From the NCBI GenBank assembly GCA_016208495.1, contig JACQXX010000080.1:62001-126000 (forward strand): a DNA stretch of 64,000 bases, given 5' to 3'. The number at the start of each line of letters is the position of its first letter. The stretch's first letter is position 1. The position numbers and the translations under genes are program-made. The DNA comes from Acidobacteriota bacterium (lineage in GTDB: Bacteria > Acidobacteriota > Blastocatellia > Chloracidobacteriales > Chloracidobacteriaceae). Of this stretch, positions 1 through 64,000 are shown in pieces. Under the pieces are notes generated by a model, which was not told the DNA's origin, made no database searches, and was given only the letters and a program-made list of their open reading frames with translations.

Positions 1-2
1 AA

Positions 3-2393
3 CTTGGGTTCTATCTCGATCTGACCGAGTATGTCGAAGACCAGTCGGCCAAAGCGTCGGTGGACGATTCGGCGCGTGGACGGGCGCTCACGTTCACGAT
101 GGCAATGCTCCAGCGCCGGTTTGCCTCCAGCATCAATGCCGTGCGGAGCAGCCTTCAGCGAATGCAGAAAAAACGCCAGGACATCCTGCAGAATCCAGGA
201 AAGTACCGCCAGGAACAAATCGCCAAAAAGATGCCTGAAAATTTTGATGAATTGGAAGAATCAGATCAGCAGCGCATCCTGGATGACCTCGAAGAAGTCG
301 TCGCCACGATTGACCCGACGGCGCTCCGCGAGGAAATCCAGCGGCTGGGGCGCCTGATTGACCAGGCCAATCAGCTTGAACACCGGCAGGCGGAATCAAA
401 ACTCCGCAAGCTCCGCGAACAAATCGTTGAGCAAGGCATCTTTCGCGATCCGAAAATGAAGCTCCTGCTCTTCACCGAGCACAAAGACACGCTTGATTAT
501 CTGGTGACCAAACTCCGGGAATGGGGGCTGACGGTGACGCAGATTCACGGTGGAATGAAAGTCGGGGACCGCGACACGCCCGGCACACGCATCTATGCCG
601 AGCGCGAATTTCGCGAGACCTGCCAGGTGCTGGTGGCGACCGAAGCAGCGGGCGAAGGCATCAACCTCCAGTTTTGCTGGTATTTGATCAACTATGATAT
701 TCCCTGGAATCCGGTGCGGCTCGAACAGCGCATGGGGCGCATTCATCGCTATGGCCAGGAAAAAGACTGTTTGATCTTCAACTTTGTCGCAACCAACACC
801 CGCGAAGGCCGCGTGCTGGCCAAGTTGCTCGACAAGCTGCGTGAAATCCGCGCCGAACTCGGCACCGATCAGGTCTTTGACGTCGTGGGCGAAGTCTTTC
901 CGGCCACGCGACTTGAAAAGATGTTTCGCGAAATGTATGCCCGCAGCCGGACCGAACAGGCGATTACCGACCGCATCATCCAGGAAGTTGACGTCGAACG
1001 CTTCCGCCGCATCACCGGTTCAACGCTGGAAGGGCTGGCCAAAAAGGAACTGAACCTGTCGGCGCTGATTGGCCGCACCACTGAAGCCCGCGAACGTCGG
1101 TTGATTCCCGAAGTCATCGAAGATTTCTTCATCAAGTCGGCGCCGATTTTGGGGCTGCACCCGCGTGAGACCAAAGTCAAATCCCAAATTTACCGGCTGG
1201 GACGGATTCCGCAGCCAGTGGTTCTGGTCGGTGATCGCCTGGAATCGCGCTTTGGCAAAGTCGGTCGTGAATACAAACAGATCACGTTTGACAAAAAGAT
1301 TCTCGAAAAGGACGCCACGCTCGAATGGGTCACGCCGGGGCATCCGCTCTTTGAAGCCGTTCGCGAATACATGGTGGATTTGACCCGTCCGGATTTGAAG
1401 CAGGGCACCGTCTTTTTTGATTTGAATGCCGGGTCGCCCTATCGCCTCGACGTGTTTTCGGCGGCAATACAGGATGGCCGGGGCCACATCCATCACCGCT
1501 GCCTGTTTGCGGTTCAGGTCGAAGTGTCAGGCCAGATGACGATCAAACAACCAACGCTGTTTCTGGATCTGGCACTGGCACCAAAAGGGACACCAGCCCC
1601 GGTGCTTGACCACCTGCCGGGCCGCGACACAACCGAAGGCTTTCTGATCGGCAATGCCCTCCAACCACTGCTCGAAGAAGTGTCAACCCGGCGAAAACGT
1701 GAAATTGCCATCATTTCCGAGCACGTCGAAATCAGTTTGACAACGCTGATTGACAAGCAGAACCTCCAGTACGGCAAGCTGATGGAACTCCAGGCTCAGG
1801 ATGAAAATTCGCCGATGCTGGCCCCCAACCTCAAACAGGTCACCGACCGGATTGACGAACTCAACCGACGGCTTGAAACCCGCCAAAAAGAACTGGCCCA
1901 GGAAGCCCACTGTGTCATCGGCGAAGTCAAATTCCTGGCTTCGGCCTGGGTGGTGCCGCATCCGGAACGCACCGCGCCGGAAATTGCGCCCATGGTTCGG
2001 GATGAAGAAATCGAACGCATCGCGGTCGAGGCCGTGACCGCGTTTGAAGCCGCACGCGGCTGGACGGTTCAGAGCGTCGAAAGCGAGAACAAAGGCTTTG
2101 ACCTGATTTCGCGAAGGTTTGACCCCGACGACCTCAAAACCTGCCTCGAAGCCCGCTTTATCGAAGTCAAAGGCCGTGCCGCCATCGGCGACATTGCGCT
2201 GACGTCCAACGAATACCACACGGCGAAACGGCTCAAAGACGATTACTGGCTCTATGTGGTGTACAACTGCGCGGCCCAGCCTGAGATTCACCTGCTTCAA
2301 AACCCGGCGCAGCTTGCCTGGAAACCGGTGGTCAAAGTCGAGCACTTCTCTTTAGATGCCAAAACAATTTTCACCACAGAGGACGCGGATTAG
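3..2393 (+). CDS. SNF2-type helicase C-terminal part with DUF3883 domain (5' end outside window)
   Basis: The reading frame is already open at base 3, so only the C-terminal ~796 residues are visible and the N-terminal helicase half lies upstream. A long charged helical stretch comes first. The second RecA-like lobe follows with FTEHKDTLDYL, VATEAAGEGINLQF and the motif VI signature QRMGRIHRYGQ, typical of SNF2/RapA-like ATPases. The last ~130 residues look like DUF3883, a PD-(D/E)xK-like fold, with GFDLIS and FIEVKGRA as candidate active-site segments. By family knowledge such proteins translocate on DNA in phage-defence operons. It heads a + strand series with the methylase and the DUF499 ATPase. 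Oddly, the last residues (FTTEDAD) and the TAG stop come from a dispersed repeat running into a heptamer array, so the native C-terminus was probably replaced. The helicase call is firm; the defence role is inferred from context. Confidence 0.88.
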   Translation, partial: LGFYLDLTEYVEDQSAKASVDDSARGRALTFTMAMLQRRFASSINAVRSSLQRMQKKRQDILQNPGKYRQEQIAKKMPENFDELEESDQQRILDDLEEVVATIDPTALREEIQRLGRLIDQANQLEHRQAESKLRKLREQIVEQGIFRDPKMKLLLFTEHKDTLDYLVTKLREWGLTVTQIHGGMKVGDRDTPGTRIYAEREFRETCQVLVATEAAGEGINLQFCWYLINYDIPWNPVRLEQRMGRIHRYGQEKDCLIFNFVATNTREGRVLAKLLDKLREIRAELGTDQVFDVVGEVFPATRLEKMFREMYARSRTEQAITDRIIQEVDVERFRRITGSTLEGLAKKELNLSALIGRTTEARERRLIPEVIEDFFIKSAPILGLHPRETKVKSQIYRLGRIPQPVVLVGDRLESRFGKVGREYKQITFDKKILEKDATLEWVTPGHPLFEAVREYMVDLTRPDLKQGTVFFDLNAGSPYRLDVFSAAIQDGRGHIHHRCLFAVQVEVSGQMTIKQPTLFLDLALAPKGTPAPVLDHLPGRDTTEGFLIGNALQPLLEEVSTRRKREIAIISEHVEISLTTLIDKQNLQYGKLMELQAQDENSPMLAPNLKQVTDRIDELNRRLETRQKELAQEAHCVIGEVKFLASAWVVPHPERTAPEIAPMVRDEEIERIAVEAVTAFEAARGWTVQSVESENKGFDLISRRFDPDDLKTCLEARFIEVKGRAAIGDIALTSNEYHTAKRLKDDYWLYVVYNCAAQPEIHLLQNPAQLAWKPVVKVEHFSLDAKTIFTTEDAD
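2370..2389 (+). repeat. R1 repeat, partial forward copy at the 3' end of the helicase gene
   Basis: The sequence TTCACCACAGAGGACGCGG matches the start of the R1 repeat. It is read in frame as the C-terminal residues of the helicase and abuts the stop codon. Confidence 0.8.
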
Positions 2394-2420
2394 GGTTCAG
2401 GGTTCAGGGTTCAGGGTTTT
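2394..2420. repeat. Heptamer tandem array (GGGTTCA)n
   Basis: About four tandem GGGTTCA units begin at the helicase stop codon. The same heptamer appears as its complement at about 11381-11462. Such 7-base arrays resemble the short tandemly repeated repetitive (STRR) sequences described in cyanobacteria. Confidence 0.85.
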
Positions 2421-2458
2421 CGCCGCAGGGTGGCCGCAGTAAAATCAAAGGATCAATC

Positions 2459-2643
2459 ATGAAAGTTCGCGATGTAATAAAATTGCTTGAATCCAACGGC
2501 TGGCAACTTGCCCGCATGCGAGGTAGTCACGTCAATTCAAACACACGACAAACAAGAATGTGATTACAGTAAGCGGCGCACCCTCTCAAGACATGAAACA
2601 GGGAACGCTCAATGACATTTTGAAGAAAGCAGGTTTGAAATGA
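2459..2643 (+). pseudogene. hicA: hicA-family toxin gene with a one-base deletion
   Basis: HicA toxins are small double-stranded-RNA-binding-fold mRNA interferases. Translation from ATG 2459 gives MKVRDVIKLLESNGWQLAR then MRGSHV, and soon meets a stop. Restoring one base after the GSH codons (around 2530) restores a full 61-residue HicA ending with ITVSGAPSQDMKQGTLND and ILKKAGLK. The stop overlaps the hicB start as ATGA (2640-2643), the normal coupling for hicA-hicB. The conserved His lies just before the shift. It is either a true inactivating deletion or a sequencing error. The rest of the gene is intact in sequence, so the event would be recent. Confidence 0.85.
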
Positions 2644-2918
2644 GGAAAAAATTTCTTGTGATCTATGAAAAAGCAGATCGAAACTGGTCGGCTTATTTTC
2701 CCCAGGTTGGTGGGTGTGCCGTCACTGGAAAAACCCTTGAAGCCACTCGCAATCAGGCGCGTGAAGCGTTGGAATTTCATTTCGAAGGGCTTTTGGAAAG
2801 CGGCAATGAACTTCCTGAACCCACACCAATTGACGTAGATGCCCTGTTCCAACAGTTCCCGTTTGACTTTGCTGGTTTCATTGAAATCGAAACCGAACGT
2901 CATGCCGCTGTCGCTTGA
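2640..2918 (+). CDS. hicB: HicB-family antitoxin
   Basis: This 92-residue protein starts MRKKFLVIYEKADRNWSAYF and has the small alpha/beta HicB fold pattern: an N-terminal strand, the segment PQVGGCAVTGKTLEATRNQA, and a long helix EALEFHFEGLL. HicB binds and neutralises HicA and often represses the operon. The start overlaps the 3' end of the damaged hicA by four bases. With the toxin frameshifted, the antitoxin may persist as a lone regulator or as an anti-toxin for related HicA proteins. A second, intact pair lies at 6786-7214. The family is clear; any DNA-binding role is not visible, since no C-terminal HTH or RHH is obvious. Confidence 0.88.
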   Translation: MRKKFLVIYEKADRNWSAYFPQVGGCAVTGKTLEATRNQAREALEFHFEGLLESGNELPEPTPIDVDALFQQFPFDFAGFIEIETERHAAVA

Positions 2919-2923
2919 TTTTT

Positions 2924-2956
2924 TTCACCACAGAGGACACCGCAGGAACACAGAGG
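2924..2956 (+). repeat. R1 repeat, forward copy
   Basis: A copy of TTCACCACAGAGGACACCGC followed by AGGAACACAGAGG lies between hicB and the GxxExxY gene. It carries one trinucleotide variation compared with the other copies. Confidence 0.85.
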
Positions 2957-2983
2957 AAAGCAGAGAAGAGAGGAGGAAAAGCC

Positions 2984-3361
2984 ATGACCAATAATGAAAT
3001 CAGCGGGGCGATTGTGGATGCCGCCATGAAAGTTCATTCGCAGCTTGGGCCTGGGCTGCTGGAAAGTGCCTATGAAAAATGCCTGCTCTACGAACTCCAC
3101 AAACGCGGTCTGGAAGCTCAAGCCCAGGTCGAAGTTCCGGTTCTGTATGACGAAATCAAAATTGATGCCGGTTTCCGCCTTGACTTACTGGTGGAGAATA
3201 CGGTTATTGTAGAACTCAAAGCCGTTGAAGCCGTTCTGCCAATCCATCACGCTCAAATCCTGACCTACCTTAAACTGAGCGGGAAACCGATTGGGTTGTT
3301 GATCAATTTCAATGTCCCGCACCTGCGCGACGGTATCAAACGCTTTGTCAAAAAGACCTGA
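2984..3361 (+). CDS. GxxExxY family protein (PD-(D/E)xK-like)
   Basis: The 125-residue protein starts at ATG 2984, preceded by a strong AGGAGG at 2971-2976. An upstream extension of the frame would only translate the R1 repeat, so this start was chosen. The defining motif is GLLESAYEKCL (G-x-x-E-x-x-Y) near residue 30. RLDLLVENTVIVELKAVE around residues 66-83 supplies a D...E-x-K pattern typical of the PD-(D/E)xK nuclease-like superfamily. The family is common and its function is not established. Here it sits between a HicAB remnant and the DUF1156 methylase, surrounded by repeats, so it looks like a passenger of the defence island rather than a core subunit. Confidence 0.88.
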   Translation: MTNNEISGAIVDAAMKVHSQLGPGLLESAYEKCLLYELHKRGLEAQAQVEVPVLYDEIKIDAGFRLDLLVENTVIVELKAVEAVLPIHHAQILTYLKLSGKPIGLLINFNVPHLRDGIKRFVKKT

Positions 3362-3507
3362 TCTTTCGAATTTTCCCTGTATTCTCTGTATTTTTTGTAT
3401 TCTCTGTATTCTCTGTGTTTTTTGTATTCTCTGTATTCCTCTGTGTTCCTCTGCGTCCTCTGTGGTGAAAAAAATCTGTATTCCCGTGGTGTCCCCTGTG
3501 GTGAAAA
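3362..3507 (-). repeat. Degenerate tandem repeat array ending in reverse R1 copies
   Basis: Degenerate TGTATTCTC units run up to about 3437. A full reverse-orientation R1 follows at 3438-3469, and a truncated second end (CCTGTGGTGAA) at 3494-3504. The array abuts the methylase start codon at 3511, so its GGTG is the only Shine-Dalgarno-like sequence there. Confidence 0.8.
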
Positions 3508-3510
3508 AAA

Positions 3511-6500
3511 ATGTCCTATCCCAAACGTCTGATTGAAGTTGACCTCCCGATTCGTCGCATTTCCGAACACGCTCGCCGTGAGAAATCCATCCGGCACGGG
3601 CACATTTCGACACTCCACATCTGGTGGGCGCGGCGTCCGCTGGCGGCGTGCCGGGCGGTGATTTGCGCGGCGCTGTGGCCAGATCCGGAAGACGCCGTCT
3701 GTCCACAAGCCTTTCGCGATGTCGCTTCGAAGGTTCTGGTTGATTTTGCCGACAAGGTACGAACTGAAAAAACGCTCCAGGCGCTGTGTCAGCCGTCGTG
3801 GAAGCACTGGAATCGCACCACCGCCTCGACGCTCAAGGCCGATAACCCTGGCTGCTGGGGAGAGTTGCGCTACAGGTTGCTTGATTTCATCGCCGAATTT
3901 GCCAACTGGGACGCCGCCACCAATCCCGACTTTTTGGAAACGGCGCGCACGCTGACCCAGGCCGCCCACGAAGCCCTCGGCGGCACGCCCGGCACGCGAC
4001 CGCTGGTGGTTGATCCGTTTGCGGGCGGCGGTTCGATTCCTCTCGAAGCCCTGCGCGTCGGTGCCGATGCGTTTGCTTCGGATTTGAACCCGGTGGCGGT
4101 GCTGCTCAACAAAGTCGTGCTCGAATACATCCCGAAATATGGCCAGCGGCTGGCGGATGAAGTTCGCACCTGGGGCGCCTGGATCAAGCACGAAGCCGAA
4201 AAGGAACTGGCCGAGTTTTACCCAAAAGACCCGGATGGCGCGACGCCGATTGCCTACCTGTGGGCGCGAACGGTGCAGTGCGAAGGACCAGGCTGCGGCG
4301 CGGAAATCCCGCTGATGCGTTCGCTGTGGCTGGCGAAAAAAGACAATCGGAAGGTTGGATTGCGAATCATTCCCAATCACGAGGCGAAACGCGTGGACTT
4401 TGCCATTGTTGAAAAGTTCAGAGTATCGCCTTCAGGCGAGAGGGTTGAGTTTAGAGTATCGCCTTCAGGCGAGAGGGTTGAGTTTAGAGTATCGCCTTCA
4501 GGCGAGAGTGGTTGTACGGAAGACTCTTTCTCGCCTAAAGGCGATACTCTGAACTTTTCGTTCGACGCTGGAACGGTCAAGCGCGGTTCGGCGACGTGCC
4601 CGGTGTGCGGCTACACCACGCCGGTGGCTGCGGTTCGCAAACAACTCAAAGCCCGTCGCGGAGGCGCCAACGACGCCCGCCTGTTTTGCGTCGTCACGAC
4701 CCGCCCCGGCGAGCAAGGACGGTTCTACCGTTTGCCTACCGAACGCGATTTAGAAGCGGTGAAAAAAACTGCTGAAACTCTGGATTGGTCACTGACACCA
4801 CACGAACCGCTACCTCCACAAGGAACTCTTGGTTTTCGAGTCCAATTGTATGGAATGGAACAATGGAGAGATTTATTTTCCACCCGACAATTGCTGGCTC
4901 TGACAACGCTGGCCAGGTTGGTGCGCGGCATTGCGGAAAAATTCACCACAGAGGACACAGAGGAACACAGAGGTTTAGGCGATGCGGTGCAGACATGTTT
5001 GGCAATGGCGGTTAACAGGCATGCTGATCAACAATGTTCTTTAGTTACTTGGTTACCAACGCTACAGGCAGTTTCACATACCTTTGTAAGACAAGCTTTG
5101 CCCATTTCTTGGGATTTTTGTGAGCCAAATACAATTAGTTCAAGTGGTGGAAATTTTTTAGGTGCAATCAATTGGATTCTTGCTGTTATTGAGACAGAAA
5201 ACCTATGTAACCACATAGGAGGAGTAATTGAGCAAGCAAATGCCACTGTCCATCCTTTACCTGACGATGTTGCCCATAGCTTTATAAGTGACCCCCCATA
5301 TACAGACGCTGTCCCCTATGCTGATCTTTCTGATTTCTTTTATGTATGGCTAAAAAGAGCTTTACCAGAATCTGTGGCAAATAATTTTCAGGATGAACTT
5401 ACACCTAAAACTGATGAATGCATTGTTGATCCTTCAAAAAACAAGGATTTTGCTTTTTTCACTCGAACAATGCAGCAAGCAATGGCTGAAGGAAGACGAA
5501 TTGTACAGCCATCTGGTATTGGCGTGGTTGTTTTTGCACACAAATCCACTTCTGGCTGGGAAGCCCAGTTGCAGGCCATGGTTGACGCCGGATGGACCAT
5601 GACCGGCTCCTGGCCAATTGATACAGAACGGTCAGTTCGACTGCGTGCTCAAGATTCCGCCGCGCTGGCCTCATCGGTCCACATCGTCTGCCGCCCACGT
5701 GAAAACCCCGACGGCTCACTCATCGAAACCATCGGCGACTGGCGCGACGTGTTGCAGGAACTCCCCCAGCGCATCAACGCCTGGCTGCCGCGACTCGCCC
5801 AGGAAGGCGTCGTCGGCGCCGACGCCATTTTTGCCTGTTTGGGCCCGGCGCTGGAGATTTTTTCGCGCTATAGCCGGGTCGAACGCGCCAACGGCGATCA
5901 GGTCACACTCCGCGAATATCTGGAACACGTCTGGGCCGCCGTTTCCCGCGCCGCCCTCACGCTCGTCTTTGCGGGCGCCGATACCTCCGGGTTTGAAGAA
6001 GACGCCCGGCTGACGGCAATGTGGCTCTGGACGCTCAATTCTGGGGGTCAGGGGTCAGGGGTCGGGGGTCAGGGAACTGAGGAGGAAGCCGTTGAAGAAG
6101 TGGAAAGTGATGACGAAGACAGTGGGAAAGCCGTGAAGCTCTCCGGGTTTACGCTGGAGTATGATACCGCCCGCAAAATCGCCCAGGGACTCGGCGCCCA
6201 TCTCGAACGGTTGACCACGCTTGTCGAAGTCAAAGGCAACAAGGCGCGACTCCTGCCAGTTTCAGAACGCACCAAAGCCCTGTTTGGCAAAGACGAAGCG
6301 ACCACTCCGACCAAAGCCAAAAAGAAACAGCCGCAACGCAGCTTTTTTGAGGAACTTGAATCCGTCGAAACCACCGATGGCGGCTGGGGTGACAAAAACG
6401 CGCCGAAGCTGGGCGAAACGGTGTTGGATCGCATCCATCAGAGCATGATTTTGTTTGCCGCCGGACGCAGCGAAGCGTTGAAAACCTTCCTCGTGGTCGA

Positions 6501-6624
6501 AGGTGCGGGTGACGAACGCTTCTGGCGGCTGGCACAGGCACTTTCGGCGCTCTACCCTTCGTGCACGGACGAAAAACGCTGGGTAGACGGCGTCCTCGCC
6601 CGCAAGAAGGGCCTCGGGTTTTAA
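3511..6624 (+). CDS. DUF1156 DNA methyltransferase of an Hma-like defence operon
   Basis: A 1037-residue protein. The N-terminus (RRISEHARREKSIRHGHIST, then LHIWWARRPLAACRA) is characteristic of DUF1156. SAM-binding motif I is VVDPFAGGGSIPLEALRVGA near residue 165. Catalytic motif IV, FISDPPYTDAVPYADLSDFF, lies near residue 590, so it should be an amino-methyltransferase (N6-adenine or N4-cytosine). Cysteine pairs CEGPGC and CPVCGY suggest a zinc ribbon. Three kinds of dispersed repeat are read in frame: hairpin repeats at 4416-4554 that split the cysteine pairs, an R1 copy at 4942-4973, and a heptamer tract near 6042-6072. From about 4750 to 5570 the DNA is clearly more AT-rich than on either side, suggesting domain replacement. 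The modification and the target sequence are unknown. Confidence 0.92.
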   Translation: MSYPKRLIEVDLPIRRISEHARREKSIRHGHISTLHIWWARRPLAACRAVICAALWPDPEDAVCPQAFRDVASKVLVDFADKVRTEKTLQALCQPSWKHWNRTTASTLKADNPGCWGELRYRLLDFIAEFANWDAATNPDFLETARTLTQAAHEALGGTPGTRPLVVDPFAGGGSIPLEALRVGADAFASDLNPVAVLLNKVVLEYIPKYGQRLADEVRTWGAWIKHEAEKELAEFYPKDPDGATPIAYLWARTVQCEGPGCGAEIPLMRSLWLAKKDNRKVGLRIIPNHEAKRVDFAIVEKFRVSPSGERVEFRVSPSGERVEFRVSPSGESGCTEDSFSPKGDTLNFSFDAGTVKRGSATCPVCGYTTPVAAVRKQLKARRGGANDARLFCVVTTRPGEQGRFYRLPTERDLEAVKKTAETLDWSLTPHEPLPPQGTLGFRVQLYGMEQWRDLFSTRQLLALTTLARLVRGIAEKFTTEDTEEHRGLGDAVQTCLAMAVNRHADQQCSLVTWLPTLQAVSHTFVRQALPISWDFCEPNTISSSGGNFLGAINWILAVIETENLCNHIGGVIEQANATVHPLPDDVAHSFISDPPYTDAVPYADLSDFFYVWLKRALPESVANNFQDELTPKTDECIVDPSKNKDFAFFTRTMQQAMAEGRRIVQPSGIGVVVFAHKSTSGWEAQLQAMVDAGWTMTGSWPIDTERSVRLRAQDSAALASSVHIVCRPRENPDGSLIETIGDWRDVLQELPQRINAWLPRLAQEGVVGADAIFACLGPALEIFSRYSRVERANGDQVTLREYLEHVWAAVSRAALTLVFAGADTSGFEEDARLTAMWLWTLNSGGQGSGVGGQGTEEEAVEEVESDDEDSGKAVKLSGFTLEYDTARKIAQGLGAHLERLTTLVEVKGNKARLLPVSERTKALFGKDEATTPTKAKKKQPQRSFFEELESVETTDGGWGDKNAPKLGETVLDRIHQSMILFAAGRSEALKTFLVVEGAGDERFWRLAQALSALYPSCTDEKRWVDGVLARKKGLGF
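4416..4554. repeat. In-frame palindromic repeat cluster inside the methylase gene
   Basis: A 33-bp unit occurs as direct copies at 4420-4452 and 4453-4485 with a partial third at 4486-4510. Each contains GAGTATCGCCTTCAGGCGAG. An inverted copy follows at about 4527-4554, so the block can fold into a hairpin. It is read as repeated RVSPSGER units and adds about 46 residues without breaking the frame. Confidence 0.92.
4942..4973 (+). repeat. R1 repeat inserted in frame in the methylase gene
   Basis: A forward R1 copy is read as FTTEDTEEHRG near residues 478-488 of the methylase. It is the same sequence found between the genes of this operon. Confidence 0.9.
6042..6072. repeat. GGGGTCA heptamer tract inside the methylase gene
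   Basis: Tandem GGGGTCA-type units are read as SGGQGSGVGGQG near residues 845-856. The tract is probably a flexible linker gained from a tandem repeat. Confidence 0.75.
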
Positions 6625-6630
6625 TACATT

Positions 6631-6733
6631 TTCCACCACAGAGGACGCCGCAGGAACACAGACGAAAACCAAAAACCAAAAATTTCTTCATTCTTCATTC
6701 TCAATTCTTCATTCTGTATTCCTCTGTGGTGAA
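6631..6733. repeat. R1 inverted pair between methylase and second hicB
   Basis: A forward R1 copy begins at 6631 and a shortened reverse copy (CCTCTGTGGTGAA) ends at 6733. Between them is an AAGAATGAAGAA-type low-complexity segment. The two ends can pair to form a hairpin in the transcript. Confidence 0.8.
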
Positions 6734-6785
6734 AAGAATCCATCCGTGCCAACATTTCAAACTGAAAAAACAGGAGGGAAAACCA

Positions 6786-7022
6786 ATGATGAAAGAAATT
6801 ACACTGACAGCCATCTTCGAACCGGCTGAAGAAGGCGGTTTTATCGGCTACATTGCGGAACTTCCAGGAGCCAACACCCAAGGAGAAACGCTGGAGGAAT
6901 GCCGTGAAAACCTGGCGGAGGCGGTGGAAATGATTTTGGATGCAAACCGAGACCTTGCAAACCAGAAACTCGCAACACATTCCAATGTTACCCGTGAACA
7001 GGTAACTCTTCGTGTAGCTTGA
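6786..7022 (+). CDS. hicB: HicB-family antitoxin (second pair)
   Basis: This is a 78-residue HicB-type protein. ATG 6786 follows AGGAGGG at 6772-6778 with good spacing, and this decides the start. The pattern is a strand TLTAIFEPAEEGGFIGYIAE, then LPGANTQGETLEECRENLAE, then a long helix AVEMILDANRDL. By family knowledge it neutralises the HicA encoded immediately downstream, seven bases after its stop. The order here is antitoxin then toxin, the reverse of the damaged pair at 2459-2918, so the two modules were acquired separately rather than duplicated. The pair sits between the methylase and the DUF499 ATPase genes, where a toxin could respond to loss of the operon. Confidence 0.9.
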   Translation: MMKEITLTAIFEPAEEGGFIGYIAELPGANTQGETLEECRENLAEAVEMILDANRDLANQKLATHSNVTREQVTLRVA

Positions 7023-7028
7023 TTTTAT

Positions 7029-7214
7029 ATGAATCGCAATGACCTCATCCGTCATCTTGAAGCTCATGGTTGTGTTTTCTGGCGCGAGGGTGCCAAACAC
7101 ACCATTTATCACAATCCCAACAAAGGCACGTTTTCATCAGTGCCAAGACATCGCACATTAAAGAAATATCTGGCTTTCAAAATCTGTGATGATTTGGGAA
7201 TTCCGAAACCATAA
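7029..7214 (+). CDS. hicA: HicA-family toxin (intact)
   Basis: This 61-residue protein, MNRNDLIRHLEAHGCVFWRE followed by GAKHTIYHNP, has the HicA beta-alpha-beta layout. The conserved Gly-x-x-His motif (GAKH, residues 21-24) carries the usual catalytic His. The C-terminal SSVPRHRTLKKYLAFKICDD matches the PRHRELK-type end of HicA-like YcfA proteins. The predicted role is mRNA cleavage restrained by the adjacent HicB. The gene follows hicB by six bases and is probably co-transcribed with it. No damage is visible, unlike the hicA at 2459. Confidence 0.9.
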   Translation: MNRNDLIRHLEAHGCVFWREGAKHTIYHNPNKGTFSSVPRHRTLKKYLAFKICDDLGIPKP

Positions 7215-7243
7215 GTTTTATTTGAGCCAGAATCCATCAATCC

Positions 7244-7360
7244 TTCACCACAGAGGACGCAGAGGAACACAGAGGAATACAAGAGAAATACAGAATGAAG
7301 AATGAAGAAATTTTTGGTTTTTGGTTTTCCTCTGTGTTCCTCTGCGTCCTCTGTGGTGAA
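7244..7360. repeat. Perfect 34-bp R1 inverted repeat between hicA and the DUF499 gene
   Basis: The left arm is 7244-7277 and the right arm 7327-7360. The arms are perfect reverse complements over 34 bases, each containing CACCACAGAGGACGCAGAGG or its complement. The ~49-base loop is AT-rich and low-complexity. This is the cleanest hairpin of the R1 family in the window and would form a stable mRNA structure. Confidence 0.93.
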
Positions 7361-7400
7361 AAAATTTTGACAATCCAACCAACTTTCGGAGTCACCAAGC

Positions 7401-10220
7401 ATGCCTCTCAAACCCTGGTACAAAGTCGTCACGCCACGCGAAGATTTGCGCACGGGAAAACCACTTGATGCGTCGGAATTTGCCGTCCACCTTGATCAGA
7501 TTCGAGACCGCCGCGCCCCGGTGGATTACCAGGACCCGGAACGGTTTTTCGAGCGGACCTTCCTGACGACCAACCTCACCGGACTGGCCAGCGAAGTCAT
7601 TCGACGATTGTCAGGCGAGCGCACCGAAACTTCAGCCGTGTTTAATATGGCCACGCAGTTTGGCGGCGGCAAAACGCACTCGTTGACGCTGCTCTATCAC
7701 CTGGCTAAACACGGACCGGCGGCCAACGGCTGGGTCGGCGTCCGGAAACTGCTTGACCAGGCCGGAATTTCCAGCGTGCCCCAGGCAGCGGTGGCCGTGT
7801 TTGTCGGCACCGAGTTTGACGCCATTGACGGGCGCGGAGGCACCGACGGAACACCCCATCGCCGCACCGCCTGGGGCGAAATTGCCTTCCAGTTGGGCGG
7901 CGAAGCTGCCTTTGCCGTCGTGGCCGAACACGACCGGCAAAACATTGCCCCCGGCGGCGATGTCATTCGCAAATTCCTCCCGCCCGGCCCCTGCATCATT
8001 CTGATGGATGAATTGATGAACTACATCTGCCGGTGGCGAAAACAAGACATTACCTCGCAGTTTTACCTGTTCCTCCAAAACTTTTCCGAAGAAGCCCGTG
8101 CCCGTGACAACGTGGTGCTGGCGGTTTCCATTCCGGCGTCCGAACTCGAAATGACCGCCGAAGACCAGCTTGATTACGAACGACTCAAAAAGCTGCTCGA
8201 CCGAATCGGCAAAGCCGTCATGATTTCGGCGGAAAAAGAAACCTCGGAGATTATTCGCCGCCGGCTCTTTGAATTTGACCCAGGTCAGGTCGGACAGGAC
8301 GGCAAACCGCTGCTCACCCGCGATGCACTCGCCACCTGTTCTGAATATGCCGATTGGGTGCTCCAGCACAAAGCCCAGCTTCCGGCGTGGTTTCCAGCCG
8401 ATCAGGCACGGGCCGAGTTTGCCGCCACCTTCCCGTTTCACCCGATGGTGCTGTCGGTGTTTGAACGCAAATGGCAATCGCTGCCACGATTTCAGCGCAC
8501 ACGGGGTATCTTGCGCTTGCTGGCATTGTGGGTTTCAAAAACCTACCAGGAAGGCTATCAGGGCGGGCACAAGGACGCGTTGATCGGATTGGGAACGGCG
8601 CCGCTTGACGATGTGCTGTTTCGGTCGGCGCTCTTTGAACAAATGGGCGAATCGCGGCTGGAAATCCCAATCACCACTGATATTTGCGGCAAACCGGATG
8701 CCCATGCCGTTCGATTGGACAAAGAAGCGGTCGAATCGGTCAAAAAAGCGCGGCTTCATCGCAAAGTCGCCACCACGATATTTTTTGAATCCAACGGCGG
8801 TCAAACCAGCGGCGACCAGTGCACCGTGCCTGAAATTCGGCTGGCAGTGGCGGAGCCGGAACTTGACATCGGAAACGTGGAAACGGTGCTCGACGCGCTT
8901 GAAAGTTCGAGTTATTACCTTTCGTCCGACAAACGAAAGTTTCGGTTTAGTTTGTCACCCAACCTGAACAAACTGCTGGCCGACCGCCGGGCAAGCGTCC
9001 AACCACCCAAAATTCAGGAACGGGTGCAGACTGAAATCCGGGCGGTTTTCGCCAAAGGAAGTGGCGTGGATCGAATTTATTTTCCGGAAAAAAGCAACCA
9101 GATTTCTGATCGCCCGGTGCTGGCCATGGTCGTGCTGGCACCAGAGTATTCCTCTCAAAATGAACGAACTATCACGCTGATTGAATCATTGACCCGTGAG
9201 AGCGGCAATTCATCGCGAACCTACAAAAGCGCCTTGATCTGGTGCGTGTGCGACTCAACCAGTACCCTCCAGGAAGAAGCGCGGAAATTGCTGGCCTGGG
9301 AGGATATCCAGGGCGAAAGTAATGAACTTCGACTCGATGAAAGCCAGCGGCGGCAATTGGTCGAAAGTTTGAGTAAAGCCAAACGCGACCTGACCGAATG
9401 TGTCTGGCGGTCGTACAAAAATGTTTACCTGCTCGGGAAAAACAACCAGTTGCGACACATAGACCTGGGGTTGATCCATTCGAGCAGCGCCAATTCAATC
9501 CTGGAATTGATTGTGGGTCGGCTCAAAAGCGAAAGCGATATTGAGGAAGCCATCAGCCCTAATTTTTTGGTTCGCAACTGGCCGCCCGCGTTTACCGAAT
9601 GGAGCACCAAAGCCGTCCGGGATGCCTTTTTCGCCGTGCCGCAATTCCCACGCTTGATCAAAGCGGAAGTGATCAAAGACACAATTGTGAAAGGCGTGCT
9701 GGGTGGGCTGATGGCCTATGTCGGCAAGGATGGCGCCGGGCGCTATGAACCATTCCAGTTTCAAACCAGGCTGACGCCCGCCGACATCGAACTTTCAGAC
9801 GATGTATTTATTATCAAAAAAGAACTTGCCGAAGCCTACCTCAAAGCCAAAACCGGCCCGTTGACCCCACCGCCAGCAGTTTCACCTACCCCTCAAGCCG
9901 ACGTGCGAACACCAGCCGAACGACCTGAATTTACGACCAGTCACACCCCCCTGCCACGATCAACCGAAAGCGGTGCCAGAGGCACGGAAGAAAAGCGAGT
10001 ATCAGCCCTGAAATGGTCCGGCAGTGTACCGTTTCTGAAATGGACTTCGTTTTACGCCAAGGTGTTGACCCGCTTTGTCGCGGGCAAAGGAATTAATGTT
10101 ACAATCAATATTGAAATTCGACCCGAAAAAGGAATTTCCACCCAACAAATCGAAGAAACCAAAGCGGCCTTGCGCGAACTCGGTCTCAGTGAAGATGTCA
10201 CATTGGAAGAGGAAGAGTAA
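7401..10220 (+). CDS. DUF499 AAA-type ATPase of an Hma-like defence operon
   Basis: A 939-residue protein opening MPLKPWYKVVTPREDLRTGK, the usual start of DUF499 proteins. Walker A is in MATQFGGGKTHSLTLLYHL near residues 76-94, and Walker B in CIILMDELMNYI near residue 200. A helical region and a proline-rich linker (PLTPPPAVSPTPQ) follow, then a short C-terminal domain ending in acidic residues. A GGAG a few bases upstream of ATG 7401 supports the start. DUF499 ATPases are consistently found beside DUF1156 methylases and DUF3883 helicases. The exact biochemical role is not known to me; an ATP-driven sensor or effector loader is an inference. The gene is intact and its GC matches the helicase and the ends of the methylase. 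Confidence 0.92.
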   Translation: MPLKPWYKVVTPREDLRTGKPLDASEFAVHLDQIRDRRAPVDYQDPERFFERTFLTTNLTGLASEVIRRLSGERTETSAVFNMATQFGGGKTHSLTLLYHLAKHGPAANGWVGVRKLLDQAGISSVPQAAVAVFVGTEFDAIDGRGGTDGTPHRRTAWGEIAFQLGGEAAFAVVAEHDRQNIAPGGDVIRKFLPPGPCIILMDELMNYICRWRKQDITSQFYLFLQNFSEEARARDNVVLAVSIPASELEMTAEDQLDYERLKKLLDRIGKAVMISAEKETSEIIRRRLFEFDPGQVGQDGKPLLTRDALATCSEYADWVLQHKAQLPAWFPADQARAEFAATFPFHPMVLSVFERKWQSLPRFQRTRGILRLLALWVSKTYQEGYQGGHKDALIGLGTAPLDDVLFRSALFEQMGESRLEIPITTDICGKPDAHAVRLDKEAVESVKKARLHRKVATTIFFESNGGQTSGDQCTVPEIRLAVAEPELDIGNVETVLDALESSSYYLSSDKRKFRFSLSPNLNKLLADRRASVQPPKIQERVQTEIRAVFAKGSGVDRIYFPEKSNQISDRPVLAMVVLAPEYSSQNERTITLIESLTRESGNSSRTYKSALIWCVCDSTSTLQEEARKLLAWEDIQGESNELRLDESQRRQLVESLSKAKRDLTECVWRSYKNVYLLGKNNQLRHIDLGLIHSSSANSILELIVGRLKSESDIEEAISPNFLVRNWPPAFTEWSTKAVRDAFFAVPQFPRLIKAEVIKDTIVKGVLGGLMAYVGKDGAGRYEPFQFQTRLTPADIELSDDVFIIKKELAEAYLKAKTGPLTPPPAVSPTPQADVRTPAERPEFTTSHTPLPRSTESGARGTEEKRVSALKWSGSVPFLKWTSFYAKVLTRFVAGKGINVTINIEIRPEKGISTQQIEETKAALRELGLSEDVTLEEEE

Positions 10221-10228
10221 TACAAATC

Positions 10229-10334
10229 TCACCACAGAGGACGCAGAGGAATACAGAATGAAGAATTGAGAATGAAGAATGAAGAAAAAATCTGAATTTC
10301 TCTGTGGATTTCTCTGTGTTCCTCTGTGGTGAAA
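10229..10334. repeat. R1 imperfect inverted pair after the defence operon
   Basis: A forward copy (CACCACAGAGGACGCAGAGG) begins at 10230 and degenerate reverse ends finish at 10334 (CCTCTGTGGTGAA). The intervening AGAATGAAGAA segment resembles the loops of the other R1 pairs. This is the last R1 copy in the window, so the family is confined to about 2.4-10.3 kb. Confidence 0.85.
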
Positions 10335-10399
10335 AATTGCCTGATTCGTGTATGCTGTCCGGCACTCGTTCAATTCACCAAAGCACCAGGGAACAATCT

Positions 10400-11320
10400 A
10401 TGCCAAGCTGGCAAAATGCACTCTTGAGTTTTGCTATCAAAAGCCGGCTCAAACGCCGCCCCTCAGATGAAATGCACCACAACGTCAAACGGGCGCGGTC
10501 AATTTTGTCTCAGATGCCGGGGTTTGCGACACCGCCACATCACCACCATGTTTCGGTTCATACCCACGAAGATCATCATCCAATCCGTGGTGAATGGCTG
10601 AAATGGAAAAAGAAAGAACACCATTCGGATAAAGTATTATATTTCCTTCATGGCGGCGGGTATATGGCCTGCTCGACAACCACTCACCGCCCGCTGACCG
10701 TTGGACTCACACAAGCACTTCGTTCAGATACGTTTGCCATTGATTACCGCCTGGCACCGGAACACCCGTTTCCAGCCGCGGTTGAAGATGCGCTGGCTGG
10801 CTATGAGTGGTTGCTTGAACAAGGTGTGTCGCACAAGAAGATGATTATTGCCGGTGACTCAGCCGGCGGGGGATTGACACTGGCAACAATGCTGGCAGCC
10901 CGTGATCGCGGATTACCACTGCCTGCGGCATCAGTATGTTATTCTCCCTGGACTGATTTAGCCGCCACGGGCGAATCACTCCACACGAATGATCCGCACG
11001 ATGTAATGTTTTACGGTGAATCCATTCGCAAAGGGCGACATATCTACCTCGGGCAAACGCCGCCGACCAACCCGCTGGCATCGCCGCTCTATGCCGACCT
11101 GACGGGATTGCCACCGCTCCTGCTCTTTGCCAGCAGCACCGAAGTCCTGCTCGACGATTCCACCCGGCTCGCCCATCGCGCCCAGGCCGCCGGAGTTCAC
11201 GTGGATTTGCAGGTCTGGCACGGGTTGCCGCACGCCTGGCCCATCTTTCACCGCCTGCTCCCGGAGGGCAAAAAAGCGGTCCACTACACGGCGGAATTCG
11301 TCAAGCGACACGTGGTTTGA
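10400..11320 (+). CDS. Alpha/beta hydrolase, hormone-sensitive-lipase family esterase
   Basis: The 306-residue protein starts at ATG 10400, because longer in-frame starts would translate the R1 repeat end. Family motifs are the oxyanion-hole HGGGYM near residue 82, the nucleophile GDSAGGG near 152, the acidic residue in EVLLDD near 250, and the catalytic His in LPHAWPIF near 280. Together they mark group IV (HSL-like) carboxylesterases. It is likely cytosolic, with no signal peptide, acting on short-chain esters. A His-rich segment (PPHHHHVSVHTHEDHH) near residues 45-60 is unusual and might bind metal. It lies between the defence operon and the replication module, with no evident link to either. 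Confidence 0.92.
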   Translation: MPSWQNALLSFAIKSRLKRRPSDEMHHNVKRARSILSQMPGFATPPHHHHVSVHTHEDHHPIRGEWLKWKKKEHHSDKVLYFLHGGGYMACSTTTHRPLTVGLTQALRSDTFAIDYRLAPEHPFPAAVEDALAGYEWLLEQGVSHKKMIIAGDSAGGGLTLATMLAARDRGLPLPAASVCYSPWTDLAATGESLHTNDPHDVMFYGESIRKGRHIYLGQTPPTNPLASPLYADLTGLPPLLLFASSTEVLLDDSTRLAHRAQAAGVHVDLQVWHGLPHAWPIFHRLLPEGKKAVHYTAEFVKRHVV

Positions 11321-11380
11321 AATCTGGAGCTGAAAAATCCTGGGGCTCAGGGCTTGGGGCTGAAGAAAACAGGGTCAATA

Positions 11381-11462
11381 CCCTGAACCCTGAACCCCAA
11401 ACCCTGAACCCCAAACCCTGAACCCTGAACCCTGAACCCTGAACCCTGAACCCTGAACCCTT
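11381..11462. repeat. Heptamer tandem array (CCCTGAA)n
   Basis: Ten or so CCCTGAA/CCCCAAA units lie between the esterase and the replication gene. This is the complement of the array at 2394-2420. It is adjacent to a GGGGCT-rich segment seen also near 18700 and 54050. Confidence 0.85.
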
Positions 11463-11533
11463 GAAAACCGATCACCCATCCAATCCCTAAATGCCCCGTA
11501 ATCGCGTTTATTTGACCGTGGAGCCACTTCAAA

Positions 11534-13096
11534 TCAAAAAAACGACTCATTACCCGTTCGGGGCTTTTTCGGCGCTTTTACGCGGGTTTTAAGCCCAAGT
11601 ATCTCCCCAGTGAAAAATTTGGCGGCGTTGCTGAGCAGGGTTTCAAGTTGAACTTCGGCGGAAAAGGTCGAAATGCGCTTGAAAACCGCGCTGTTTGAGC
11701 GCTTGAGCTCCTCGCGGGCCAGCTCGGCCCAGTGTTCCTGCTCGGCCAGGGGGAGCGAACTCAGGATTTGGTAGGCTTGTTCCTTCTCATCCTCCGTCTG
11801 GGACGGGGGATCCGCAAACGACAGAAACGAAGTTTGCTGGGGCTGATCGCCGACAGGTGCGACCGGTGTGGCGTTTGAGGCCAGCGCCGCGTCGAGGTAC
11901 TGCGAAATCCCGGCCAGGTTCTGGACTTGAAAATTGGTTCGCCGGGACTCGGCGTGGGCAAAATCAATCACGGTCTGGGCAATGTCGGGGGTGAGTTCGT
12001 ACTCGGCCACCCACTGCTCGGCCAGTGCCAGCTCGGTTTTGAGCGGTCGGGTTCGCTTCAGGCGGAAAGTTTTCAAAAACAGGTGCACCAGATCGTCGGG
12101 CGAGATGTGGATGACCGGTTTTTCGAGCGAGGAGACGGCAACCGGCGAGGGCAACGGCTCGGTGGGTTCGAGCAGCACGGAGTCAAACAACCGGTCAATC
12201 GAGAGCAACTGGCCAGGGGTCGGGGCTTTTTTGAGCGCCACCAGTTTGTGATCTTCGCGCTCGTCGGTGCTTGGCTCGACGACGATGTGCAGGATGCCGT
12301 CCTGGATTGGAACGCCCTCCAACTCGCGCAGTGCCGACTGGATCAGGCTGACCCGGTTGGAAAGTTTTTTGTAGCGGGCCGAGTTGATCCCGATTTCCTG
12401 GAGCAATTCGCCGGTTTTGCGTTCGTGGCGGGTTTGCTTGTATAGCCTCGGTTCGAGGTACTTGTAGATCAACTGGGCCACGCCCCCACGGAAGCCAAGC
12501 AGCACTTTGAACCGGGTCGGAAGCGTGTAGTTGAGCCGCAGGTTGCTGTCGATCAGGGGCGCAAACGTCACGGCGCACTGTTCTTTTTTCGTCTGGTAGC
12601 CGGTTTCGGTGTTGATCGTAACCTGCGAGAAAATGTTGAACAGATCAATCCGCTGCACGGTGCGCCCTTTTTGCTTGTCGTAGAACGAATTTTCCCACGT
12701 GATGCTGACCTGCTTGAGCCGTTTGAGCGAGTCAATCAGGGCTTCGCGTTCGTGTGAACCATAGGTTTTTCCAAGTGTTTTCAATAAGTTGCGAATTGAA
12801 AATGTCAGTTCCGACGGTTTTCCCTGTTGTTCCCAGAGCAAAATGATCCCGTAGAGGGCCTTCTGGTCCTCGGTGGTCAGCGTGCCAAGTTCCGGCGAGG
12901 GCAGGATCGTGACCCGGGCAGTGAGTTTGTTTCCGTCGGCCAGGATGACTTCTTTTTCGAGAACCCGCTTGACGTTGCTCGGAAAGTTTGGTGGCCGCCA
13001 CATACCCGGCCACTTTTCGAGGTTGAGTTCTGGGCGGATCAGCGATTGGCCATCGCTGGAAATCTGGTCGTCGGTGAATTCGGGAAAGTCGGTCAT
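11534..13096 (-). CDS. Plasmid-type replication initiator protein (RepA/RPA-like)
   Basis: A 520-residue protein whose N-terminal ~300 residues resemble the replication-initiator protein A family of winged-helix initiators. Recognisable segments are LTTEDQKALYGIILLWEQQG, SIRNLLKTLGKTYGSHEREA and IDSLKRLKQVSITWENSFYD, then FNIFSQVTINTETG and TRFKVLLGFRGGVAQLIYKY. The C-terminal part is a low-similarity tail with a helical domain (EQAYQILSSLPLAEQEHWAE). Such proteins bind iterons upstream of their own gene and open the origin. Just that arrangement is present: ten ~22-bp direct repeats lie 240-640 bases upstream. The Rep call rests on sequence pattern and context. No parA or parB gene is in the window. 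The start is ATG 13096 with only a weak ribosome site. Confidence 0.82.
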   Translation of the reverse strand: MTDFPEFTDDQISSDGQSLIRPELNLEKWPGMWRPPNFPSNVKRVLEKEVILADGNKLTARVTILPSPELGTLTTEDQKALYGIILLWEQQGKPSELTFSIRNLLKTLGKTYGSHEREALIDSLKRLKQVSITWENSFYDKQKGRTVQRIDLFNIFSQVTINTETGYQTKKEQCAVTFAPLIDSNLRLNYTLPTRFKVLLGFRGGVAQLIYKYLEPRLYKQTRHERKTGELLQEIGINSARYKKLSNRVSLIQSALRELEGVPIQDGILHIVVEPSTDEREDHKLVALKKAPTPGQLLSIDRLFDSVLLEPTEPLPSPVAVSSLEKPVIHISPDDLVHLFLKTFRLKRTRPLKTELALAEQWVAEYELTPDIAQTVIDFAHAESRRTNFQVQNLAGISQYLDAALASNATPVAPVGDQPQQTSFLSFADPPSQTEDEKEQAYQILSSLPLAEQEHWAELAREELKRSNSAVFKRISTFSAEVQLETLLSNAAKFFTGEILGLKTRVKAPKKPRTGNESFF

Positions 13097-13176
13097 GGTG
13101 CTTTCGGGTTGTGAAATGGTCGAGGTTCAAAATCTGGCAATCTGCGTTCGGGAGACGAAAGGGTAACCCACCAACG

Positions 13177-13278
<102 letters not shown>

Positions 13279-13339
13279 AGTTGCTCCGATTTTGACAGCA
13301 CTTAACACTATTTAAAATCAATAGTTTACAGGAAGTGCC

Positions 13340-13738
13340 GGTCCAGAGACTCCCCCATGTTGGTCCAGAGACTCCCCCATGTTGGTCCAGAGACTCCCCC
13401 ATGTTGGTCCAGAGACTCCCCCATGTTTGGGCGAAAAAAAGCGATTTTGGTCCAGAGACTCCCCCATGAGGTCCAGAGACTCCCCCATGTTGGTCCAGAG
13501 ACTCCTCCCCCATGTTGGTCCAGAGACTCCCCCATGTGGTCCCAACACAAAAATACCATCTGGTCCAGAGACTCCCCCATGTTTGAATTGACCTGAAAAA
13601 TTCAAGTGGCACAGTAGTTGCTATGCCATTTTAGATCAAAAACTGGAAAAAAATGACAAATTATTGATTTGAAAAATACAGGAAAGAGGAGGGACAGCCC
13701 CCCTTTGAACCAGTCTGGTCCAGAGACTCCCCCATGTT
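13340..13738. repeat. Ten iterons of a plasmid-type replication origin
   Basis: Ten same-direction copies share the core GTCCAGAGACTCCCCC followed by ATG. Copies start at 13340, 13362, 13384, 13406, 13449, 13470, 13492, 13517, 13562 and 13717. The first four are head-to-tail at exactly 22 bp, two helical turns. Another pair is spaced 21 bp, and the copy at 13492 carries a 3-bp insertion. Open frames through this block merely translate the repeat. An AT-rich stretch lies at about 13590-13685. Position upstream of the Rep gene makes these Rep-binding sites likely. Confidence 0.88.
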
Positions 13739-13896
13739 TGAGAATCTGGTTGAAGGTAGGCCCGGTGGAAAAAGGATGGATTCGTTTATTGAAAACTCAC
13801 TTGAGGTCTTTCAAGCTAAGCTATTGATTGATAATAGTTTCACTTTAATAGGGCTGGATGTTCGGCTGGTTTCTTTCAGGTTTTCAAATGAGATGG

Positions 13897-16800
13897 TCAC
13901 TGGAGTTTTTCTTTTTCCCGGCGCGGCGGCTCAATCGGGTTTGTCGGCGTGGAAAGTTCGCCCAAAGGGCCTTCCCGTGTAAGCCATTGTTCAAGTTTTG
14001 CCTGCAACCGCTCGATGGTAACTGGCTTGGCCAGATAGTCATTCATTCCGGCTGCCAGACAGCGCTCTCGCTCGCCAGCCAGGGCATTGGCGGTTAAGGC
14101 GAGTATCGGAACGGGTTTGATCGAAGGCGAACACTGGCGATTGAGCGTCTCGTGTTTGCGAAATTCAATGGTTGCTGTAAATCCATCCATTTCAGGCATT
14201 TGGCAGTCCATAAAAACCAGATCGTAGGATTGTCTCAGCAGCGCGTCCAATGCCTGTTGCCCGTTTTCAACCACATCGGCCTGATACCCAAGCCGTTCCA
14301 ATTGTCGCAGAACGACTTTTTGGTTCACGGGATTGTCTTCCGCGACCAGAATGGTAAATGACGGTAATGGTGAGGTTTTCAATCCGGGTTCAAATGACGG
14401 TTCAACAATGAACAGGGATCCGGTTTGTGGATTTGGGGTTGCCTCGATGGTGTTGACCAGGGTTTTTAAGAGCACCGTGGCCCGGACTGGTTTCAGGATT
14501 GTTCCGGCCAGGTCTGAGGCTTTGAGGTCTTTGACCGCAGGCCGCTGGCTGATTGAGGTCATCAGGATCATCCGGCAGGCATCCGGGCCGAGTCTGGACC
14601 GAATGTGGGCGGCCAGCTCCAGTCCGGTTATCCCTGGGAGACCAAATTCCATCAACACCAGATCAAACGGCTCGTTTTCCCAAAACCCACGTTCGATCTG
14701 ATCCAGTGCCTGATGTGGCGAGTCCGTCCAGGTGGCGGTGATGCCCCACACGCGGGCCTGCTGGCATAGAAAATGCCCAACCCGGGGATTGGTATCCACG
14801 ATCAAAAGCCGTTTTCCGGCCACTTGCCGTTTCAATTGGAGAATTTGAGCATCCACCGGCGCCTCGGGAACCCCGACGTGGATGGTAAACCAGAAGGTCG
14901 AGCCTTTCCCTGGTTCACTTTCGACTTCGATGGTGCCGCCCATCATTTCAATCAGTTGTTTGCAAATGATGAGCCCCAATCCTGTTCCGCCATAGCGGCG
15001 AGTCATTGAGGTATCAGCTTGAGAAAATGGCTGAAAGAGGCGGGTGCGGCCTTCGACGGGGATGCCAATGCCGGTGTCGGTAACCTGGAACCTGAGGACC
15101 ACGCCCGGCTGGCCAGTCGGTAGGGGGGGTTCCCGGAGCAGGGAAACTTCGAGGGTAATTTCACCCCGTGGGGTAAATTTGATGGCATTGCCAACCAGGT
15201 TTGTCAAAATCTGGCGCAACCGGGATGGGTCACCCGTGACAAAGGCTGGAACATCAGGTGAAACAAACGAAATCAAGTTTAAATGTTTTTGATCAGCTTG
15301 CATGGCCAGCAGTTCCAGAACTTCCTCAACCAGCGGAGGCAATTCAAAACTGACTTTTTCAAGATCGAGTTTTTTGGCCTCAATTTTTGAAAAATCAAGA
15401 ATGTCACTGATAATCGTCAGCAGTGTTTGCCCCGAGTGGTGGGCCGTTTCAGCAAATTCGTGCTGATCGGCGCTCAAGCGGGTGTTGAGCAGTAAATCGA
15501 GCATTCCAATGATGCCGTTGAGCGGGGTCCGGATTTCATGGCTCATATTGGCCAGAAAGGTACTTTTGGCCCGACTGGCTTCAATGGCTTCTTCTTTGGC
15601 CTGGTGGGCGACTTGCTCCGAGGTTTGCAACTGTTCAACCAGCCGGGCCAGCTCTTCAGCTTTGCGTTTGATTTCAATTTCTGACCGGGCCAGTTCAGCC
15701 GTGCGATGGCGGACTTTCAACTCAAGAATTTCATTCTGATCCTTGAGATGCTGGACTCGAAGCCGAACCAGACTGTAGAGCAGGCTGATCCCCACACCCA
15801 CATACAGGGTATATGCCCACCAGCGTGTCCAGAAAGGTTTGAGAATAATGATTTTGAGTGAGGTGCCAGTTTCATTCCAAATTCCATCTGAATTCGCGGC
15901 TTTCACCTGAAAAGTGTATTCACCCGGATTCAGGTTGGTATACACCGCTTCTCGCTTGGTACCGGCTGAAATCCAGTTCGCATTGAAATTGGTGAGTTGA
16001 TAGGCGTATTGATTTCGCTCCGGCGCGTTATAATCAAGCGCCATAAAGTGGAACGTAAACGAATTTTGATTGTAGGGCAGCGTCAGAACCTGGGGAAGAT
16101 AGGTCAGGGTTTGCGATGACTGAGCGTGGCCGCCGATTTCAACTTCAGTAATCAAGACCGGAGGCACTGTCAGGTTATCCTGAATTTCTTCTGGCCGGAA
16201 CCAGTTCAACCCATTGATTCCACCAAAATAAATGGTTCCATTCGGGCTGGCAAAAACCGCCTTTCGATTAAATTCACGGCCTTGCAAACCATCCTCAATT
16301 GTATAGACACGGAATTTTTGAGTGGCTGGAAAGTAATGATTGATTCCGTCATCCGTGCTGATCCAGAGGGTATGATGATTGTCAATCACAACGCCATAGG
16401 CATTGTTGTGGGAGAGTCCGTTATCTTCAGAAAGGTGGGTGACAAGCTGGCCGGAGGTGTCGAAGCCATACACGCCGTACCCCTTGGTCGCAAACCAGAG
16501 TGAGCCATCTGAGTCCTCAGTGATATACGTCACCATTTTTGACTCAAACAGATCCATCCGAAACGGAGTTTCCTGGTAGGGAACAGGCTGGTCAGGGGTT
16601 GGTTTCAATCGGACCAGGCCATTTGAATAGCCAATCCAAATGGTACCTTGACGGTCTTCAAAAATTGTTTGGACTTCGGATGCCCATTTGGTGTTATAAA
16701 CCTGAAATGTATCCAGTTTTTGGATGGTCCCATTCTGGGGATGATACAGGAAGAGGGCAAATTCAGCTCCAAACCATAAGGTTCCGTCGCGGGTTTGGGT

Positions 16801-18207
16801 AATAGCTGTGACCACCGCCTCGGGTGGAACCAGCGGGGATTGGGTAAAAACACCAGTCTGAGGATCCAGGAGTTTCAATCCGCACCCATACGTCCCAACC
16901 CAAATTCGATGATCGGAACTTTCAAAAACGGCCCACACATTATCAAGCGCCAGGGAATCGGAACCCTTTTTGAGACTGGAATAAACTTTAATTTCCCGAG
17001 TGACAGGATTGTAATAATTAACTCCTCCCCCCTGAGTGGCTATCCAGATATTACCAGACTGGTCTTCGCGAATACCACGTACAAACCCATTACTGAGTGA
17101 CGATTTTCCAAATGGATCATACTTGAGCAGATGGAATTTACGGCTCGTCGGGGAATATTTACTCAATCCATACTGAAGATCACCCACCCAGATGACCCCG
17201 GTTCGATCTCGAAAGAGGGCGGTGATTTTGTTGCCTGCCAGAGTGTTCACGTTTCGGGGATCACTTTGATAGCGAGTGACGGTATTCGTTTTTAGATCCA
17301 GGCAATTGAGACCCTTTGAAAAAGTTCCAACCCAGAGCTGTTGATTTTCTCCCAGTACCAGCCGGGTTGTGGCGTTTTCGCTTAAACTGGTGGCCTGATT
17401 TTCAACACTGGTCAGTCGGTTGAGTTCCTTGACGCTTTGGGTGTCGTAAATAATTAACCCCATTGGCGTGGCCACATACAACAGGTTGGTATCAAGCAAG
17501 ACCATATCCGTGTTCAAATTGTTGATTCCACGGGGCAGGGTCTTCATCGGACTCGTGAGCAAATGGTGAAAGCGGGCGGTTTTCGGATCAAACAGGAACA
17601 GATGATCCAGGGTGCGGACCCACGTATGCCCAAACCGATCAAATACAATTGAGCACACCGTATTGTCGCCCGGCCAGTCAAATAATGTGTATCGGGTAAA
17701 GGATTGGTTGGTTGGATCAAATAAAACCAGTCCATGTTGAGTCCCAATCCACAGCTTGCCGGATGCGTCTTCGGTAATGCAGGCAATGACGGAGTTTCTT
17801 TGGAAAGGACCACGAAAAACACCATCCAGATAGTGCTTGAACGAACCAGTCAGTGGGTCAAATAAATCAAGCCCTTGCTCATAGGTTCCAATCCACAGTC
17901 TCCCTTTCCGGTCACAATACAAGGCCGAAACGAAATCAAAGGCAAGTGAATGAGGGTCATTGGATTTGTGGCGGAAAACATCGAAGGAAATGCCGTTATA
18001 GCGGTTGAGCCCGCTTTCAGTGCCAATCCAGATATAGCCTTCCTGGTCCTGCGCAAAACACCGAACCGCGTTGTTGGAAAGGCCGACTTCCTGGTTGATT
18101 CGCTGAAATTGAAGTTCTTGGACCTGCGCGCGCACAACCACGGGCAGGCAAAGAGCCAGGCAAAGTCCAAGCAAACTGAGCGTGACGGTTTTGAGTTGCT
18201 CAAACAT
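13897..18207 (-). CDS. Hybrid sensor kinase: beta-propeller, Y_Y_Y, HisKA, HATPase, two receivers
   Basis: A one-component-style hybrid kinase of 1436 residues from ATG 18207. This start places the signal sequence [17 protein letters not shown] at the N-terminus; an in-frame start at 18321 would add 38 residues. Two seven-bladed-type propeller regions carry repeats such as [16 protein letters not shown], followed by a Y_Y_Y domain ([12 protein letters not shown]) and one membrane helix ([19 protein letters not shown]). The kinase core has [20 protein letters not shown], then DTGIGIP and [11 protein letters not shown]. Receiver 2 is intact ([18 protein letters not shown]). Receiver 1 is degenerate: LLIVDTNP replaces the acidic pair, and the phospho-acceptor is Glu ([10 protein letters not shown]). 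No DNA-binding domain is present, so output goes to a separate protein. It probably senses an extracellular ligand, likely carbohydrate by family analogy. Confidence 0.9.
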
Positions 18208-18767
18208 GACGAGTGTTTGCGATCCGATCCCGGGCAGGGAAAGATGAAAGCGACATTCATTCCGCGACAACCCGTTCCTGAAAAATAGAGGACGGCTGAT
18301 TAACCCAGGCCAAAGGAACATTGGTCACGTGACGGGTTCCGAGTGACTGGTGTTAATAACTCAACCGGCTTCACCTGCTGGGAAAGAGTCGTAATTCAAA
18401 AAACAATTCGGTAGCGGCCTGGAAAGTGGCGGATGAAGTCCAAAAGTAAACTGAGTTATTTCAGAGCGCAAACTGTTTTTGGGAAAAAAGAAGAAAGCGG
18501 CAGGGAAGTGATGTGATGCTGAACACCGGTTCCTTGCCGCACGCCTGAATGTAACTGTGAAGGAGAAATTTATGAGTGGAATCTACTTCGAGCTATGGTA
18601 CTCCCTTTGCTGGATTGAGCAACTGAATACTGTTGAAAAAAAACTTCACATAACTGAAAAATCCTGGGGGCTGAAGACTCGCAAGCTCGGGGCTGAAGAA
18701 AACGGGCTGAAGACATTTGGGAATTCTGCTTTGAACCCGAAGTCTTCAGCCCTGGTTTTTCCAGCCC
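18208..18767. other. Gene-free stretch upstream of the hybrid kinase
   Basis: This holds the presumed kinase promoter, which I cannot pin down, and the GGGCTGAAGA-type repeats that form the terminator-like hairpin at 18704-18757. A short open frame at 18557-18799 has no coding features. Confidence 0.6.
18704..18757. terminator. Terminator-like hairpin 3' of the BlaR1-like gene
   Basis: GGGCTGAAGAC (18704-18714) pairs perfectly with GTCTTCAGCCC (18742-18752), followed by TGGTTTTT. On the - strand it lies just beyond the stop of the M56 gene. The same GGGGCTGAAGA words recur near 11345 and 54050, so it may be a repeat used as a terminator. Confidence 0.55.
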
Positions 18768-21188
18768 TTAACTTCCTGACTGGGTGTGAAGGTGGGTAAA
18801 GATCTGCCCGGCAACTTCAGCCGCGCGTGATCCACGGGTATCTGCCCCTTGCAGAACCACCACAATGGCAAATTTGGGATGAACAGCGGGGGCATATGAC
18901 ACAAACCAGCCGGTCCATAATCCATCCTTGACGGCGGTTCCAGTCTTACCGGCAATGCTCAGTCTGGGGTTGCGAATCGCGGAGGCCGTGCCAACTTCCA
19001 CCACGTCCACCATCGCTGATTTGAGTAATTCTAGTTCCCGAGTCGGCAAGTTAGCCTGGCGACGAATGATGGGTTTGAAGTCGTTGGTTGATGTTGCCAG
19101 TTGGGGCGTATAGACCGTTCCCCCGTTGGCAATGGTTGAAACCAGAGACCCCATTTGGAGCGGCGTCAACTCCATTCCTTCAGCCGCCCCAAAGAAGTTT
19201 CGGGGTATGGCTGACTTTGGATCAGAGAGAATTTTCCCTGGGATTTCACCAGCCAGATTGATCCCTGTTGTTTCACCCAGGCCAAACTGGCCCAGCAGGT
19301 CAAGAAACCGTGACTGACCGACTTTTTCCCCTGCCTTCTGGAAATATGCAGTGCTGGACAGGGCCATCGCTTCGCGAAAATCACACTGTCGGTTTTCAGT
19401 GGGCAGGTCCACTTTCACCTCCGGCTGGATGGCGCCAGTTGTCAATCCCGCCAATCCAGTCACCAGCTTGATGGTCGAGGCCGGAGTAAAACTGGTTCGC
19501 AGTGCCCACTCCTGATTCACAATTGAGAGCACACGCCCGGTGTTGGGATCCATCACTAGAACGGTTCCAGCCCGTTCACCAAGCGCTTTGAGGGCAACCT
19601 GGCGGATTTCAGGGACTTCACCGGTTTCCGTGTCAAATGAAATAAGATGGGCAGCTTCCTCACGCAAAAACCGATCCAGAGCGCGGTTGTGGGCCAGGAC
19701 CAGTTCTGGAAGCAACTGGACGAAATGTTTACGGGCACTTCCGTTCATGGGGCGCTGAACGTGATTCAGGCTATAGGATTCAGCGATTTTCCCGTTGGCC
19801 AGTGGTCGGAATTCATACCGGCGAGTGCTGGCTGGCTGTTTTTCTTCAAGGATCAAATAGCCATTGGGAGAAATAGATTTGATCCGGGTTTTGTTTGGTT
19901 CAACCTCGACATACCCGAGCGTTTGCAGGGAAAAAGTCGTTTCATTGACGGTCCAGGTTTCAACCAGCTCTTCTGTTAAGGGTGATTTTCGCGAGGCAGG
20001 TTGGGCAGGTTGGGAACGGCTCAAGGCGGGTGTCAGTTCTTTTGGGTCGGATTCAAGGGTGATCGAAAACGTAGGGGCCAGAAAGACGTTGCACATCAAG
20101 GCAACCAGACTGGCGCCAATCAAGGGTTTCAACTGCAGACCGTTAAAATTCATACTCAGTGTCCTTTGTGAATTCAAAATCAATTCAATGCGATGTGAGA
20201 GTTTTGCCTGGTTTGAAAAAATTCCGGATGCCAGTACCGGAGGTGTCCGGTGGAGGAGTTTCATCTCGGCCAGCCGGAGCAGGCATCGCGCATAGGACCG
20301 GTGATCACGGCGGGTCTGCAGTACCCAATCATCACAGGCGATTTCGCGCTCAAGTTCGAGGTTTCGAGTAAACCAATGCACTGCCGGATTAAAAAAGAAG
20401 AGTGCGCTCAAAAGACTTTGAGCCAGCTTGGCCCAGTCATCCCACCGGGCAACGTGGGCCAATTCGTGCAATAACAGTAATTCCAGTTCGGAAACCGAAA
20501 GTTGAGATATCAGTTCCGATGGAAACAAAATGATCGGACAGCCAGGTCCAATCATCAGTGGTGAGGTCACCCGATCACTTGACCGGATTTCAACTGGTCG
20601 CCCGGCACCGAATTGGGTCAGCGTCTCGGTGAATTGGGCTTCCACTCTGGCGGGTAACGGTTGACTGGTCCGTCTGAGCTGGTGCACATATCGCCAGCCC
20701 CAGACCAATCGAATCAGAAATACTCCCTGAATCAAACCGATGAGAGCCGCCAGCCATCCGACCCAACTCCCCCCTGAAATGGAAACGAGCGGTTTTCGAT
20801 CAGGAATGGCTTCAGCGGGTATACTTCCCAGGTCCGGTTTCCCCGCAGTTGGGTTGAGGGCCGGTTGGTGATTTCCAAGGGATTCATCCACTGGAAATCC
20901 AATCATTGGATTGATGGTTGGGCTGGTTGTGGTATCAAACTGGCGGTCAGTTGGGCTTGAGTGAACCAAAATGCCTGGTCGTACAAAAGCAATTGTTGTG
21001 ACCGGCAAGGCCAGGGCGATTACAAACGCGGTACCCAGAACTGCATATTTGGCCGAAGCCGATAAATCAGGTTTTACCCGGAGGATGAGTGCCGCCAGGC
21101 TGGCCACAATTCCAGCCTGCCAGAGACTGTTAAGGAGAATTTCCATTCCGGCATGTGACAGGTGCTCAAATACAACAAAGGTGTTCAC
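18768..21188 (-). CDS. BlaR1-like M56 metalloprotease fused to a penicillin-binding transpeptidase-like sensor
   Basis: An 806-residue membrane protein. N-terminal helices (LWQAGIVASLAALIL, VLGTAFVIALALPVTTIAFV) precede the zinc protease motif HELAH in LLLLHELAHVARWDDWAKLA near residue 240 and EREIACDDWVL. The C-terminal ~270 residues are outside the membrane and look like a class B PBP transpeptidase: SxxK in PASTIKLVTG, the FGLGETTGINLAGEIPG segment, and KTG in SIAGKTGTAVKDG. Motif 2 reads SST (MALSSTAYF) rather than SxN. In BlaR1 systems, acylation of the sensor by a beta-lactam activates the protease, which leads to loss of the BlaI repressor. A BlaI gene lies 275 bases upstream on the same strand. 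Classical BlaR1 sensors are class D beta-lactamase-like, so this PBP-like version is a variant. No beta-lactamase gene is adjacent. Confidence 0.88.
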   Translation of the reverse strand: MNTFVVFEHLSHAGMEILLNSLWQAGIVASLAALILRVKPDLSASAKYAVLGTAFVIALALPVTTIAFVRPGILVHSSPTDRQFDTTTSPTINPMIGFPVDESLGNHQPALNPTAGKPDLGSIPAEAIPDRKPLVSISGGSWVGWLAALIGLIQGVFLIRLVWGWRYVHQLRRTSQPLPARVEAQFTETLTQFGAGRPVEIRSSDRVTSPLMIGPGCPIILFPSELISQLSVSELELLLLHELAHVARWDDWAKLAQSLLSALFFFNPAVHWFTRNLELEREIACDDWVLQTRRDHRSYARCLLRLAEMKLLHRTPPVLASGIFSNQAKLSHRIELILNSQRTLSMNFNGLQLKPLIGASLVALMCNVFLAPTFSITLESDPKELTPALSRSQPAQPASRKSPLTEELVETWTVNETTFSLQTLGYVEVEPNKTRIKSISPNGYLILEEKQPASTRRYEFRPLANGKIAESYSLNHVQRPMNGSARKHFVQLLPELVLAHNRALDRFLREEAAHLISFDTETGEVPEIRQVALKALGERAGTVLVMDPNTGRVLSIVNQEWALRTSFTPASTIKLVTGLAGLTTGAIQPEVKVDLPTENRQCDFREAMALSSTAYFQKAGEKVGQSRFLDLLGQFGLGETTGINLAGEIPGKILSDPKSAIPRNFFGAAEGMELTPLQMGSLVSTIANGGTVYTPQLATSTNDFKPIIRRQANLPTRELELLKSAMVDVVEVGTASAIRNPRLSIAGKTGTAVKDGLWTGWFVSYAPAVHPKFAIVVVLQGADTRGSRAAEVAGQIFTHLHTQSGS

Positions 21189-21252
21189 GGCATTACCTCA
21201 GGGATTTGTATGTTGGTTGTGGCCAGTCGTGAGTCGTCAAATCCAAATATCT

Positions 21253-21462
21253 TATACCAGTCAGTAGTTGGTAGATGATGAGTCAGTCGTCAGTCGTCAG
21301 TCGTTGATAAGTTAGTAGTCAGTAGTCAGTAGATAAAACCCAGATCGTTGAATCCTTGGATTTCTTGACGAGAATAGTTCATAAATGACTCAAACCGAAC
21401 AAAATACACTTGACACGAATTTCAACCCCCCAACACTTGACGACTGACGACTGACGACTGAC
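21253..21462. repeat. Inverted pair of heptamer arrays between blaI and the blaR1-like gene
   Basis: (GTCAGTC)3 at about 21282-21304 faces its complement (ACTGACG units) at about 21437-21462. The left side also contains an R3-like beginning (ATACCAGTCAGTAGT) at 21254 and TAGTCAG units. The arms could pair in the blaI-blaR transcript. Confidence 0.7.
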
Positions 21463-21463
21463 T

Positions 21464-21844
21464 CTAATCTATCTTTTCATCAACCAGTTTTTTCAGCCGT
21501 TCAAGTTCATTCAGATCCAGTGCTTCCTGTTCCATTACATTGAGGACCAGCAATTCCGGGGAATTGTTGAAAAATCTGGAAAGCAGATGCTTTAAGGCGC
21601 TCTGACGGGCTTGTTTTTGATCAACCACCGGTTTGTAAATAAACGCCCGGCCTTCCTGAATATGCGACAGGTAGCCCTTCCGCTCTAAAATTCGCAAGGT
21701 TGTGAGCACGGTGCTGTAGGCCAGTTGGGAATTTGACGGCAGTGCCGCGACGACATCGGCAACGGTTCCTGCTCCGCGTTCCCAAATGATTTCCATCAGT
21801 TGCAATTCAGCTTCAGTAAGTGTGGGTGATGATTTTCTGGGCAC
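21464..21844 (-). CDS. blaI: BlaI/MecI-family transcriptional repressor
   Basis: A 126-residue winged-helix protein. It begins MPRKSSPTLTEAELQLMEII and has the family segments GTVADVVAALP, the recognition-helix region AYSTVLTTLRILERKGYL, and IYKPVVDQKQARQSALKHLL before a dimerisation tail. By family knowledge it binds dyad operators and is removed when the BlaR1-type partner, encoded next on the same strand, is activated by beta-lactam or cell-wall stress. A 16-bp perfect palindrome 22 bases upstream (21867-21882) is a good candidate operator, consistent with autorepression. The start ATG 21844 has a loosely spaced AGGGAG upstream. Confidence 0.93.
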   Translation of the reverse strand: MPRKSSPTLTEAELQLMEIIWERGAGTVADVVAALPSNSQLAYSTVLTTLRILERKGYLSHIQEGRAFIYKPVVDQKQARQSALKHLLSRFFNNSPELLVLNVMEQEALDLNELERLKKLVDEKID

Positions 21845-21866
21845 GATCCAGGACTCCCTTTTGAAC

Positions 21867-21882
21867 TATTAAATATTTAATA
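21867..21882. promoter_or_regulatory. Candidate BlaI operator (16-bp perfect palindrome)
   Basis: TATTAAATATTTAATA is a perfect palindrome lying 22 bases upstream of the blaI start, in the most AT-rich part of the region. BlaI-type repressors bind such dyads over their own promoter. The motif itself is not the classical TACA/TGTA core, so the assignment is by position. Confidence 0.5.
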
Positions 21883-21978
21883 TGTCGAGAGGATACCCAG
21901 GATTTTTCAGTTGTCAATTAAAAAATTAATAGCAAATTGAGGTAATTGCTAAGTCATTTGAAAATAAGTATTTAGAAA

Positions 21979-22749
21979 TTACAGGTCAAACAGCGACATC
22001 TGATTGCCACTGGCCGGACCTTTGGCTTTCGGCTTCTTTTTTTCCTGAGTAGCCGTCTTTGCCGGGACTGGAGGTGGTGTTTGGGGTAGGGTGCTCAGTG
22101 GAGTTTCAGGGACGGCTTCTCCAGTAAGAGGCTTTGGCTGGAGAGGAGATTCAGCTTGCGAACGATTGGTGACTGGCTGTTTTTTTGATTTTGTTTTTGG
22201 ACGGGGCTCGGAAATGGAAGGCTGGTCAACTGGATTGGCTCCTTGAATTTCGAGGTCCACGGGCGGCGAATAGTCTTTTGGATTGGGAGGTGGCGCCGGT
22301 TCAATCGGGAATTCAGCCGTATTGGGTAACACTCCCAGGACCCGTTGACGGCGAAGTTCAGCCAGATTGTCCTGGATGATTTCGGTCACTTCTTCAAAGC
22401 GACGCCGAATCCGGGCGGCTTCCTCGCCGACAAGTTGAAAAAACGTATTGGTGAGTTTTTTTCCAGTTGGGTGACTGACGGGACGAAGCATGATCCATCC
22501 CCGTTGCGGATCAAAAACCCCGGCGAATTGATCAACCACGCCGTATTCGGTGGCTTCAATCGAGACACAGAGCCTGAGTTCGGGCTGGTCATATTCATCA
22601 CTCCACTCACTGGCTCTGGCGCGTGGTGGCACCGGAAGCAGAATCCCTCGCATGGTGAGGACCGCCGGAGAAATAGGAATGCTGAAGCGTATAAACTCGC
22701 TTCCTTCCGAATCCAGATCCTTTTCGCAGCGAATATCCGGCCATTCCAT
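21979..22749 (-). CDS. Hypothetical protein with proline-rich C-terminus
   Basis: A 256-residue protein I do not recognise. The first ~135 residues look like a folded alpha/beta domain, with segments such as FIRFSIPISPAVLTMRGILL and GWIMLRPVSHPTGKKLTN. A charged helix (EAARIRRRFEEVTEIIQDNL) follows, then about 110 residues rich in Pro, Lys and Gln that look disordered, ending QMSLFDL. No signal peptide or membrane segment is seen, so it should be cytosolic. The short QMSLFDL-type tail is reminiscent of the QL(S/D)LF clamp-binding motif of DNA-processing proteins, which would suggest sliding-clamp contact; that is inference. Its neighbour blaI is on the same strand, but a 134-base gap with its own palindrome separates them. 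Confidence 0.75.
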   Translation of the reverse strand: MEWPDIRCEKDLDSEGSEFIRFSIPISPAVLTMRGILLPVPPRARASEWSDEYDQPELRLCVSIEATEYGVVDQFAGVFDPQRGWIMLRPVSHPTGKKLTNTFFQLVGEEAARIRRRFEEVTEIIQDNLAELRRQRVLGVLPNTAEFPIEPAPPPNPKDYSPPVDLEIQGANPVDQPSISEPRPKTKSKKQPVTNRSQAESPLQPKPLTGEAVPETPLSTLPQTPPPVPAKTATQEKKKPKAKGPASGNQMSLFDL

Positions 22750-23178
22750 AACACCCTCGCTCGATATGCGATTGTTCGTGAAAAGCTTAAATGAAAAACC
22801 GCGAAGCGCAAAGAAAGAACTGCTTGTATATGATTTTGAGTGATGCCAGCTTGATATTGAAAAAAAAAGACTTGTCAGTATTGTTTGCCTGAGCAGGTGT
22901 TCATTGAAAATCGGAGGATTTGATTTTTCTGCATCTGAAAGTTCGGTTGAGTCGGCAATTGTGATATTACCTCGGTGGTGAGAGAGTGTGGGAGGTTACT
23001 CAAAAAAGTGCTCAATTCAAAAAAGCGATGGATTTTTAGGACAAGTTTCAGGTAAAGGTTAGGAACTGGAATTTAGCCCACCTGCCTGAATTCTGAATAA
23101 GTTTTCCGTAAAAATCCAGATGGGAAAAAGGCTTCAAGAATCCAGAAATCTGACTTTCAATTCACTCATTCAAACCAC
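22750..23178. other. Gene-free divergent region
   Basis: About 430 bases between divergently transcribed genes (- hypothetical and + TPR protein). It is AT-rich and presumably holds both promoters. I see no repeat family, RNA gene or convincing box. Confidence 0.5.
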
Positions 23179-25170
23179 ATGGCCAAAAAACGCAACTGGG
23201 ATCAGTTTTCAACCAAAGTTCCTTCAATGAAGCCCTCGGGCTCCTTTCAATCTGAACTGCTGCAAGTCAAGCAACAGGCTCAACGCGGGCAAATTCAGCA
23301 GGCATATCACAAAGCCAAGGAACTGGCGATCCGGTTTCCAAAACAACCCAAAATCTTTGAATTTTTGCTCGAAGCTGCGGTAACGCTCAAGGATTACCCC
23401 CAGGTCTTGCGGTCCAGTTATAAACTCTATCAGCTTGAGCCGCATATTCCGGAGAATGTGTTTAACCTGGGCGTCGGGTTTTATCAAAATTCATATCCCG
23501 GAGCCGCCTATAAATTTATTTCCCTCGCGTGTCAAAAATGGCCCAAGAAGTTTCAGGACGAAAACACCCACAAGGTATTGGCCCTGTGTCGTGAGGCCAT
23601 TGAGCGAACATTTCGAACTACGGCAGTTTCGGTCGAGGAATTACTGGAAATGGCGGCGGCCAACGATCACGTTCATTTTTTACTGGCCAATGCCGAGTGG
23701 GAGGAACTTGAAAAAGTGGTTCTTCCATACCTGAAGAAATTTCCACATATGAATTCGATTCGCAACAACTACACCCAGGCGCTGCGAAATCTCAATAAAC
23801 CGGGCCAGGCCATTGAACTGGCGGAGTCGGTACTCAAGATTGACCCTGAAAATATTCACGCGCTCTCCAATCTGGTGGTTCTTTCACTTTCGGTTGGTGA
23901 CGCAGCCGCTGCCAGAGCTTATGCGGCGCGACTGAAAGAGGTTCATTCGCTGTTCACCGACGTGTTGTGCAAACAATCCGAGACTTTGACTCGACTTGGC
24001 GACGATCAAGGAGTCCTGGATGTCTATGCCAAATTCAAATCGCTCAAGCCGAAAATAGATCAACAGATTGCTTTTCATATGTACCATTTGACGGCGGTTG
24101 CCCAGGTTGGTGTCGGAGCGATTCAACAAGCCAAAAAACTGTGGCGTGAAGCCGTCAAGCACAATCCGGCTGAACTCTTGTACCAGGAGAACCTCGACGA
24201 TTTATCCAAACCCGAGGGCGAACGCCAGGGGCCGGTTCCCTTTCCTCTCAATCTGTGGCTTACGGATTCGACCATCAACGCCCTGACCAGAGCTTTTGAA
24301 GCGGGAGATTCCGCGGACTTTTCCGCTTTGGTCAACAAGTATCCAGAGCTTTTGCACCTCGCCCCGATCATTTTTGAAAAATGTGATGATCATTCCCGAG
24401 AGTTGTTCATTGATGTGGCCAGGCAGAGTCGCAACCCGCAGATGATGCAGGCGGTATTGAATTTCAGCACCGGTAAGGCGGGACCGGATAAGCTCCGAAT
24501 TCAGGCTGCAATGGCCGCCAAAGAAGCCGGTTTTATCACCGGAGAGAAGCTTCAGATTCAAACCAAAGGGGCAATGGAGGAAGTCCAAATCAAGTCGTAT
24601 GAAATCCATCATGAACCCACACCTTCGGTTTCACCGGAAGCTGAAGATTTAGCGTATCAGGCGTGGGAGGCACTCCACGACAACCGAGATCAGGAAGCTG
24701 AACGGCTGCTTCGAAAAGTAATTGAGCTTGATCCGAATAACCCTGGTCATCAGTTCAATTTGCAAGCTGCTATTCGAAAACAAAAACGAACTGAGGAAGC
24801 TAACGCAATGGTGGAAAAAATTCACCAGGAATTTCCTGATTACTTTTTTGCCCGCCTTGAAATTGGAATGAAACTCATTGACCAGGGAAAACTGGACGCC
24901 GCTCGTGAAATCACAGCTCCGATTCAAGCCATGACCCGGTTCCACGTCAGTGAATTTGCCATGCTGTGCGTTTTTGAAATGGAATATGCCCTGGCTTCAA
25001 AGAATGTGGATGCCGCCTGGCACTGGCATAAGTTTCTGAAACTGAATTCTCCAGACCATCCTGGGGTCAAGGTCTATAAACAGAAAATTGAGATGGCTGG
25101 TTTCAGGGAGAGTTTTAAATCCATTGGAAGTAAACTTTTTCCAGGTCGCGGTACCAAAAAGAAAAAATAA
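23179..25170 (+). CDS. Tetratricopeptide repeat protein
   Basis: This 663-residue cytosolic protein has a basic N-terminus (MAKKRNWDQFSTK) and a lysine-rich end (FPGRGTKKKK). TPR-like helix pairs appear throughout, for example QAYHKAKELAIRFPKQPKIF, GQAIELAESVLKIDPENIHA and QEAERLLRKVIELDPNNPGH. A less repetitive middle (residues ~330-480) may be a separate helical domain. TPR proteins act as scaffolds, and no catalytic motif is visible. There is no signal peptide. The stop codon runs directly into a GTGACAGG tandem array. The partner is unknown. Confidence 0.85.
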   Translation: MAKKRNWDQFSTKVPSMKPSGSFQSELLQVKQQAQRGQIQQAYHKAKELAIRFPKQPKIFEFLLEAAVTLKDYPQVLRSSYKLYQLEPHIPENVFNLGVGFYQNSYPGAAYKFISLACQKWPKKFQDENTHKVLALCREAIERTFRTTAVSVEELLEMAAANDHVHFLLANAEWEELEKVVLPYLKKFPHMNSIRNNYTQALRNLNKPGQAIELAESVLKIDPENIHALSNLVVLSLSVGDAAAARAYAARLKEVHSLFTDVLCKQSETLTRLGDDQGVLDVYAKFKSLKPKIDQQIAFHMYHLTAVAQVGVGAIQQAKKLWREAVKHNPAELLYQENLDDLSKPEGERQGPVPFPLNLWLTDSTINALTRAFEAGDSADFSALVNKYPELLHLAPIIFEKCDDHSRELFIDVARQSRNPQMMQAVLNFSTGKAGPDKLRIQAAMAAKEAGFITGEKLQIQTKGAMEEVQIKSYEIHHEPTPSVSPEAEDLAYQAWEALHDNRDQEAERLLRKVIELDPNNPGHQFNLQAAIRKQKRTEEANAMVEKIHQEFPDYFFARLEIGMKLIDQGKLDAAREITAPIQAMTRFHVSEFAMLCVFEMEYALASKNVDAAWHWHKFLKLNSPDHPGVKVYKQKIEMAGFRESFKSIGSKLFPGRGTKKKK

Positions 25171-25219
25171 CAGAGTGACGGGGTGACAAGATGACAGGGT
25201 GACAGGGTGACAGGGGGAC
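25171..25219. repeat. GTGACAGG tandem array, left half of a composite repeat island
   Basis: Six or so GTGACAGG-type units start immediately after the TPR stop codon. A complementary array lies at 25537-25571, so the two frame the R4 and R2 elements between them. Confidence 0.85.
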
Positions 25220-25230
25220 AGATGATAGGG

Positions 25231-25417
25231 CATACGCACCAGGATAAGGAAACAGAGCCCGATCTGGGCAAGGGGGGACACGGAGACAGGGAGAAAAAAC
25301 AACTGGTCGCCTTCCCTCGCTCTCAATCGGAACTGATTCAACCTGACAACCCTGGTGAATTGTCTCCGTGTCTCCGTGTCTCACACAGGCTCAAACTTCC
25401 GTATCCTGGCGCGTATG
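25231..25417. repeat. R4 palindromic-ended element
   Basis: A 187-bp element with terminal inverted repeats: CATACGCACCAGGATAAGGA on the left and TATCCTGGCGCGTATG on the right. It contains GGACACGGAGACAGG and TGTCTCCGTGTCTC inverted words inside. It is related to the elements at 54390-54547 and near 33683. Confidence 0.8.
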
Positions 25418-25421
25418 CCCT

Positions 25422-25536
25422 TAAGTACCTTGTCATAAGTTTCCTGAGATATTGGGTTTGGTAAGTGTTTGATTCTTTTCGTGTAGTTCGTGTGTTTCGT
25501 GGTTAAAATGTCTGGAAATTTTCGGTAAGGTACTTA
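25422..25536. repeat. R2 element, copy A
   Basis: A 115-bp element with perfect 10-bp inverted ends TAAGTACCTT and AAGGTACTTA. The body contains TTCGTGTGTTTCGTGGTTAA. It lies between convergent genes, adjacent to R4. Confidence 0.9.
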
Positions 25537-25571
25537 TCACCTGTCACCTGTCACCTGTCACCTTGTCACCT
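25537..25571. repeat. CACCTGT tandem array, right half of the composite island
   Basis: Four TCACCTG units followed by TTGTCACC are complementary to the array at 25171-25219. Confidence 0.85.
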
Positions 25572-25589
25572 CAAAGGGTCAATCACCAT

Positions 25590-27404
25590 TTAGGTTTCAG
25601 CTATCTGGAGCGGTCGAATGACCCTGACCACCGGATATTGATTCATATCTGGTTCAAGATACCCCGAGCGTTTATAAAAGAAGTTCAATCTGGCTTTTGG
25701 ATCCGCGGCAAACGCTTCGTCTTCTTCAAGTCGGGCTTCGAATTCCGCATGCAGTTCTGGGTCCAGTTCGCACAAACGTTGAGCAATCGGTTCCATTACA
25801 TAGGCTTCAAAGTCTTCTTTTTGCTCAAAAATCGGATTAAAAAAGCCCCATTTGACCGCCGAATCACAGGCTTCAGGTTCCAGCAGGTTCATCGCGACCC
25901 TGGCCGCGCGCTGGTTCATTGGGACAAATACTGATCCACGCGGCATAACTCGTTTTTCCATCGTAAGTTGAGCGGAAAAGTCAACCAGCAATCGTCCTTC
26001 AAACGGCTGAGGTGCCCAACTGGCATTTGAAAAGATATAACTTTCAAACACATCCGAGACCGGCTGGTTCAGAACTTTGGTCTCAACCCCGTGAAGTCGA
26101 AGCAAGTCAATAATTTGCCGCCATTGGGGAGGCACGATATACCCCAATGGAACACTTGGAGCCGCCACGGTGGTGATTTTGTTATAAAACTGGGATGGGA
26201 TATCAACCGGTTCGGTTCCATACACGACATAAGGCGCGCCGGAAATTTCACCTTCTTCGATTGAAGACGCAATTCCTTTTAAAAGAACATGCTCACTTTC
26301 ATCACTGGTTATTCCAGCCATAAACAGTTTATTTGATGGCTGATAGGTTGAACCCAGGGCGGCCATTCCGGCATCCGCCGCCTGGACGGCCTGTTTGAGT
26401 TCGCTGGCGTGCGAAGACAGGTATTCGAGCGTGTTGACCATCAGATCGTAATGCGCCCAGGTTTGGGTGCGGTGTGTTTTCAGGCTGTGCGTTTCAACCA
26501 GCAATCCTGGCCGATGGTGAGTGGCGACATAGCCGTTTGAATACCGGGCTTGATTGGGGCCGCCTTCGACGCCTTCGCTCAGGTCAAGGCGGTCCATCGG
26601 CTCATAATAGTACCCGATGATGTGCCCATCCGCTTCCATTCCCTGCATAACCGAAGGCAGGAATTGATTTTTGGTCCAGTCGCCCACGGTTGGCCAGATT
26701 TCCTGCTCGGTTGGCATGCAAATTGTGACGTCATACTGATGGTCAAGGCCATCCGTGACATGGTTATCCATAAAAAAGTCCGGGAGCCAGGTATTCCACA
26801 ATTTCAACCAGGCACGCATTTCCGGAGTGTCTGCTTTAATGTAGTCACGATTGAGGTTATAGCGTTGGGCGTTAGCTCGAAACCCCATTTCGCGCGGACC
26901 ATTCTGGTTAATTCGACTAAAGGGAGACAGTCGTTCGTGTCCATCAACGTTAAAGACGGGGATAAACAGCAAGGTCAGGTTTTCCAGCCAGTGAGCATAT
27001 TTTTTACTCACCAGAATATCCCGGATGAGCATAAAAGAGGCATCTTTTCCAGAGATTTCACCTGGGTGTATCCCATTTTGAATCAGAACCACCAGTTTGT
27101 CTGATTTTCGGGCCAGATCAGGTTTAAATGCCTTGTCTTCAGAAACACAATAGACCATCAGGTCGCGATCCTGGCCTGATTTTCCAAACGACCAGGATTT
27201 GAAAAACGGAGAGTGCTTTTTCATTCTAAGTGCGTATCGAAAGACTTCGCCATAGCGCCCTGACTGATCATAATTTGTTCGTTCACAGTGAGTTAAAAGA
27301 TTTTGAGGCGATGCCGCGGTACTGGCGGCCAGTGATTTGATTTCTTTTGCGGCGGGTGATTCATAACCCGAAAGCGGGGGCATGGGAGGATAATTTGGTT
27401 TCAT
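25590..27404 (-). CDS. M14-family zinc carboxypeptidase-like protein
   Basis: A 604-residue protein from ATG 27404; a GTG nine bases upstream is an alternative. Zinc-site motifs are LIQNGIHPGEISGKDAS (His...Glu) and MDNHVTDGLDHQYD (His), with the RYNLNRDYIKADTPEMRAWL substrate-site segment and LLVETHSLKTHRTQTW, which should supply the catalytic Glu. There is no signal peptide, so it may be cytosolic. It is longer than single-domain M14 enzymes because of a C-terminal ~250-residue extension of unknown role. The family removes C-terminal residues or cleaves peptidoglycan amides; the actual substrate cannot be told here. It converges with the TPR gene across the composite repeat island. Confidence 0.88.
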   Translation of the reverse strand: MKPNYPPMPPLSGYESPAAKEIKSLAASTAASPQNLLTHCERTNYDQSGRYGEVFRYALRMKKHSPFFKSWSFGKSGQDRDLMVYCVSEDKAFKPDLARKSDKLVVLIQNGIHPGEISGKDASFMLIRDILVSKKYAHWLENLTLLFIPVFNVDGHERLSPFSRINQNGPREMGFRANAQRYNLNRDYIKADTPEMRAWLKLWNTWLPDFFMDNHVTDGLDHQYDVTICMPTEQEIWPTVGDWTKNQFLPSVMQGMEADGHIIGYYYEPMDRLDLSEGVEGGPNQARYSNGYVATHHRPGLLVETHSLKTHRTQTWAHYDLMVNTLEYLSSHASELKQAVQAADAGMAALGSTYQPSNKLFMAGITSDESEHVLLKGIASSIEEGEISGAPYVVYGTEPVDIPSQFYNKITTVAAPSVPLGYIVPPQWRQIIDLLRLHGVETKVLNQPVSDVFESYIFSNASWAPQPFEGRLLVDFSAQLTMEKRVMPRGSVFVPMNQRAARVAMNLLEPEACDSAVKWGFFNPIFEQKEDFEAYVMEPIAQRLCELDPELHAEFEARLEEDEAFAADPKARLNFFYKRSGYLEPDMNQYPVVRVIRPLQIAET

Positions 27405-27796
27405 AGGCAGCACTTTTTATTTGGGAATAATGGGGAATAAAAGGGTTGAGCGCCGTCAGGGTGTAATCCCAGGGCCTGAAAAGTCAACCCCTGTTCAAAA
27501 AATTTCAGCCCGATTGTAGCCGTTGGCTGCAAAAAAAACAGCCATTCAATTCGACCAACCATGGCAAAGCCCATATCAAAAGACCCCTTTTGTCAGGCTT
27601 CCGATAATTGACCTGGCTTGAAATGGAAAATTGATAAAATCGCGAGTTGGAGCTTTATCGTGAATTGAAAGCCATCGAGCTTCGCTTACCGGTGTTTGAC
27701 GAAATGGCTGGTCTTCCTGGCATATTGGGGACTCAGTCATTTACAGTTCTCGAATTCTAAGAACTTGTATCCTATGAAATGAGATGATCTGGCTCA
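27405..27796. other. Gene-free divergent region
   Basis: About 390 bases between divergent genes (M14 peptidase and transporter). I see no repeat family here and no clear RNA or regulatory element. Confidence 0.5.
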
Positions 27797-29437
27797 ATGA
27801 TCAATTTGTTGCTCTCAAACCCGCTGTTGCTTTTATTCCTGGTTGCCGCCATTGGGTATCCGCTGGGGAGATTGACTGTTCGGGGCACCAGCTTGGGAAT
27901 CGCCGCCGTGTTGTTTGTCGGCATTGCCTTTGGTTCGCTTCATCCCACCCTGAAAGTGCCTTCGATTTTGTATGAACTTGGTCTGGGGCTGTTTGTGTAT
28001 ACCCTTGGTCTGAGCAATAGTGCAGCTTTTTTTACTTCGCTCAAACGCCGAGGGTTACGAGACAATTTCCTGGTCGCGGGTGGATTGCTCCTGGCGGTTG
28101 GGATCACGGTGGTGATTCAACAGTGGTTTCACTTGAAAGTGTCTCTCACGGTCGGGTTGTTTGCTGGAAGTTTGACCAATACCCCAGCCCTGGCCAGCGT
28201 GCTCGAAACCATCAGAACTTCCGTCCCAAAAGAAACCCTCACCCAAATGTTGACTGAACCAGTGGTCGGGTACTCGATTGCCTACCCAATGGGTGTGGTT
28301 GGCATGATTTTGGTGATTTTGATACTGCAAAAATTGTGGAACATAGACTATGCGGCTGAAGCATCAGCCCAGCGTGAATTCCAAACCGGGAGTGAAAAAC
28401 TCTGCAATCAGACCATCCGGGTGACCAACCCTGTGGCTGATCACCAGACGATTGGAACCCTTGAACATGAATTTCCGAGCCTGGTCTTTGGTCGCATCAA
28501 ACACGAAGCGTCTCAGTCACTGGCTTCGCCTGATACCCGGCTGCATTTGGGGGATTTAGTCAGCGTGATTGGGATCCGCGACAGCGTCGCCCAGGTGACT
28601 CAAAAGCTTGGGGAAGCCACCCCCGTACATCTTGAATTAGATCGAAGTCGGTATGATTTTCGACGGGTGTTTGTTTCAAACCACGACGTGGCCGGTCATC
28701 GGTTGGTTGATTTGAACTTAATGCAGCAATTTGGTGCCATTGTGACCCGCATTCGCCGGGGTGACATTGATTTGATTGCTCAGGAAGACACAATTTTGGA
28801 ACTGGGTGATCGGGTGCGGGTCGTGGCTGATCGGGATCATTTGGATGCGGTCTCAAAGTTTTTTGGTGACTCGTACCGCGAGTCAAGCGAAGTTGATATT
28901 TTAACCTTTAGTCTTGGCCTGGCCCTTGGGTTGTTCCTTGGCACCATTCCCATTCCAATCACGGATGACATCAATATCAAACTTGGCCTGGCTGGAGGTC
29001 CGCTGGTTGTGGCGCTTATTTTGGGAAAACTCGAACGAACGGGCCCACTGGTGTGGGTGCCGCCCTTTAGCGTCAGTCAGGCCATTCGTCAAATTGGGCT
29101 GGTCATTTTTCTGGCTGGCATTGGCACCCATGCCGGGTATTCATTTGTGTCTACCTTGACCAGTGGTGGCGGGCTCTGGCTGCTTCTGGCTGGGGCCATC
29201 ATTACCTGCACGGTGGCACTGGTGGTGCTGGTGGTTGGATACAAGGTTTTCAAAATCCCGATGGGCCTGTTGATTGGGATCTTATCGGGAATGCAAACGC
29301 AACCAGCGTTGCTGGGTTTTGCTCTGGAGCAAACCAAAAACGATTTACCCAACATTGGCTATGCCGCGGTATTTCCAGTTGCCACGGTGTTGAAAATCAT
29401 TCTGGTTCAGGTGTTGTTTGCCCTGTTGTCGCACTGA
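27797..29437 (+). CDS. AspT/YidE-type transporter with two RCK_C domains
   Basis: A 546-residue inner-membrane protein of the aspartate-alanine exchanger (AAEx) family. Hydrophobic helices such as LLLLFLVAAIGYPLG, ILYELGLGLFVYTLGLS and GLFAGSLTNTPALASVL form the first membrane half. Two cytosolic RCK_C/TrkA-C-type domains (residues ~195-370) follow, with VFGRIKHEAS, LHLGDLVSVIGIRDSVAQV and DTILELGDRVRVVADRDHLD. A second membrane half resembles the first (LGLALGLFLGTIPI, GAIITCTVALVVLVVGYKVF), reflecting the family's internal duplication. The substrate (amino acid or dicarboxylate) is unknown. A perfect intrinsic terminator follows at 29486. The gene stands alone. Confidence 0.9.
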   Translation: MINLLLSNPLLLLFLVAAIGYPLGRLTVRGTSLGIAAVLFVGIAFGSLHPTLKVPSILYELGLGLFVYTLGLSNSAAFFTSLKRRGLRDNFLVAGGLLLAVGITVVIQQWFHLKVSLTVGLFAGSLTNTPALASVLETIRTSVPKETLTQMLTEPVVGYSIAYPMGVVGMILVILILQKLWNIDYAAEASAQREFQTGSEKLCNQTIRVTNPVADHQTIGTLEHEFPSLVFGRIKHEASQSLASPDTRLHLGDLVSVIGIRDSVAQVTQKLGEATPVHLELDRSRYDFRRVFVSNHDVAGHRLVDLNLMQQFGAIVTRIRRGDIDLIAQEDTILELGDRVRVVADRDHLDAVSKFFGDSYRESSEVDILTFSLGLALGLFLGTIPIPITDDINIKLGLAGGPLVVALILGKLERTGPLVWVPPFSVSQAIRQIGLVIFLAGIGTHAGYSFVSTLTSGGGLWLLLAGAIITCTVALVVLVVGYKVFKIPMGLLIGILSGMQTQPALLGFALEQTKNDLPNIGYAAVFPVATVLKIILVQVLFALLSH

Positions 29438-29485
29438 CTGTGGAAACAAAAGCTGGCTGGAACGCTGGTTTTCTCAATAAAAATA

Positions 29486-29512
29486 AAAAGGGGCGTTTGT
29501 ATCGCCCCTTTT
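29486..29512. terminator. Intrinsic terminator, probably bidirectional
   Basis: A perfect 10-bp stem AAAAGGGGCG / CGCCCCTTTT with a 7-base loop ends in T residues, 49 bases after the transporter stop. The A-run on the left lets it work in both directions. Confidence 0.85.
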
Positions 29513-29604
29513 GTACAACTGGCCTGGCTATAGTTTTTCAGATAAATATTTCCATGGTGTTTTTGGTGATCATCGTTCAGAAACCATTGAAAAATTTGGC
29601 TTTC

Positions 29605-29640
29605 TTTTTCGTGTAGCTTGTGTGTTTCGTGGTTTCTTTA
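29605..29640. repeat. R2 core fragment
   Basis: TTTTCGTGTAGCTTGTGTGT followed by TTCGTGGTTTC matches the middle of the R2 element. The palindromic ends are missing. It lies between convergent genes. Confidence 0.7.
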
Positions 29641-29664
29641 TCTGAAATTCTATATATTCTGCCT

Positions 29665-31197
29665 TTACTCCGCTCTGTCTTTGGCGCCAACAGGACGTTC
29701 AAGCTCGGGTGTGGCAGCATCGGTGGAAGCCAGCACATTGGCTGCCTCGGCGAGAAACTGATTTAAATATTCTTGTGAAACCCGAAATGTACGGATTTTT
29801 ACCTGCTCACGATTTTCAGGTGAAATTCCAACCAGAGCGGCAAGCGCGGCCCGGTTGGCTACCCGGTTAAAGTATGTATAAATCCGTACTTTTCCTTCAG
29901 GCTCAACAAATAAAACCAGCACATCGGTTGAATCTTCAAGAAAACAGACGGGAGCAATATTCAAGACCTCGGCTTGATCAATACTGAGGATTGATGCCAT
30001 GCGAGGGTCAAATTTCAATGCGTCCAAATCAATTTTTTCTGAAGTCAACCGGGTTCGCTTCCCAACCGGGATGCCAGCCGCGGCAAGTTCTTCGTTGGTT
30101 CGCCGATGGCGTTTGCGGGGCAGTTCATCAGTTGATTGAGTGCCTGGGGCAGGCAGACTGATTTGATCATCTTCGTCGGGTACCCCTACTGGAAGCGAAA
30201 GCTGTACCGGTGTTGGGGTGGAGGGTGGGGTGTTTTCCGTTTTCACATCAGGCGAAAGCGGATCTGACGTGAGAGCTGGCTCTGTTTTTAAGCCGGTACG
30301 TTCGGTAACTTTCGGTTTTGGAGCCGTACCCTGTCGAGTGGCCTGCACTGCACCTCGCAACACCTGTTCAGCATCACCAAAGAAGGATTCGATGGCCTGA
30401 GCGACCCGGGGTTCAATCGGTTGAATCCGTTCCCGTTGCGTCAGAAGTTGTGCGACCAGAAATTGGGTTTCATCCATTGAAAAAGAAAACCGTACTCCCC
30501 GGCGGTTCTCACGGTCTGCAAAGCGGTCGTACTCAAATACCAATTCAAGCTGTGTTCCTTCAATGGAAACAGGAATTGTGGTTTGAACAACACCGGCGGA
30601 TGCGGCTGGTGGTGCACTTACCCAGGATTGAGTCATGGCGGGTTTGGGGGCAGGCAGGGGTTGTTTCGGTGGAACGGGTTGGAACACCCGTGGAGGTTGA
30701 ACTGGCTGAACAGGTGCCGGCTCGGGTGCCGGTGAGATTTTTTCCTCAGGCTCACTGGCTGCCTTTGGGACAACCGGTTCATCAATCACCCGCTCCTGAA
30801 CTGGCTCAGGTTTTGGTTCTGGTGTTTCAATCCGACGTGGCACCTCACCCGCTGGCTCTGATTTTGGTGGAACTGGTGATGGTCTGTATTCTCGATTGTA
30901 TTGCCTGTCAAAAGAGGGAGCTGGTTGCCGAAACCGGTCCTTTTTATATTCAGGCGGGTTTTGCGATAGTTCTGTCAAATGGGTTTCCAGATATTGAATT
31001 TCTGAGAACTGAGGCAGGATATCAAGGACGGATTCTAATTGAGCTGGTGATAGCTTTTTGAGGTGATTCTTGACTGGTGGGGGAACAAAGCGAAACTGCT
31101 TTTTGATTGCTTGAAACAGCATTTCCTTGAGGTCATACCAGTTGGGCTGTCGATTTGGATCAGATTCGTTAGTGAAGGATGGTTTTTTGTAATTCAT
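29665..31197 (-). CDS. Hypothetical proline-rich protein with possible DUF4351-like N-terminus
   Basis: A 510-residue protein from ATG 31197 (MNYKKPSF); an in-frame start at 31281 would add 28 residues. Residues ~20-75 (KKLSPAQLESVLDILPQFSE, EIQYLETHL) resemble the small helical DUF4351 domain. The next ~130 residues are a proline-rich linker (PAPEPAPVQPVQPPRVFQPV). A folded domain carrying TIPVSIEGTQLELVFEYDRF follows, then another linker and a C-terminal alpha/beta domain (DVLVLFVEPEGKVRIYTYFN). No signal peptide or membrane helix is seen. Its function is unknown. The linkers point to a multi-partner scaffold, but that is inference. Confidence 0.75.
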   Translation of the reverse strand: MNYKKPSFTNESDPNRQPNWYDLKEMLFQAIKKQFRFVPPPVKNHLKKLSPAQLESVLDILPQFSEIQYLETHLTELSQNPPEYKKDRFRQPAPSFDRQYNREYRPSPVPPKSEPAGEVPRRIETPEPKPEPVQERVIDEPVVPKAASEPEEKISPAPEPAPVQPVQPPRVFQPVPPKQPLPAPKPAMTQSWVSAPPAASAGVVQTTIPVSIEGTQLELVFEYDRFADRENRRGVRFSFSMDETQFLVAQLLTQRERIQPIEPRVAQAIESFFGDAEQVLRGAVQATRQGTAPKPKVTERTGLKTEPALTSDPLSPDVKTENTPPSTPTPVQLSLPVGVPDEDDQISLPAPGTQSTDELPRKRHRRTNEELAAAGIPVGKRTRLTSEKIDLDALKFDPRMASILSIDQAEVLNIAPVCFLEDSTDVLVLFVEPEGKVRIYTYFNRVANRAALAALVGISPENREQVKIRTFRVSQEYLNQFLAEAANVLASTDAATPELERPVGAKDRAE

Positions 31198-31733
31198 AAG
31201 GGTACGTCTGAGTGAGAAGGGAGTTGTTTGTGAAAGGAGCCATTTATTCTCAGCCTCAGATTGATTCTCCAGTTGGAACACGGACCCAAACCAGTTTGAC
31301 GTGATTCATCCCGGCGACAGTCTTACCGGTGAACGAAAAGAACTGGTTACACCTGCCATTTCTCGCAACCTGAAATCACACATACAACCAGGAGTGGCTG
31401 AAAATATCCTGAAAGAACATCTATTCTATTCAAAGTATGATAAAAAGATAGAAAAGAAAAAGCAATTGAGGCGTAATTTTGCCAAACAAATGGCTGGATC
31501 ATCATTTCCAACTGGTTTTTCAACCAAAAATGGGTTTCAGAAATAGCCTGTGGGTGCACACCCTGGAAGAAAGTGGCCCGATGCCCTTAGCCCAAAATGG
31601 TACGTGCCTCGTCAGAAGTTTACTGAGAGGTTTGAATTTGGTAAGTATTTGATTTTTTTCGTGGTTTTCGTGGTTTTCGTGGTTAAAAATGTCTTGGAAT
31701 TTTCGGTAAGGTCCGTTAGTACTCCTCAAATAT
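31198..31733. other. Gene-free stretch containing a diverged R2 element
   Basis: Between two - strand genes. The right part is R2 copy C (31601-31718). The left ~400 bases hold the upstream region of the proline-rich gene; an 81-codon open frame there shows no protein features. Confidence 0.6.
31601..31718. repeat. R2 element, copy C (diverged ends)
   Basis: The body TTTTTTCGTGGTTTTCGTGG, then TTAAAAATGTCTTGGAATTT and TCGGTAAGGT, aligns with the other R2 copies. The ends (TACGTGCCTC, AAGGTCCGTTA) have lost perfect symmetry. It lies 3' of the radical SAM gene. Confidence 0.8.
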
Positions 31734-33239
31734 TCAGGAACGTCGTGACCGGAGACCATCTTTGATCAGTTTGAAAATTGTCCGGCGGTTTTGAAAAATG
31801 ACCTTGAGCCAGGACAGGGTGCCCATTTGAGGAAAGTAGATTCCACGAAAGAAAATGCGGGCAATGAAAAGTGTAATCCGCTGAGTGAGTGGCTTGGTTT
31901 TGATTGAATCCACGGCGGCGGCAATGGCTTCTGGGCTATACGAGTGAGTCCATCCGTGGTTGAGTTCCTGTTGTGCCTGATCAATACTCATTTTGAGGGG
32001 AGTGTGCGACATCTGGAAAGGTTTGAAATCAAGCCAGTGTGATGGGCGCGTCAATCGCCCAGCCGTTGCCAGCCGCTGATAGAGAGGTGTTCCCGGCAGG
32101 GGAGTCAAGGTCCCAAAAACGGGAAGCCCTGGCGGCCAGCTCCGGATTTGCTCTAAGGTTCGCTCGGCAGCACCTGGGGCGTCATTATCCAGCCCAAAAA
32201 TAAACGACGTGATGGCCATGATATTGCGGTTTGCCAGGCGTTCGAGCACGATTTGGTACTCATTTGGCCGACTAAACCCTTTGTTGACATCGGCCAGGTT
32301 GATTGGATCAATTGACTCCATTCCAATAAAGATCCATTTGCCTCCTGAGGCTGCAATCAGGTCAACCAGTTCCTCATCCCGCAGCAAATTGGCGCTTATC
32401 TGGGCGGCCCAGTTTAATTGGGCGTCAGCGGCAATAATATCGCGAAGTAAAGATTTGGTGCGTTTGATGTTGATGGCAAAATTATCATCAATAAAAAAGA
32501 CTGCCATCTGACCTTGCTCGCGAAGCGCTCGATTCTTCAATCGCAATAACTCATCAACCACACTTTCATTCGTTCGGAAGCGGATTGAATCCCCAAAAAA
32601 TCCGGTTACGGTGCAAAACTCGCAGCCGTAGGGACACCCGCGTCCAGATTCAATCGGTATCACTCGAAACGTTCCCCACCCGGCCCCAAGTCGTTTGAGA
32701 ATGGGAGCAAAGATTTTCGGAATTAAGTTGAACTGATCCAAATCCATTGATTCCCAGGGAATGGCTGGATAGGGTTGCAGGGAAGGTTTCATTTCCTTGC
32801 CCAGGTGATTCACCGGAGCATACACTGGTTTTAATTCACCGCGCACGGCATCCTGAACAATCCTGGGCCAGGTTTCATCTGCCTCGCCCACGGCAACCGC
32901 ATCAGCGTGTTGAGGTCCACCATTTCGTCCCAGCGCTTCATCAACGGCTTCAGTAACATGCGGACCACCCATCACAACCGGTACGCCAGTTGCCCGAATG
33001 GCATCGGCCATGCGGTACGCTTTGGCAACCATTCTGGTCATGGCCCCAATGCCGACCAGTCCAATCTTTTCTTCAATCACGAAACGTGCAATCCCAGCTT
33101 CATCCATCGGTTGAGCATTTCCATCAATGAGGAGAACTTCATGTTCAGGTGGCGTTAACGATTGAAGCAAAAACATCCACAAATGAGGCATGAAATTGCT
33201 TGTGACACCATTATCAGGGTTGTACAAGAGGATTTTCAT
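31734..33239 (-). CDS. B12-binding-domain radical SAM protein
   Basis: A 501-residue protein. The N-terminal ~140 residues form a cobalamin-binding-like Rossmann domain (MKILLYNPDNGVTSNFMPHL, GVPVVMGGPHVTEAVDEALG). The radical SAM core carries the cluster motif in SGRGCPYGCEFCTVTGFFGD (C-x3-C-x2-C) near residue 218. Typical partner segments are FFIDDNFAINIKRTK and WIFIGMESIDPINLADVNKG. The C-terminal ~100 residues include LTRPSHWLDFKPFQMSHTPL, typical of the DUF4070-type tail of such enzymes. It probably catalyses a radical methylation or rearrangement of a lipid or natural product; the substrate is not deducible. No biosynthetic partner is adjacent. Confidence 0.92.
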   Translation of the reverse strand: MKILLYNPDNGVTSNFMPHLWMFLLQSLTPPEHEVLLIDGNAQPMDEAGIARFVIEEKIGLVGIGAMTRMVAKAYRMADAIRATGVPVVMGGPHVTEAVDEALGRNGGPQHADAVAVGEADETWPRIVQDAVRGELKPVYAPVNHLGKEMKPSLQPYPAIPWESMDLDQFNLIPKIFAPILKRLGAGWGTFRVIPIESGRGCPYGCEFCTVTGFFGDSIRFRTNESVVDELLRLKNRALREQGQMAVFFIDDNFAINIKRTKSLLRDIIAADAQLNWAAQISANLLRDEELVDLIAASGGKWIFIGMESIDPINLADVNKGFSRPNEYQIVLERLANRNIMAITSFIFGLDNDAPGAAERTLEQIRSWPPGLPVFGTLTPLPGTPLYQRLATAGRLTRPSHWLDFKPFQMSHTPLKMSIDQAQQELNHGWTHSYSPEAIAAAVDSIKTKPLTQRITLFIARIFFRGIYFPQMGTLSWLKVIFQNRRTIFKLIKDGLRSRRS

Positions 33240-33522
33240 TGAGGGGGTACCTTCCGGACAGTTGCCAGAGTAAGCCTATTTTTCAATGGGCTGGATGAAA
33301 GAAAGTGCCTGCTGGCTTTTGAGAAGACACACAGAACTAAAGTCAGGTCACCTGACTGGTGGTTTTTCGTCAGTGGTGGACATATTGGTCCAAAACAGTG
33401 GGTATTGGGTTTTGGAAAGGTGGAAAAGGAAGAAAACCAGGCCCGGCCATTCAAAACAGATGTATCCTTGTACTCTGATTTGATCTGAAAAGCCAGCCAG
33501 GGCACGGAAATTTCAGGAAATC

Positions 33523-33626
33523 ATACCAGTTTGTAATCAGTAGCCCGTGGTCAATCGTTCACTAAGCTTATTTGATTGAACTATTTGACTATTCTCTCAT
33601 CCGAGAATTCCATTGCAAATTGGTGT
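33523..33626 (+). repeat. R3 element, forward copy
   Basis: A 104-bp element beginning ATACCAGTTTGTAATCAG and ending CAAATTGGTGT, with TTCACTAAGC and TTATTTGATTGAACTA inside. The ends are imperfect inverted repeats. Confidence 0.85.
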
Positions 33627-33817
33627 CAGCATTGATAATCAAAAAGTACGTTCCTTTTCGGGTCTGGTGTACCCCTTATGGCCATAAGCGCCAGGAGAAG
33701 GGAACAAAGTCCGATCTGGACAAGGGGACAGGGGACAAGGGGGACAGGGGGATAAGGGGACAAGGAGACAAGGAGACACCTTGAATCGCTTCATCTCCCC
33801 ACTCCCAACCGGAGGTT

Positions 33818-33921
33818 ATACCATTTTGGAATGAAGCGGTCGTATTAGAAAACAGTCAAGTCATTCAATAAAATGAACTTAGTGAACTACTGACTACTGA
33901 CTACTGACTACAAACTGGTAT
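33818..33921 (-). repeat. R3 element, reverse copy
   Basis: A 104-bp element from ATACCATTTTGGAATGAAG to ACTACAAACTGGTAT, with three ACTACTG heptamers near its right end. It is oriented opposite to the copy at 33523. Confidence 0.88.
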
Positions 33922-34176
33922 TATTCAAACCTGCACCGCTTGAGCATTGTCCTCTTGTTTTCCCTTCTTCTTGTCTCAATGCACTCAACTTTCCGTATCC
34001 TGTCCCTTTGTCCAGCTTTAGTGGATTGATCCGTTTGTACAATACAGGAGCGTATGTTCTGAAAATAAAAACGGGTTCGGAGAATGGTAAGCTCCTTCAA
34101 ATTGAAAGAGTTACCAGCTCTGAACCCGAAATTCGAAGCCCTGATGTTGGATCAGGATTATTTGTATTTGATGAGG

Positions 34177-35790
34177 TTAATTCACTCCGCACGCCGTCCA
34201 GGTTGCGGCAACCGCATTTTGTTCAGCGCTGCCAGTGCCATAGAGGTCCCGAGCGGCATTAAGTGTGGCCGTCCGTGCGGCGGCGTAATTGGTCCCTGAG
34301 GTCATATAGACGGTCAAGGCGCGATACCAAATTTTTTCGGCTTTGCCCCGAGTGATACCCGTGACCGCAATTCCTGAAGTTCGGTTGGTGCCACCTTCAG
34401 ACAGGAGGTAGAAAAAGTGATTGGCCAGACCGGACGAATAATGCACATCCATTCCATTGGTATACTGGCTGTAGTGGTCAATTGAGGCACCATCCCCACG
34501 CGGGTCACTCATGCTGCGCAGCCAGCCGCGGGAGGTTTTGGTGATTTCCTCGCCAATCAGGTAGTCACCTGGGTCACTGGAATTGGCGGCAAAAAATTCG
34601 GTGCAGGTGCCAAAAATATCCGATGTCGCTTCATTGAGTCCGCCAGATTCGCCTGAGTAAACCAGCCGTGCGGTTTTGCTGGTGACCCCGTGGGTCATTT
34701 CATGGGCCGCCACATCAATTGAAACCAGTGCCGTAAAGGTATTGCCATCGCCGTCACCATAGGTCATACAGAAACAACTGTCGCTCCAGAAAGCATTGTT
34801 ATATTTCCGACCATAGTGAATCCGGCTGTACCCGCCCCGGCCATTGTTGGCAATTCCATTTCGACCGTGGACTAATTTATAGTAATCAAAGGTCTTTGCG
34901 GCACCATAGTGGGCATCAACGGCAGCGGATGAGGGGTCAGCACTGACCCCGCTTCCCCAGGTATTGTCCGTATCGGTGAAGACCGTACCGGTTCCAAAAA
35001 ACTTCCCCTTCAGGTCCGAGGTGTAGTGGCTTCCGTGGGTCATATCGCGGAGTTCAAATTTGCCGGTAATCGAGTTGGTGCTGAGCGGCACCGTCCCGGA
35101 ATACAAACTTCGCCCGCTTCCAGTTGCGGTCGCTGTCTCAAGGTTGTCATAGCTCCAGATGACCTTTCCGGATTTGGCGCTGATGAAATACACCGTTGCC
35201 GCCGGATTTTCGCTGGCGATATCAACCAGTTCGATTTGATAGGTCAAAAAATACTTCCCGTTTTTGGGCAGAATCATCAGTTCCGCCGCTGGTTGTTCGC
35301 TTGGAAATTGACCGAATTGCTGCCTGGCAATGGCGATGGCTTCGTCTGAGGTCAGGCGCGGTGTGGTTGAAATATTGATTCCCTGGAAATAATCACCAGT
35401 GATGCTCGCCAAAGATCCATCCGTCTGAAAGTGAGTAATCATCTCCCCCTGGAAGACCTTTACCCCCTGATGGGTTTGATCCAATCGCACGTGGGCCATG
35501 TGCAATTGGTCGGCAAATGCCTCGCGTGGCACAAATTCCTCTTGAGCGTTCCGAATGCCCGGCACCTGGGCCTGAAGCAAATCAAAACTGATGGTTTGGG
35601 CATGGGTAATCGCCGCTTTTTGTTCCGGGCTGAGTTCAGCATCAGTTGCCTGAACGTGATCGAGGGTGGCGGAGTCGAATGAAGTGGTGGCTTCGGATTT
35701 TTGGGACTGGGCGTTTCCGGGCTGGATGGCAACCATCGGTGCCATCGCCATCAAAACCATGGCGAACAGTAAAATTCGGCGTCTATTCAT
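34177..35790 (-). CDS. Secreted M4-family (thermolysin-like) metalloprotease
   Basis: A 537-residue preproprotein. The signal peptide is MNRRRILLFAMVLMAMAPMV with an AQS-type cleavage region. An FTP/PepSY propeptide (VKVFQGEMITHFQTDGSLAS, LTYQIELVDIASENPAATVY) occupies residues ~70-215. The catalytic domain has the zinc motif in VAAHEMTHGVTSK near residue 363, the downstream zinc Glu in SGGLNEATSDIFG, and the transition-state His segment GMDVHYSSGLANHFFYLLSE. All expected catalytic residues are present. It is about the usual size for a short M4 protease without extra C-terminal domains. It should be exported, self-processed and digest extracellular protein. Confidence 0.95.
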   Translation of the reverse strand: MNRRRILLFAMVLMAMAPMVAIQPGNAQSQKSEATTSFDSATLDHVQATDAELSPEQKAAITHAQTISFDLLQAQVPGIRNAQEEFVPREAFADQLHMAHVRLDQTHQGVKVFQGEMITHFQTDGSLASITGDYFQGINISTTPRLTSDEAIAIARQQFGQFPSEQPAAELMILPKNGKYFLTYQIELVDIASENPAATVYFISAKSGKVIWSYDNLETATATGSGRSLYSGTVPLSTNSITGKFELRDMTHGSHYTSDLKGKFFGTGTVFTDTDNTWGSGVSADPSSAAVDAHYGAAKTFDYYKLVHGRNGIANNGRGGYSRIHYGRKYNNAFWSDSCFCMTYGDGDGNTFTALVSIDVAAHEMTHGVTSKTARLVYSGESGGLNEATSDIFGTCTEFFAANSSDPGDYLIGEEITKTSRGWLRSMSDPRGDGASIDHYSQYTNGMDVHYSSGLANHFFYLLSEGGTNRTSGIAVTGITRGKAEKIWYRALTVYMTSGTNYAAARTATLNAARDLYGTGSAEQNAVAATWTACGVN

Positions 35791-36143
35791 AAGTATGAGT
35801 ACTCTCTATCCTTTGCGAAGTTGTTGACGGGTCGTTGAAGGTATTTTTACACCCGTGATCGGGTGTTTGGGGGAAGCCAAATCAATTGTGCCCGCTCCAC
35901 ATGATGTGCTTGATGGAACGAATTCTTTCAGGCAGAAAATTCGGATTGGCGAACTTGAAGTTGTTTGATTTGGGCAAGGAAGAAAAGAGGGACATCCTAC
36001 CAGGGAGCATTCCAGAATGTCAATTGTTTGCAACTGAACGCTTTGCGGTGGGACAACCAAACCGGGTACCACTTTTGATGGATTGAATTACCTGGACAAC
36101 CAAACCGAATTGAAATCCTGATTCAAACCCGGAGCCAATCCCT
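35791..36143. other. Gene-free stretch upstream of the M4 protease
   Basis: About 350 bases between two - strand genes, presumably holding the protease promoter and the CHAT gene's downstream region. I see no repeat family or RNA gene. Confidence 0.5.
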
Positions 36144-39100
36144 TCATCGAATTCCAGCCAAATTTCCCCATTCACCAGACGTAAAAAAGCTGGCCCAGTA
36201 ATAGGGGCGGCGATATTTGGGGTCTTTCAATAATTTGAGCTGGACATTTCGTAGCGCCTGGCTGCGACCTTCGTTGTTTTTCAACCGCTGGTAATAAGCC
36301 ACCATCAATTTACTGGTGGCAATGTCCGCCACTGGCCAGAGGCTCATCATCTGGGTTTCAGACCCTGCCAGAACCAGTGCCCTTCGCAAGCCATAACTGC
36401 CCTCACCAAATTGAAATTCCCCCAATCCGGTGTCACAGGCGGAAAGAACCACCAGCTTAGTGCCCCACAAATCGAGGCCGGCGGCTTCAAGAGCCGTCAA
36501 GGTACCATCGTTTTCGGCATCTCCACCATGATTGGCCCCTGCAAAAAACAGATAGGATCTGGTGAGGGGGTTTGGCATCCGAAGTTCCTCATTTGTTTCG
36601 ACATCTGATTTTGGCACTGCGGATCGAGTATCAGGTGATGGTTCAGGCTTCGATTGACTCTGGGCTGAGTAGAAATAGCCATGGGTGGCAATGTGGATCA
36701 ATTCTGGCCGTTTGGCATTTTTGATAATTTGTTCGGTTGCCTCTGTCCGGGTCAGGAGACTCGATTCAGGAAAAAGGTGTTTGAGGGCAATTCCTTCCTT
36801 CTGGGTGCCCTCCAACCGGGCGAGCTGACCCAAAGTTTGTCCTAACAGGAGCGGGCCGGTTCCAGTCCCATAATCAGGATCAGCCATAATCAATGGGGGA
36901 CCGGCGCTTTCAATTTTGACTTTCAACCGCAACAAATCGCGACCACTGGTGAGGTAGGTCAGCAAATACTTTTCAATGCAATATTTCCCATTTTCATCAA
37001 CCAGGGCGGCAAAAGGCACCAAATTCAAAATTCCATCCGGCGAAATCAGCAGATGGTCCGCAGACCCAACCAGTGCTCGGACTGGCTTTAAGATAAGCTC
37101 GTCCAGTTTTTGCGCGGCTTGAAAGAGTTGCTGATTTCGGGCCTGACGCGTGGCTGGGGGCAATTTGATTTTTGTCAGGTTTCGACCAGGGTCAGAGAGC
37201 AGAATCAACTTTCGAAATTCAGCGACTGCCTGATTGATGAGTTCGGCGTCACCTAAATCGGCTGCACGGGGTTCTCCTTCATTTTGAAGAACATAAACCC
37301 CATACCGATAATGGACGCTGTCAACTTCTTTAAAGGCGGCGTATTCAACCAGGGCCGTATGGGGTGGGATCACTTTTTGAATGGCTTCAAGTGTGATTGG
37401 CTGAAATTGGGCCCGGAATTCCGCACTTTTGGCACTAATTTTGGCCTCAAGTTGATCAACCAGTTCGGTTTGATTTTTGATTGCTTCCCGATGTTTTTGA
37501 AGTCCCTCAGTGCCGGCACCCTTCAAAATAAAAGTGGACAATTCACTTTTCTTTTTCAAAAGATCGTCAAACAACAATTTATCCTCCGGGAGGGCCCGTT
37601 TTCGGAGCGCTTCGATCCCTTCGGCCATCGCATCAAGGGAACGGCCCTTGCGCCTGAGGAGCACCGTAAACGCATTTTGACAGGCTTTCAAGTTGTTGGG
37701 CGCCAGTACCAAATTGAGGTAAAGTGATTCTTCTGTATGATTTGCCGTTTTATTTAGATAAAGCAATTTTTGTCGTTCTGAACCCGAGGCTAAATTTCGA
37801 ATCAGATCGCGTTCCGCAATCTCATTACATTGAATGTAGCAATCAATTGCCTTTTCAACCTCATCAACCCGACTATAAGCCTGGCCAAGGTTTCGTAAGC
37901 AAGTCGCCACGTTCGGATGGTCATCACTCAATCGTTTCTGGTAAATCGCAAGCGCCCGCATATACAATGGAATGACCTCTGAGTTGTTGCCGAGCGCGGA
38001 ATGGATCAAGGCCAGATTATTGAGCAGGGTGGCGACGTTCGGATGGTCAGGACCAAGAATTTTTTGATTGAGGGCCAGGGCCCTTTCAAAAAACGAGAGG
38101 GCTTTTTCGGGTTCCTTCAGATTTTGGTAAATCGTGCCCAAATTATTGAGCACAAAGGGAATATTTGGATGGTCCGGTGGGAGAAGTTTTTCAAACATGG
38201 CCAGCGCGCGTTGAAACAACGGTTCAGCCGCCCGATAATCCTTTTTGGAAATGTAAAGTAACCCCAGGGTACTCAAGGTGGCGCCGAGGTATTCGTGTTC
38301 GGTGCCGTAAATTTTTTCATTGATGGCCAGGGCTCTCACCAGTAATGGCTCTGCCCGGTTCAGATCGCCCTGGGCCCGATAGACCATCGCCAGGTTGCTG
38401 AGTCCCGAGGCAATGGTTTGGTGGTCAGATCCAAAAAAAGACTCTCGAAGTGAGAGGGCTTTGGCAATGTTGGATTCGGCTTTGATCAAATCGTGACTGA
38501 AAAAGTACGCCTTGCCCATTTCTTCATACACATCGGATAATATCTCTTTTGAAAAATCAGGAAGATTTTCTAACATCCTTCGGGCACGGTCTTGAAGCTG
38601 GATTGATTTTGGATAATTTCCACCCTGTAAATACAATGCCCCAATTGATGAAATTGCCTGCGCAAGTTTAGAAGCTTCTGCTGGTGAAACCTGGTCTGAA
38701 CGGTCAATCAACCGGGTTGCAAGGTCATTGAACCGGGTGACATCGTGTTGGATGAAGTAAATTTCGCCAAGTTTTTCATAACATTTGAGGGCATCACCCT
38801 GGTTGATTCCCAATCCCGTTTCATAGGTTGAAATCGCAGCTCGAAACATTGCCTCAGCTTTTGAGAGTTGCTTCTGTTCGTGCCAGACCCAGGCCAGGTT
38901 ATATCGGGCAATGGCCAGATCAGGATCATCGTCTGGCAATTGTTTTTCTCTGAGTGCCAGTGACCGGGCATACCAGGTTTCAGCCAGATCTGGTTTCTTT
39001 TGGGAATAGGTCACATTTCCCAGCAGATTGAAACAATCAGCCACATCAAGGGTATCTGGCCGTGAAAGTTTTTCTTTGATCGAAAGCGCTGACTCGACCA

Positions 39101-39626
39101 GTTGCATGGCTAAATCAAATTGGGACTGTTTGTACCTGGAAACGGCTCCATAGAAATCAGCCTGAGCTTGAACAAGAGCAGGATCAGTCGAGCGAACTGG
39201 CCGAAGTTCAACCGTTTGAAAAGTAAATGGCCCGGCAGTGTCTTTCGGGTCAGCCAGTTGAAGTTCAACCAGATATTTCCCAGGCAATTTGCTCAACCAC
39301 GCCACTGGCAGGCGGCTTTGAGTCAGATTTGGACAGGTGACTTCGAGCACTTTTTGTCCGCTTGGATCGGTCACTGAGACTCGCAGATCAACGCCTCGTT
39401 GGCCCACGACAATCGAGGCAAACTCAGATTTTTTCATCTCGATTGGAAATGTCTTGTGCCCATTGACAATTTTTCCATCCACTCTGGTTGTACTCAGTTC
39501 AGATTGGTGGGCTTGAACTGAAGACACACCAGGAACTATCAGGTTGCGAACCAGGGCCGGCGGTTCTGACCCGGTGACCAGTGCGAGCAGGATCACGACC
39601 AGAACAGACCGTTGAAGAGCTGACAT
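36144..39626 (-). CDS. Secreted TPR-CHAT (caspase-like) protein
   Basis: A 1160-residue protein. A signal sequence (SVLVVILLALVTG) precedes a ~100-residue beta domain with DPSGQKVLEVTCPNLTQ. About ten TPR units of the kinesin-light-chain type follow (for example YLGATLSTLGLLYISKKDYR, HPNIPFVLNNLGTIYQNLKE). The C-terminal CHAT domain keeps the catalytic dyad: His in LIHIATHGYFYS near residue 977 and Cys in VVLSACDTGLGE near 1060, with the terminal GEWGNLAG typical of CHAT. CHAT proteins are clan CD cysteine peptidases; with TPR sensors they often respond to a bound partner. Export argues for a surface or periplasmic role rather than cytosolic cell death. It is close to the secreted M4 protease, but no functional link is shown. 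Confidence 0.92.
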   Translation of the reverse strand: MSALQRSVLVVILLALVTGSEPPALVRNLIVPGVSSVQAHQSELSTTRVDGKIVNGHKTFPIEMKKSEFASIVVGQRGVDLRVSVTDPSGQKVLEVTCPNLTQSRLPVAWLSKLPGKYLVELQLADPKDTAGPFTFQTVELRPVRSTDPALVQAQADFYGAVSRYKQSQFDLAMQLVESALSIKEKLSRPDTLDVADCFNLLGNVTYSQKKPDLAETWYARSLALREKQLPDDDPDLAIARYNLAWVWHEQKQLSKAEAMFRAAISTYETGLGINQGDALKCYEKLGEIYFIQHDVTRFNDLATRLIDRSDQVSPAEASKLAQAISSIGALYLQGGNYPKSIQLQDRARRMLENLPDFSKEILSDVYEEMGKAYFFSHDLIKAESNIAKALSLRESFFGSDHQTIASGLSNLAMVYRAQGDLNRAEPLLVRALAINEKIYGTEHEYLGATLSTLGLLYISKKDYRAAEPLFQRALAMFEKLLPPDHPNIPFVLNNLGTIYQNLKEPEKALSFFERALALNQKILGPDHPNVATLLNNLALIHSALGNNSEVIPLYMRALAIYQKRLSDDHPNVATCLRNLGQAYSRVDEVEKAIDCYIQCNEIAERDLIRNLASGSERQKLLYLNKTANHTEESLYLNLVLAPNNLKACQNAFTVLLRRKGRSLDAMAEGIEALRKRALPEDKLLFDDLLKKKSELSTFILKGAGTEGLQKHREAIKNQTELVDQLEAKISAKSAEFRAQFQPITLEAIQKVIPPHTALVEYAAFKEVDSVHYRYGVYVLQNEGEPRAADLGDAELINQAVAEFRKLILLSDPGRNLTKIKLPPATRQARNQQLFQAAQKLDELILKPVRALVGSADHLLISPDGILNLVPFAALVDENGKYCIEKYLLTYLTSGRDLLRLKVKIESAGPPLIMADPDYGTGTGPLLLGQTLGQLARLEGTQKEGIALKHLFPESSLLTRTEATEQIIKNAKRPELIHIATHGYFYSAQSQSKPEPSPDTRSAVPKSDVETNEELRMPNPLTRSYLFFAGANHGGDAENDGTLTALEAAGLDLWGTKLVVLSACDTGLGEFQFGEGSYGLRRALVLAGSETQMMSLWPVADIATSKLMVAYYQRLKNNEGRSQALRNVQLKLLKDPKYRRPYYWASFFTSGEWGNLAGIR

Positions 39627-39743
39627 ATGAGTGAAACTCCAATTGAGGAGAATGATTCGGTCTGAAAGGATTGCCGGATTTGGAGTTCGAGTTTGATGCT
39701 TTTTGGGTGAATTTTCCAGTGACCGGCACTGATCGAGTGTGAC

Positions 39744-40346
39744 TTATTTGGAATTTGGAATTGGTGGCTGAACTGGAAATGAACGCATCCAGTCAAGCCG
39801 CTCCTGGGCCGGGTGTGTGATGGTTTGGGCCAGTTCGTCAAGCCGGATGAAAAGTTCCCAGGCTGCGGTTTGGGTTTGAGTTTCAAGATGATTCAAAATG
39901 GCTTGTTCAAGTTCAGGTGGCCGGTTGCCCTTCCACCAGTTATCTGCCAGACCGACCAGCAGGTCTTCAAACAGCAAAGTTGATCGGGTGTTTTCTTGCT
40001 TCCAGGCGGCATGGGTGCGGGCAAACCGGGCCAGTTCGGGTGCCACCCCGAGAGAAATGAGTAGGTCTGGACCGTGGTCTTCGTGTAACTCGCCTGATTG
40101 CTCAAGTTCCTGAGGAAAACGCGCTTTTCCCAAATCATGCGTTGCAGCACCAAACAAAACCAGATTTGGGTCAAACACTGCTCCTGGAAACAATTGCGGA
40201 AAGGCCGTCACAATCTGGCAGGCAACATCGTGGACCAGCGTCAAATGAGCCACCAGCCGAAGTGGAGCGTTGAGTGTTTCACACAGATGGAGAGCTTTTT
40301 CAGGTAGCGGATGCTGAACGAAATCCGGTAGAAGAAGTTGGGTCAT
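39744..40346 (-). CDS. HD-domain phosphohydrolase-like protein
   Basis: A 200-residue cytosolic protein with an HD fold: His in LTLVHDVACQI, the HD pair in FGAATHDLGKARFPQEL near residue 70, and HEDHGPDLLISLG further on. These metal-binding His and Asp residues suggest nucleotide or phosphate-ester hydrolysis. Later segments (FARTHAAWKQ, LLVGLADNWWKG) fit the helical core. The substrate is unknown; no synthetase or second domain is present. It lies just upstream of the CHAT gene on the same strand with a 117-base gap, so co-transcription is possible. Confidence 0.85.
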   Translation of the reverse strand: MTQLLLPDFVQHPLPEKALHLCETLNAPLRLVAHLTLVHDVACQIVTAFPQLFPGAVFDPNLVLFGAATHDLGKARFPQELEQSGELHEDHGPDLLISLGVAPELARFARTHAAWKQENTRSTLLFEDLLVGLADNWWKGNRPPELEQAILNHLETQTQTAAWELFIRLDELAQTITHPAQERLDWMRSFPVQPPIPNSK

Positions 40347-40363
40347 AAAAGAAATCAGCGATG

Positions 40364-40475
40364 ATACCAGTTGTAGTCAGTAGTTGGAAAGTCAGTAACC
40401 AGTCGCTCACTAAGTTTAGTTGATTGAACCAGTTGATTGCTTGTTTATAGAATGAGTCTCTCGAATTTGCAAAGA
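40364..40475 (+). repeat. R3 element, degenerate copy
   Basis: It starts ATACCAGTTGTAGTCAG and keeps CACTAAGTTTAGTTGATTGA. The right end has decayed to GAATTTGCAAAG. Confidence 0.65.
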
Positions 40476-40576
40476 GCTCGGTTGTTGGTAGAATTGTATT
40501 TCCCTTAGCCCTTAGGGACTGTAAAAATACAACTTCCCGTTTTTATCGAAAGTCACCGGAGAGATCGAATTTCAGA

Positions 40577-40615
40577 ACAGGAAACCACGAAATACACGAA
40601 AAACACGAAAAAGAA
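40577..40615 (-). repeat. R2 core fragment, inverted
   Basis: GGAAACCACGAAATACACGA followed by AAAACACGAAAAAG is the reverse complement of the R2 body without its ends. Confidence 0.65.
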
Positions 40616-40779
40616 ATCCAAAGACTTCAATGGGGTCTGAGTTTTGTCAGGGAAAGTGCCACCGAACTCAAAAGAAAATGGCTTCGACCCAAATGAAAAT
40701 CGGGAAGTTGTTTTTTAACGCTCCCTTAGCCCGATACGCTCAACCTCAATAATGGTAGATTGTAAACGACTGACCACCT

Positions 40780-41481
40780 ATGACTCATCTGGTGTTGCTT
40801 CCTGGGTTGGATGGAACTGGACAATTGTTTGAACGGTTTCGAGCGCTATTGCCTGAAACCGTTGATTCAACAGTGGTTTCCTATCCTGAAAGCAGCACCG
40901 GATATGATGTCTGTCTTGAATCCACACTTTCCAAAATTCGCCATCTGGACCGGTTCGTGGTGATTGCGGAGTCCTTTTCGGGTCCAGTGGCGGTGAAACT
41001 GGCGCAACTGGAGCCAGAACGAGTAAGTGGACTCGTGTTGTGTTGTTCGTTCCTGAACTGTCCGATTCGTGAGCCGCTCCACCCACTCATTAAGCTGATT
41101 GGCCGGGTGGTGTTTCAGCTTCCAATTCCAGTCATTGCCATTCACCACTGGATGATTGGTTGGGAAGCTGATTGGAAACTGGCCAGAGAAATATGCCAGG
41201 TACTGGAATCGGTGCCGAGTGAGGTGATTTTTAAACGGGTCAATGCGGTGCTTGAAGTTGAAGTCAGGGAAATTTTTCAAACGCTGGCCCAGCCGATCTT
41301 GATCATCAATGCCGATCAGGATCAATTGGTGCCGCGCCTTGAAACCAGTTCATTTTCAAATTCAAGTCTGATAACAGTGAAAAATATCCCTGGCCCGCAT
41401 TTAATTCTGCAAACATATCCAACCCAGACCTGGGACGTGATCAATTCCTTTTTGAATCAACACCACCTTATAGAGTGCTAA
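40780..41481 (+). CDS. Alpha/beta hydrolase
   Basis: A 233-residue protein with the pattern HLVLLPGLDGTGQLFERF, a nucleophile elbow AESFSGPVAV (Ser near residue 67), the acid residue in IINADQDQLVP near residue 184, and a catalytic His in PGPHLILQT near residue 206. It is cytosolic, small and of unknown substrate. The TAA stop (41479-41481) is the first three bases of the R2 element's terminal repeat, so the element either inserted there and supplied the stop or the gene end coincides with it. The gene converges with fcl. Confidence 0.85.
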   Translation: MTHLVLLPGLDGTGQLFERFRALLPETVDSTVVSYPESSTGYDVCLESTLSKIRHLDRFVVIAESFSGPVAVKLAQLEPERVSGLVLCCSFLNCPIREPLHPLIKLIGRVVFQLPIPVIAIHHWMIGWEADWKLAREICQVLESVPSEVIFKRVNAVLEVEVREIFQTLAQPILIINADQDQLVPRLETSSFSNSSLITVKNIPGPHLILQTYPTQTWDVINSFLNQHHLIEC

Positions 41482-41594
41482 GTACCTTGTCATAAGTTCC
41501 CTGAGATACTTGGATTGGGTAAGTGTTTGATTCCTTTCGTGTCGTTCGTGTGTTTCGTGGTTAAAATGTCTGGAAATTTTCGGTAAGGTACTTA
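41479..41594. repeat. R2 element, copy B, spanning two convergent stop codons
   Basis: A 116-bp element with perfect ends TAAGTACCTT (41479-41488) and AAGGTACTTA (41585-41594). The first TAA is the stop of the + strand hydrolase. The last TTA is the complement of the TAA stop of the - strand fcl gene. The element thus fills the intergenic space exactly. Confidence 0.93.
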
Positions 41595-42530
41595 TGGCTT
41601 TGAATGAGCCAGATACCAGTCAATCGTTCGTTGTAAACCTTCTCGGAAGGGTGTTTGCGCGGTCCATCCCAGTTCCTGAGTGGCCAAACTGGTATCCAGA
41701 CAGCGGCGTGGTTGACCGTCGGGTTGGGTTGTATCCCATACAATGTCTCCGGTGTAACCCACCAGTTCCCGAATCAACAGTACCAGGTCCCGAATTGCAA
41801 TTTCCTGGCCGGACCCAAGATTCATCGGCGCTGGACTTTCATAACGTTCCATCGCCGCCAGAATTGCATCCGCTGCATCTTCGACATATAAAAATTCGCG
41901 AGTTGCCGCCCCTGTTCCCCAGACAGTCATTGTCGGCAGATTGTTTTGTTTGGCTTCAACGCATTTGCGAATCAGCGCGGGTATCACGTGTGAGGTCCGC
42001 GGATCAAAATTATCGCGTGGTCCATATAAGTTTACTGGAATCAAGTAGATTCCATTAAAACCGTATTCTTGCCGATAGGCTTGCAACTGCACCAGAAGCA
42101 TTTTCTTGGCCAGTCCATAAGGTGCGTTGGTTTCCTCTGGATATCCGTTCCAAATATCAGTCTCTCGAAACGGCACCGGCGTGAATTTCGGATAGGCACA
42201 CACCGTTCCGGCACACACAAACTTCTCAAGTCCGAAACGCCGTCCCTGTTCAATCAACTGAATACCCATGATGGCATTATCATAAAACAACCGTCCTGGG
42301 TGCTGGCGATTGGCACCAATACCACCCACGACGGCTGCCAGATGAATCACAATGGTTGGCCGGATAATTTCATAAAAGCGAATGACCTGGGCTGGATCAA
42401 AGAAGTCAAACTCGGCCTTACGCGGAGCAAACACGGTTTCATACCCCGACTGCTTTAATCGTTCAACCAAAAACGAGCCGAGAAAACCACCTCCACCGGT
42501 AACGGCAATGCGTTTTGAGTGCTTCATCAT
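41592..42530 (-). CDS. fcl: GDP-L-fucose synthase
   Basis: A 312-residue NAD(P)-dependent SDR enzyme that epimerises and reduces GDP-4-keto-6-deoxy-mannose to GDP-L-fucose. It shows the Rossmann motif [33 protein letters not shown], the catalytic YxxxK in [11 protein letters not shown] near residue 140, and [20 protein letters not shown]. The length is that of the family. It is immediately downstream of gmd (12-base gap), which makes its substrate, so the two form a GDP-fucose operon for surface polysaccharide or glycoprotein synthesis. Its stop codon is provided by the R2 element. Confidence 0.95.
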
Positions 42531-42542
42531 TCATCCTTTGGT

Positions 42543-43637
42543 CTATTGACTCGCCTTTCCTTCTGTTGATTGCACAAGCTTTGTAACCGCTGAATCCCAA
42601 TGGTGCCAGGTCGTGAATTTCTCGGCCAGGATGCGTTTGCCTTCGCCAGGAGACTCAATCCCAGTTGTTTCAAGGTCGGCATCAACCATGATTTTTACCA
42701 AATCCTTAAAACTGACCTGGGGCGTCCAATCAAGTTGTGTTCGGGCTTTTTGAGTGTCTGCCTGGAGTGTATCAACTTCCAGCGGGCGGTAATATCGCGG
42801 GTCAATTTCGACATACTCCCGCCAATCGCAGCCCGCATAGGCAAACGCTTCGGCGACGAATTCCTCAACACTATGTGTTTCACCGGTTCCGATGACGAAA
42901 TCCTCGGGGGTTTCTTGCTGGAGAATTTTCCACATCGCTTCGACATATTCGGGAGCATATCCCCAATCCCGCTGGGCCTTCAAATTACCTAAATAGAGCT
43001 TTTTTTGACGACCGGCCAGGATCAACGCCAGCCCACGGGTAATTTTTCGAGTCACGAAGGTTTCACCGCGCCGTGGGCTTTCATGGTTGAAAAAAATCCC
43101 ATTACAGGCAAAGAGGCCATAGGCTTCCCGGTACATGCGGGTCATCCAGTACGAATAGACTTTGGCCGCCGCATAGGGGCTCTGTGGGTAAAACGGCGTT
43201 CGTTCACTCTGAGGCGCCGGCGTGTTGCCAAACATTTCGGAACTGGATGCCTGATAAAATCGCGTTTTGATACCGCTTCGCCGAATGGCTTCAAGAATCC
43301 GCACAGTGCTTGTACCGGTAATGTCGGCGGTGTATTCAGGCAAATCAAAACTCACTCTGACGTGGCTTTGCGCGGCAAGATGGTACATTTCGTCGGGCCG
43401 AATTTGATACATGATATCAGCCAGCCACTCAGTGCTTGCGAGATCGGAATAATGTAGAAACAGATGGGCGTCGGGGTCGTGCGGATCCTGGTAAATGTGG
43501 TCAATCCGGCGGGTATTGAACGTCGAAGCCCGGCGAATCATCGCATGTACGGTATAGCCTTTGGCCAGAAGTAGTTCCGCCAGATATGACCCATCCTGCC
43601 CGGTAATGCCGGTGATAAAAGCCGTTTTCACACGCAT
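42543..43637 (-). CDS. gmd: GDP-mannose 4,6-dehydratase
   Basis: A 364-residue SDR enzyme converting GDP-D-mannose to GDP-4-keto-6-deoxy-D-mannose. It shows [20 protein letters not shown] (cofactor binding), [20 protein letters not shown], the active-site region [14 protein letters not shown], the YxxxK of [15 protein letters not shown] near residue 155, and [20 protein letters not shown]. It is full-length for the family and first in the gmd-fcl operon. No glycosyltransferase gene is adjacent in the window. Confidence 0.96.
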
Positions 43638-43765
43638 GTCCTGTTGCTTGAAAAATTTTCACACCCAGTGAGTGCTGATCGCTGTTTTGGCAGCGAAGGT
43701 GTACACTGTCCGGAAATTTTTAGCCGCTGTCAAATCTGTCTGGCGATGTGATTGGCTTACCTATA

Positions 43766-43877
43766 ATACCAGTTTGTAGTCAGTAGTCAGTAGTCAGTAG
43801 TCAGTAGTTCACTAAGTTTATTTGATTGAATTACTTGACCGTTTTCTAACACAAGCATTTCATTGCGCAAATGGTAT
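43766..43877 (+). repeat. R3 element, forward copy
   Basis: 112 bp from ATACCAGTTTGTAGTCAG to GCAAATGGTAT, with four TAGTCAG heptamers. Its right end contains an ATG in frame with the zinc-ribbon gene that starts at 43889. Confidence 0.88.
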
Positions 43878-43888
43878 CAGAGATTTTT

Positions 43889-44488
43889 ATGGGTACGATA
43901 CTGATTAAAAATGAAAGCAAACCGCTGAAGTGCGAGATTTGCCACCAAACGGATCTTTTTGATGTTGAAACCCAGGTTTGTCTTCGCTGCAAAGATCTGG
44001 CGAGTGTGCCGTCGGCTTCGAAACCAGTCGAGGCTTTTTCAGGTGAAGATCGGGCCAGTTTTTTCAGGCGATTGAACGGTCACTATCAAACCATCTCTCA
44101 TCAAGAGAGTGTGAGGCGATTGAAAAAACCAGCAACGTTTCACATCAGCGTGGCAACCGTTATTTTCAATGGATTCCTGTTTGTCGTTTTAAAGACTGCT
44201 CTGGCTCTGGTTTTGAGTTCGCCTTCACCAACTTCGATGGCGGTTTTTAGCTTTTTTGCTGTTGTGATAATTGAACTGGCGATTGTTTTTTCAATTCGGC
44301 CAACACAACCAGTGTTGGCCCAGGGAATTTTTACCGGGTTGATCATTAGTTTCTTTTCGCCCTTCATTATTCTGGTGCTTATGGCACTGTTTTATATTCT
44401 TGGGAGGAGCGGAAACATCATGATCTTAACTTTGCTTCTTTTCATCGGTTTTATCCATCTGTTTAAAAAACTTGGGTCATACCGATGA
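43889..44488 (+). CDS. Zinc-ribbon membrane protein, paralogue 1
   Basis: A 199-residue protein. The start ATG 43889 was preferred over an in-frame ATG at 43871, which lies in the R3 element; the paralogues begin with the equivalent of TILIKNESKPLKCEIC. The N-terminal ~60 residues carry a Cys4 ribbon, CEICHQ and CLRC, and the shared segment DLASVPSASKPVEAFSGEDR. Four hydrophobic segments follow (ISVATVIFNGFLFVVLKTAL, AVFSFFAVVIIELAIVF, GLIISFFSPFIILVLMALFY, IMILTLLLFIGFIHLF). It is one of three paralogues in 3 kb; the soluble part is conserved, the membrane part is not. The function is unknown; a membrane-anchored zinc ribbon is what can be seen. Confidence 0.82.
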   Translation: MGTILIKNESKPLKCEICHQTDLFDVETQVCLRCKDLASVPSASKPVEAFSGEDRASFFRRLNGHYQTISHQESVRRLKKPATFHISVATVIFNGFLFVVLKTALALVLSSPSPTSMAVFSFFAVVIIELAIVFSIRPTQPVLAQGIFTGLIISFFSPFIILVLMALFYILGRSGNIMILTLLLFIGFIHLFKKLGSYR

Positions 44489-44491
44489 GGA

Positions 44492-45358
44492 TCAATTCTG
44501 GACTCGATAAAACATTTTCCAGCTTTTATCTGGAAGCTGAATCACCATCGGATCGGCAATTCGGCGACCAGGCATCGGTGCCAGTCGGATTCCAGGTTCT
44601 GCGGTCCAATCCAGCCCGTTGGTTGATATAAAACTTTCAATCGTTCCACCGCGCAGGTTGAAGGCATACAACCGGAACTTTCCGCCTCCGATTTTTAATG
44701 GATTGGCTGGGCGATATTCCTTGAAACCAAAGGGTTTGACGACTTGAAAATTTGTTCCATCCCGACTGGCCGCGATAAACGAACCCTTTTGCTGGTCGAA
44801 CGAAGCCACCACCATCAGCCATTCCTTCCAGCCTTTAAATACATCTCCATCAATCAGTTGCGAAGGCGGAAGAACTTCGTTTTCCTGAGTAAAGTGGACT
44901 CCATCATCTGAAATCGCGCTGAAAATGGTTTGCGAGCCGATTCCATTGAAATAATACAAACGATAGCGACCATCTTTGAGCCGAACCACGCTTGGATCCA
45001 GGGTCTTGGCGACCGTCAGGTTTTGGATGGTCAAATTGAGCGGGGTAAAGGTTTTCCCGCCGTCTTCAGAGATCGCGCAATTGGTTGTTTCCGGCTCTTT
45101 AGTGGCGTCTACATAGTAGAGCAAAATCTTTCCCTCACGCGTCACCACGGCAGTCGGCGCCGACGCATGGTCAAGCAATAACTTCTCGTCATGCGTCCAC
45201 GTCAGGCCATCCGAGCTCGACGCGCTGTAAATTTGATCGAAGTACGGGCCGCCCTCCTGTTGAAAGGCGCTTGCCTGAACAGGTGGTTCCGGTTGAATTG
45301 AACAAAGGTTGATCAGGGTAAAAACAAAGACCAGGGCGATGACACATCTGAAGATCAT
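44492..45358 (-). CDS. Secreted beta-propeller protein (sialidase/GH43-like repeats)
   Basis: A 288-residue protein with an N-terminal signal sequence (CVIALVFVFTLINLC). It may be a lipoprotein, since the Cys is followed by SIQPEPP. Five or so repeats of the kind FDQIYSASSSDGLTWTHDEK, NCAISEDGGKTFTPL and TIFSAISDDGVHFTQENEVL match BNR/Asp-box blades. HDEKLLLDHASAPTAVV and RLKDGRYRLYYFNG resemble five-bladed GH43/GH32-type hydrolases. I do not see a clear catalytic set, so binding of a glycan is as likely as hydrolysis. It is inserted between two zinc-ribbon paralogues on the opposite strand, four bases from the end of the first. Confidence 0.82.
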   Translation of the reverse strand: MIFRCVIALVFVFTLINLCSIQPEPPVQASAFQQEGGPYFDQIYSASSSDGLTWTHDEKLLLDHASAPTAVVTREGKILLYYVDATKEPETTNCAISEDGGKTFTPLNLTIQNLTVAKTLDPSVVRLKDGRYRLYYFNGIGSQTIFSAISDDGVHFTQENEVLPPSQLIDGDVFKGWKEWLMVVASFDQQKGSFIAASRDGTNFQVVKPFGFKEYRPANPLKIGGGKFRLYAFNLRGGTIESFISTNGLDWTAEPGIRLAPMPGRRIADPMVIQLPDKSWKMFYRVQN

Positions 45359-45536
45359 GGAGGTTTCCTCCGGCGAGAAATTTGGTTGGAAGCAAAGGAG
45401 TGAGAATGGGTGATATGGTTCTCACAACGGTTTCCTGACTGGTATTTGGTCAGTCCAGTTTTGAGTTTGTTTTGAGTTGACAGACCCCCGAGTGTCTGGG
45501 CAGGATGTGGCAAGCCGGGATGAATGTTCTGGTTTA

Positions 45537-45605
45537 AAATCAGTCAGCAGTCAGTAGTCAGTAGTTCAACAGATGTATTCGGTGGGATTACGCAACAGTC
45601 TCATT
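45537..45605 (+). repeat. R3 element, partial copy
   Basis: AAAATCAGTCAGCAGTCAGT and TAGTCAGTAGTTCAACAGAT resemble the left part of R3; the right end is missing. It lies upstream of the second zinc-ribbon gene. Confidence 0.55.
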
Positions 45606-45646
45606 TTAAAGGATATTGAGCTTCTCTATTCCATCTGGAGTCACCG

Positions 45647-46240
45647 ATGAACCAGTTGATCATTAAAACCGAAGGGAAACCGATTAAATGCGAGATTTGC
45701 CATCAGTCAGACGTCTTTGACGTTGCAACCCAGGTGTGTCTTCGTTGTCGGGACTTGGCGAGTGTGCCGTCAGCCTCAAAGCCGGTTGAGACTTTTTCAG
45801 ATGATGAGCGAGTCAGCTTTTTCAGACGAGTGAATCGTCAGTACCAGGTCACTCGTCAGGAAGAAATTCCCATTGAGCAGAAACATGCGCCTTTTCATAT
45901 CACGGCGCTCACCTTTTTTCTCAACTGGTTTCTTTTTGGAGTGTTCCAACTGGGGTTCAATTTGGTTATTCCGTCATCTTTTGGAGAGTCTGGATGGTTA
46001 GCAATTTTCTGTTTTATAGCATTTACATTCGTTGAATCGGTGGTCGCTTATTTCATTCAATCTGATTTCCCAGTCCTCGCAAAAGGCGTCTTCAATGGCT
46101 TGATTTTTTTCTATGTCTCGCCTTTTTTGTTTATGCTCCTGCTGGTTGGATTTTCTTTACTGGGAGTCATGGGCAGTTGGGTTATCTTGTTGACTGGCAT
46201 TGTTGGGGTGTGGCTTTACATTTTAAATGAGTATAAATAG
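45647..46240 (+). CDS. Zinc-ribbon membrane protein, paralogue 2
   Basis: A 197-residue protein starting MNQLIIKTEGKPIKCEICHQ after a TGGAGT ribosome site. The N-terminal Cys4 ribbon (CEIC...CLRC) and DLASVPSASKPVETFSDDER are nearly identical to paralogue 3 at the DNA level for about 190 bases. The rest consists of four hydrophobic segments, such as ITALTFFLNWFLFGVFQLGF, LAIFCFIAFTFVESVVAYFI and LFMLLLVGFSLLGVMGSW, and matches the paralogues only loosely. Its role is unknown. The small soluble head shared by all three should be the part that meets a common partner. Confidence 0.82.
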   Translation: MNQLIIKTEGKPIKCEICHQSDVFDVATQVCLRCRDLASVPSASKPVETFSDDERVSFFRRVNRQYQVTRQEEIPIEQKHAPFHITALTFFLNWFLFGVFQLGFNLVIPSSFGESGWLAIFCFIAFTFVESVVAYFIQSDFPVLAKGVFNGLIFFYVSPFLFMLLLVGFSLLGVMGSWVILLTGIVGVWLYILNEYK

Positions 46241-46355
46241 CCTTGAACCCAGCTTTAAATATTTGTTTACAATAAGGTTATTCGTATATTACCGGAGTTT
46301 CCCATCATCACAACAATGATATTTTTGAGTAAATGAAAGGAAAGCTGGAATGTGA

Positions 46356-46886
46356 ATGAACCAGTTGATCATTAAAATCGAAGGGAAACCGATTAAATGC
46401 GAAATTTGCCATCAGTCAGACGTCTTTGACGTTGCAACCCAGGTGTGTCTCCGGTGTCGGGATTTGGCGAGTGTGCCGTCAGTCTCAAAGCCAGTTCAGG
46501 CTTTTTCAGGTGAAGATCGAGTCAGCTTTTTCAGACGCTTGAATGCCCAATTTGAAGACTCAGTACAGCAAGAAAAAGCCATTGAACAGGAAGCTCTTAA
46601 AAGTAGTGACTTTGTCTTTCTTCTTTCTCTGTTAAATCTTGGGGTTTTCATTGGGGGTTCTGCTTTTTTCGCAGTTCTATTTCGATCCTCGGAAGGTTTT
46701 AACTGGACTGTATACTGGATGCTGGTGCTTTTAATCATTGAAGTAATCATTGGAGTTTTAATCAAACACCGACATCCTTTTCTTGCAAAAGGATTTATCT
46801 TTAATGGAGTTCTTTTTATCGTCTCGATTCCAGTTGGAATTGGTTTGATGCATTTCTATCTCTGGCTTGCCTGGCGGAACCTGTGA
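46356..46886 (+). CDS. Zinc-ribbon membrane protein, paralogue 3
   Basis: A 176-residue protein beginning MNQLIIKIEGKPIKCEICHQ, preceded by AAGGAAAG. The ribbon and RDLASVPSVSKPVQAFSGED follow the family pattern; after about residue 65 the sequence diverges. Three hydrophobic segments are visible (FVFLLSLLNLGVFIGGSAFF, YWMLVLLIIEVIIGVL, NGVLFIVSIPVGIGLMHFYL). It is shorter than the other two. It is in tandem with paralogue 2 (115-base gap), and a possible promoter-like TTGTTT-N16-TATATT lies between them. Confidence 0.82.
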   Translation: MNQLIIKIEGKPIKCEICHQSDVFDVATQVCLRCRDLASVPSVSKPVQAFSGEDRVSFFRRLNAQFEDSVQQEKAIEQEALKSSDFVFLLSLLNLGVFIGGSAFFAVLFRSSEGFNWTVYWMLVLLIIEVIIGVLIKHRHPFLAKGFIFNGVLFIVSIPVGIGLMHFYLWLAWRNL

Positions 46887-46895
46887 GGTAGTTCT

Positions 46896-47246
46896 ATGAC
46901 TTTTGATGACGCAATTTCCCGATTTCAAGCGGCTGGGTTGGTAACGTTTGTGTCGCAATCTCCACTTTCGTGGTGTGATTTGCGGGTCTTGGGTGAATGT
47001 AACCTTGATGGGATAACTGCCCGCTGGGCGTGTTTTTTGAGACATACGGGATGCTCATGGATTGTGTCAACGCCTCCGCATTATGTCCCTGGTCCGGGGC
47101 CGGAGTTCGAAGTTGAAGTACTTGAAACTGCCGTGACCCTGGTGATTTTCTTTTTTGAACATCGCCACGAAATTCGGAACGAAGACGGATTTGAAACTGA
47201 GGAACTGGCCAATCAACTCTTTCAGCAATTCCAAAATGCAATTTGA
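46896..47246 (+). CDS. Hypothetical small protein
   Basis: A 116-residue protein, MTFDDAISRFQAAGLVTFVS, starting ten bases after the third zinc-ribbon gene, with GAGGT upstream, so it is likely co-transcribed. It is acidic, with a hydrophobic stretch VEVLETAVTLVIFFFEH and a C-terminal helix (FETEELANQLFQQFQNAI). I do not recognise a family. Amphipathic patterning, normal codon use and tight spacing support a real gene. Confidence 0.6.
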   Translation: MTFDDAISRFQAAGLVTFVSQSPLSWCDLRVLGECNLDGITARWACFLRHTGCSWIVSTPPHYVPGPGPEFEVEVLETAVTLVIFFFEHRHEIRNEDGFETEELANQLFQQFQNAI

Positions 47247-47263
47247 TTGTCTTTGATCGTCAG

Positions 47264-47602
47264 TCACAGGTTCAAAATCAGCCGCAAGCCTTCATCAACT
47301 TTTTTCATTTTGGGAGCTGGAAGTGTTGAGACGAAATCTCGAAGCAGCTTTTTGTCCACGGTGACAACCTGGGAGACATTCACGACCGAATCTTTCGATA
47401 ACCCGGTTTCCTGAAGGCTGACCTGTACATTCCCTGGCGCCGTGGCCAGCGCCAGATTGGAGGTCAAAATCGCGATGATGACAGTGTTGATTTGGCTGCG
47501 GTTGAACGAATCCGTCTAAATCACCAGCACTGGCCGAATGTCACCTGGGCCCGACCCAACCGGAGGCGGCAGACTTGCCCACCATATTTCGCCGCGTTTC
47601 AT
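47264..47602 (-). pseudogene. mazF: MazF/PemK-family toxin gene with an in-frame amber codon
   Basis: MazF toxins are sequence-specific mRNA endonucleases. The gene starts at ATG 47602, one base after the mazE-like stop, as usual for these operons. The first 28 codons encode MKRGEIWWASLPPPVGSGPG and DIRPVLVI. Codon 29 is TAG (47516-47518), where relatives have Gln. The same frame continues intact: TDSFNRSQINTVIIAILTSN, LALATAPGNVQVSLQETGLS, VVNVSQVVTVDKKLLRDFVS. A single C-to-T change (CAG to TAG) therefore truncates an otherwise complete 112-residue toxin. It is a recent nonsense mutation, or less likely a readthrough codon. Confidence 0.87.
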
Positions 47603-47603
47603 C

Positions 47604-47840
47604 CTACCACTCCTCCTTGGGCAGGATTTCACTCTGGGCCTGAAGCCAGGCCGGATCAATCGCGGATGGTTGGGTTGAATAGATTGCGTCGAGGTGTTTG
47701 GTAATTTCCGCCTGGCGCTGTTCGTCCAGAAACTGCTTGAGCGCCTGGGCATACAGCTCGCTTCGGCTGAGGTTATGCTGTTCGGCATACACTTCAGCTT
47801 GTTTGAATAAGGTATCTGGAATTGAAATTGCGGTTTTCAT
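47604..47840 (-). CDS. MazE/RHH-type antitoxin
   Basis: A 78-residue protein, MKTAISIPDTLFKQAEVYAE. The N-terminal ribbon-helix-helix (AISIPDTLFKQAEVYAEQ, SRSELYAQALKQFLDEQ) is the DNA-binding and dimer part. The C-terminal tail (AWLQAQSEILPKEEW) should thread into the toxin. It lies directly upstream of the damaged mazF, and the genes are separated by one base. It is expected to autoregulate the pair. The antitoxin is intact while its toxin is truncated, like hicB at 2640. Confidence 0.87.
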   Translation of the reverse strand: MKTAISIPDTLFKQAEVYAEQHNLSRSELYAQALKQFLDEQRQAEITKHLDAIYSTQPSAIDPAWLQAQSEILPKEEW

Positions 47841-47957
47841 ACCCGTAGTATAACTCTTCGTTAGACTTTTTCAACTGATCAAGTTGTCCTGTTTGGGTTA
47901 TGCTTTCGCGGGTGGCAGTTCATCCCAGCAGGTTGTGTAGCGTGGTGTCCGCTGTCT

Positions 47958-50396
47958 TCAGCCCGATTCTTTTGTATTTTCATCCAGGACCTGACGCACT
48001 TTTTGAGCCAGACCCTGCGGAGAATATGGTTTCTGGATAAATGAAACATTGGCCCGCAACAGACCGTGACGAATCACCGCATCCTCGGTATACCCACTCA
48101 TATACAGTACTTTCATGTGTGGAGACCGGGCTTGCAGGTGTTCGACGAGTTCGGGACCGCTCATGTTCGGCATGACTACGTCCGTCAATACCAGATCAAT
48201 CGGTCCCTGATGGGTCTCTACGATTTGTAACGCGTCCTTCCCGTCTGTCGCGGTCAGTACCTGATAGCCGTACATTGCCAGGCTGATCAATGCCAGCTCG
48301 CGCACTCGCTGCTCATCTTCCACAATCAGAATCGTTTCTGTCCCGAGCCCCTCAGGATTGGGCGCCGACTCGGTTTGCTCAGTCACTTGTTCAACAATAG
48401 CGGGAAAATAAATCTTGAACGTCGTCCCATGTCCAGGCTCGCTGTAGACATGGATGCAGCCACCGCTCTGTTGAACGATGCCAAATACCATTGCCAGGCC
48501 CAACCCCGTCCCTTTGCCTACCTCTTTGGTGGTAAAAAATGGCTCAAAGATGCGAGCCGTAACCTCTGGCGTCATTCCGCAACCACTGTCGGTTATGGCC
48601 AGCAGGACGTGAGGTCCCGCCTTGCAGTCAATCCGTGTGGCCGCATATTCATTACTCAGCATGACGTTGGCGGTTTCAATCGTCAGTTTACCGCCCCTGG
48701 GCATTGCATCACGGGCGTTGACAACCAGGTTCATCAAAATTTGATCCAGTTGACTGGGATCAACCTTGACCAGGTTGAGGTTTTGGGCCAGAACCGTTGT
48801 GAAGAGAATATCTTCGCCAATCAGGCGGCATAGCATTTTTCCAGTGTCGGCAATGACGGTATTCAGATCCAGAATTTTGGGTTGGAGCATCGTCTGTCGG
48901 CTGAAGCCAAGCAATTGCCGGGTGAGGGCCGTCGCCCGGTCACTTGCCTCTTTGATGGCCGTGACTGATTTGCGAACGGTGTCACCGGCCTCGGGCAGTT
49001 TAAGCAAGAGTGTGCTGTAGCCCGAGATGACCGTGAGCAGGTTGTTGAAATCGTGGGCAATTCCACCCGCCACCCGGCCAATTGCCTCCATCTTTTGAGA
49101 TTGGCGGAGCTGCTCCTCAAGCTGTTTGCGCTCGGTGATGTCGCGTGAGACACCGATGACTCCAATGACATTTCCGCTCTCGTCACGATACGGCGCTTTG
49201 ATGGCCTGGAATGTGCGCGGGCCGCCGGGTGTGATGAGAAACTCTTCAAAGGTGTGAACCTGGTTGGATTCCATGACCAGACAGTCGCTCACCCTCACGG
49301 TATGGGCGCCTTCCGGGCCGAAAATTGCCAGGTCATCCGTGCCGAGTACCTCCTCAACCGGTTTACCGACAAACCGGGCGGTGGCTTCATTCAGGAGCAA
49401 GTACTTGCCCTCCCGATCTTTGACGAAGACCGCATCCAGCGTTCCCTCGGCCACCGCCCGCAAGAGATGGTTGGTTCGGGTGACCTCGGCTTCGGCCCGC
49501 CGCTGCTCCGTGATGTCACGAACTTCAACCAGAGACGCTGGCCGACCGGCAAATTCCAGCCCATGGGTCGAAATCTCGACCTCGATGATCTCTCCGTTTT
49601 TTTTCTGATGCCGCCACACCCTGCGTTCCTCCGTCAAGGTTCCTGACTGTGTCAGCAGGTCGAGCATGGCCGGTACATCTTCTGGCGGGCAGATATCCTT
49701 GATTGTCATGCTCAAGAATTCGTCGCGACTGTAGCCATATCGGGTGACTGCCGCATTATTGACGGCCAGATAGACCAGGGTTTCACGGTCATAGACAAAG
49801 AGCGGGTCCGTGATGGCCTGAAACAGGTTGCGATAGCGCTCTTCGCTGTCACGCAGGGCAATTTCCGTCCGTTTTCGTTCGGCAATTTCCTCCAGGAGCT
49901 CACGATTGACCAGTTCCAACTGGTGGGCCCGTTTTTCCAGCTTCCGAATCAGAACCTCGTTGTATTCCTCTAGCAGGATGGTTTCTTCAGCCGGATGATG
50001 CTCGGATGGTGCCAGTTCTTGGCGAGTCGCTTTCGCCAACACCTCCTGAATGACTTCTATAAACGGTTCCGGCTCGGCAGGTTTGGTGATGAACGCATCG
50101 GCGCCGAGGTTTCGCGCCAGGCGTTCATCCCGTGGTTCGGTGTAGGTTGCGGTGTAGACGACAAAAGGAACCTGCTTCAACTGGTCGTCCGCCTTCCATT
50201 GGCGCAGAAGCGTGTATCCATCCATCACCGGCATGAGCAAATCGGAAATGACCAGATCCGGCGGGTTTTGACGAGCTTTGACCAGCGCATCAGCCCCATG
50301 GCGGGCTTCGTCCACGCTGTAGCCATGGCCCTGCAGGAGCATCCGCAGCAAATACAGGTTCTCCAGGTTATCGTCAATGATCAGCACATGCCTCAT
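47958..50396 (-). CDS. Hybrid sensor histidine kinase: receiver, two PAS, HisKA, HATPase, receiver
   Basis: An 812-residue cytosolic protein. The N-terminal receiver ([34 protein letters not shown]) is followed by a coiled coil ([20 protein letters not shown]) and two PAS domains (~187-300, ~310-425; for example [18 protein letters not shown]). The DHp His lies in [20 protein letters not shown] near residue 448. The ATPase lobe has [10 protein letters not shown] and [16 protein letters not shown]-terminal receiver ([26 protein letters not shown]) completes it. The Asp in both receivers is intact. The start overlaps the stop of the preceding receiver gene by ATGA, so translation is coupled. 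It is third in a three-gene operon. Confidence 0.93.
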
Positions 50397-50782
50397 GAGG
50401 TGGGTTCCTTGTCTGGAAAATTGAGGAATCGTTCGACTTCAGAGATGAAAGACTCTGGGTTGATCGGTTTTTCGATATAGCCTTCGGCTCCAGCCGCGAG
50501 GCATTTTTCCCGGTCGCCAACCATGGCGTAGGACGTGACGGCAATGATAGGGATGGATTTCAAATGCGGGTCGTTTTTGAGGGCGCGGGCCACGGCATGG
50601 CCGTCCATTCCGGGTAACTGGATGTCGAGCAGAATCAGATCGGGACGTGTTTGCGCCGCCAGCTCCAGTCCTTGCGGACCAGTTTCCGCCTGCAAAATTT
50701 CATGGCCACGCTGTTCCAGCATAAATGTGGCCAGGTAGCGGTTTTGTGGGTTGTCTTCGATGAGCAGAATTTTCGCTTTCAT
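50393..50782 (-). CDS. Single-domain response regulator
   Basis: A 129-residue CheY-like receiver from ATG 50782; an upstream start would only extend into the preceding gene. It shows ILLIEDNPQNRYLATFMLEQ, the phospho-acceptor Asp in LILLDIQLPGMDGH near residue 54, the Thr/Ser switch in IIAVTSYAM and the Lys of YIEKPIN. There is no output domain, so it relays phosphate or binds another protein. ATGA overlaps link it to both neighbours: the PAS/GAF kinase gene upstream and the hybrid kinase gene downstream. Confidence 0.93.
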   Translation of the reverse strand: MKAKILLIEDNPQNRYLATFMLEQRGHEILQAETGPQGLELAAQTRPDLILLDIQLPGMDGHAVARALKNDPHLKSIPIIAVTSYAMVGDREKCLAAGAEGYIEKPINPESFISEVERFLNFPDKEPTS

Positions 50783-53700
50783 ACTTTTTCTGGTCCGTGA
50801 AGTGGCAGTGTCACGCTGAAGGTGCTGCCCTTTCCCCATTCGCTCTCAACACTGATCTCGCCACCCATCAAGGTCGTCAGGCGACGGCAGATGGCCAGCC
50901 CAAGGCCAGTACCTTCGTGGTTTCGTGATAGCCCGGAGTCAATCTGGCGGAATGGCTGAAACAGGGTTGGTAGATTCTCCGGTTTGATCCCCATGCCGGT
51001 GTCGGAAACGTGCAGGCGAATGGCGGGCTGGGGGGCAGGTGCGCTGGGGATCTTGAAATCAGGAATCAGGTCTGCCGTCAGCGAGATCTCGCCGTGATGG
51101 GTGAACTTCACGGCATTGCTGAGCAAGTTGAGCAGGATTTGCTCAAACCGACGTTCATCACTCACGGCCTGACCCAACCCCGGCGGGAGGTTGACGCGTA
51201 CCTGAAGCCCTTTTGCCTCAGCCTGAGGCGTGATCAGCGTGATGACTTTGGTGATGGACCGGTGCATATCAAATGGCAGGCGTGCGACCTCAAGCTGTCC
51301 AGCTTCGATTTTGGAGATGTCGAGGACATCGTTCACCAGTGCCAGCAGGTGACGGGCACTGGTTCGCACCATCGTCAGTTGTTTGGTTTGCTCTAGGTTG
51401 AGCGGCCCGGCCAATCCCTGCAGGATAATACCGGTGAATCCGATGATGGAATTAAGCGGAGTGCGCAATTCATGCGACATGGTTGCCAGAAAAGCCGACT
51501 TGATGCGGTCGGCTTCCTCCGCATGACGCCGTTTCTCTTGCTCGGCTTCGATGCGCATGCGGTCAGTGATGTCGGTGCCGATACTGAGAATCTCAACCAC
51601 CTGGCCCTGGTGATCGCGCACGATGCGGTTGGTCCAGGCAACCCAGACGCGTTCGCCGTTGCGACGGATGTTTTCGTTGATGTTTTGCTCAAACGCCTCG
51701 GGCGTGGTGCGAATAATGTCCATTAGTTGGCCGAGGTCGCGACCGCCGCTTTCATTGGGTGGGACAATGGTTTCGATGACACGGCGACCAATGATTTCCT
51801 CCGCCGAATACCCGAAAAATTGCTGGCCAAACGCATTGAGGAAGGTAATGCGCCCATCAGAGTCCCAGCGCAGAATGATGCTGTTGGCATATTCGACCAG
51901 TTCCCGGTACTTCTGCTCACTTTCCGCAAGCAATCTCTCGGCACGTTTGCGGTCGGAAATATCAATCCCCACGCCGACCAAACACGACTGCTCTTCAAAC
52001 GGAACTTGACGACCGGTGAAAAAATAGGGTGTGGCGGTGCCGTCCTTGGCCACAAACAGGGCTTCAATGCAAGATTCTCCCATTGCAAACACTTCCCCAA
52101 TGCGTTCTTCCACCCGGATCTTGTCTTCTCCTCTGAAGAAATCAAGTGGATGCATGTGGGCAATTTCCTCAGCGCAATATCCTGTAACGGTCTCAAAGTT
52201 GCGGTTCCAGCGCAAGAATTTCCCATTTGAATCATAAAAATAAAGAATGCCAGGCATACTTTCGATCATGGTGTCTGAAAAAAGTTTTTCGCGGTACACC
52301 ATCTGCTCTGCCTGCCGCCGTGCTTCCTCACGCCCAAAATTGTCCAGTGCGAATGAGAGATCACAGGTCGCTTCTTCAAGAAGTGCAATTTCCTGGTCGT
52401 GGAAAAAATTCGATTTGTCTGCATAGACACTGAGCGTGCCGGTTACTTCTCCGTTTTCCCGAATTGGGAAAGCGGCGGAAGCGTGGAACCCATGCTGCCT
52501 GTAGGCTTCGCGCCAGGGTAGGGTGGCCGGATCATTGAGCATATCGTTGCAGATATAGGACCTGCCCAAACGAAATGCCGTACCGGACGGTCCCCGGCCT
52601 TCCGGACGGTCATCGGTACTCACCGTGATGGTTTGAAGGTAGCCGGCACCCTCACCATATTCGGCCACTGGAATCAGACGGTGCGTAGCCGGGTCATGCC
52701 AGCCGATCCAGGCCAGGTGCAACCCTCCGTGCTCAACCAGGACTTGACAGACTTTGCGGAAGAGTTCATCCCGAGTCGGCGTCCAGACGATAGCCTGGTT
52801 GATCTGACTCAACGCGGCATACAGCCGGGACAGGCGATCAATTTCACGTTCGCGTTCCTTGAGCACGGTGATATCGCGCACGATACGTGCCGTCCCCACG
52901 ATCTGGCCACTGGCATCTTTGAGCGGCGAGGCGGCCACCGAGACATCAAGGGGTCGTCCATCTCTGGTTTGGCGTTGCGTTTCAAAGGGTTCCACCCGCT
53001 CACCCCGTCGGATCTGCTCCAGAATCAGAATTTCCTCGTGCTGCTTGTCGGCTGGGAACAACCGTATCATCGAAACACCGATCATTTCATCAACTCGATA
53101 GCCATAGATGGCTTCCGCTCCGGCATTCCAACTTGTGATTACTCCATTTAAGTCTGTGCTGACGATGCAGTCCCGCGACGACTCGACAATGGCAGCCAGG
53201 TGCTCACGGTACGCCTGGGCCTGTTTGGAATCGGAAAGGTCACGGATCATGGCGAGAAGGGTGCCGTCAGGCATGAGCGTGGCAACTACATCCGCTGAGA
53301 AAACTGAACCGTCCTTGCGCCGAAACTGCCATTCCCGGTGATGGTCGGACCGACCGGTAATTTCATCTAATGCTGACTCAATATGTGGGGTCTCTGACTG
53401 GACCACAATGTCAGTGGCGTGCAATCCAATAAATTCGTCGCGAGTATATCCAAACATCCGGCAGATGGTTTCATTGGCATCAGTGTAATAGCTCTGGGTA
53501 TCGGCCAGCACGGCACCAACCTGGGCATATTCAAAGAGGGTGCGGTAGCGTGCCTCACACGTCTGCAATGCCTGCTCGCGCCGGTGGTGTTCTGTCATGT
53601 CACGTGTCACCTCGGCAAATCCAATATGACAGGTGCCTTGATCAAAGAGTGCCGTCAGCGTGACCAGGGCCCAGAATGTGGTTCCATCCTTGCGCTGCCG

Positions 53701-53964
53701 GTAGCCTTCTTCCTCATAGGATCCGCTGGCCAACGTCTGCTGCAGCACCTGGTGGGGTTTGCCGGCGGCCACATCTTCGGGCGCGTAGAGCAGGGAAAAA
53801 GGTTGGCCGACAACGTCTTCAGTTCGGTACCCGGTGAGGTGCTCGGCTCCAGAGTTCCAGTTTGTCACCTTGCCATCAGGATCCAGTAAAAACATGGCGT
53901 AGCCCTTGACCGATTCTATGAACAGTCGAAACGGATCGGCAGCCTGAGGCGCGAACGAAGACAT
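50779..53964 (-). CDS. Multi-PAS/GAF sensor histidine kinase
   Basis: A 1061-residue protein without membrane segments. Its domains in order are three PAS (residues ~10-375, for example [20 protein letters not shown] and [20 protein letters not shown]), a GAF (~385-545, [20 protein letters not shown]), two PAS (~565-800), then the HisKA His in [20 protein letters not shown] near 840, and HATPase with [11 protein letters not shown] and [14 protein letters not shown]. It lacks its own receiver; the coupled downstream gene supplies one. The many PAS domains imply sensing of redox, light or small molecules in the cytosol, but no ligand-specific residues can be read here. It is first in the phosphorelay operon. 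Confidence 0.94.
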
Positions 53965-54302
53965 AAGCAGGTATCCAATTTCAATAAAATGAGATGGTTA
54001 TACACAAATTCTACCCAACAACACCGCTTTATGAAATACAAAAAATGGGGCTGAAGAAAATGGGCTGAGAAAACCAGGGCAGGAGGAATTGGTTGGACTT
54101 TTTTCCGGAGTCCAGGCGAAAAATTTCAATCGCTGGTTGAAATGCAACTTTAAATGGAATATGGGTTGGAGTTCACGGTTTTTGATCAAAAAACCGCCTG
54201 TTGCCTCTCATCTCTCTTTCAAAATCATGGTTTTATGGCATTTCAGAAAAGATTCCCAGCCTGTTTTCTTTTTCTTGAGAGCTATGCAAGAACAGTCAAG
54301 TA

Positions 54303-54630
54303 ATACCATTTTGCAATGAACACCTCGCATTAGCAAACGGCTAAATCTTTGAAAAAATTGTATTTCCCTCAGACCTTAGCCTGATACCCCATAAGCGCCA
54401 GGATAAGGAACCCCGTGTCCTTTCCGTTGACATTGAACGACGCTCTTGTCGGGCCTGGATCCCGTCCTGGCCAGGCCCGTGGGCTTCGCACCACGGCTAT
54501 TAAACGACGACCCTTCGGGCCTAAAACCCCTTATCCTGGCGCGTATGGCCTGATACCCTCAGCCCAAAATGGTATAATTCAATCAACCTGAGCGAACTAC
54601 TGACTACTGACTACTGACTACAAACTGGTA
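54303..54630 (-). repeat. R3 element interrupted by a nested insertion
   Basis: The left part starts ATACCATTTTGCAATGAA at 54303. The right part resumes at about 54575 (AATTCAATCAACC) and ends ACTACAAACTGGTA at 54630. The intervening ~225 bases are absent from other R3 copies. Confidence 0.8.
54390..54547. repeat. R4 element flanked by an 11-bp direct repeat
   Basis: A 158-bp element with 19-bp inverted ends (CATAAGCGCCAGGATAAGG and CCTTATCCTGGCGCGTATG; one mismatch). The direct repeat GCCTGATACCC abuts both sides (54379-54389 and 54548-54558), as expected for a target-site duplication. Confidence 0.88.
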
Positions 54631-54633
54631 ATT

Positions 54634-55122
54634 ATGAGAAAACATTGGATTTGTATCTGTATACTTGGATTGATCATTTTTGGAGCGACAGCGTGCGGTA
54701 CGCCACCACCACCGCCCGCCCCACCACCTCAAGCCCCGCCAATCAAACAAAAATTAGAAGCTTCCTGTGTTGTATGTGGCATGCCGGTTGTGGATGCCTG
54801 TCAGAATCGGTTTGAAGGCGCCGGTGCCACGGCCCAGTTATGTTCGGCAATTTGCGCCGCTTCATATGTTCAAAAGACTCCGGCACAAGAAGCCACACTC
54901 AAGGTGATTGATTTCCAAACCCGCGCGCTGATTCCAGCCCCAGACGCTTTTTACCTCAAAGGATCAACGCTGACGATTATCGGAGCGATGCCTCCCACTG
55001 TTGCCGCCTTCGGTGATCGCAAAGCGGCTGACCAGGCGGCCAAAAGCAACGGTGGTAAAGTTCTTGATTGGAAAGGGGTTCTGGCTGAACTTCGCAAGGC
55101 GCCCGAATTCCAGTCCCACTGA
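54634..55122 (+). CDS. NosL-like lipoprotein
   Basis: A 162-residue protein. The signal sequence (ICICILGLIIFGATACG) has a lipobox ending in Cys21, so it should be lipid-anchored, followed by a proline run (PPPPPAPPPQAPP). The central CVVCGMPV and the C-terminal MPPTVAAFGDRKAADQAAKS match NosL-family copper-binding proteins, whose usual signature is C-x-x-C-G-M. By family knowledge NosL delivers copper to nitrous-oxide reductase, but nosZ is not in the window. The next gene encodes a membrane-redoxin fusion, so a wider role in extracytoplasmic metal or thiol handling is likely. The gene starts four bases after the R3 element. Confidence 0.82.
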   Translation: MRKHWICICILGLIIFGATACGTPPPPPAPPPQAPPIKQKLEASCVVCGMPVVDACQNRFEGAGATAQLCSAICAASYVQKTPAQEATLKVIDFQTRALIPAPDAFYLKGSTLTIIGAMPPTVAAFGDRKAADQAAKSNGGKVLDWKGVLAELRKAPEFQSH

Positions 55123-55169
55123 TCTTCATTTTGGAAAGCGGCGTCAAGCCGCCGCACTCCACAGGATGT

Positions 55170-56456
55170 ATGCTGACACTTCTTGCTGTTTTTACGCTTG
55201 GTCTTTTGAGCGGATGGTTGCTTGATTCACCGGGAGATTTGTCCCAGAAAGTTCGGGATCAAATCAATTCAACTCCACCACCTGCTGAAGCCGTGCCGTC
55301 ACTCACTCCGATTTGGGCTTTTTTTCCATTTGGTGTTGGGAGACTGGCGGTCTATTTTGCGCTTGGCGCCGCCGCCGGATTTCTGGGAACCCTGGCTTTC
55401 GAGCAGGCCGTGTTGAACGGAAAAATCCGCTATTTATTTGTCATCATTGGGGTTGTGCTGCTGGCGTTGTTTTTTGTCCTGCACCTGCTCGTACCGTCGC
55501 CAGAAGCAGCGCTTGAAAAACTTGGGCGATCCCGCCTGGGGCGAAGCTCCCTTCAGCTTTTAGATCGCTCACCAGCTCCGGTTCGCTACCTGGGACTGGG
55601 GATGCTGGATGCCCTGTTCCCCAATCACATTACCTGTGCCTTGATTGTACTGGCGTTTACCTCGTGGGACAGCCTGCGCGGCACGATGCTGATGCTCAGT
55701 TTTGGGTTTGGCACACTTCCATTGATGGCGTTGAAATCGCTGCTTCCAGAATTCACCGCCCAGGTTGTGAAAGAAGCTTCTTCCGGGCTGGTCACCGTGA
55801 TTGTGTGCCTGTTTGCCGGGGTCTTTTTTCTGCGCGGGGCGGGGTATGCCTTTGTCAACGGCCAGATTGTGCGGGATGACCTGCTGCACGAAGGCCACGA
55901 GGTTTCGGCTGATGACTCAATTGTACGGATCAATGTTCCGTTTCCAAAAATCGAATTGACCGATTTGGAAGGAAAAAAACACCACCTGGAGGAATATCGT
56001 GGGAAAACGGTGGTCCTGGTGACAATTGGGACGCATTGCCCCTGTGTCGAAGCCTACCGCGACCGGCTCAATGCGCTGGCCAAACGATATGAACCAGTCG
56101 GGGTCATCTTTTTGGGAATGAACCCCAATGGGAACGAGCCAGAAGCTGAAATCCGGGACCATCAGCGGAAAAAACCATTTGTCTTCCCCGTGACGATTGA
56201 CGCTGATCAGCATATTTCCGACGTGATCAAAGCCAAATGCATGACTGAAACCTTCTTAATTGATGCCAATGGGTTGCTGCGCTATCACGGACGGATTGAC
56301 GACAACATTTACTATCCGCAAGACGTGACCGATCACACCTTGGAAAATGCGCTCAATGTCGTGCTTGGCGGAAAACCACAGCTTTTGACCAGTCAGGTCG
56401 CCATGGGCTGTGCCATTGTGCGGAAGAAACTGCCCACAATCCAGATGACAAGGTGA
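55170..56456 (+). CDS. Membrane protein fused to a redoxin domain (UreH/DsbD-like plus thioredoxin fold)
   Basis: A 428-residue protein from ATG 55170, which begins a hydrophobic MLTLLAVFTLGLLSGWLLD; an earlier TTG would only add a non-conserved stretch. The membrane half (residues ~1-240) has helices such as LAVYFALGAAAGFLGTLAF, YLFVIIGVVLLALFFVL and LGLGMLDALFPNHITCALIV, resembling the UreH/DsbD_2 type. The C-terminal ~180 residues are an AhpC/TSA-like thioredoxin fold with VTIGTHCPCVEAYRDRL; CPC replaces the usual CxxC. It probably moves reducing power or metal across the membrane together with the NosL-like lipoprotein 47 bases upstream. Its last codons and TGA stop lie in the GTGACAAG array. 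Confidence 0.78.
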   Translation: MLTLLAVFTLGLLSGWLLDSPGDLSQKVRDQINSTPPPAEAVPSLTPIWAFFPFGVGRLAVYFALGAAAGFLGTLAFEQAVLNGKIRYLFVIIGVVLLALFFVLHLLVPSPEAALEKLGRSRLGRSSLQLLDRSPAPVRYLGLGMLDALFPNHITCALIVLAFTSWDSLRGTMLMLSFGFGTLPLMALKSLLPEFTAQVVKEASSGLVTVIVCLFAGVFFLRGAGYAFVNGQIVRDDLLHEGHEVSADDSIVRINVPFPKIELTDLEGKKHHLEEYRGKTVVLVTIGTHCPCVEAYRDRLNALAKRYEPVGVIFLGMNPNGNEPEAEIRDHQRKKPFVFPVTIDADQHISDVIKAKCMTETFLIDANGLLRYHGRIDDNIYYPQDVTDHTLENALNVVLGGKPQLLTSQVAMGCAIVRKKLPTIQMTR

Positions 56457-56608
56457 CAAGGTGACTGCTTGACAAGGTGACTGCTTGACAAAGTGACAAT
56501 AAACAGATTCATCATTCAGTCACTTTGTCACTTTGTCACTTTGTCACTTTGTCACCTTGTCACCTTGTCACTTTGTCACTTTGTCACCTTGTCACTTTGT
56601 CACTTTGT
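56445..56608. repeat. GTGACAAG / CACTTTGT array between convergent genes
   Basis: Forward units (GTGACAAG) run to about 56495, and complementary TCACTTTG units from 56518 to 56608, about ten of them. The two halves form a long hairpin. The TGA stops of both convergent genes (56454-56456 and, on the - strand, 56610-56608) fall in the repeat units. Confidence 0.9.
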
Positions 56609-57993
56609 CATTTATTCAGTTCAGCGATTTCAGCCAGCATTCTCTGGAGTTCCGCGCCTGAAATCCACTGTCCTCGGAGCATCACACCAGCGGTTTTTGA
56701 GGCATTGGCGATGCTGATGAGCGGGTTGGCGTCAACCAGCACCAGATCGGCGCGTTTTCCAACTTCAATGGTTCCAATTTGTTTGTTGAGCTTGAGGTAT
56801 TCGGCTGGAGTTCGAGTGGCGGCTTCAAGGGCCTGGAACGGAGTTAATCCGGCGTCAACCAGTGCCTGGAGTTCCCGGTGCAGGGCAAATCCCGGCACCA
56901 GAAAGAACTGCGGCGAATCAGACCCGGCCAGCAGTTTCGCCCCATTGTGGGCCAGTCCAACCACCAGTTGATTCCGAATCTGAGTAAACGGAAGCCGTTC
57001 TTCAAGGGGGATGGCATTGTTGAGAAAGCTCTGTTTTTGTTTAGCAAAGTCGGAGCGCATTTTGGGTGTCGCATACCGCACTTCAGGCCACTTTAAGAGG
57101 TCTTCCGGTTTTTCATCTGACACGATGACTTTAAACAAAGCCAGCGTTGGGGTGTTGTAGACTCCAGCCGTTTTCGTGGTTTGGGCAAGCGCCGGAATAC
57201 GCGCCGTTTCCACATACTGAAGAACCGGACCTAAAATAATTTGTCCTGGCGGTACTTGAACTGGGACGATTGCCGGCAGCAGGGCCCGGATGTAGCCGTC
57301 CAGATGTTCAATCGTTTCCTGCTTTGCATTGAGTGCGCGCTCCAGCCCGACGGTTTGGGTGACGTGGCCGGCAATCGGGATTCCCAATTTTCTCGCCGTG
57401 GCCACAATCGCGTCGTAGGTCTGAGGGCTCAGGTTTTCGTGGACTTTGATCAGGTCAAATCCGGCGGTTTTGTGTTCGGTGACAATTCGTTCACCTTCAG
57501 CCGGATTGGGCGCCATAAACCCAAGGATCGGCGGCCCAGAAGTAATCAACGTCGGCCCGAGTGCTTCACCTCGGGCAATTCGGTCGCGAAGCACCACGTG
57601 GCTGGGGTTGCCAACCATGTTGCGAATCGTGGTAATGCCATTGGCTAAGTTCAGTTTCAACCATTGCCGTGCCAGATCATTTGCTGATCCGGTATCGCTG
57701 GCAAGGTGGGCATGCGCATCAATCAACCCTGGCAGCAAAAACTTACCGGCAGCTTCAATTCGTTCTGCTTTTTTGGGGATTTTGACTTGATTCGCTGGTC
57801 CAATCTGGTTGATTTTGCCATTTTTAACCAGCACCACCTGATTCTCCAGGACCTGTTCCCGGTCCATCGGAATCACGTTGACGTTGATGAACGCATAGAG
57901 CTTTTTCTGTGGATTGGATTGACGGGCCAGCGTGGTGGCCGGGAGCACACACACGCAAAGGAAGACTGCAAAAACCCACTTGATGCGAGCCAT
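56608..57993 (-). CDS. Secreted amidohydrolase-family protein (imidazolonepropionase-like)
   Basis: A 461-residue protein from ATG 57993, chosen because GGAGG lies eight bases upstream and a signal sequence (VFAVFLCVCVLPATTLA) begins there. It has metal-site motifs of the amidohydrolase superfamily: LPGLIDAHAHLASD, the His segments PIAGHVTQTVG and QETIEHLDGYI, and the Asp in LLAGSDSPQFFLVPG. ALEAATRTPAEYLKLNKQIG and VGKRADLVLVDANP close the beta-sandwich. The substrate is unknown; secreted relatives hydrolyse dipeptides or cyclic amides. Its stop codon lies in the octamer array. Confidence 0.9.
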   Translation of the reverse strand: MARIKWVFAVFLCVCVLPATTLARQSNPQKKLYAFINVNVIPMDREQVLENQVVLVKNGKINQIGPANQVKIPKKAERIEAAGKFLLPGLIDAHAHLASDTGSANDLARQWLKLNLANGITTIRNMVGNPSHVVLRDRIARGEALGPTLITSGPPILGFMAPNPAEGERIVTEHKTAGFDLIKVHENLSPQTYDAIVATARKLGIPIAGHVTQTVGLERALNAKQETIEHLDGYIRALLPAIVPVQVPPGQIILGPVLQYVETARIPALAQTTKTAGVYNTPTLALFKVIVSDEKPEDLLKWPEVRYATPKMRSDFAKQKQSFLNNAIPLEERLPFTQIRNQLVVGLAHNGAKLLAGSDSPQFFLVPGFALHRELQALVDAGLTPFQALEAATRTPAEYLKLNKQIGTIEVGKRADLVLVDANPLISIANASKTAGVMLRGQWISGAELQRMLAEIAELNK

Positions 57994-58103
57994 GCCAGAA
58001 AACCTCCAGTTAAGAACTGAGCGGGTAGGGGATTGAGAAGATTGGGAAAGAATGAAATGAAAGTGGTTTATTGCGGCACAGGTTCTTATTGCCTGAATTG
58101 CTG

Positions 58104-58306
58104 ATACCAATCTGCAATGAAATCCTCGTAATAGAAAACAGTCAAGTGGCTCATCTAAATAAACTTAGCGAGCTACTGATACCATTTTGCAATGAAATCA
58201 TCGTATTAGAGAATATTCAAGTAATTCAATCAAATAGACTTAGTGAACTACTGACTACTGACTACTGACTACAAACTGGTATGACTACTGACTAATAACT
58301 ACTGAC
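58104..58306 (-). repeat. R3 element interrupted by another R3
   Basis: An outer copy (ATACCAATCTGCAATGAA, 58104-58178) breaks off in its ACTACTG heptamers. It seems to resume at 58283-58306 after the complete copy inserted at 58179-58282. Confidence 0.75.
58179..58282 (-). repeat. R3 element, complete reverse copy
   Basis: 104 bp from ATACCATTTTGCAATGAAAT to ACTACAAACTGGTAT, the same length as the copies at 33818 and 63843. Confidence 0.9.
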
Positions 58307-58318
58307 GAAAAAAATAAT

Positions 58319-58387
58319 AGCCAGCACTCCGAAAAGCAAAAAAGTTGATAACCGTCGCACTTTGCTTCGCTTTTAGGAGTGCTGGCT
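58319..58387 (-). terminator. Intrinsic terminator of the LytS/LytTR operon
   Basis: On the - strand AGCCAGCACTCC pairs perfectly with GGAGTGCTGGCT. Inner partial pairing (AAAGCGAAGCAAA with TTTGCTTTT) extends the stem. It is followed by ATTATTTTTTT, as expected of a terminator for transcription leaving the LytTR gene. Confidence 0.75.
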
Positions 58388-58523
58388 TAGGCCAAACATT
58401 TACCCTGCATATCAACCGATATGCTTGATGTGCAGAGTACTCGCATTCTTGGAAATAGGAATTTGAATGTGACCAATCGTGCCTGGCATGACACGAACCG
58501 TGAAAAGGAATACCTGAACCGTG

Positions 58524-59291
58524 TCACCCTTCTTCCATCAAAGCCAGTAATCGGTCGCGATAGGTCCGGCTGAGCGTAAGCTGGTTTCCATTGCGCAGGA
58601 TCACGGTTTGATCGCCGTTAAAGAGCGGCTGGAGTTCCTTAATCCGGTCAAGATTGACAATGGTGGTGCGATGGATGCGGACAAACCGGGTCGGATCAAG
58701 TCGGGTTTCAAGCTGGTTCATCCGCTCGCGAATCAAATGGACATCTTTGCCGACGTGAAGCTCCAAATAGTTTCCTGCCGTTTCGATCCAATCAATTTCA
58801 TCAATCATTAAAAAGATGGTTCGGCCAGAAGTCTTGACCGCCAGCCGCTTGAGAAATTTCTGCTCCGGGTTGAGTGTTTTGAGCAGTGCGAGCAGGCGTT
58901 CATCTCGTGGTTCCGGTTCAGCTCGGTGAAGGTGTTTTTTGGCCCGGTGCAGCGCCTGCATAAACCGTTCCCGATCATACGGTTTGAGCAGATAATCCAG
59001 GGCATTGACTTCAAAGGCTTTCAGAGCGAAATGATCAAAGGCGGTCACGAAAATAAAAACCGGCATGTGCTCCAGGCCGATATGGTCGAGGACTTCGAAC
59101 CCATCAACTTCGGGCATTTGAATATCAAGGAAAACCAGTTCGGGTTTGAGTGAGGTAATGGCGTCAATGGCTTCCAGGCCGTTGCCGCATTCGGCCACAA
59201 TCTCAATTTCGGAGTCTTCGTTGAGAAACCGGGCCAGTTTTTGGCGGGCCAGCGGCATATCGTCAACGATCACTGTCTGAATCTTCTTCAT
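58524..59291 (-). CDS. LytTR-family response regulator
   Basis: A 255-residue regulator from ATG 59291 (MKKIQTVIVDDMPLARQKLA), which overlaps the kinase gene by 29 bases; longer in-frame starts lack homology. The receiver has acidic VDD, phospho-Asp in LVFLDIQMPEVDGF near residue 55, and the Lys of LLKPYDRERF. The C-terminal LytTR DNA-binding domain shows RTIFLMIDEIDWIETAGNYL, RFVRIHRTTIVNLDRIKELQ and NQLTLSRTYRDRLLALM. It should be phosphorylated by the LytS-type kinase encoded upstream and bind direct-repeat promoter sites. Confidence 0.95.
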   Translation of the reverse strand: MKKIQTVIVDDMPLARQKLARFLNEDSEIEIVAECGNGLEAIDAITSLKPELVFLDIQMPEVDGFEVLDHIGLEHMPVFIFVTAFDHFALKAFEVNALDYLLKPYDRERFMQALHRAKKHLHRAEPEPRDERLLALLKTLNPEQKFLKRLAVKTSGRTIFLMIDEIDWIETAGNYLELHVGKDVHLIRERMNQLETRLDPTRFVRIHRTTIVNLDRIKELQPLFNGDQTVILRNGNQLTLSRTYRDRLLALMEEG

Positions 59292-60396
59292 AAAAATCTT
59301 CGACAAATTCGGTATGAAAGGGAATGGTGACATTGACGGACAGACCACCATCGGGAAGGGTCCAAAACTCAAACTGCTGGTTTTCACCATACAGCCGTTT
59401 GAGTCGTTCGCGGGTATTGGGTAATCCAATGCCAAGCCCTAACGCCTGTTCCGGGGTGCCCTTTAACCCAATGCCGTCATCCGAGACCTGGAGTTTCAAT
59501 GACCCATTGTGCCGAAACGCCCGAATGTTGATCGCACCGCCGGTGATTCGCGGGGCAATGCCATGTCGAATGGCATTTTCAACCAGCGGTTGGAGCACCA
59601 GGTTTGGAACACGGGCTGGAAGGACATCGCGGTCAATCTCAAATTCAATCGTGAGCCGTTCTTGCAAGAGTGTTTTCTGAATCTCAAGGTACTTTTTGAG
59701 GAATTCAAGTTCCTCTCGCAGGGTAATTTCTTGATTCTGGCTGCTTTGGAGCGTCGTTCGGAGTAAATCACTCAACTGGGTGATGGTTCGGTCGGCCAGT
59801 TCGGGGTGGTCATAAACCAGTTCGGAAATGGCATTGAGCGTGTTGAACAAGAAATGCGGGTGAATCTGCATTTTCAACGCCTGGAGTTGAGCCTGGGCAA
59901 AACGGTATTCACGGTCTTTGTATTTTTGAAAGTAGGTAATGGCCTGACTGACGCCAATGATACCCAGGTACACCAGAATATCCGTCGCACCGACACCCAC
60001 CAGGACTGCTTTGAGTGAAATGGAATTGTGGTCTGACCGGGCAACATTCAGAACAAATGTGTTGGCGGCACGCAGCATGGCCATATGGACCAGCGCAAAC
60101 GGGATGGCCAGGAGCAACAAAACCAGAGTGTTTCGGAGCTGATGGGGAGCTTCAATCGGGTATTGCTCCCCAAACCAGAAGACAAACGGGGTCAGGATCG
60201 CCCAGCCGTAAAAGAGCACCAGATTGGCGCTTAATGCTTCAATCCAGGTTAATGGAATGGTAGATTGGCTATGGAGCACATAGGTTTGCGGCGTGAAAAT
60301 CAGCGCCAGAAATGTCCAGCACACCAGGATTCCGGTGGCACGAATCACATGGGGTTTGATTCGAGTGAGAGTGAAAAACTGGTTGACTGGCATCAT
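59263..60396 (-). CDS. LytS-type membrane sensor histidine kinase
   Basis: A 377-residue protein. Four membrane helices occupy the first ~160 residues (ATGILVCWTFLALIF, ALSANLVLFYGWAILTPFVF, TLVLLLLAIPFALVHMAML, LVGVGATDILVYLGIIGV). The His_kinase domain has QMQIHPHFLFNTLNAISELV with the phospho-His near residue 180, and the ATPase has LVLQPLVENAIRHGIAPRI, DDGIGLKG and LGLGIGLPNTRERLK. No extracellular sensor domain is present, so signals are sensed in the membrane. Its 3' end overlaps the LytTR gene. Confidence 0.93.
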   Translation of the reverse strand: MMPVNQFFTLTRIKPHVIRATGILVCWTFLALIFTPQTYVLHSQSTIPLTWIEALSANLVLFYGWAILTPFVFWFGEQYPIEAPHQLRNTLVLLLLAIPFALVHMAMLRAANTFVLNVARSDHNSISLKAVLVGVGATDILVYLGIIGVSQAITYFQKYKDREYRFAQAQLQALKMQIHPHFLFNTLNAISELVYDHPELADRTITQLSDLLRTTLQSSQNQEITLREELEFLKKYLEIQKTLLQERLTIEFEIDRDVLPARVPNLVLQPLVENAIRHGIAPRITGGAINIRAFRHNGSLKLQVSDDGIGLKGTPEQALGLGIGLPNTRERLKRLYGENQQFEFWTLPDGGLSVNVTIPFHTEFVEDFYEEDSDSDR

Positions 60397-60644
60397 GGGT
60401 ACAGCAAAAGTTGAGAACCAGGACTGGATTGTGCATCTTCAACCGCTGAGGGTAAAAGATTTTTCCCGAAAGGTCGAGAATAGCCAGAGATGTTTCTCAA
60501 TTGCAACCTGATGGGACATTTGGATGGTGGACCCAGGCGTGCTCAGCCGTCCACTTTGCTTGGAGTCCGTGACTCAATCCGGTACGCTCAGCATCATTTC
60601 AAACCCTGGGGTTGAGTTTGGTTTCAGATAGTTCCCATACGTGA

Positions 60645-63600
60645 ATGAATGAGATCTCCCGCCTGCCGCAATGCGCTGATTTTTCCGGCTCCCTCGCTCT
60701 GAAACAACTGGTGAGGTGGATTCGGGTCATGCTGATGGCTGTTTTTTTCCTGGGGTGCGGTGCCGCGGCGCCAGTGCTGGCTCAATACCGGTTTGATCAG
60801 TGGACAACCGACACCGGATTGCCACAGAACGGCGTCCGTTCCATTCTCCAGACCCGCGATGAATATGTATGGTTTACCACCTTTGACGGACTGGTTCGGT
60901 TTGACGGTGTTCGGTTTACAGTGTTTGACAAGGGGCATACACCTGGACTCCACGGTAATCGGTTTACCACACTGTATGAAGATCAAGCCGGTACGTTATG
61001 GGTTGGAACGGAAGACGGCAGGGTAACACTGTACCGGGACGGGAAATTTGTTTCGTACGGTCCAGCCGCTGACTTCCAAATCCGGGCGATACAGTATTTT
61101 AAAACTGACCAGCACGGTGAAGTTCTTATTATCACCCAGGACGGCACATTTATTTTACACAACAACACGCTGATACCGGCTCAGGGCGACCAGGATACCC
61201 CAACCCAAAAAAGGTACGTTTGTCCGGATGGGACCAGGTGGCTCGTCGAACCTTCGGGGATCACGGAAATCAAGGCTGGCCAGGTCACGCACTATCCAAT
61301 CAACCTGGATCCCCTGGCGATTAATCCCGATACCAAAGTGGTTCAAGACCGTCAGGGCCGGATGTGGGTTGGAGATGTGTCAAGCGTCTATCAACTGAAA
61401 GACGGTCAGATCACCCGGTTTACCGACCAGGAAGGCGTCCCGTCAGGCGGACAATTGAGCCCTCAGTGTGAAGATTCAGACGGTGGAATCTGGTTTACAA
61501 CCGGGTTTGCCCAGCGGGAAGGAACCGGTCTGGTTCGATTCCATAACGGACGCTTTCAGACGTTTGGTCCTGAATCGGGTTTCCCAAATTGTGTTCTGAA
61601 TACAATCTATAAAGATCGGGAAGGCACGCTCTGGGTCGGAACGCTGGTTGGGTTGTTTCGCATCAGAAAACAAACCATTCATCCCTTCTCGGTTCAGCAC
61701 GGAGTGGTTCACCCAGAGGTGTACCCGATCCTCCAAACCCGCCAGGGAGCAATTCTGATCGGCACGGTGAAAGGCTTGACTCAGGTCAGGGATGGGCAAG
61801 CGGCTCAACTGGACGTGGGCCTTCCTGCCGAGATGCACAATGTGCAGGCGCTCTGGGAAGATGATCTCGGAAGGCTCTGGATCGGTGTGGTAGGTGGCAT
61901 CTTTCGATACGCCAACGGAAAGCTGACCAATCTTTCACATCTGGTTGGTGATCTCACTGTTTTTGCCGTGCATCCTGACCGTCAGGGCCGATTGTGGCTG
62001 GCAACACGGGTTGGGGCGTTTGTTCTGGCTGACGATCAGGTGGTTGCCCACTACACAACCCGCGACGGGTTGCCGGGCAATGATGTCAAGGTGTTTCATG
62101 TGGATCGAACTGGAACCCTGTGGATTGGCACCTACGAAGGTCTGGCTCGCTTCACCCATGGCCGATTCCAGTCCTTTACCACGGCTCACGGGTTGTCAGG
62201 GAACCGTATTCGCTCAATTTATGAAGATGTGGATGGTGTGCTCTGGATCGGCACCTATGACGAAGGGCTGACCCGTTTTCAACCGGGTCGCGCCGTTATC
62301 TATCGAACAGAGCAGGGGTTGTTTAACAACGGGGTCTTTCACATTCTTGAAGATCAGGCCGGGAATTTTTGGATAAGTTGCAATCGTGGAATCTATCGGG
62401 TTAACCGCCGGGAGTTGAATGAACTGGCTGAAGGAAAGCGCACCGAGGTCACTTCGGTCTTTTATGGCAAGGATGATGGCCTGTTAAGTACCGAATGCAA
62501 CGGCGGACGCCAGCCAGCCGGGCTCAAGGCCAGCGACGGCACATTCTGGTTTCCAACCCAAAACGGCGTGGCGGTGGTTGATCCACGGGTCAACCCCTTG
62601 AATCCGTTGCCACCTTCCGTCCACGTTGAATCGGTGACGATTGATCGTAAAGCTGCACCCTTTGACCAGGGCATCGAACTTTGGCCCGGCCAGGCAAACC
62701 TGGAAATCGCCTACACGGCCCCGAGTTTTATCAAGCCCGAACAGATTCGGTTTAAATATCAATTAGAAGGTGCTGATACCGAAATGGTTCCGGCTGGGAC
62801 ACGTCGTGTCGCCTATTATCCCTATGTTCCTCCCGGTAGCTACCGGTTTCGGGTCATTGCCGCCAATAGCGATGGGGTTTGGAATCTGGAAGGCGCCACA
62901 CTCAACCTGGTGGTTCACCCACCGTTTTACCTCACCTGGCAATTCCGGCTTGCCTGTGTCCTGGTGGTGGGTGGAGTCGGTTTCTGGCTGTACAGCCTGC
63001 GTATTCGCCAGTTAAAGAAAGAAACCGAAGTGCAACTGGCTTTTTCACGGCAGCTTATTGCTTCCCAGGAAGCCGAACGGAAACGGATTGCCGGTGAATT
63101 GCACGACAGCCTGGGACAAAACCTGTTGCTGGTGAGAAATCTCGCCACGCTGAGCCTGGAATCCCTTCCTGATGAAAGCCTGACGCGTCAACAGTTGACG
63201 GAAATCTCAGAAACCACGTCGCTGGCAATTGCCGAAGTGCGCCAGATTGCCCATGATCTTCGCCCATACCAGTTGGAGCGGTTAGGGTTAACCAGTGCGC
63301 TCAGGGCCATGCTCACCCACGTCAAAAATTCCTCGGATATTGAGTTTGAGTTTGAAATTGACACCATTGACGGACTGTTGGCCAATGAGATGGAAATCAA
63401 CCTCTACCGCATTGTGCAGGAATGTATCAACAACGTGCTCAAACATAGCGAGGCGACTTCCGCCCAAATTTCTGTCAAACGAGTTGGTTCCACACTGGAA
63501 TTTCATTGCCGCGACAATGGGAAAGGGTTCGAGGTTGAAACCATTGGACGCTCGACTCGCCATGGGATGGGGCTGACAAGTTTGACGGAGCGTGTAAAAA

Positions 63601-63680
63601 TGCTGGCGGGTTCACTTTCGATTCACTCCACGCTCAATCAGGGCACCGTGATTTCCGTGACCTTGACCGTTCAACCCTGA
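60645..63680 (+). CDS. Beta-propeller sensor kinase of the NarX/HisKA_3 type
   Basis: A 1011-residue protein. A signal sequence (VMLMAVFFLGCGAAAPVLAQ) is near residues 28-47. Two propeller-type arrays of about 20-residue blades (for example DQAGTLWVGTEDGRVTLYRD) run to residue ~660. A Y_Y_Y domain (IRFKYQLEGADTEMVPAG) and one membrane helix (FRLACVLVVGGVGFWLYSL) follow. The cytosolic part is HisKA_3 (ERKRIAGELHDSLGQNLLLV; His near residue 824) and HATPase (QECINNVLKHSEATSAQI, GMGLTSLTERVKMLAGSLSI). Such kinases normally pair with a LuxR-type regulator, which may lie beyond the window. It is divergent from the LytS/LytTR operon across a 248-base gap. Confidence 0.93.
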   Translation: MNEISRLPQCADFSGSLALKQLVRWIRVMLMAVFFLGCGAAAPVLAQYRFDQWTTDTGLPQNGVRSILQTRDEYVWFTTFDGLVRFDGVRFTVFDKGHTPGLHGNRFTTLYEDQAGTLWVGTEDGRVTLYRDGKFVSYGPAADFQIRAIQYFKTDQHGEVLIITQDGTFILHNNTLIPAQGDQDTPTQKRYVCPDGTRWLVEPSGITEIKAGQVTHYPINLDPLAINPDTKVVQDRQGRMWVGDVSSVYQLKDGQITRFTDQEGVPSGGQLSPQCEDSDGGIWFTTGFAQREGTGLVRFHNGRFQTFGPESGFPNCVLNTIYKDREGTLWVGTLVGLFRIRKQTIHPFSVQHGVVHPEVYPILQTRQGAILIGTVKGLTQVRDGQAAQLDVGLPAEMHNVQALWEDDLGRLWIGVVGGIFRYANGKLTNLSHLVGDLTVFAVHPDRQGRLWLATRVGAFVLADDQVVAHYTTRDGLPGNDVKVFHVDRTGTLWIGTYEGLARFTHGRFQSFTTAHGLSGNRIRSIYEDVDGVLWIGTYDEGLTRFQPGRAVIYRTEQGLFNNGVFHILEDQAGNFWISCNRGIYRVNRRELNELAEGKRTEVTSVFYGKDDGLLSTECNGGRQPAGLKASDGTFWFPTQNGVAVVDPRVNPLNPLPPSVHVESVTIDRKAAPFDQGIELWPGQANLEIAYTAPSFIKPEQIRFKYQLEGADTEMVPAGTRRVAYYPYVPPGSYRFRVIAANSDGVWNLEGATLNLVVHPPFYLTWQFRLACVLVVGGVGFWLYSLRIRQLKKETEVQLAFSRQLIASQEAERKRIAGELHDSLGQNLLLVRNLATLSLESLPDESLTRQQLTEISETTSLAIAEVRQIAHDLRPYQLERLGLTSALRAMLTHVKNSSDIEFEFEIDTIDGLLANEMEINLYRIVQECINNVLKHSEATSAQISVKRVGSTLEFHCRDNGKGFEVETIGRSTRHGMGLTSLTERVKMLAGSLSIHSTLNQGTVISVTLTVQP

Positions 63681-63728
63681 AGGGCCAATGGCATTCAGTG
63701 AAGGATGGGAGCGTCAACATTTTCCAGA

Positions 63729-63843
63729 TAAGTTCTCATACATAAGTTTCCCGAGATATTGAATCTGGTAAGTGTTTGATTCTTTTCGTGTATTTCGTGT
63801 ATTTCGTGGTTAAAATGTCTTGGAGTTTTCGGTAAAGTACTTA
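63729..63843. repeat. R2 element, copy D
   Basis: 115 bp, ends TAAGTTCTCA and AAAGTACTTA (slightly diverged), body TTCGTGTATTTCGTGGTTAA. It lies 3' of the propeller-kinase gene. Confidence 0.87.
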
Positions 63844-63946
63844 TACCATTTTGCAATGAAATGATCGTATTAGAGAGTAGTCAAATAATTCAAGCAGATG
63901 AACTTAGTGAACTCCTGACTCCTGACTCCTGACTACAAACTGGTAT
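63843..63946 (-). repeat. R3 element, complete reverse copy abutting R2
   Basis: 104 bp from ATACCATTTTGCAATGAAAT to CTACAAACTGGTAT, with three CTCCTGA units in place of CTACTGA. Its first base is the last base of R2 copy D. Confidence 0.9.
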
Positions 63947-64000
63947 TGCCAGGCACCAGTTGCCAATCGCCAAACACTATGCCAAAACCGATTCAAGTCC

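Follow-up and report, generated by a model that had tools for sequence, protein, structure and literature searches.

A four-cysteine head on diverse membrane proteins of one acidobacterial order and its linkage to a ubiquitin-like operon

Most of the ubiquitin-like systems known in bacteria are defence modules with few targets. Bil combines E1, E2, ubiquitin-like protein (UBL) and JAB chemistry, and the same chemistry is found in the pathway considered here. It is also held in common with the bacterial E1/E2/UBL/JAB neighbourhoods of Iyer et al. 2006 (PMC1779556) and with CBASS Cap2/Cap3 (PMC10097602), going by the portions of those papers drawn upon. Relative to Bil and to what these portions describe, the present pathway differs in occurring in every genome examined of an acidobacterial order, in having E1 and E2 as separate proteins, and in coming with a fixed small protein that bears a four-cysteine head, along with a large and dispersed family of proteins that carry the same head.

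The operon of Caldiarchaeum subterraneum encodes Ub, E1, E2 and a small RING protein, srfp, with Rpn11 adjacent (PMC5654768). According to the sections of that paper used here, the two arrangements are alike in clustering genes for a modifier, E1, E2, JAMM and a small (here putative) zinc protein, and in having residues after the Gly-Gly of the modifier. The small proteins differ: srfp is a two-zinc RING, whereas the operon head protein has one four-cysteine site, usually has a predicted transmembrane (TM) segment, and has as many as 44 relatives at other places in its genome. Neither the head family nor the UBL pathway in Chloracidobacterium was found described in the literature searched, which covered few subscription papers and included PMC7203096 in part.

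The head family and the three window genes

The head is a stretch of 36 residues with four cysteines (FxIKxExLPxRCEICHQxDxFDPxTGxCxRC), found mostly at the N-terminus of otherwise dissimilar membrane proteins, 136 tails of which fell into 85 clusters. It is present in all 14 genomes of the order that were examined, with 2–45 copies each and 189 in total, and in none of 44 other genomes of the same class, so that the family is restricted to one order. The genome from which the window was taken (the window being the whole 64,000-nt stretch analysed) has about 45 members, many more than the three paralogues recognized in an earlier, sequence-only reading, which had asked for such a count. The four cysteines and one histidine were invariant in 93 aligned heads, and the four cysteines were present in all 156 tabulated heads, which had been located by C-x2-C-H. 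These cysteines probably bind zinc, and the predicted model of 42 residues is confident (pLDDT 90). Among 132 proteins, K and R were more numerous before the first TM segment than after it in 79, fewer in 27 and equal in 26, a positive-inside bias that would place the head on the cytosolic side of the membrane.

Searches with the head gave no match against PDB profiles (best E 0.19), and its model had no significant match among solved folds in Foldseek, where small ribosomal zinc-finger proteins (uS14 type, by chain titles) dominate a weak list (best E 2.3). Of 116 members, at most 3 match any one Pfam zinc-finger family; DZR_2 matches three (best E 7.5e-4) and FYVE, NOB1, Zn_ribbon_15 and HypA one each, via the head or via the second Cys pair that some members carry besides it. 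MJ0042-type fingers, together with zinc_ribbon_4 and zinc_ribbon_5, stand at the N-terminus of many myxobacterial proteins, such as GltJ. They resemble the head in being short N-terminal finger-type domains on many unrelated, often membrane, proteins, but their spacing differs, and they had no Pfam match in the window proteins and were not among the 25 families matched by the 116 members (E 0.01). NZF (RanBP2-type) fingers, of about 30 residues, share with the head a similar length, four cysteines and a ubiquitin context, but have a spacing of x10 as against x12; PF00641 scored 12.9 of 27 bits on window protein 1 and did not match proteins 2 and 3. A RING-type E3 was rejected on the ligands, the head having four invariant Cys (and one His) rather than eight Cys/His.

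Table 1. Features of the three head genes in the window
Feature	Position	Strand	Description
Head protein 1	43889..44488	+	199 aa; four-cysteine head, linker, 4 hydropathy-predicted TM segments
Head domain, protein 1	43889..43996	+	residues 1-36, C-x2-C-x12-C-x2-C
Head protein 2	45647..46240	+	197 aa; 3 hydropathy-predicted TM segments
63-codon tract, protein 2	45647..45835	+	93% identical to gene 3; head 45647-45754 plus linker
Diverged membrane tail, protein 2	45836..46240	+	
Head protein 3	46356..46886	+	176 aa; 3 hydropathy-predicted TM segments
63-codon tract, protein 3	46356..46544	+	93% identical to gene 2; head 46356-46463
Diverged membrane tail, protein 3	46545..46886	+	

The window genes (Table 1) had been placed correctly in the sequence-only reading, although the start codon of head protein 1 could be either 43871 or 43889. 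A direct repeat of 189 nt opens each of them (43889, 45647 and 46356), with identities to the middle copy of 74%, 100% and 93%, respectively, and the first gene does follow the plan of the other two, as had been noted. The earlier observation that genes 2 and 3 are nearly identical over their 5' ~190 bases and very different in the rest is also borne out: the 93% identity extends over 63 codons and then breaks sharply. A change-point scan placed the break after residue 63, whether all codon differences or just third positions were counted, and 0 of 2000 permutations reached it in either case; the fraction of third positions that differ is 0.13 before the break and 0.60 after it. Identity starts at the ATG, the upstream blocks matching at only 9–12 of 27–30 positions. 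With head and tail calculated separately, as had been suggested, dN is 0.01 and dS 0.21 over the first 36 codons, against 0.51 and 1.06 over the remainder. Divergence is therefore not uniform along the genes, in keeping with the proposed split. The tails have indeed diverged, but they are still homologous, with 38–41% amino acid identity between genes 2 and 3 and a single blastp cluster for the trio. All three genes lie far from the UBL pathway genes of the same genome.

Homogenised heads in tandem arrays

Because a first dS table was limited to pairs whose heads were 80% identical or more, a selection bias, the analysis was redone on 29 adjacent pairs (complete ORFs on one strand of one locus, less than 2 kb apart), in which the effect is smaller. 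Head pS was below tail pS in 25 of these (medians 0.54 and 0.73), with the opposite direction (head not below tail) in the other four, and was less than 0.4 in nine; for pairs from different loci of their own genome the median head pS was 0.81 (838 pairs). Many tails of the tandem pairs are only 21–30% identical, so their pS would be near saturation in any case. Since head pS was below tail pS in just 8 of 21 orthologue comparisons, heads have no consistent synonymous deficit, and codon-level constraint was rejected as an explanation. Heads have been homogenised in some tandem arrays. The gene conversion of the head suggested in the sequence-only reading accords with homogenisation limited to the head, but duplication of heads onto other tails would produce the same pattern equally well.

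The ubiquitin-like operon and its pathway proteins

In all 14 genomes of the order, a gene for a small head-bearing protein, usually with a predicted TM segment, lies 18–96 nt upstream of a UBL gene with an RGG end, and an E1 gene is found upstream of the head gene in 13, the contig ending in the 14th. The linkage of this head gene to UBL is kept across two families; all of the co-occurrence is inside one order, and it thus represents a single phylogenetic contrast. The same head being present on a small membrane protein beside the UBL genes suggests that dozens of membrane proteins join the machinery.

Profile matches and motifs make it likely that the four pathway proteins are E1, UBL, E2 and JAMM. 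The UBL, with one match in each of the 14 genomes and none in the 44 others of the class, has the character of a beta-grasp protein with a C-terminal Gly-Gly: Rad60-SLD is above the Pfam cut-off in three of the four scanned (that of the window genome is below it), and PDB profiles match ubiquitin with the RGG aligned (best single-domain match E 8e-4). The RGG is the C-terminal end in three genomes and is followed by 1–21 more residues in 11. The UBC-type E2 has the same distribution (one match in each of 14, 0/44). Every one of its 60 PDB profile matches with E of 1 or less is to an E2 (best 3e-4), and its putative catalytic Cys is aligned with those of PDB E2s in both alignments viewed and invariant across the 14 genomes. 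Its predicted model has low confidence (pLDDT 58, TM about 0.4), all 50 of the Foldseek entries listed for it being E2s or E2 complexes by title, and UQ_con is below the Pfam cut-off (18.7–20.7 of 27 bits); the PDB profiles and this low-confidence model together point to a UBC fold with a catalytic Cys. The E1 carries a ThiF adenylation domain (PF00899, E 4e-50 and 4e-47 in the two scanned), with UBA7 and the SUMO E1 as its best PDB matches, Uba1 and MoeB also being listed. In NCBIfam it scores best against models of ThiF/MoeB sulfur-carrier activators, none of which reaches its cut-off. The JAMM isopeptidase homologue occurs once in each of the 14 genomes, with distant matches in 2 of the 44 others, and has the isopeptidase motif HTHPGFGVFMSGTD in all 14; Pfam JAB (PF01398) was above cut-off in both proteins scanned.

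A motif like the start of the head, F-x-[IVL]-[KR] (background 17 in 16,296 residues), is present in the E2 tail in all 14 genomes, with a second copy in 13, and at the JAMM N-terminus in all 14. At other N-termini of the same genome it is not enriched (7 matches versus 4 in the control), and a wider class of proteins bearing it was rejected. Thirteen of the 14 genomes have two PF00227 matches, a strong and a weak one, but PF00227 also matches E. coli and B. subtilis, and so does not demonstrate a 20S proteasome; in the latter two the match is presumably HslV. An E1-(small gene)-E2-JAMM cluster without a head occurs in another acidobacterium.

Possible roles of the head

The reading we favour, with a probability of roughly 0.55, takes the head for a cytosolic docking module with a single four-cysteine site, resembling an E3 or adaptor, that couples diverse membrane proteins to the UBL pathway. 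Across the order, heads joined to widely differing tails, of membrane or ankyrin-repeat type, would bring the proteins that carry them to the E1, the RGG-ended UBL, the UBC-type E2 and the JAMM isopeptidase. They may bind E2 or UBL as E3-like adaptors and direct tagging of, or from, membrane proteins. In tandem copies, gene conversion or head duplication would keep heads alike as tails diverge, a process that could hold the docking surface constant while targets differ. Each genome has one UBL, one E2 and one JAMM to 2–45 head proteins, a ratio resembling that of enzymes to E3s in ubiquitin systems, with E1 copies outside the count. Several observations tell against the docking reading: the co-occurrence amounts to a single phylogenetic contrast, JAMM has distant matches outside the order, some E1, E2 and UBL matches stay below cut-off, the head resembles no solved fold, its motif is not enriched at other N-termini, another acidobacterium has a headless cluster, the window genes lie far from the pathway genes, and Chloracidobacterium makes do with two heads. 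It is a more tentative proposal that the order has an expanded, membrane-centred network in which a single UBL, E2 and JAMM, with E1, serve up to about 45 dedicated membrane adaptors through a minimal non-RING E3-like head, the adaptors having diversified by recombination confined to the head. If true, a pathway encoded on the chromosome and present throughout the order would have dozens of dedicated partners in the membrane, and the adaptor expansion of eukaryotic ubiquitin signalling would have an independent counterpart. The proposal can be tested in genomes of the genus Chloracidobacterium, where just two heads accompany a single UBL, E2 and JAMM.

NZF fingers or SUMO-interacting strands bind ubiquitin-like proteins non-covalently, and the start of the head, strand-like with the pattern [FLI]-x-[IV]-[KR]-x-[EQ] and partly common to E2 and JAMM, resembles the SUMO site psi-K-x-E. 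The head could then be a receiver, either binding UBL or being its attachment site, and head proteins would be clients, their fate decided by the tag. We think this rather unlikely: the weak match to PF00641 (RanBP2 finger) on window protein 1 that would favour it (E 0.07) is far under the Pfam cut-off, the spacing C-x2-C-x12-C-x2-C is not that of NZF, and the [KR] position holds K in 65 of 156 heads but R in 48, which rules it out as the acceptor in every head and weakens the psi-K-x-E reading. N-terminal zinc ribbons on membrane proteins are common in bacteria, and the many tail clusters without a common function, like the want of a frequent family common to the neighbours, would suit a generic, lineage-specific ribbon for oligomerisation or metal/redox sensing, its vicinity to E1 and UBL being incidental. 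That is improbable given the linkage to UBL in every genome and in two families, the motif common to E2 and JAMM, and the seven two-copy genomes (2.8–3.7 Mb), in each of which one of both heads is the operon copy.

The sequence-only reading had likened the genes to effector or immunity families. A constant head with a fast-changing tail, tandem arrays and homogenised heads would be expected of such a conflict family, PADLOC models (E1-E2, E2, BilD, JAB and BilC) match parts of E1, E2 and JAMM, and 9 of 116 members match NCBIfam Ank-type secreted effector models, as well as the PADLOC models PDC-M72A, Ankyrin and MzaA. The member matches in both collections are mainly ankyrin-type, however, and are taken to reflect little beyond the ankyrin repeats. 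Of the 128 neighbour ORFs selected, 107 were scanned against Pfam; the 25 commonest of their 130 families include no toxin or secretion family and show no defence theme. Viral contigs, in a pattern-limited scan, gave 53 pattern matches and no relative, and the operon head protein had no match on plasmids. A conflict family is therefore very improbable; UBL and E2, rather than being sporadic, occur once in each of the 14 genomes, and the UBL pathway is the better context for the head.

Head and tail of the window genes

The sequence-only reading had correctly placed three membrane-protein genes of the window, genes 1, 2 and 3, each with an N-terminal four-cysteine head (36 residues, C-x2-C-x12-C-x2-C) and a tail with hydropathy-predicted TM segments, and their 5' ends are covered by a 189-nt repeat. 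Its description of a near-identical start followed by strong divergence in genes 2 and 3 also holds: in a codon alignment the differences per codon rise from 0.22 up to residue 63 to 1.50 beyond it, third positions alone give the same change point (0.13 to 0.60), and none of 2000 permutations reached it. The conserved tract is longer than the head, taking in the linker to residue 63. Genes 2 and 3 are unlike 5' of the ATG, while genes 1 and 2 have a short AGTCAGT repeat in common upstream; by blastp clustering, the tails of the trio are still homologous.

Across 29 adjacent tandem pairs, head pS was lower than tail pS in 25 (medians 0.54 vs 0.73), although many tail pairs are just 21–30% identical, so that tail pS is near saturation by default. 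Head pS fell below 0.4 in nine pairs and no tail was below 0.5, the strongest cases being a trio on contig 17, the window pair and an array on contig 47. Pairs from different loci of the window's genome had a median head pS of 0.81 (5th percentile 0.62; 838 pairs), and in a 204-aa orthologue of the Chloracidobacterium genus the head was below the tail in 8 of 21 comparisons. The low values fit the proposed gene conversion, limited to the heads, and fit just as well a history in which heads were copied time and again onto other tails. The suggested head and tail dN/dS comparison gave no sign of positive selection, the tail of the window pair being below 1 and many other tail dS values being saturated.

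A head family confined to one order

Counting family members, as had been proposed, showed the three window genes to be part of a much larger family in their own genome: with a profile of the head, 45 copies were found at an E-value cut-off of 0.001 (47 at 0.01). Within the class Blastocatellia the head occurs in 14 of 58 genomes, which are all 14 examined from this order (10/10 of the same family, own genome included, and 4/4 of the second), and in none of the 44 others. Copies per genome are 45, 42, 16, two in each of seven genomes (all of the Chloracidobacterium genus), then 4, 39, 12 and 17, 189 in total. In a phylum sample with at most 19 candidates scored per genome, 7 of 396 genomes matched at 1e-5, and every one of the seven belongs to this order. 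When 84,980 genomes were scanned with a single narrow peptide pattern, 124 stretches matched, 85 of them relatives; the best 80 of these (79 loci) carry Blastocatellia, Chloracidobacterium or Acidobacteria titles, bar one MAG labelled Actinomycetota, yet with contigs named WN_Acidobacteria.

After removal of duplicates, 157 distinct head ORFs remained from 298, a set that covers part of the 189 copies and in which some ORFs are cut by contig ends. In 140 the head begins no later than residue 20, and in 132 of these hydropathy predicts a TM segment downstream of it, following a linker of median 40 residues. Lysine and arginine are more numerous in the 15 residues before TM1 than after it in 79 of the 132 (fewer in 27, tied in 26), an approximate bias that favours a cytosolic head. 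One ORF with too short a start was dropped from tabulation; all four cysteines are present in 156/156 heads, which were located by C-x2-C-H, along with an R before the first Cys (153), Q (154), D (155) and an R before the last Cys (155). The tails are diverse: 136 fall into 85 blastp clusters (1e-4), those of the window's genome into 26 from 43, and among 116 members scanned with Pfam ankyrin repeats occur in nine and, ankyrin-type models aside, no family in more than three.

Association with a predicted ubiquitin-like pathway

In a minority of members the head is C-terminal and the hydrophobic segment N-terminal, and these led to pathway genes outside the window. One genome of the Chloracidobacterium genus encodes such a protein between the genes of a ThiF-type E1 and of a ubiquitin-like protein (UBL). 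The second family shows the arrangement E1, head, UBL, E2, followed directly by a JAMM isopeptidase in 2/4 genomes, and in the window's genome the genes are spread over two contigs, 28 (E1-head-UBL) and 72 (E2-JAMM). The head gene ends 18–96 nt before the UBL start in 14/14 genomes, and in 13 an E1 frame stops 3–628 nt before the head frame, the contig ending there in the fourteenth (G002). UBL and E2 each give a single match in every genome of the order and none in the 44 others of the class; JAMM is present in 14/14, with two distant matches in other families. The UBLs are 78–87% identical to that of the window's genome and end exactly at RGG in three, with 1 to 21 residues beyond it in eleven. 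The E1 closely resembles ThiF/MoeB too, the E2 is below the Pfam cut-off with a low-confidence structure model, and the own-genome UBL is below the Rad60-SLD cut-off; despite such scores, profile and fold searches agree on the four predicted identities.

Since the same head is found both on the protein whose gene always accompanies that of the UBL and on dozens of membrane proteins, the simplest inference would be a shared partner in the pathway, and the imbalance between a single UBL, E2 and JAMM and the many proteins with a head points to an adaptor or E3-like role. The genes of the Caldiarchaeum operon include a small RING E3 (PMC5654768). The head might promote transfer, read the UBL or mark clients. 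The effector or immunity role raised earlier is weakly opposed by the neighbours of own-genome members: among 107 scanned ORFs (128 selected) each Pfam family is limited to five or fewer, and no toxin or secretion theme that would speak for a conflict system shows among the 25 commonest of 130 families.

The E2 profile found distant relatives in six sampled genomes outside the order. One of them (G219) has E1, a small gene ending GGLR, E2 and JAMM in a row, the small gene, a putative UBL counterpart, standing where the UBL would be. A head search of a phylum sample equal in size, and presumably identical in composition, listed no match outside the order. Taken with the head-less cluster, this suggests that the head joined a pathway older than itself. 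A 264-aa protein adjoining the G219 cluster may be a counterpart of the head protein.

Most heads start with [FLI]-x-[IV]-[KR]-x-[EQ]. F-x-[IVL]-[KR] occurs in the E2 tail in 14/14 genomes (with a second copy near the E2 end in 13), M[TK]F-x-I-K begins the JAMM in 14/14, and, by eye, the motif lies near the N-terminus in five of seven aligned E1s, those of L174 (Chloracidobacterium genus) and L182 being without it; the background is 17 per 16,296 positions. Because the motif was spotted in hindsight and orthologues do not count as independent cases, we treat it as a lead: it may form a strand able to bind a common partner, e.g., the UBL.

Coordinates of window genes and of further observations
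Location	Strand	Feature
Window 43889; 45647; 46356 (starts)		Genes 1; 2; 3
Window 43771-43834; 45542-45591		Short tandem repeats of AGTCAGT, 5' of genes 1; 2
Window 44492-45358	-	Between genes 1 and 2; BNR/GH32-like, probably secreted protein; Pfam matches below cut-off
Window 47264-47840	-	Pair we take to be MazE/MazF-like; toxin-like ORF apparently split over two frames (by eye)
L014:2937-3850		Normal head gene adjoining degenerate head copy (CPVCHQPDTCDSQTGVCRTC)
L212 and L030		Window's genome; tandem repeats (RNPEPGT in translation) near both E1 and E2 loci
L270:2536-3330	-	264-aa protein beside G219 cluster; N-terminal hydrophobic segment, C-terminal CxC...CxxC
G017 C132:14117-15803		Adjacent JAMM and E2 profile matches; other family of the class, genome without head matches
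L271:912-1442; 1447-1950	-	Distant acidobacterium; JAMM start MEIRIK, E2 near-end VVIRLK, resembling F-x-I-K at these ends of the two proteins
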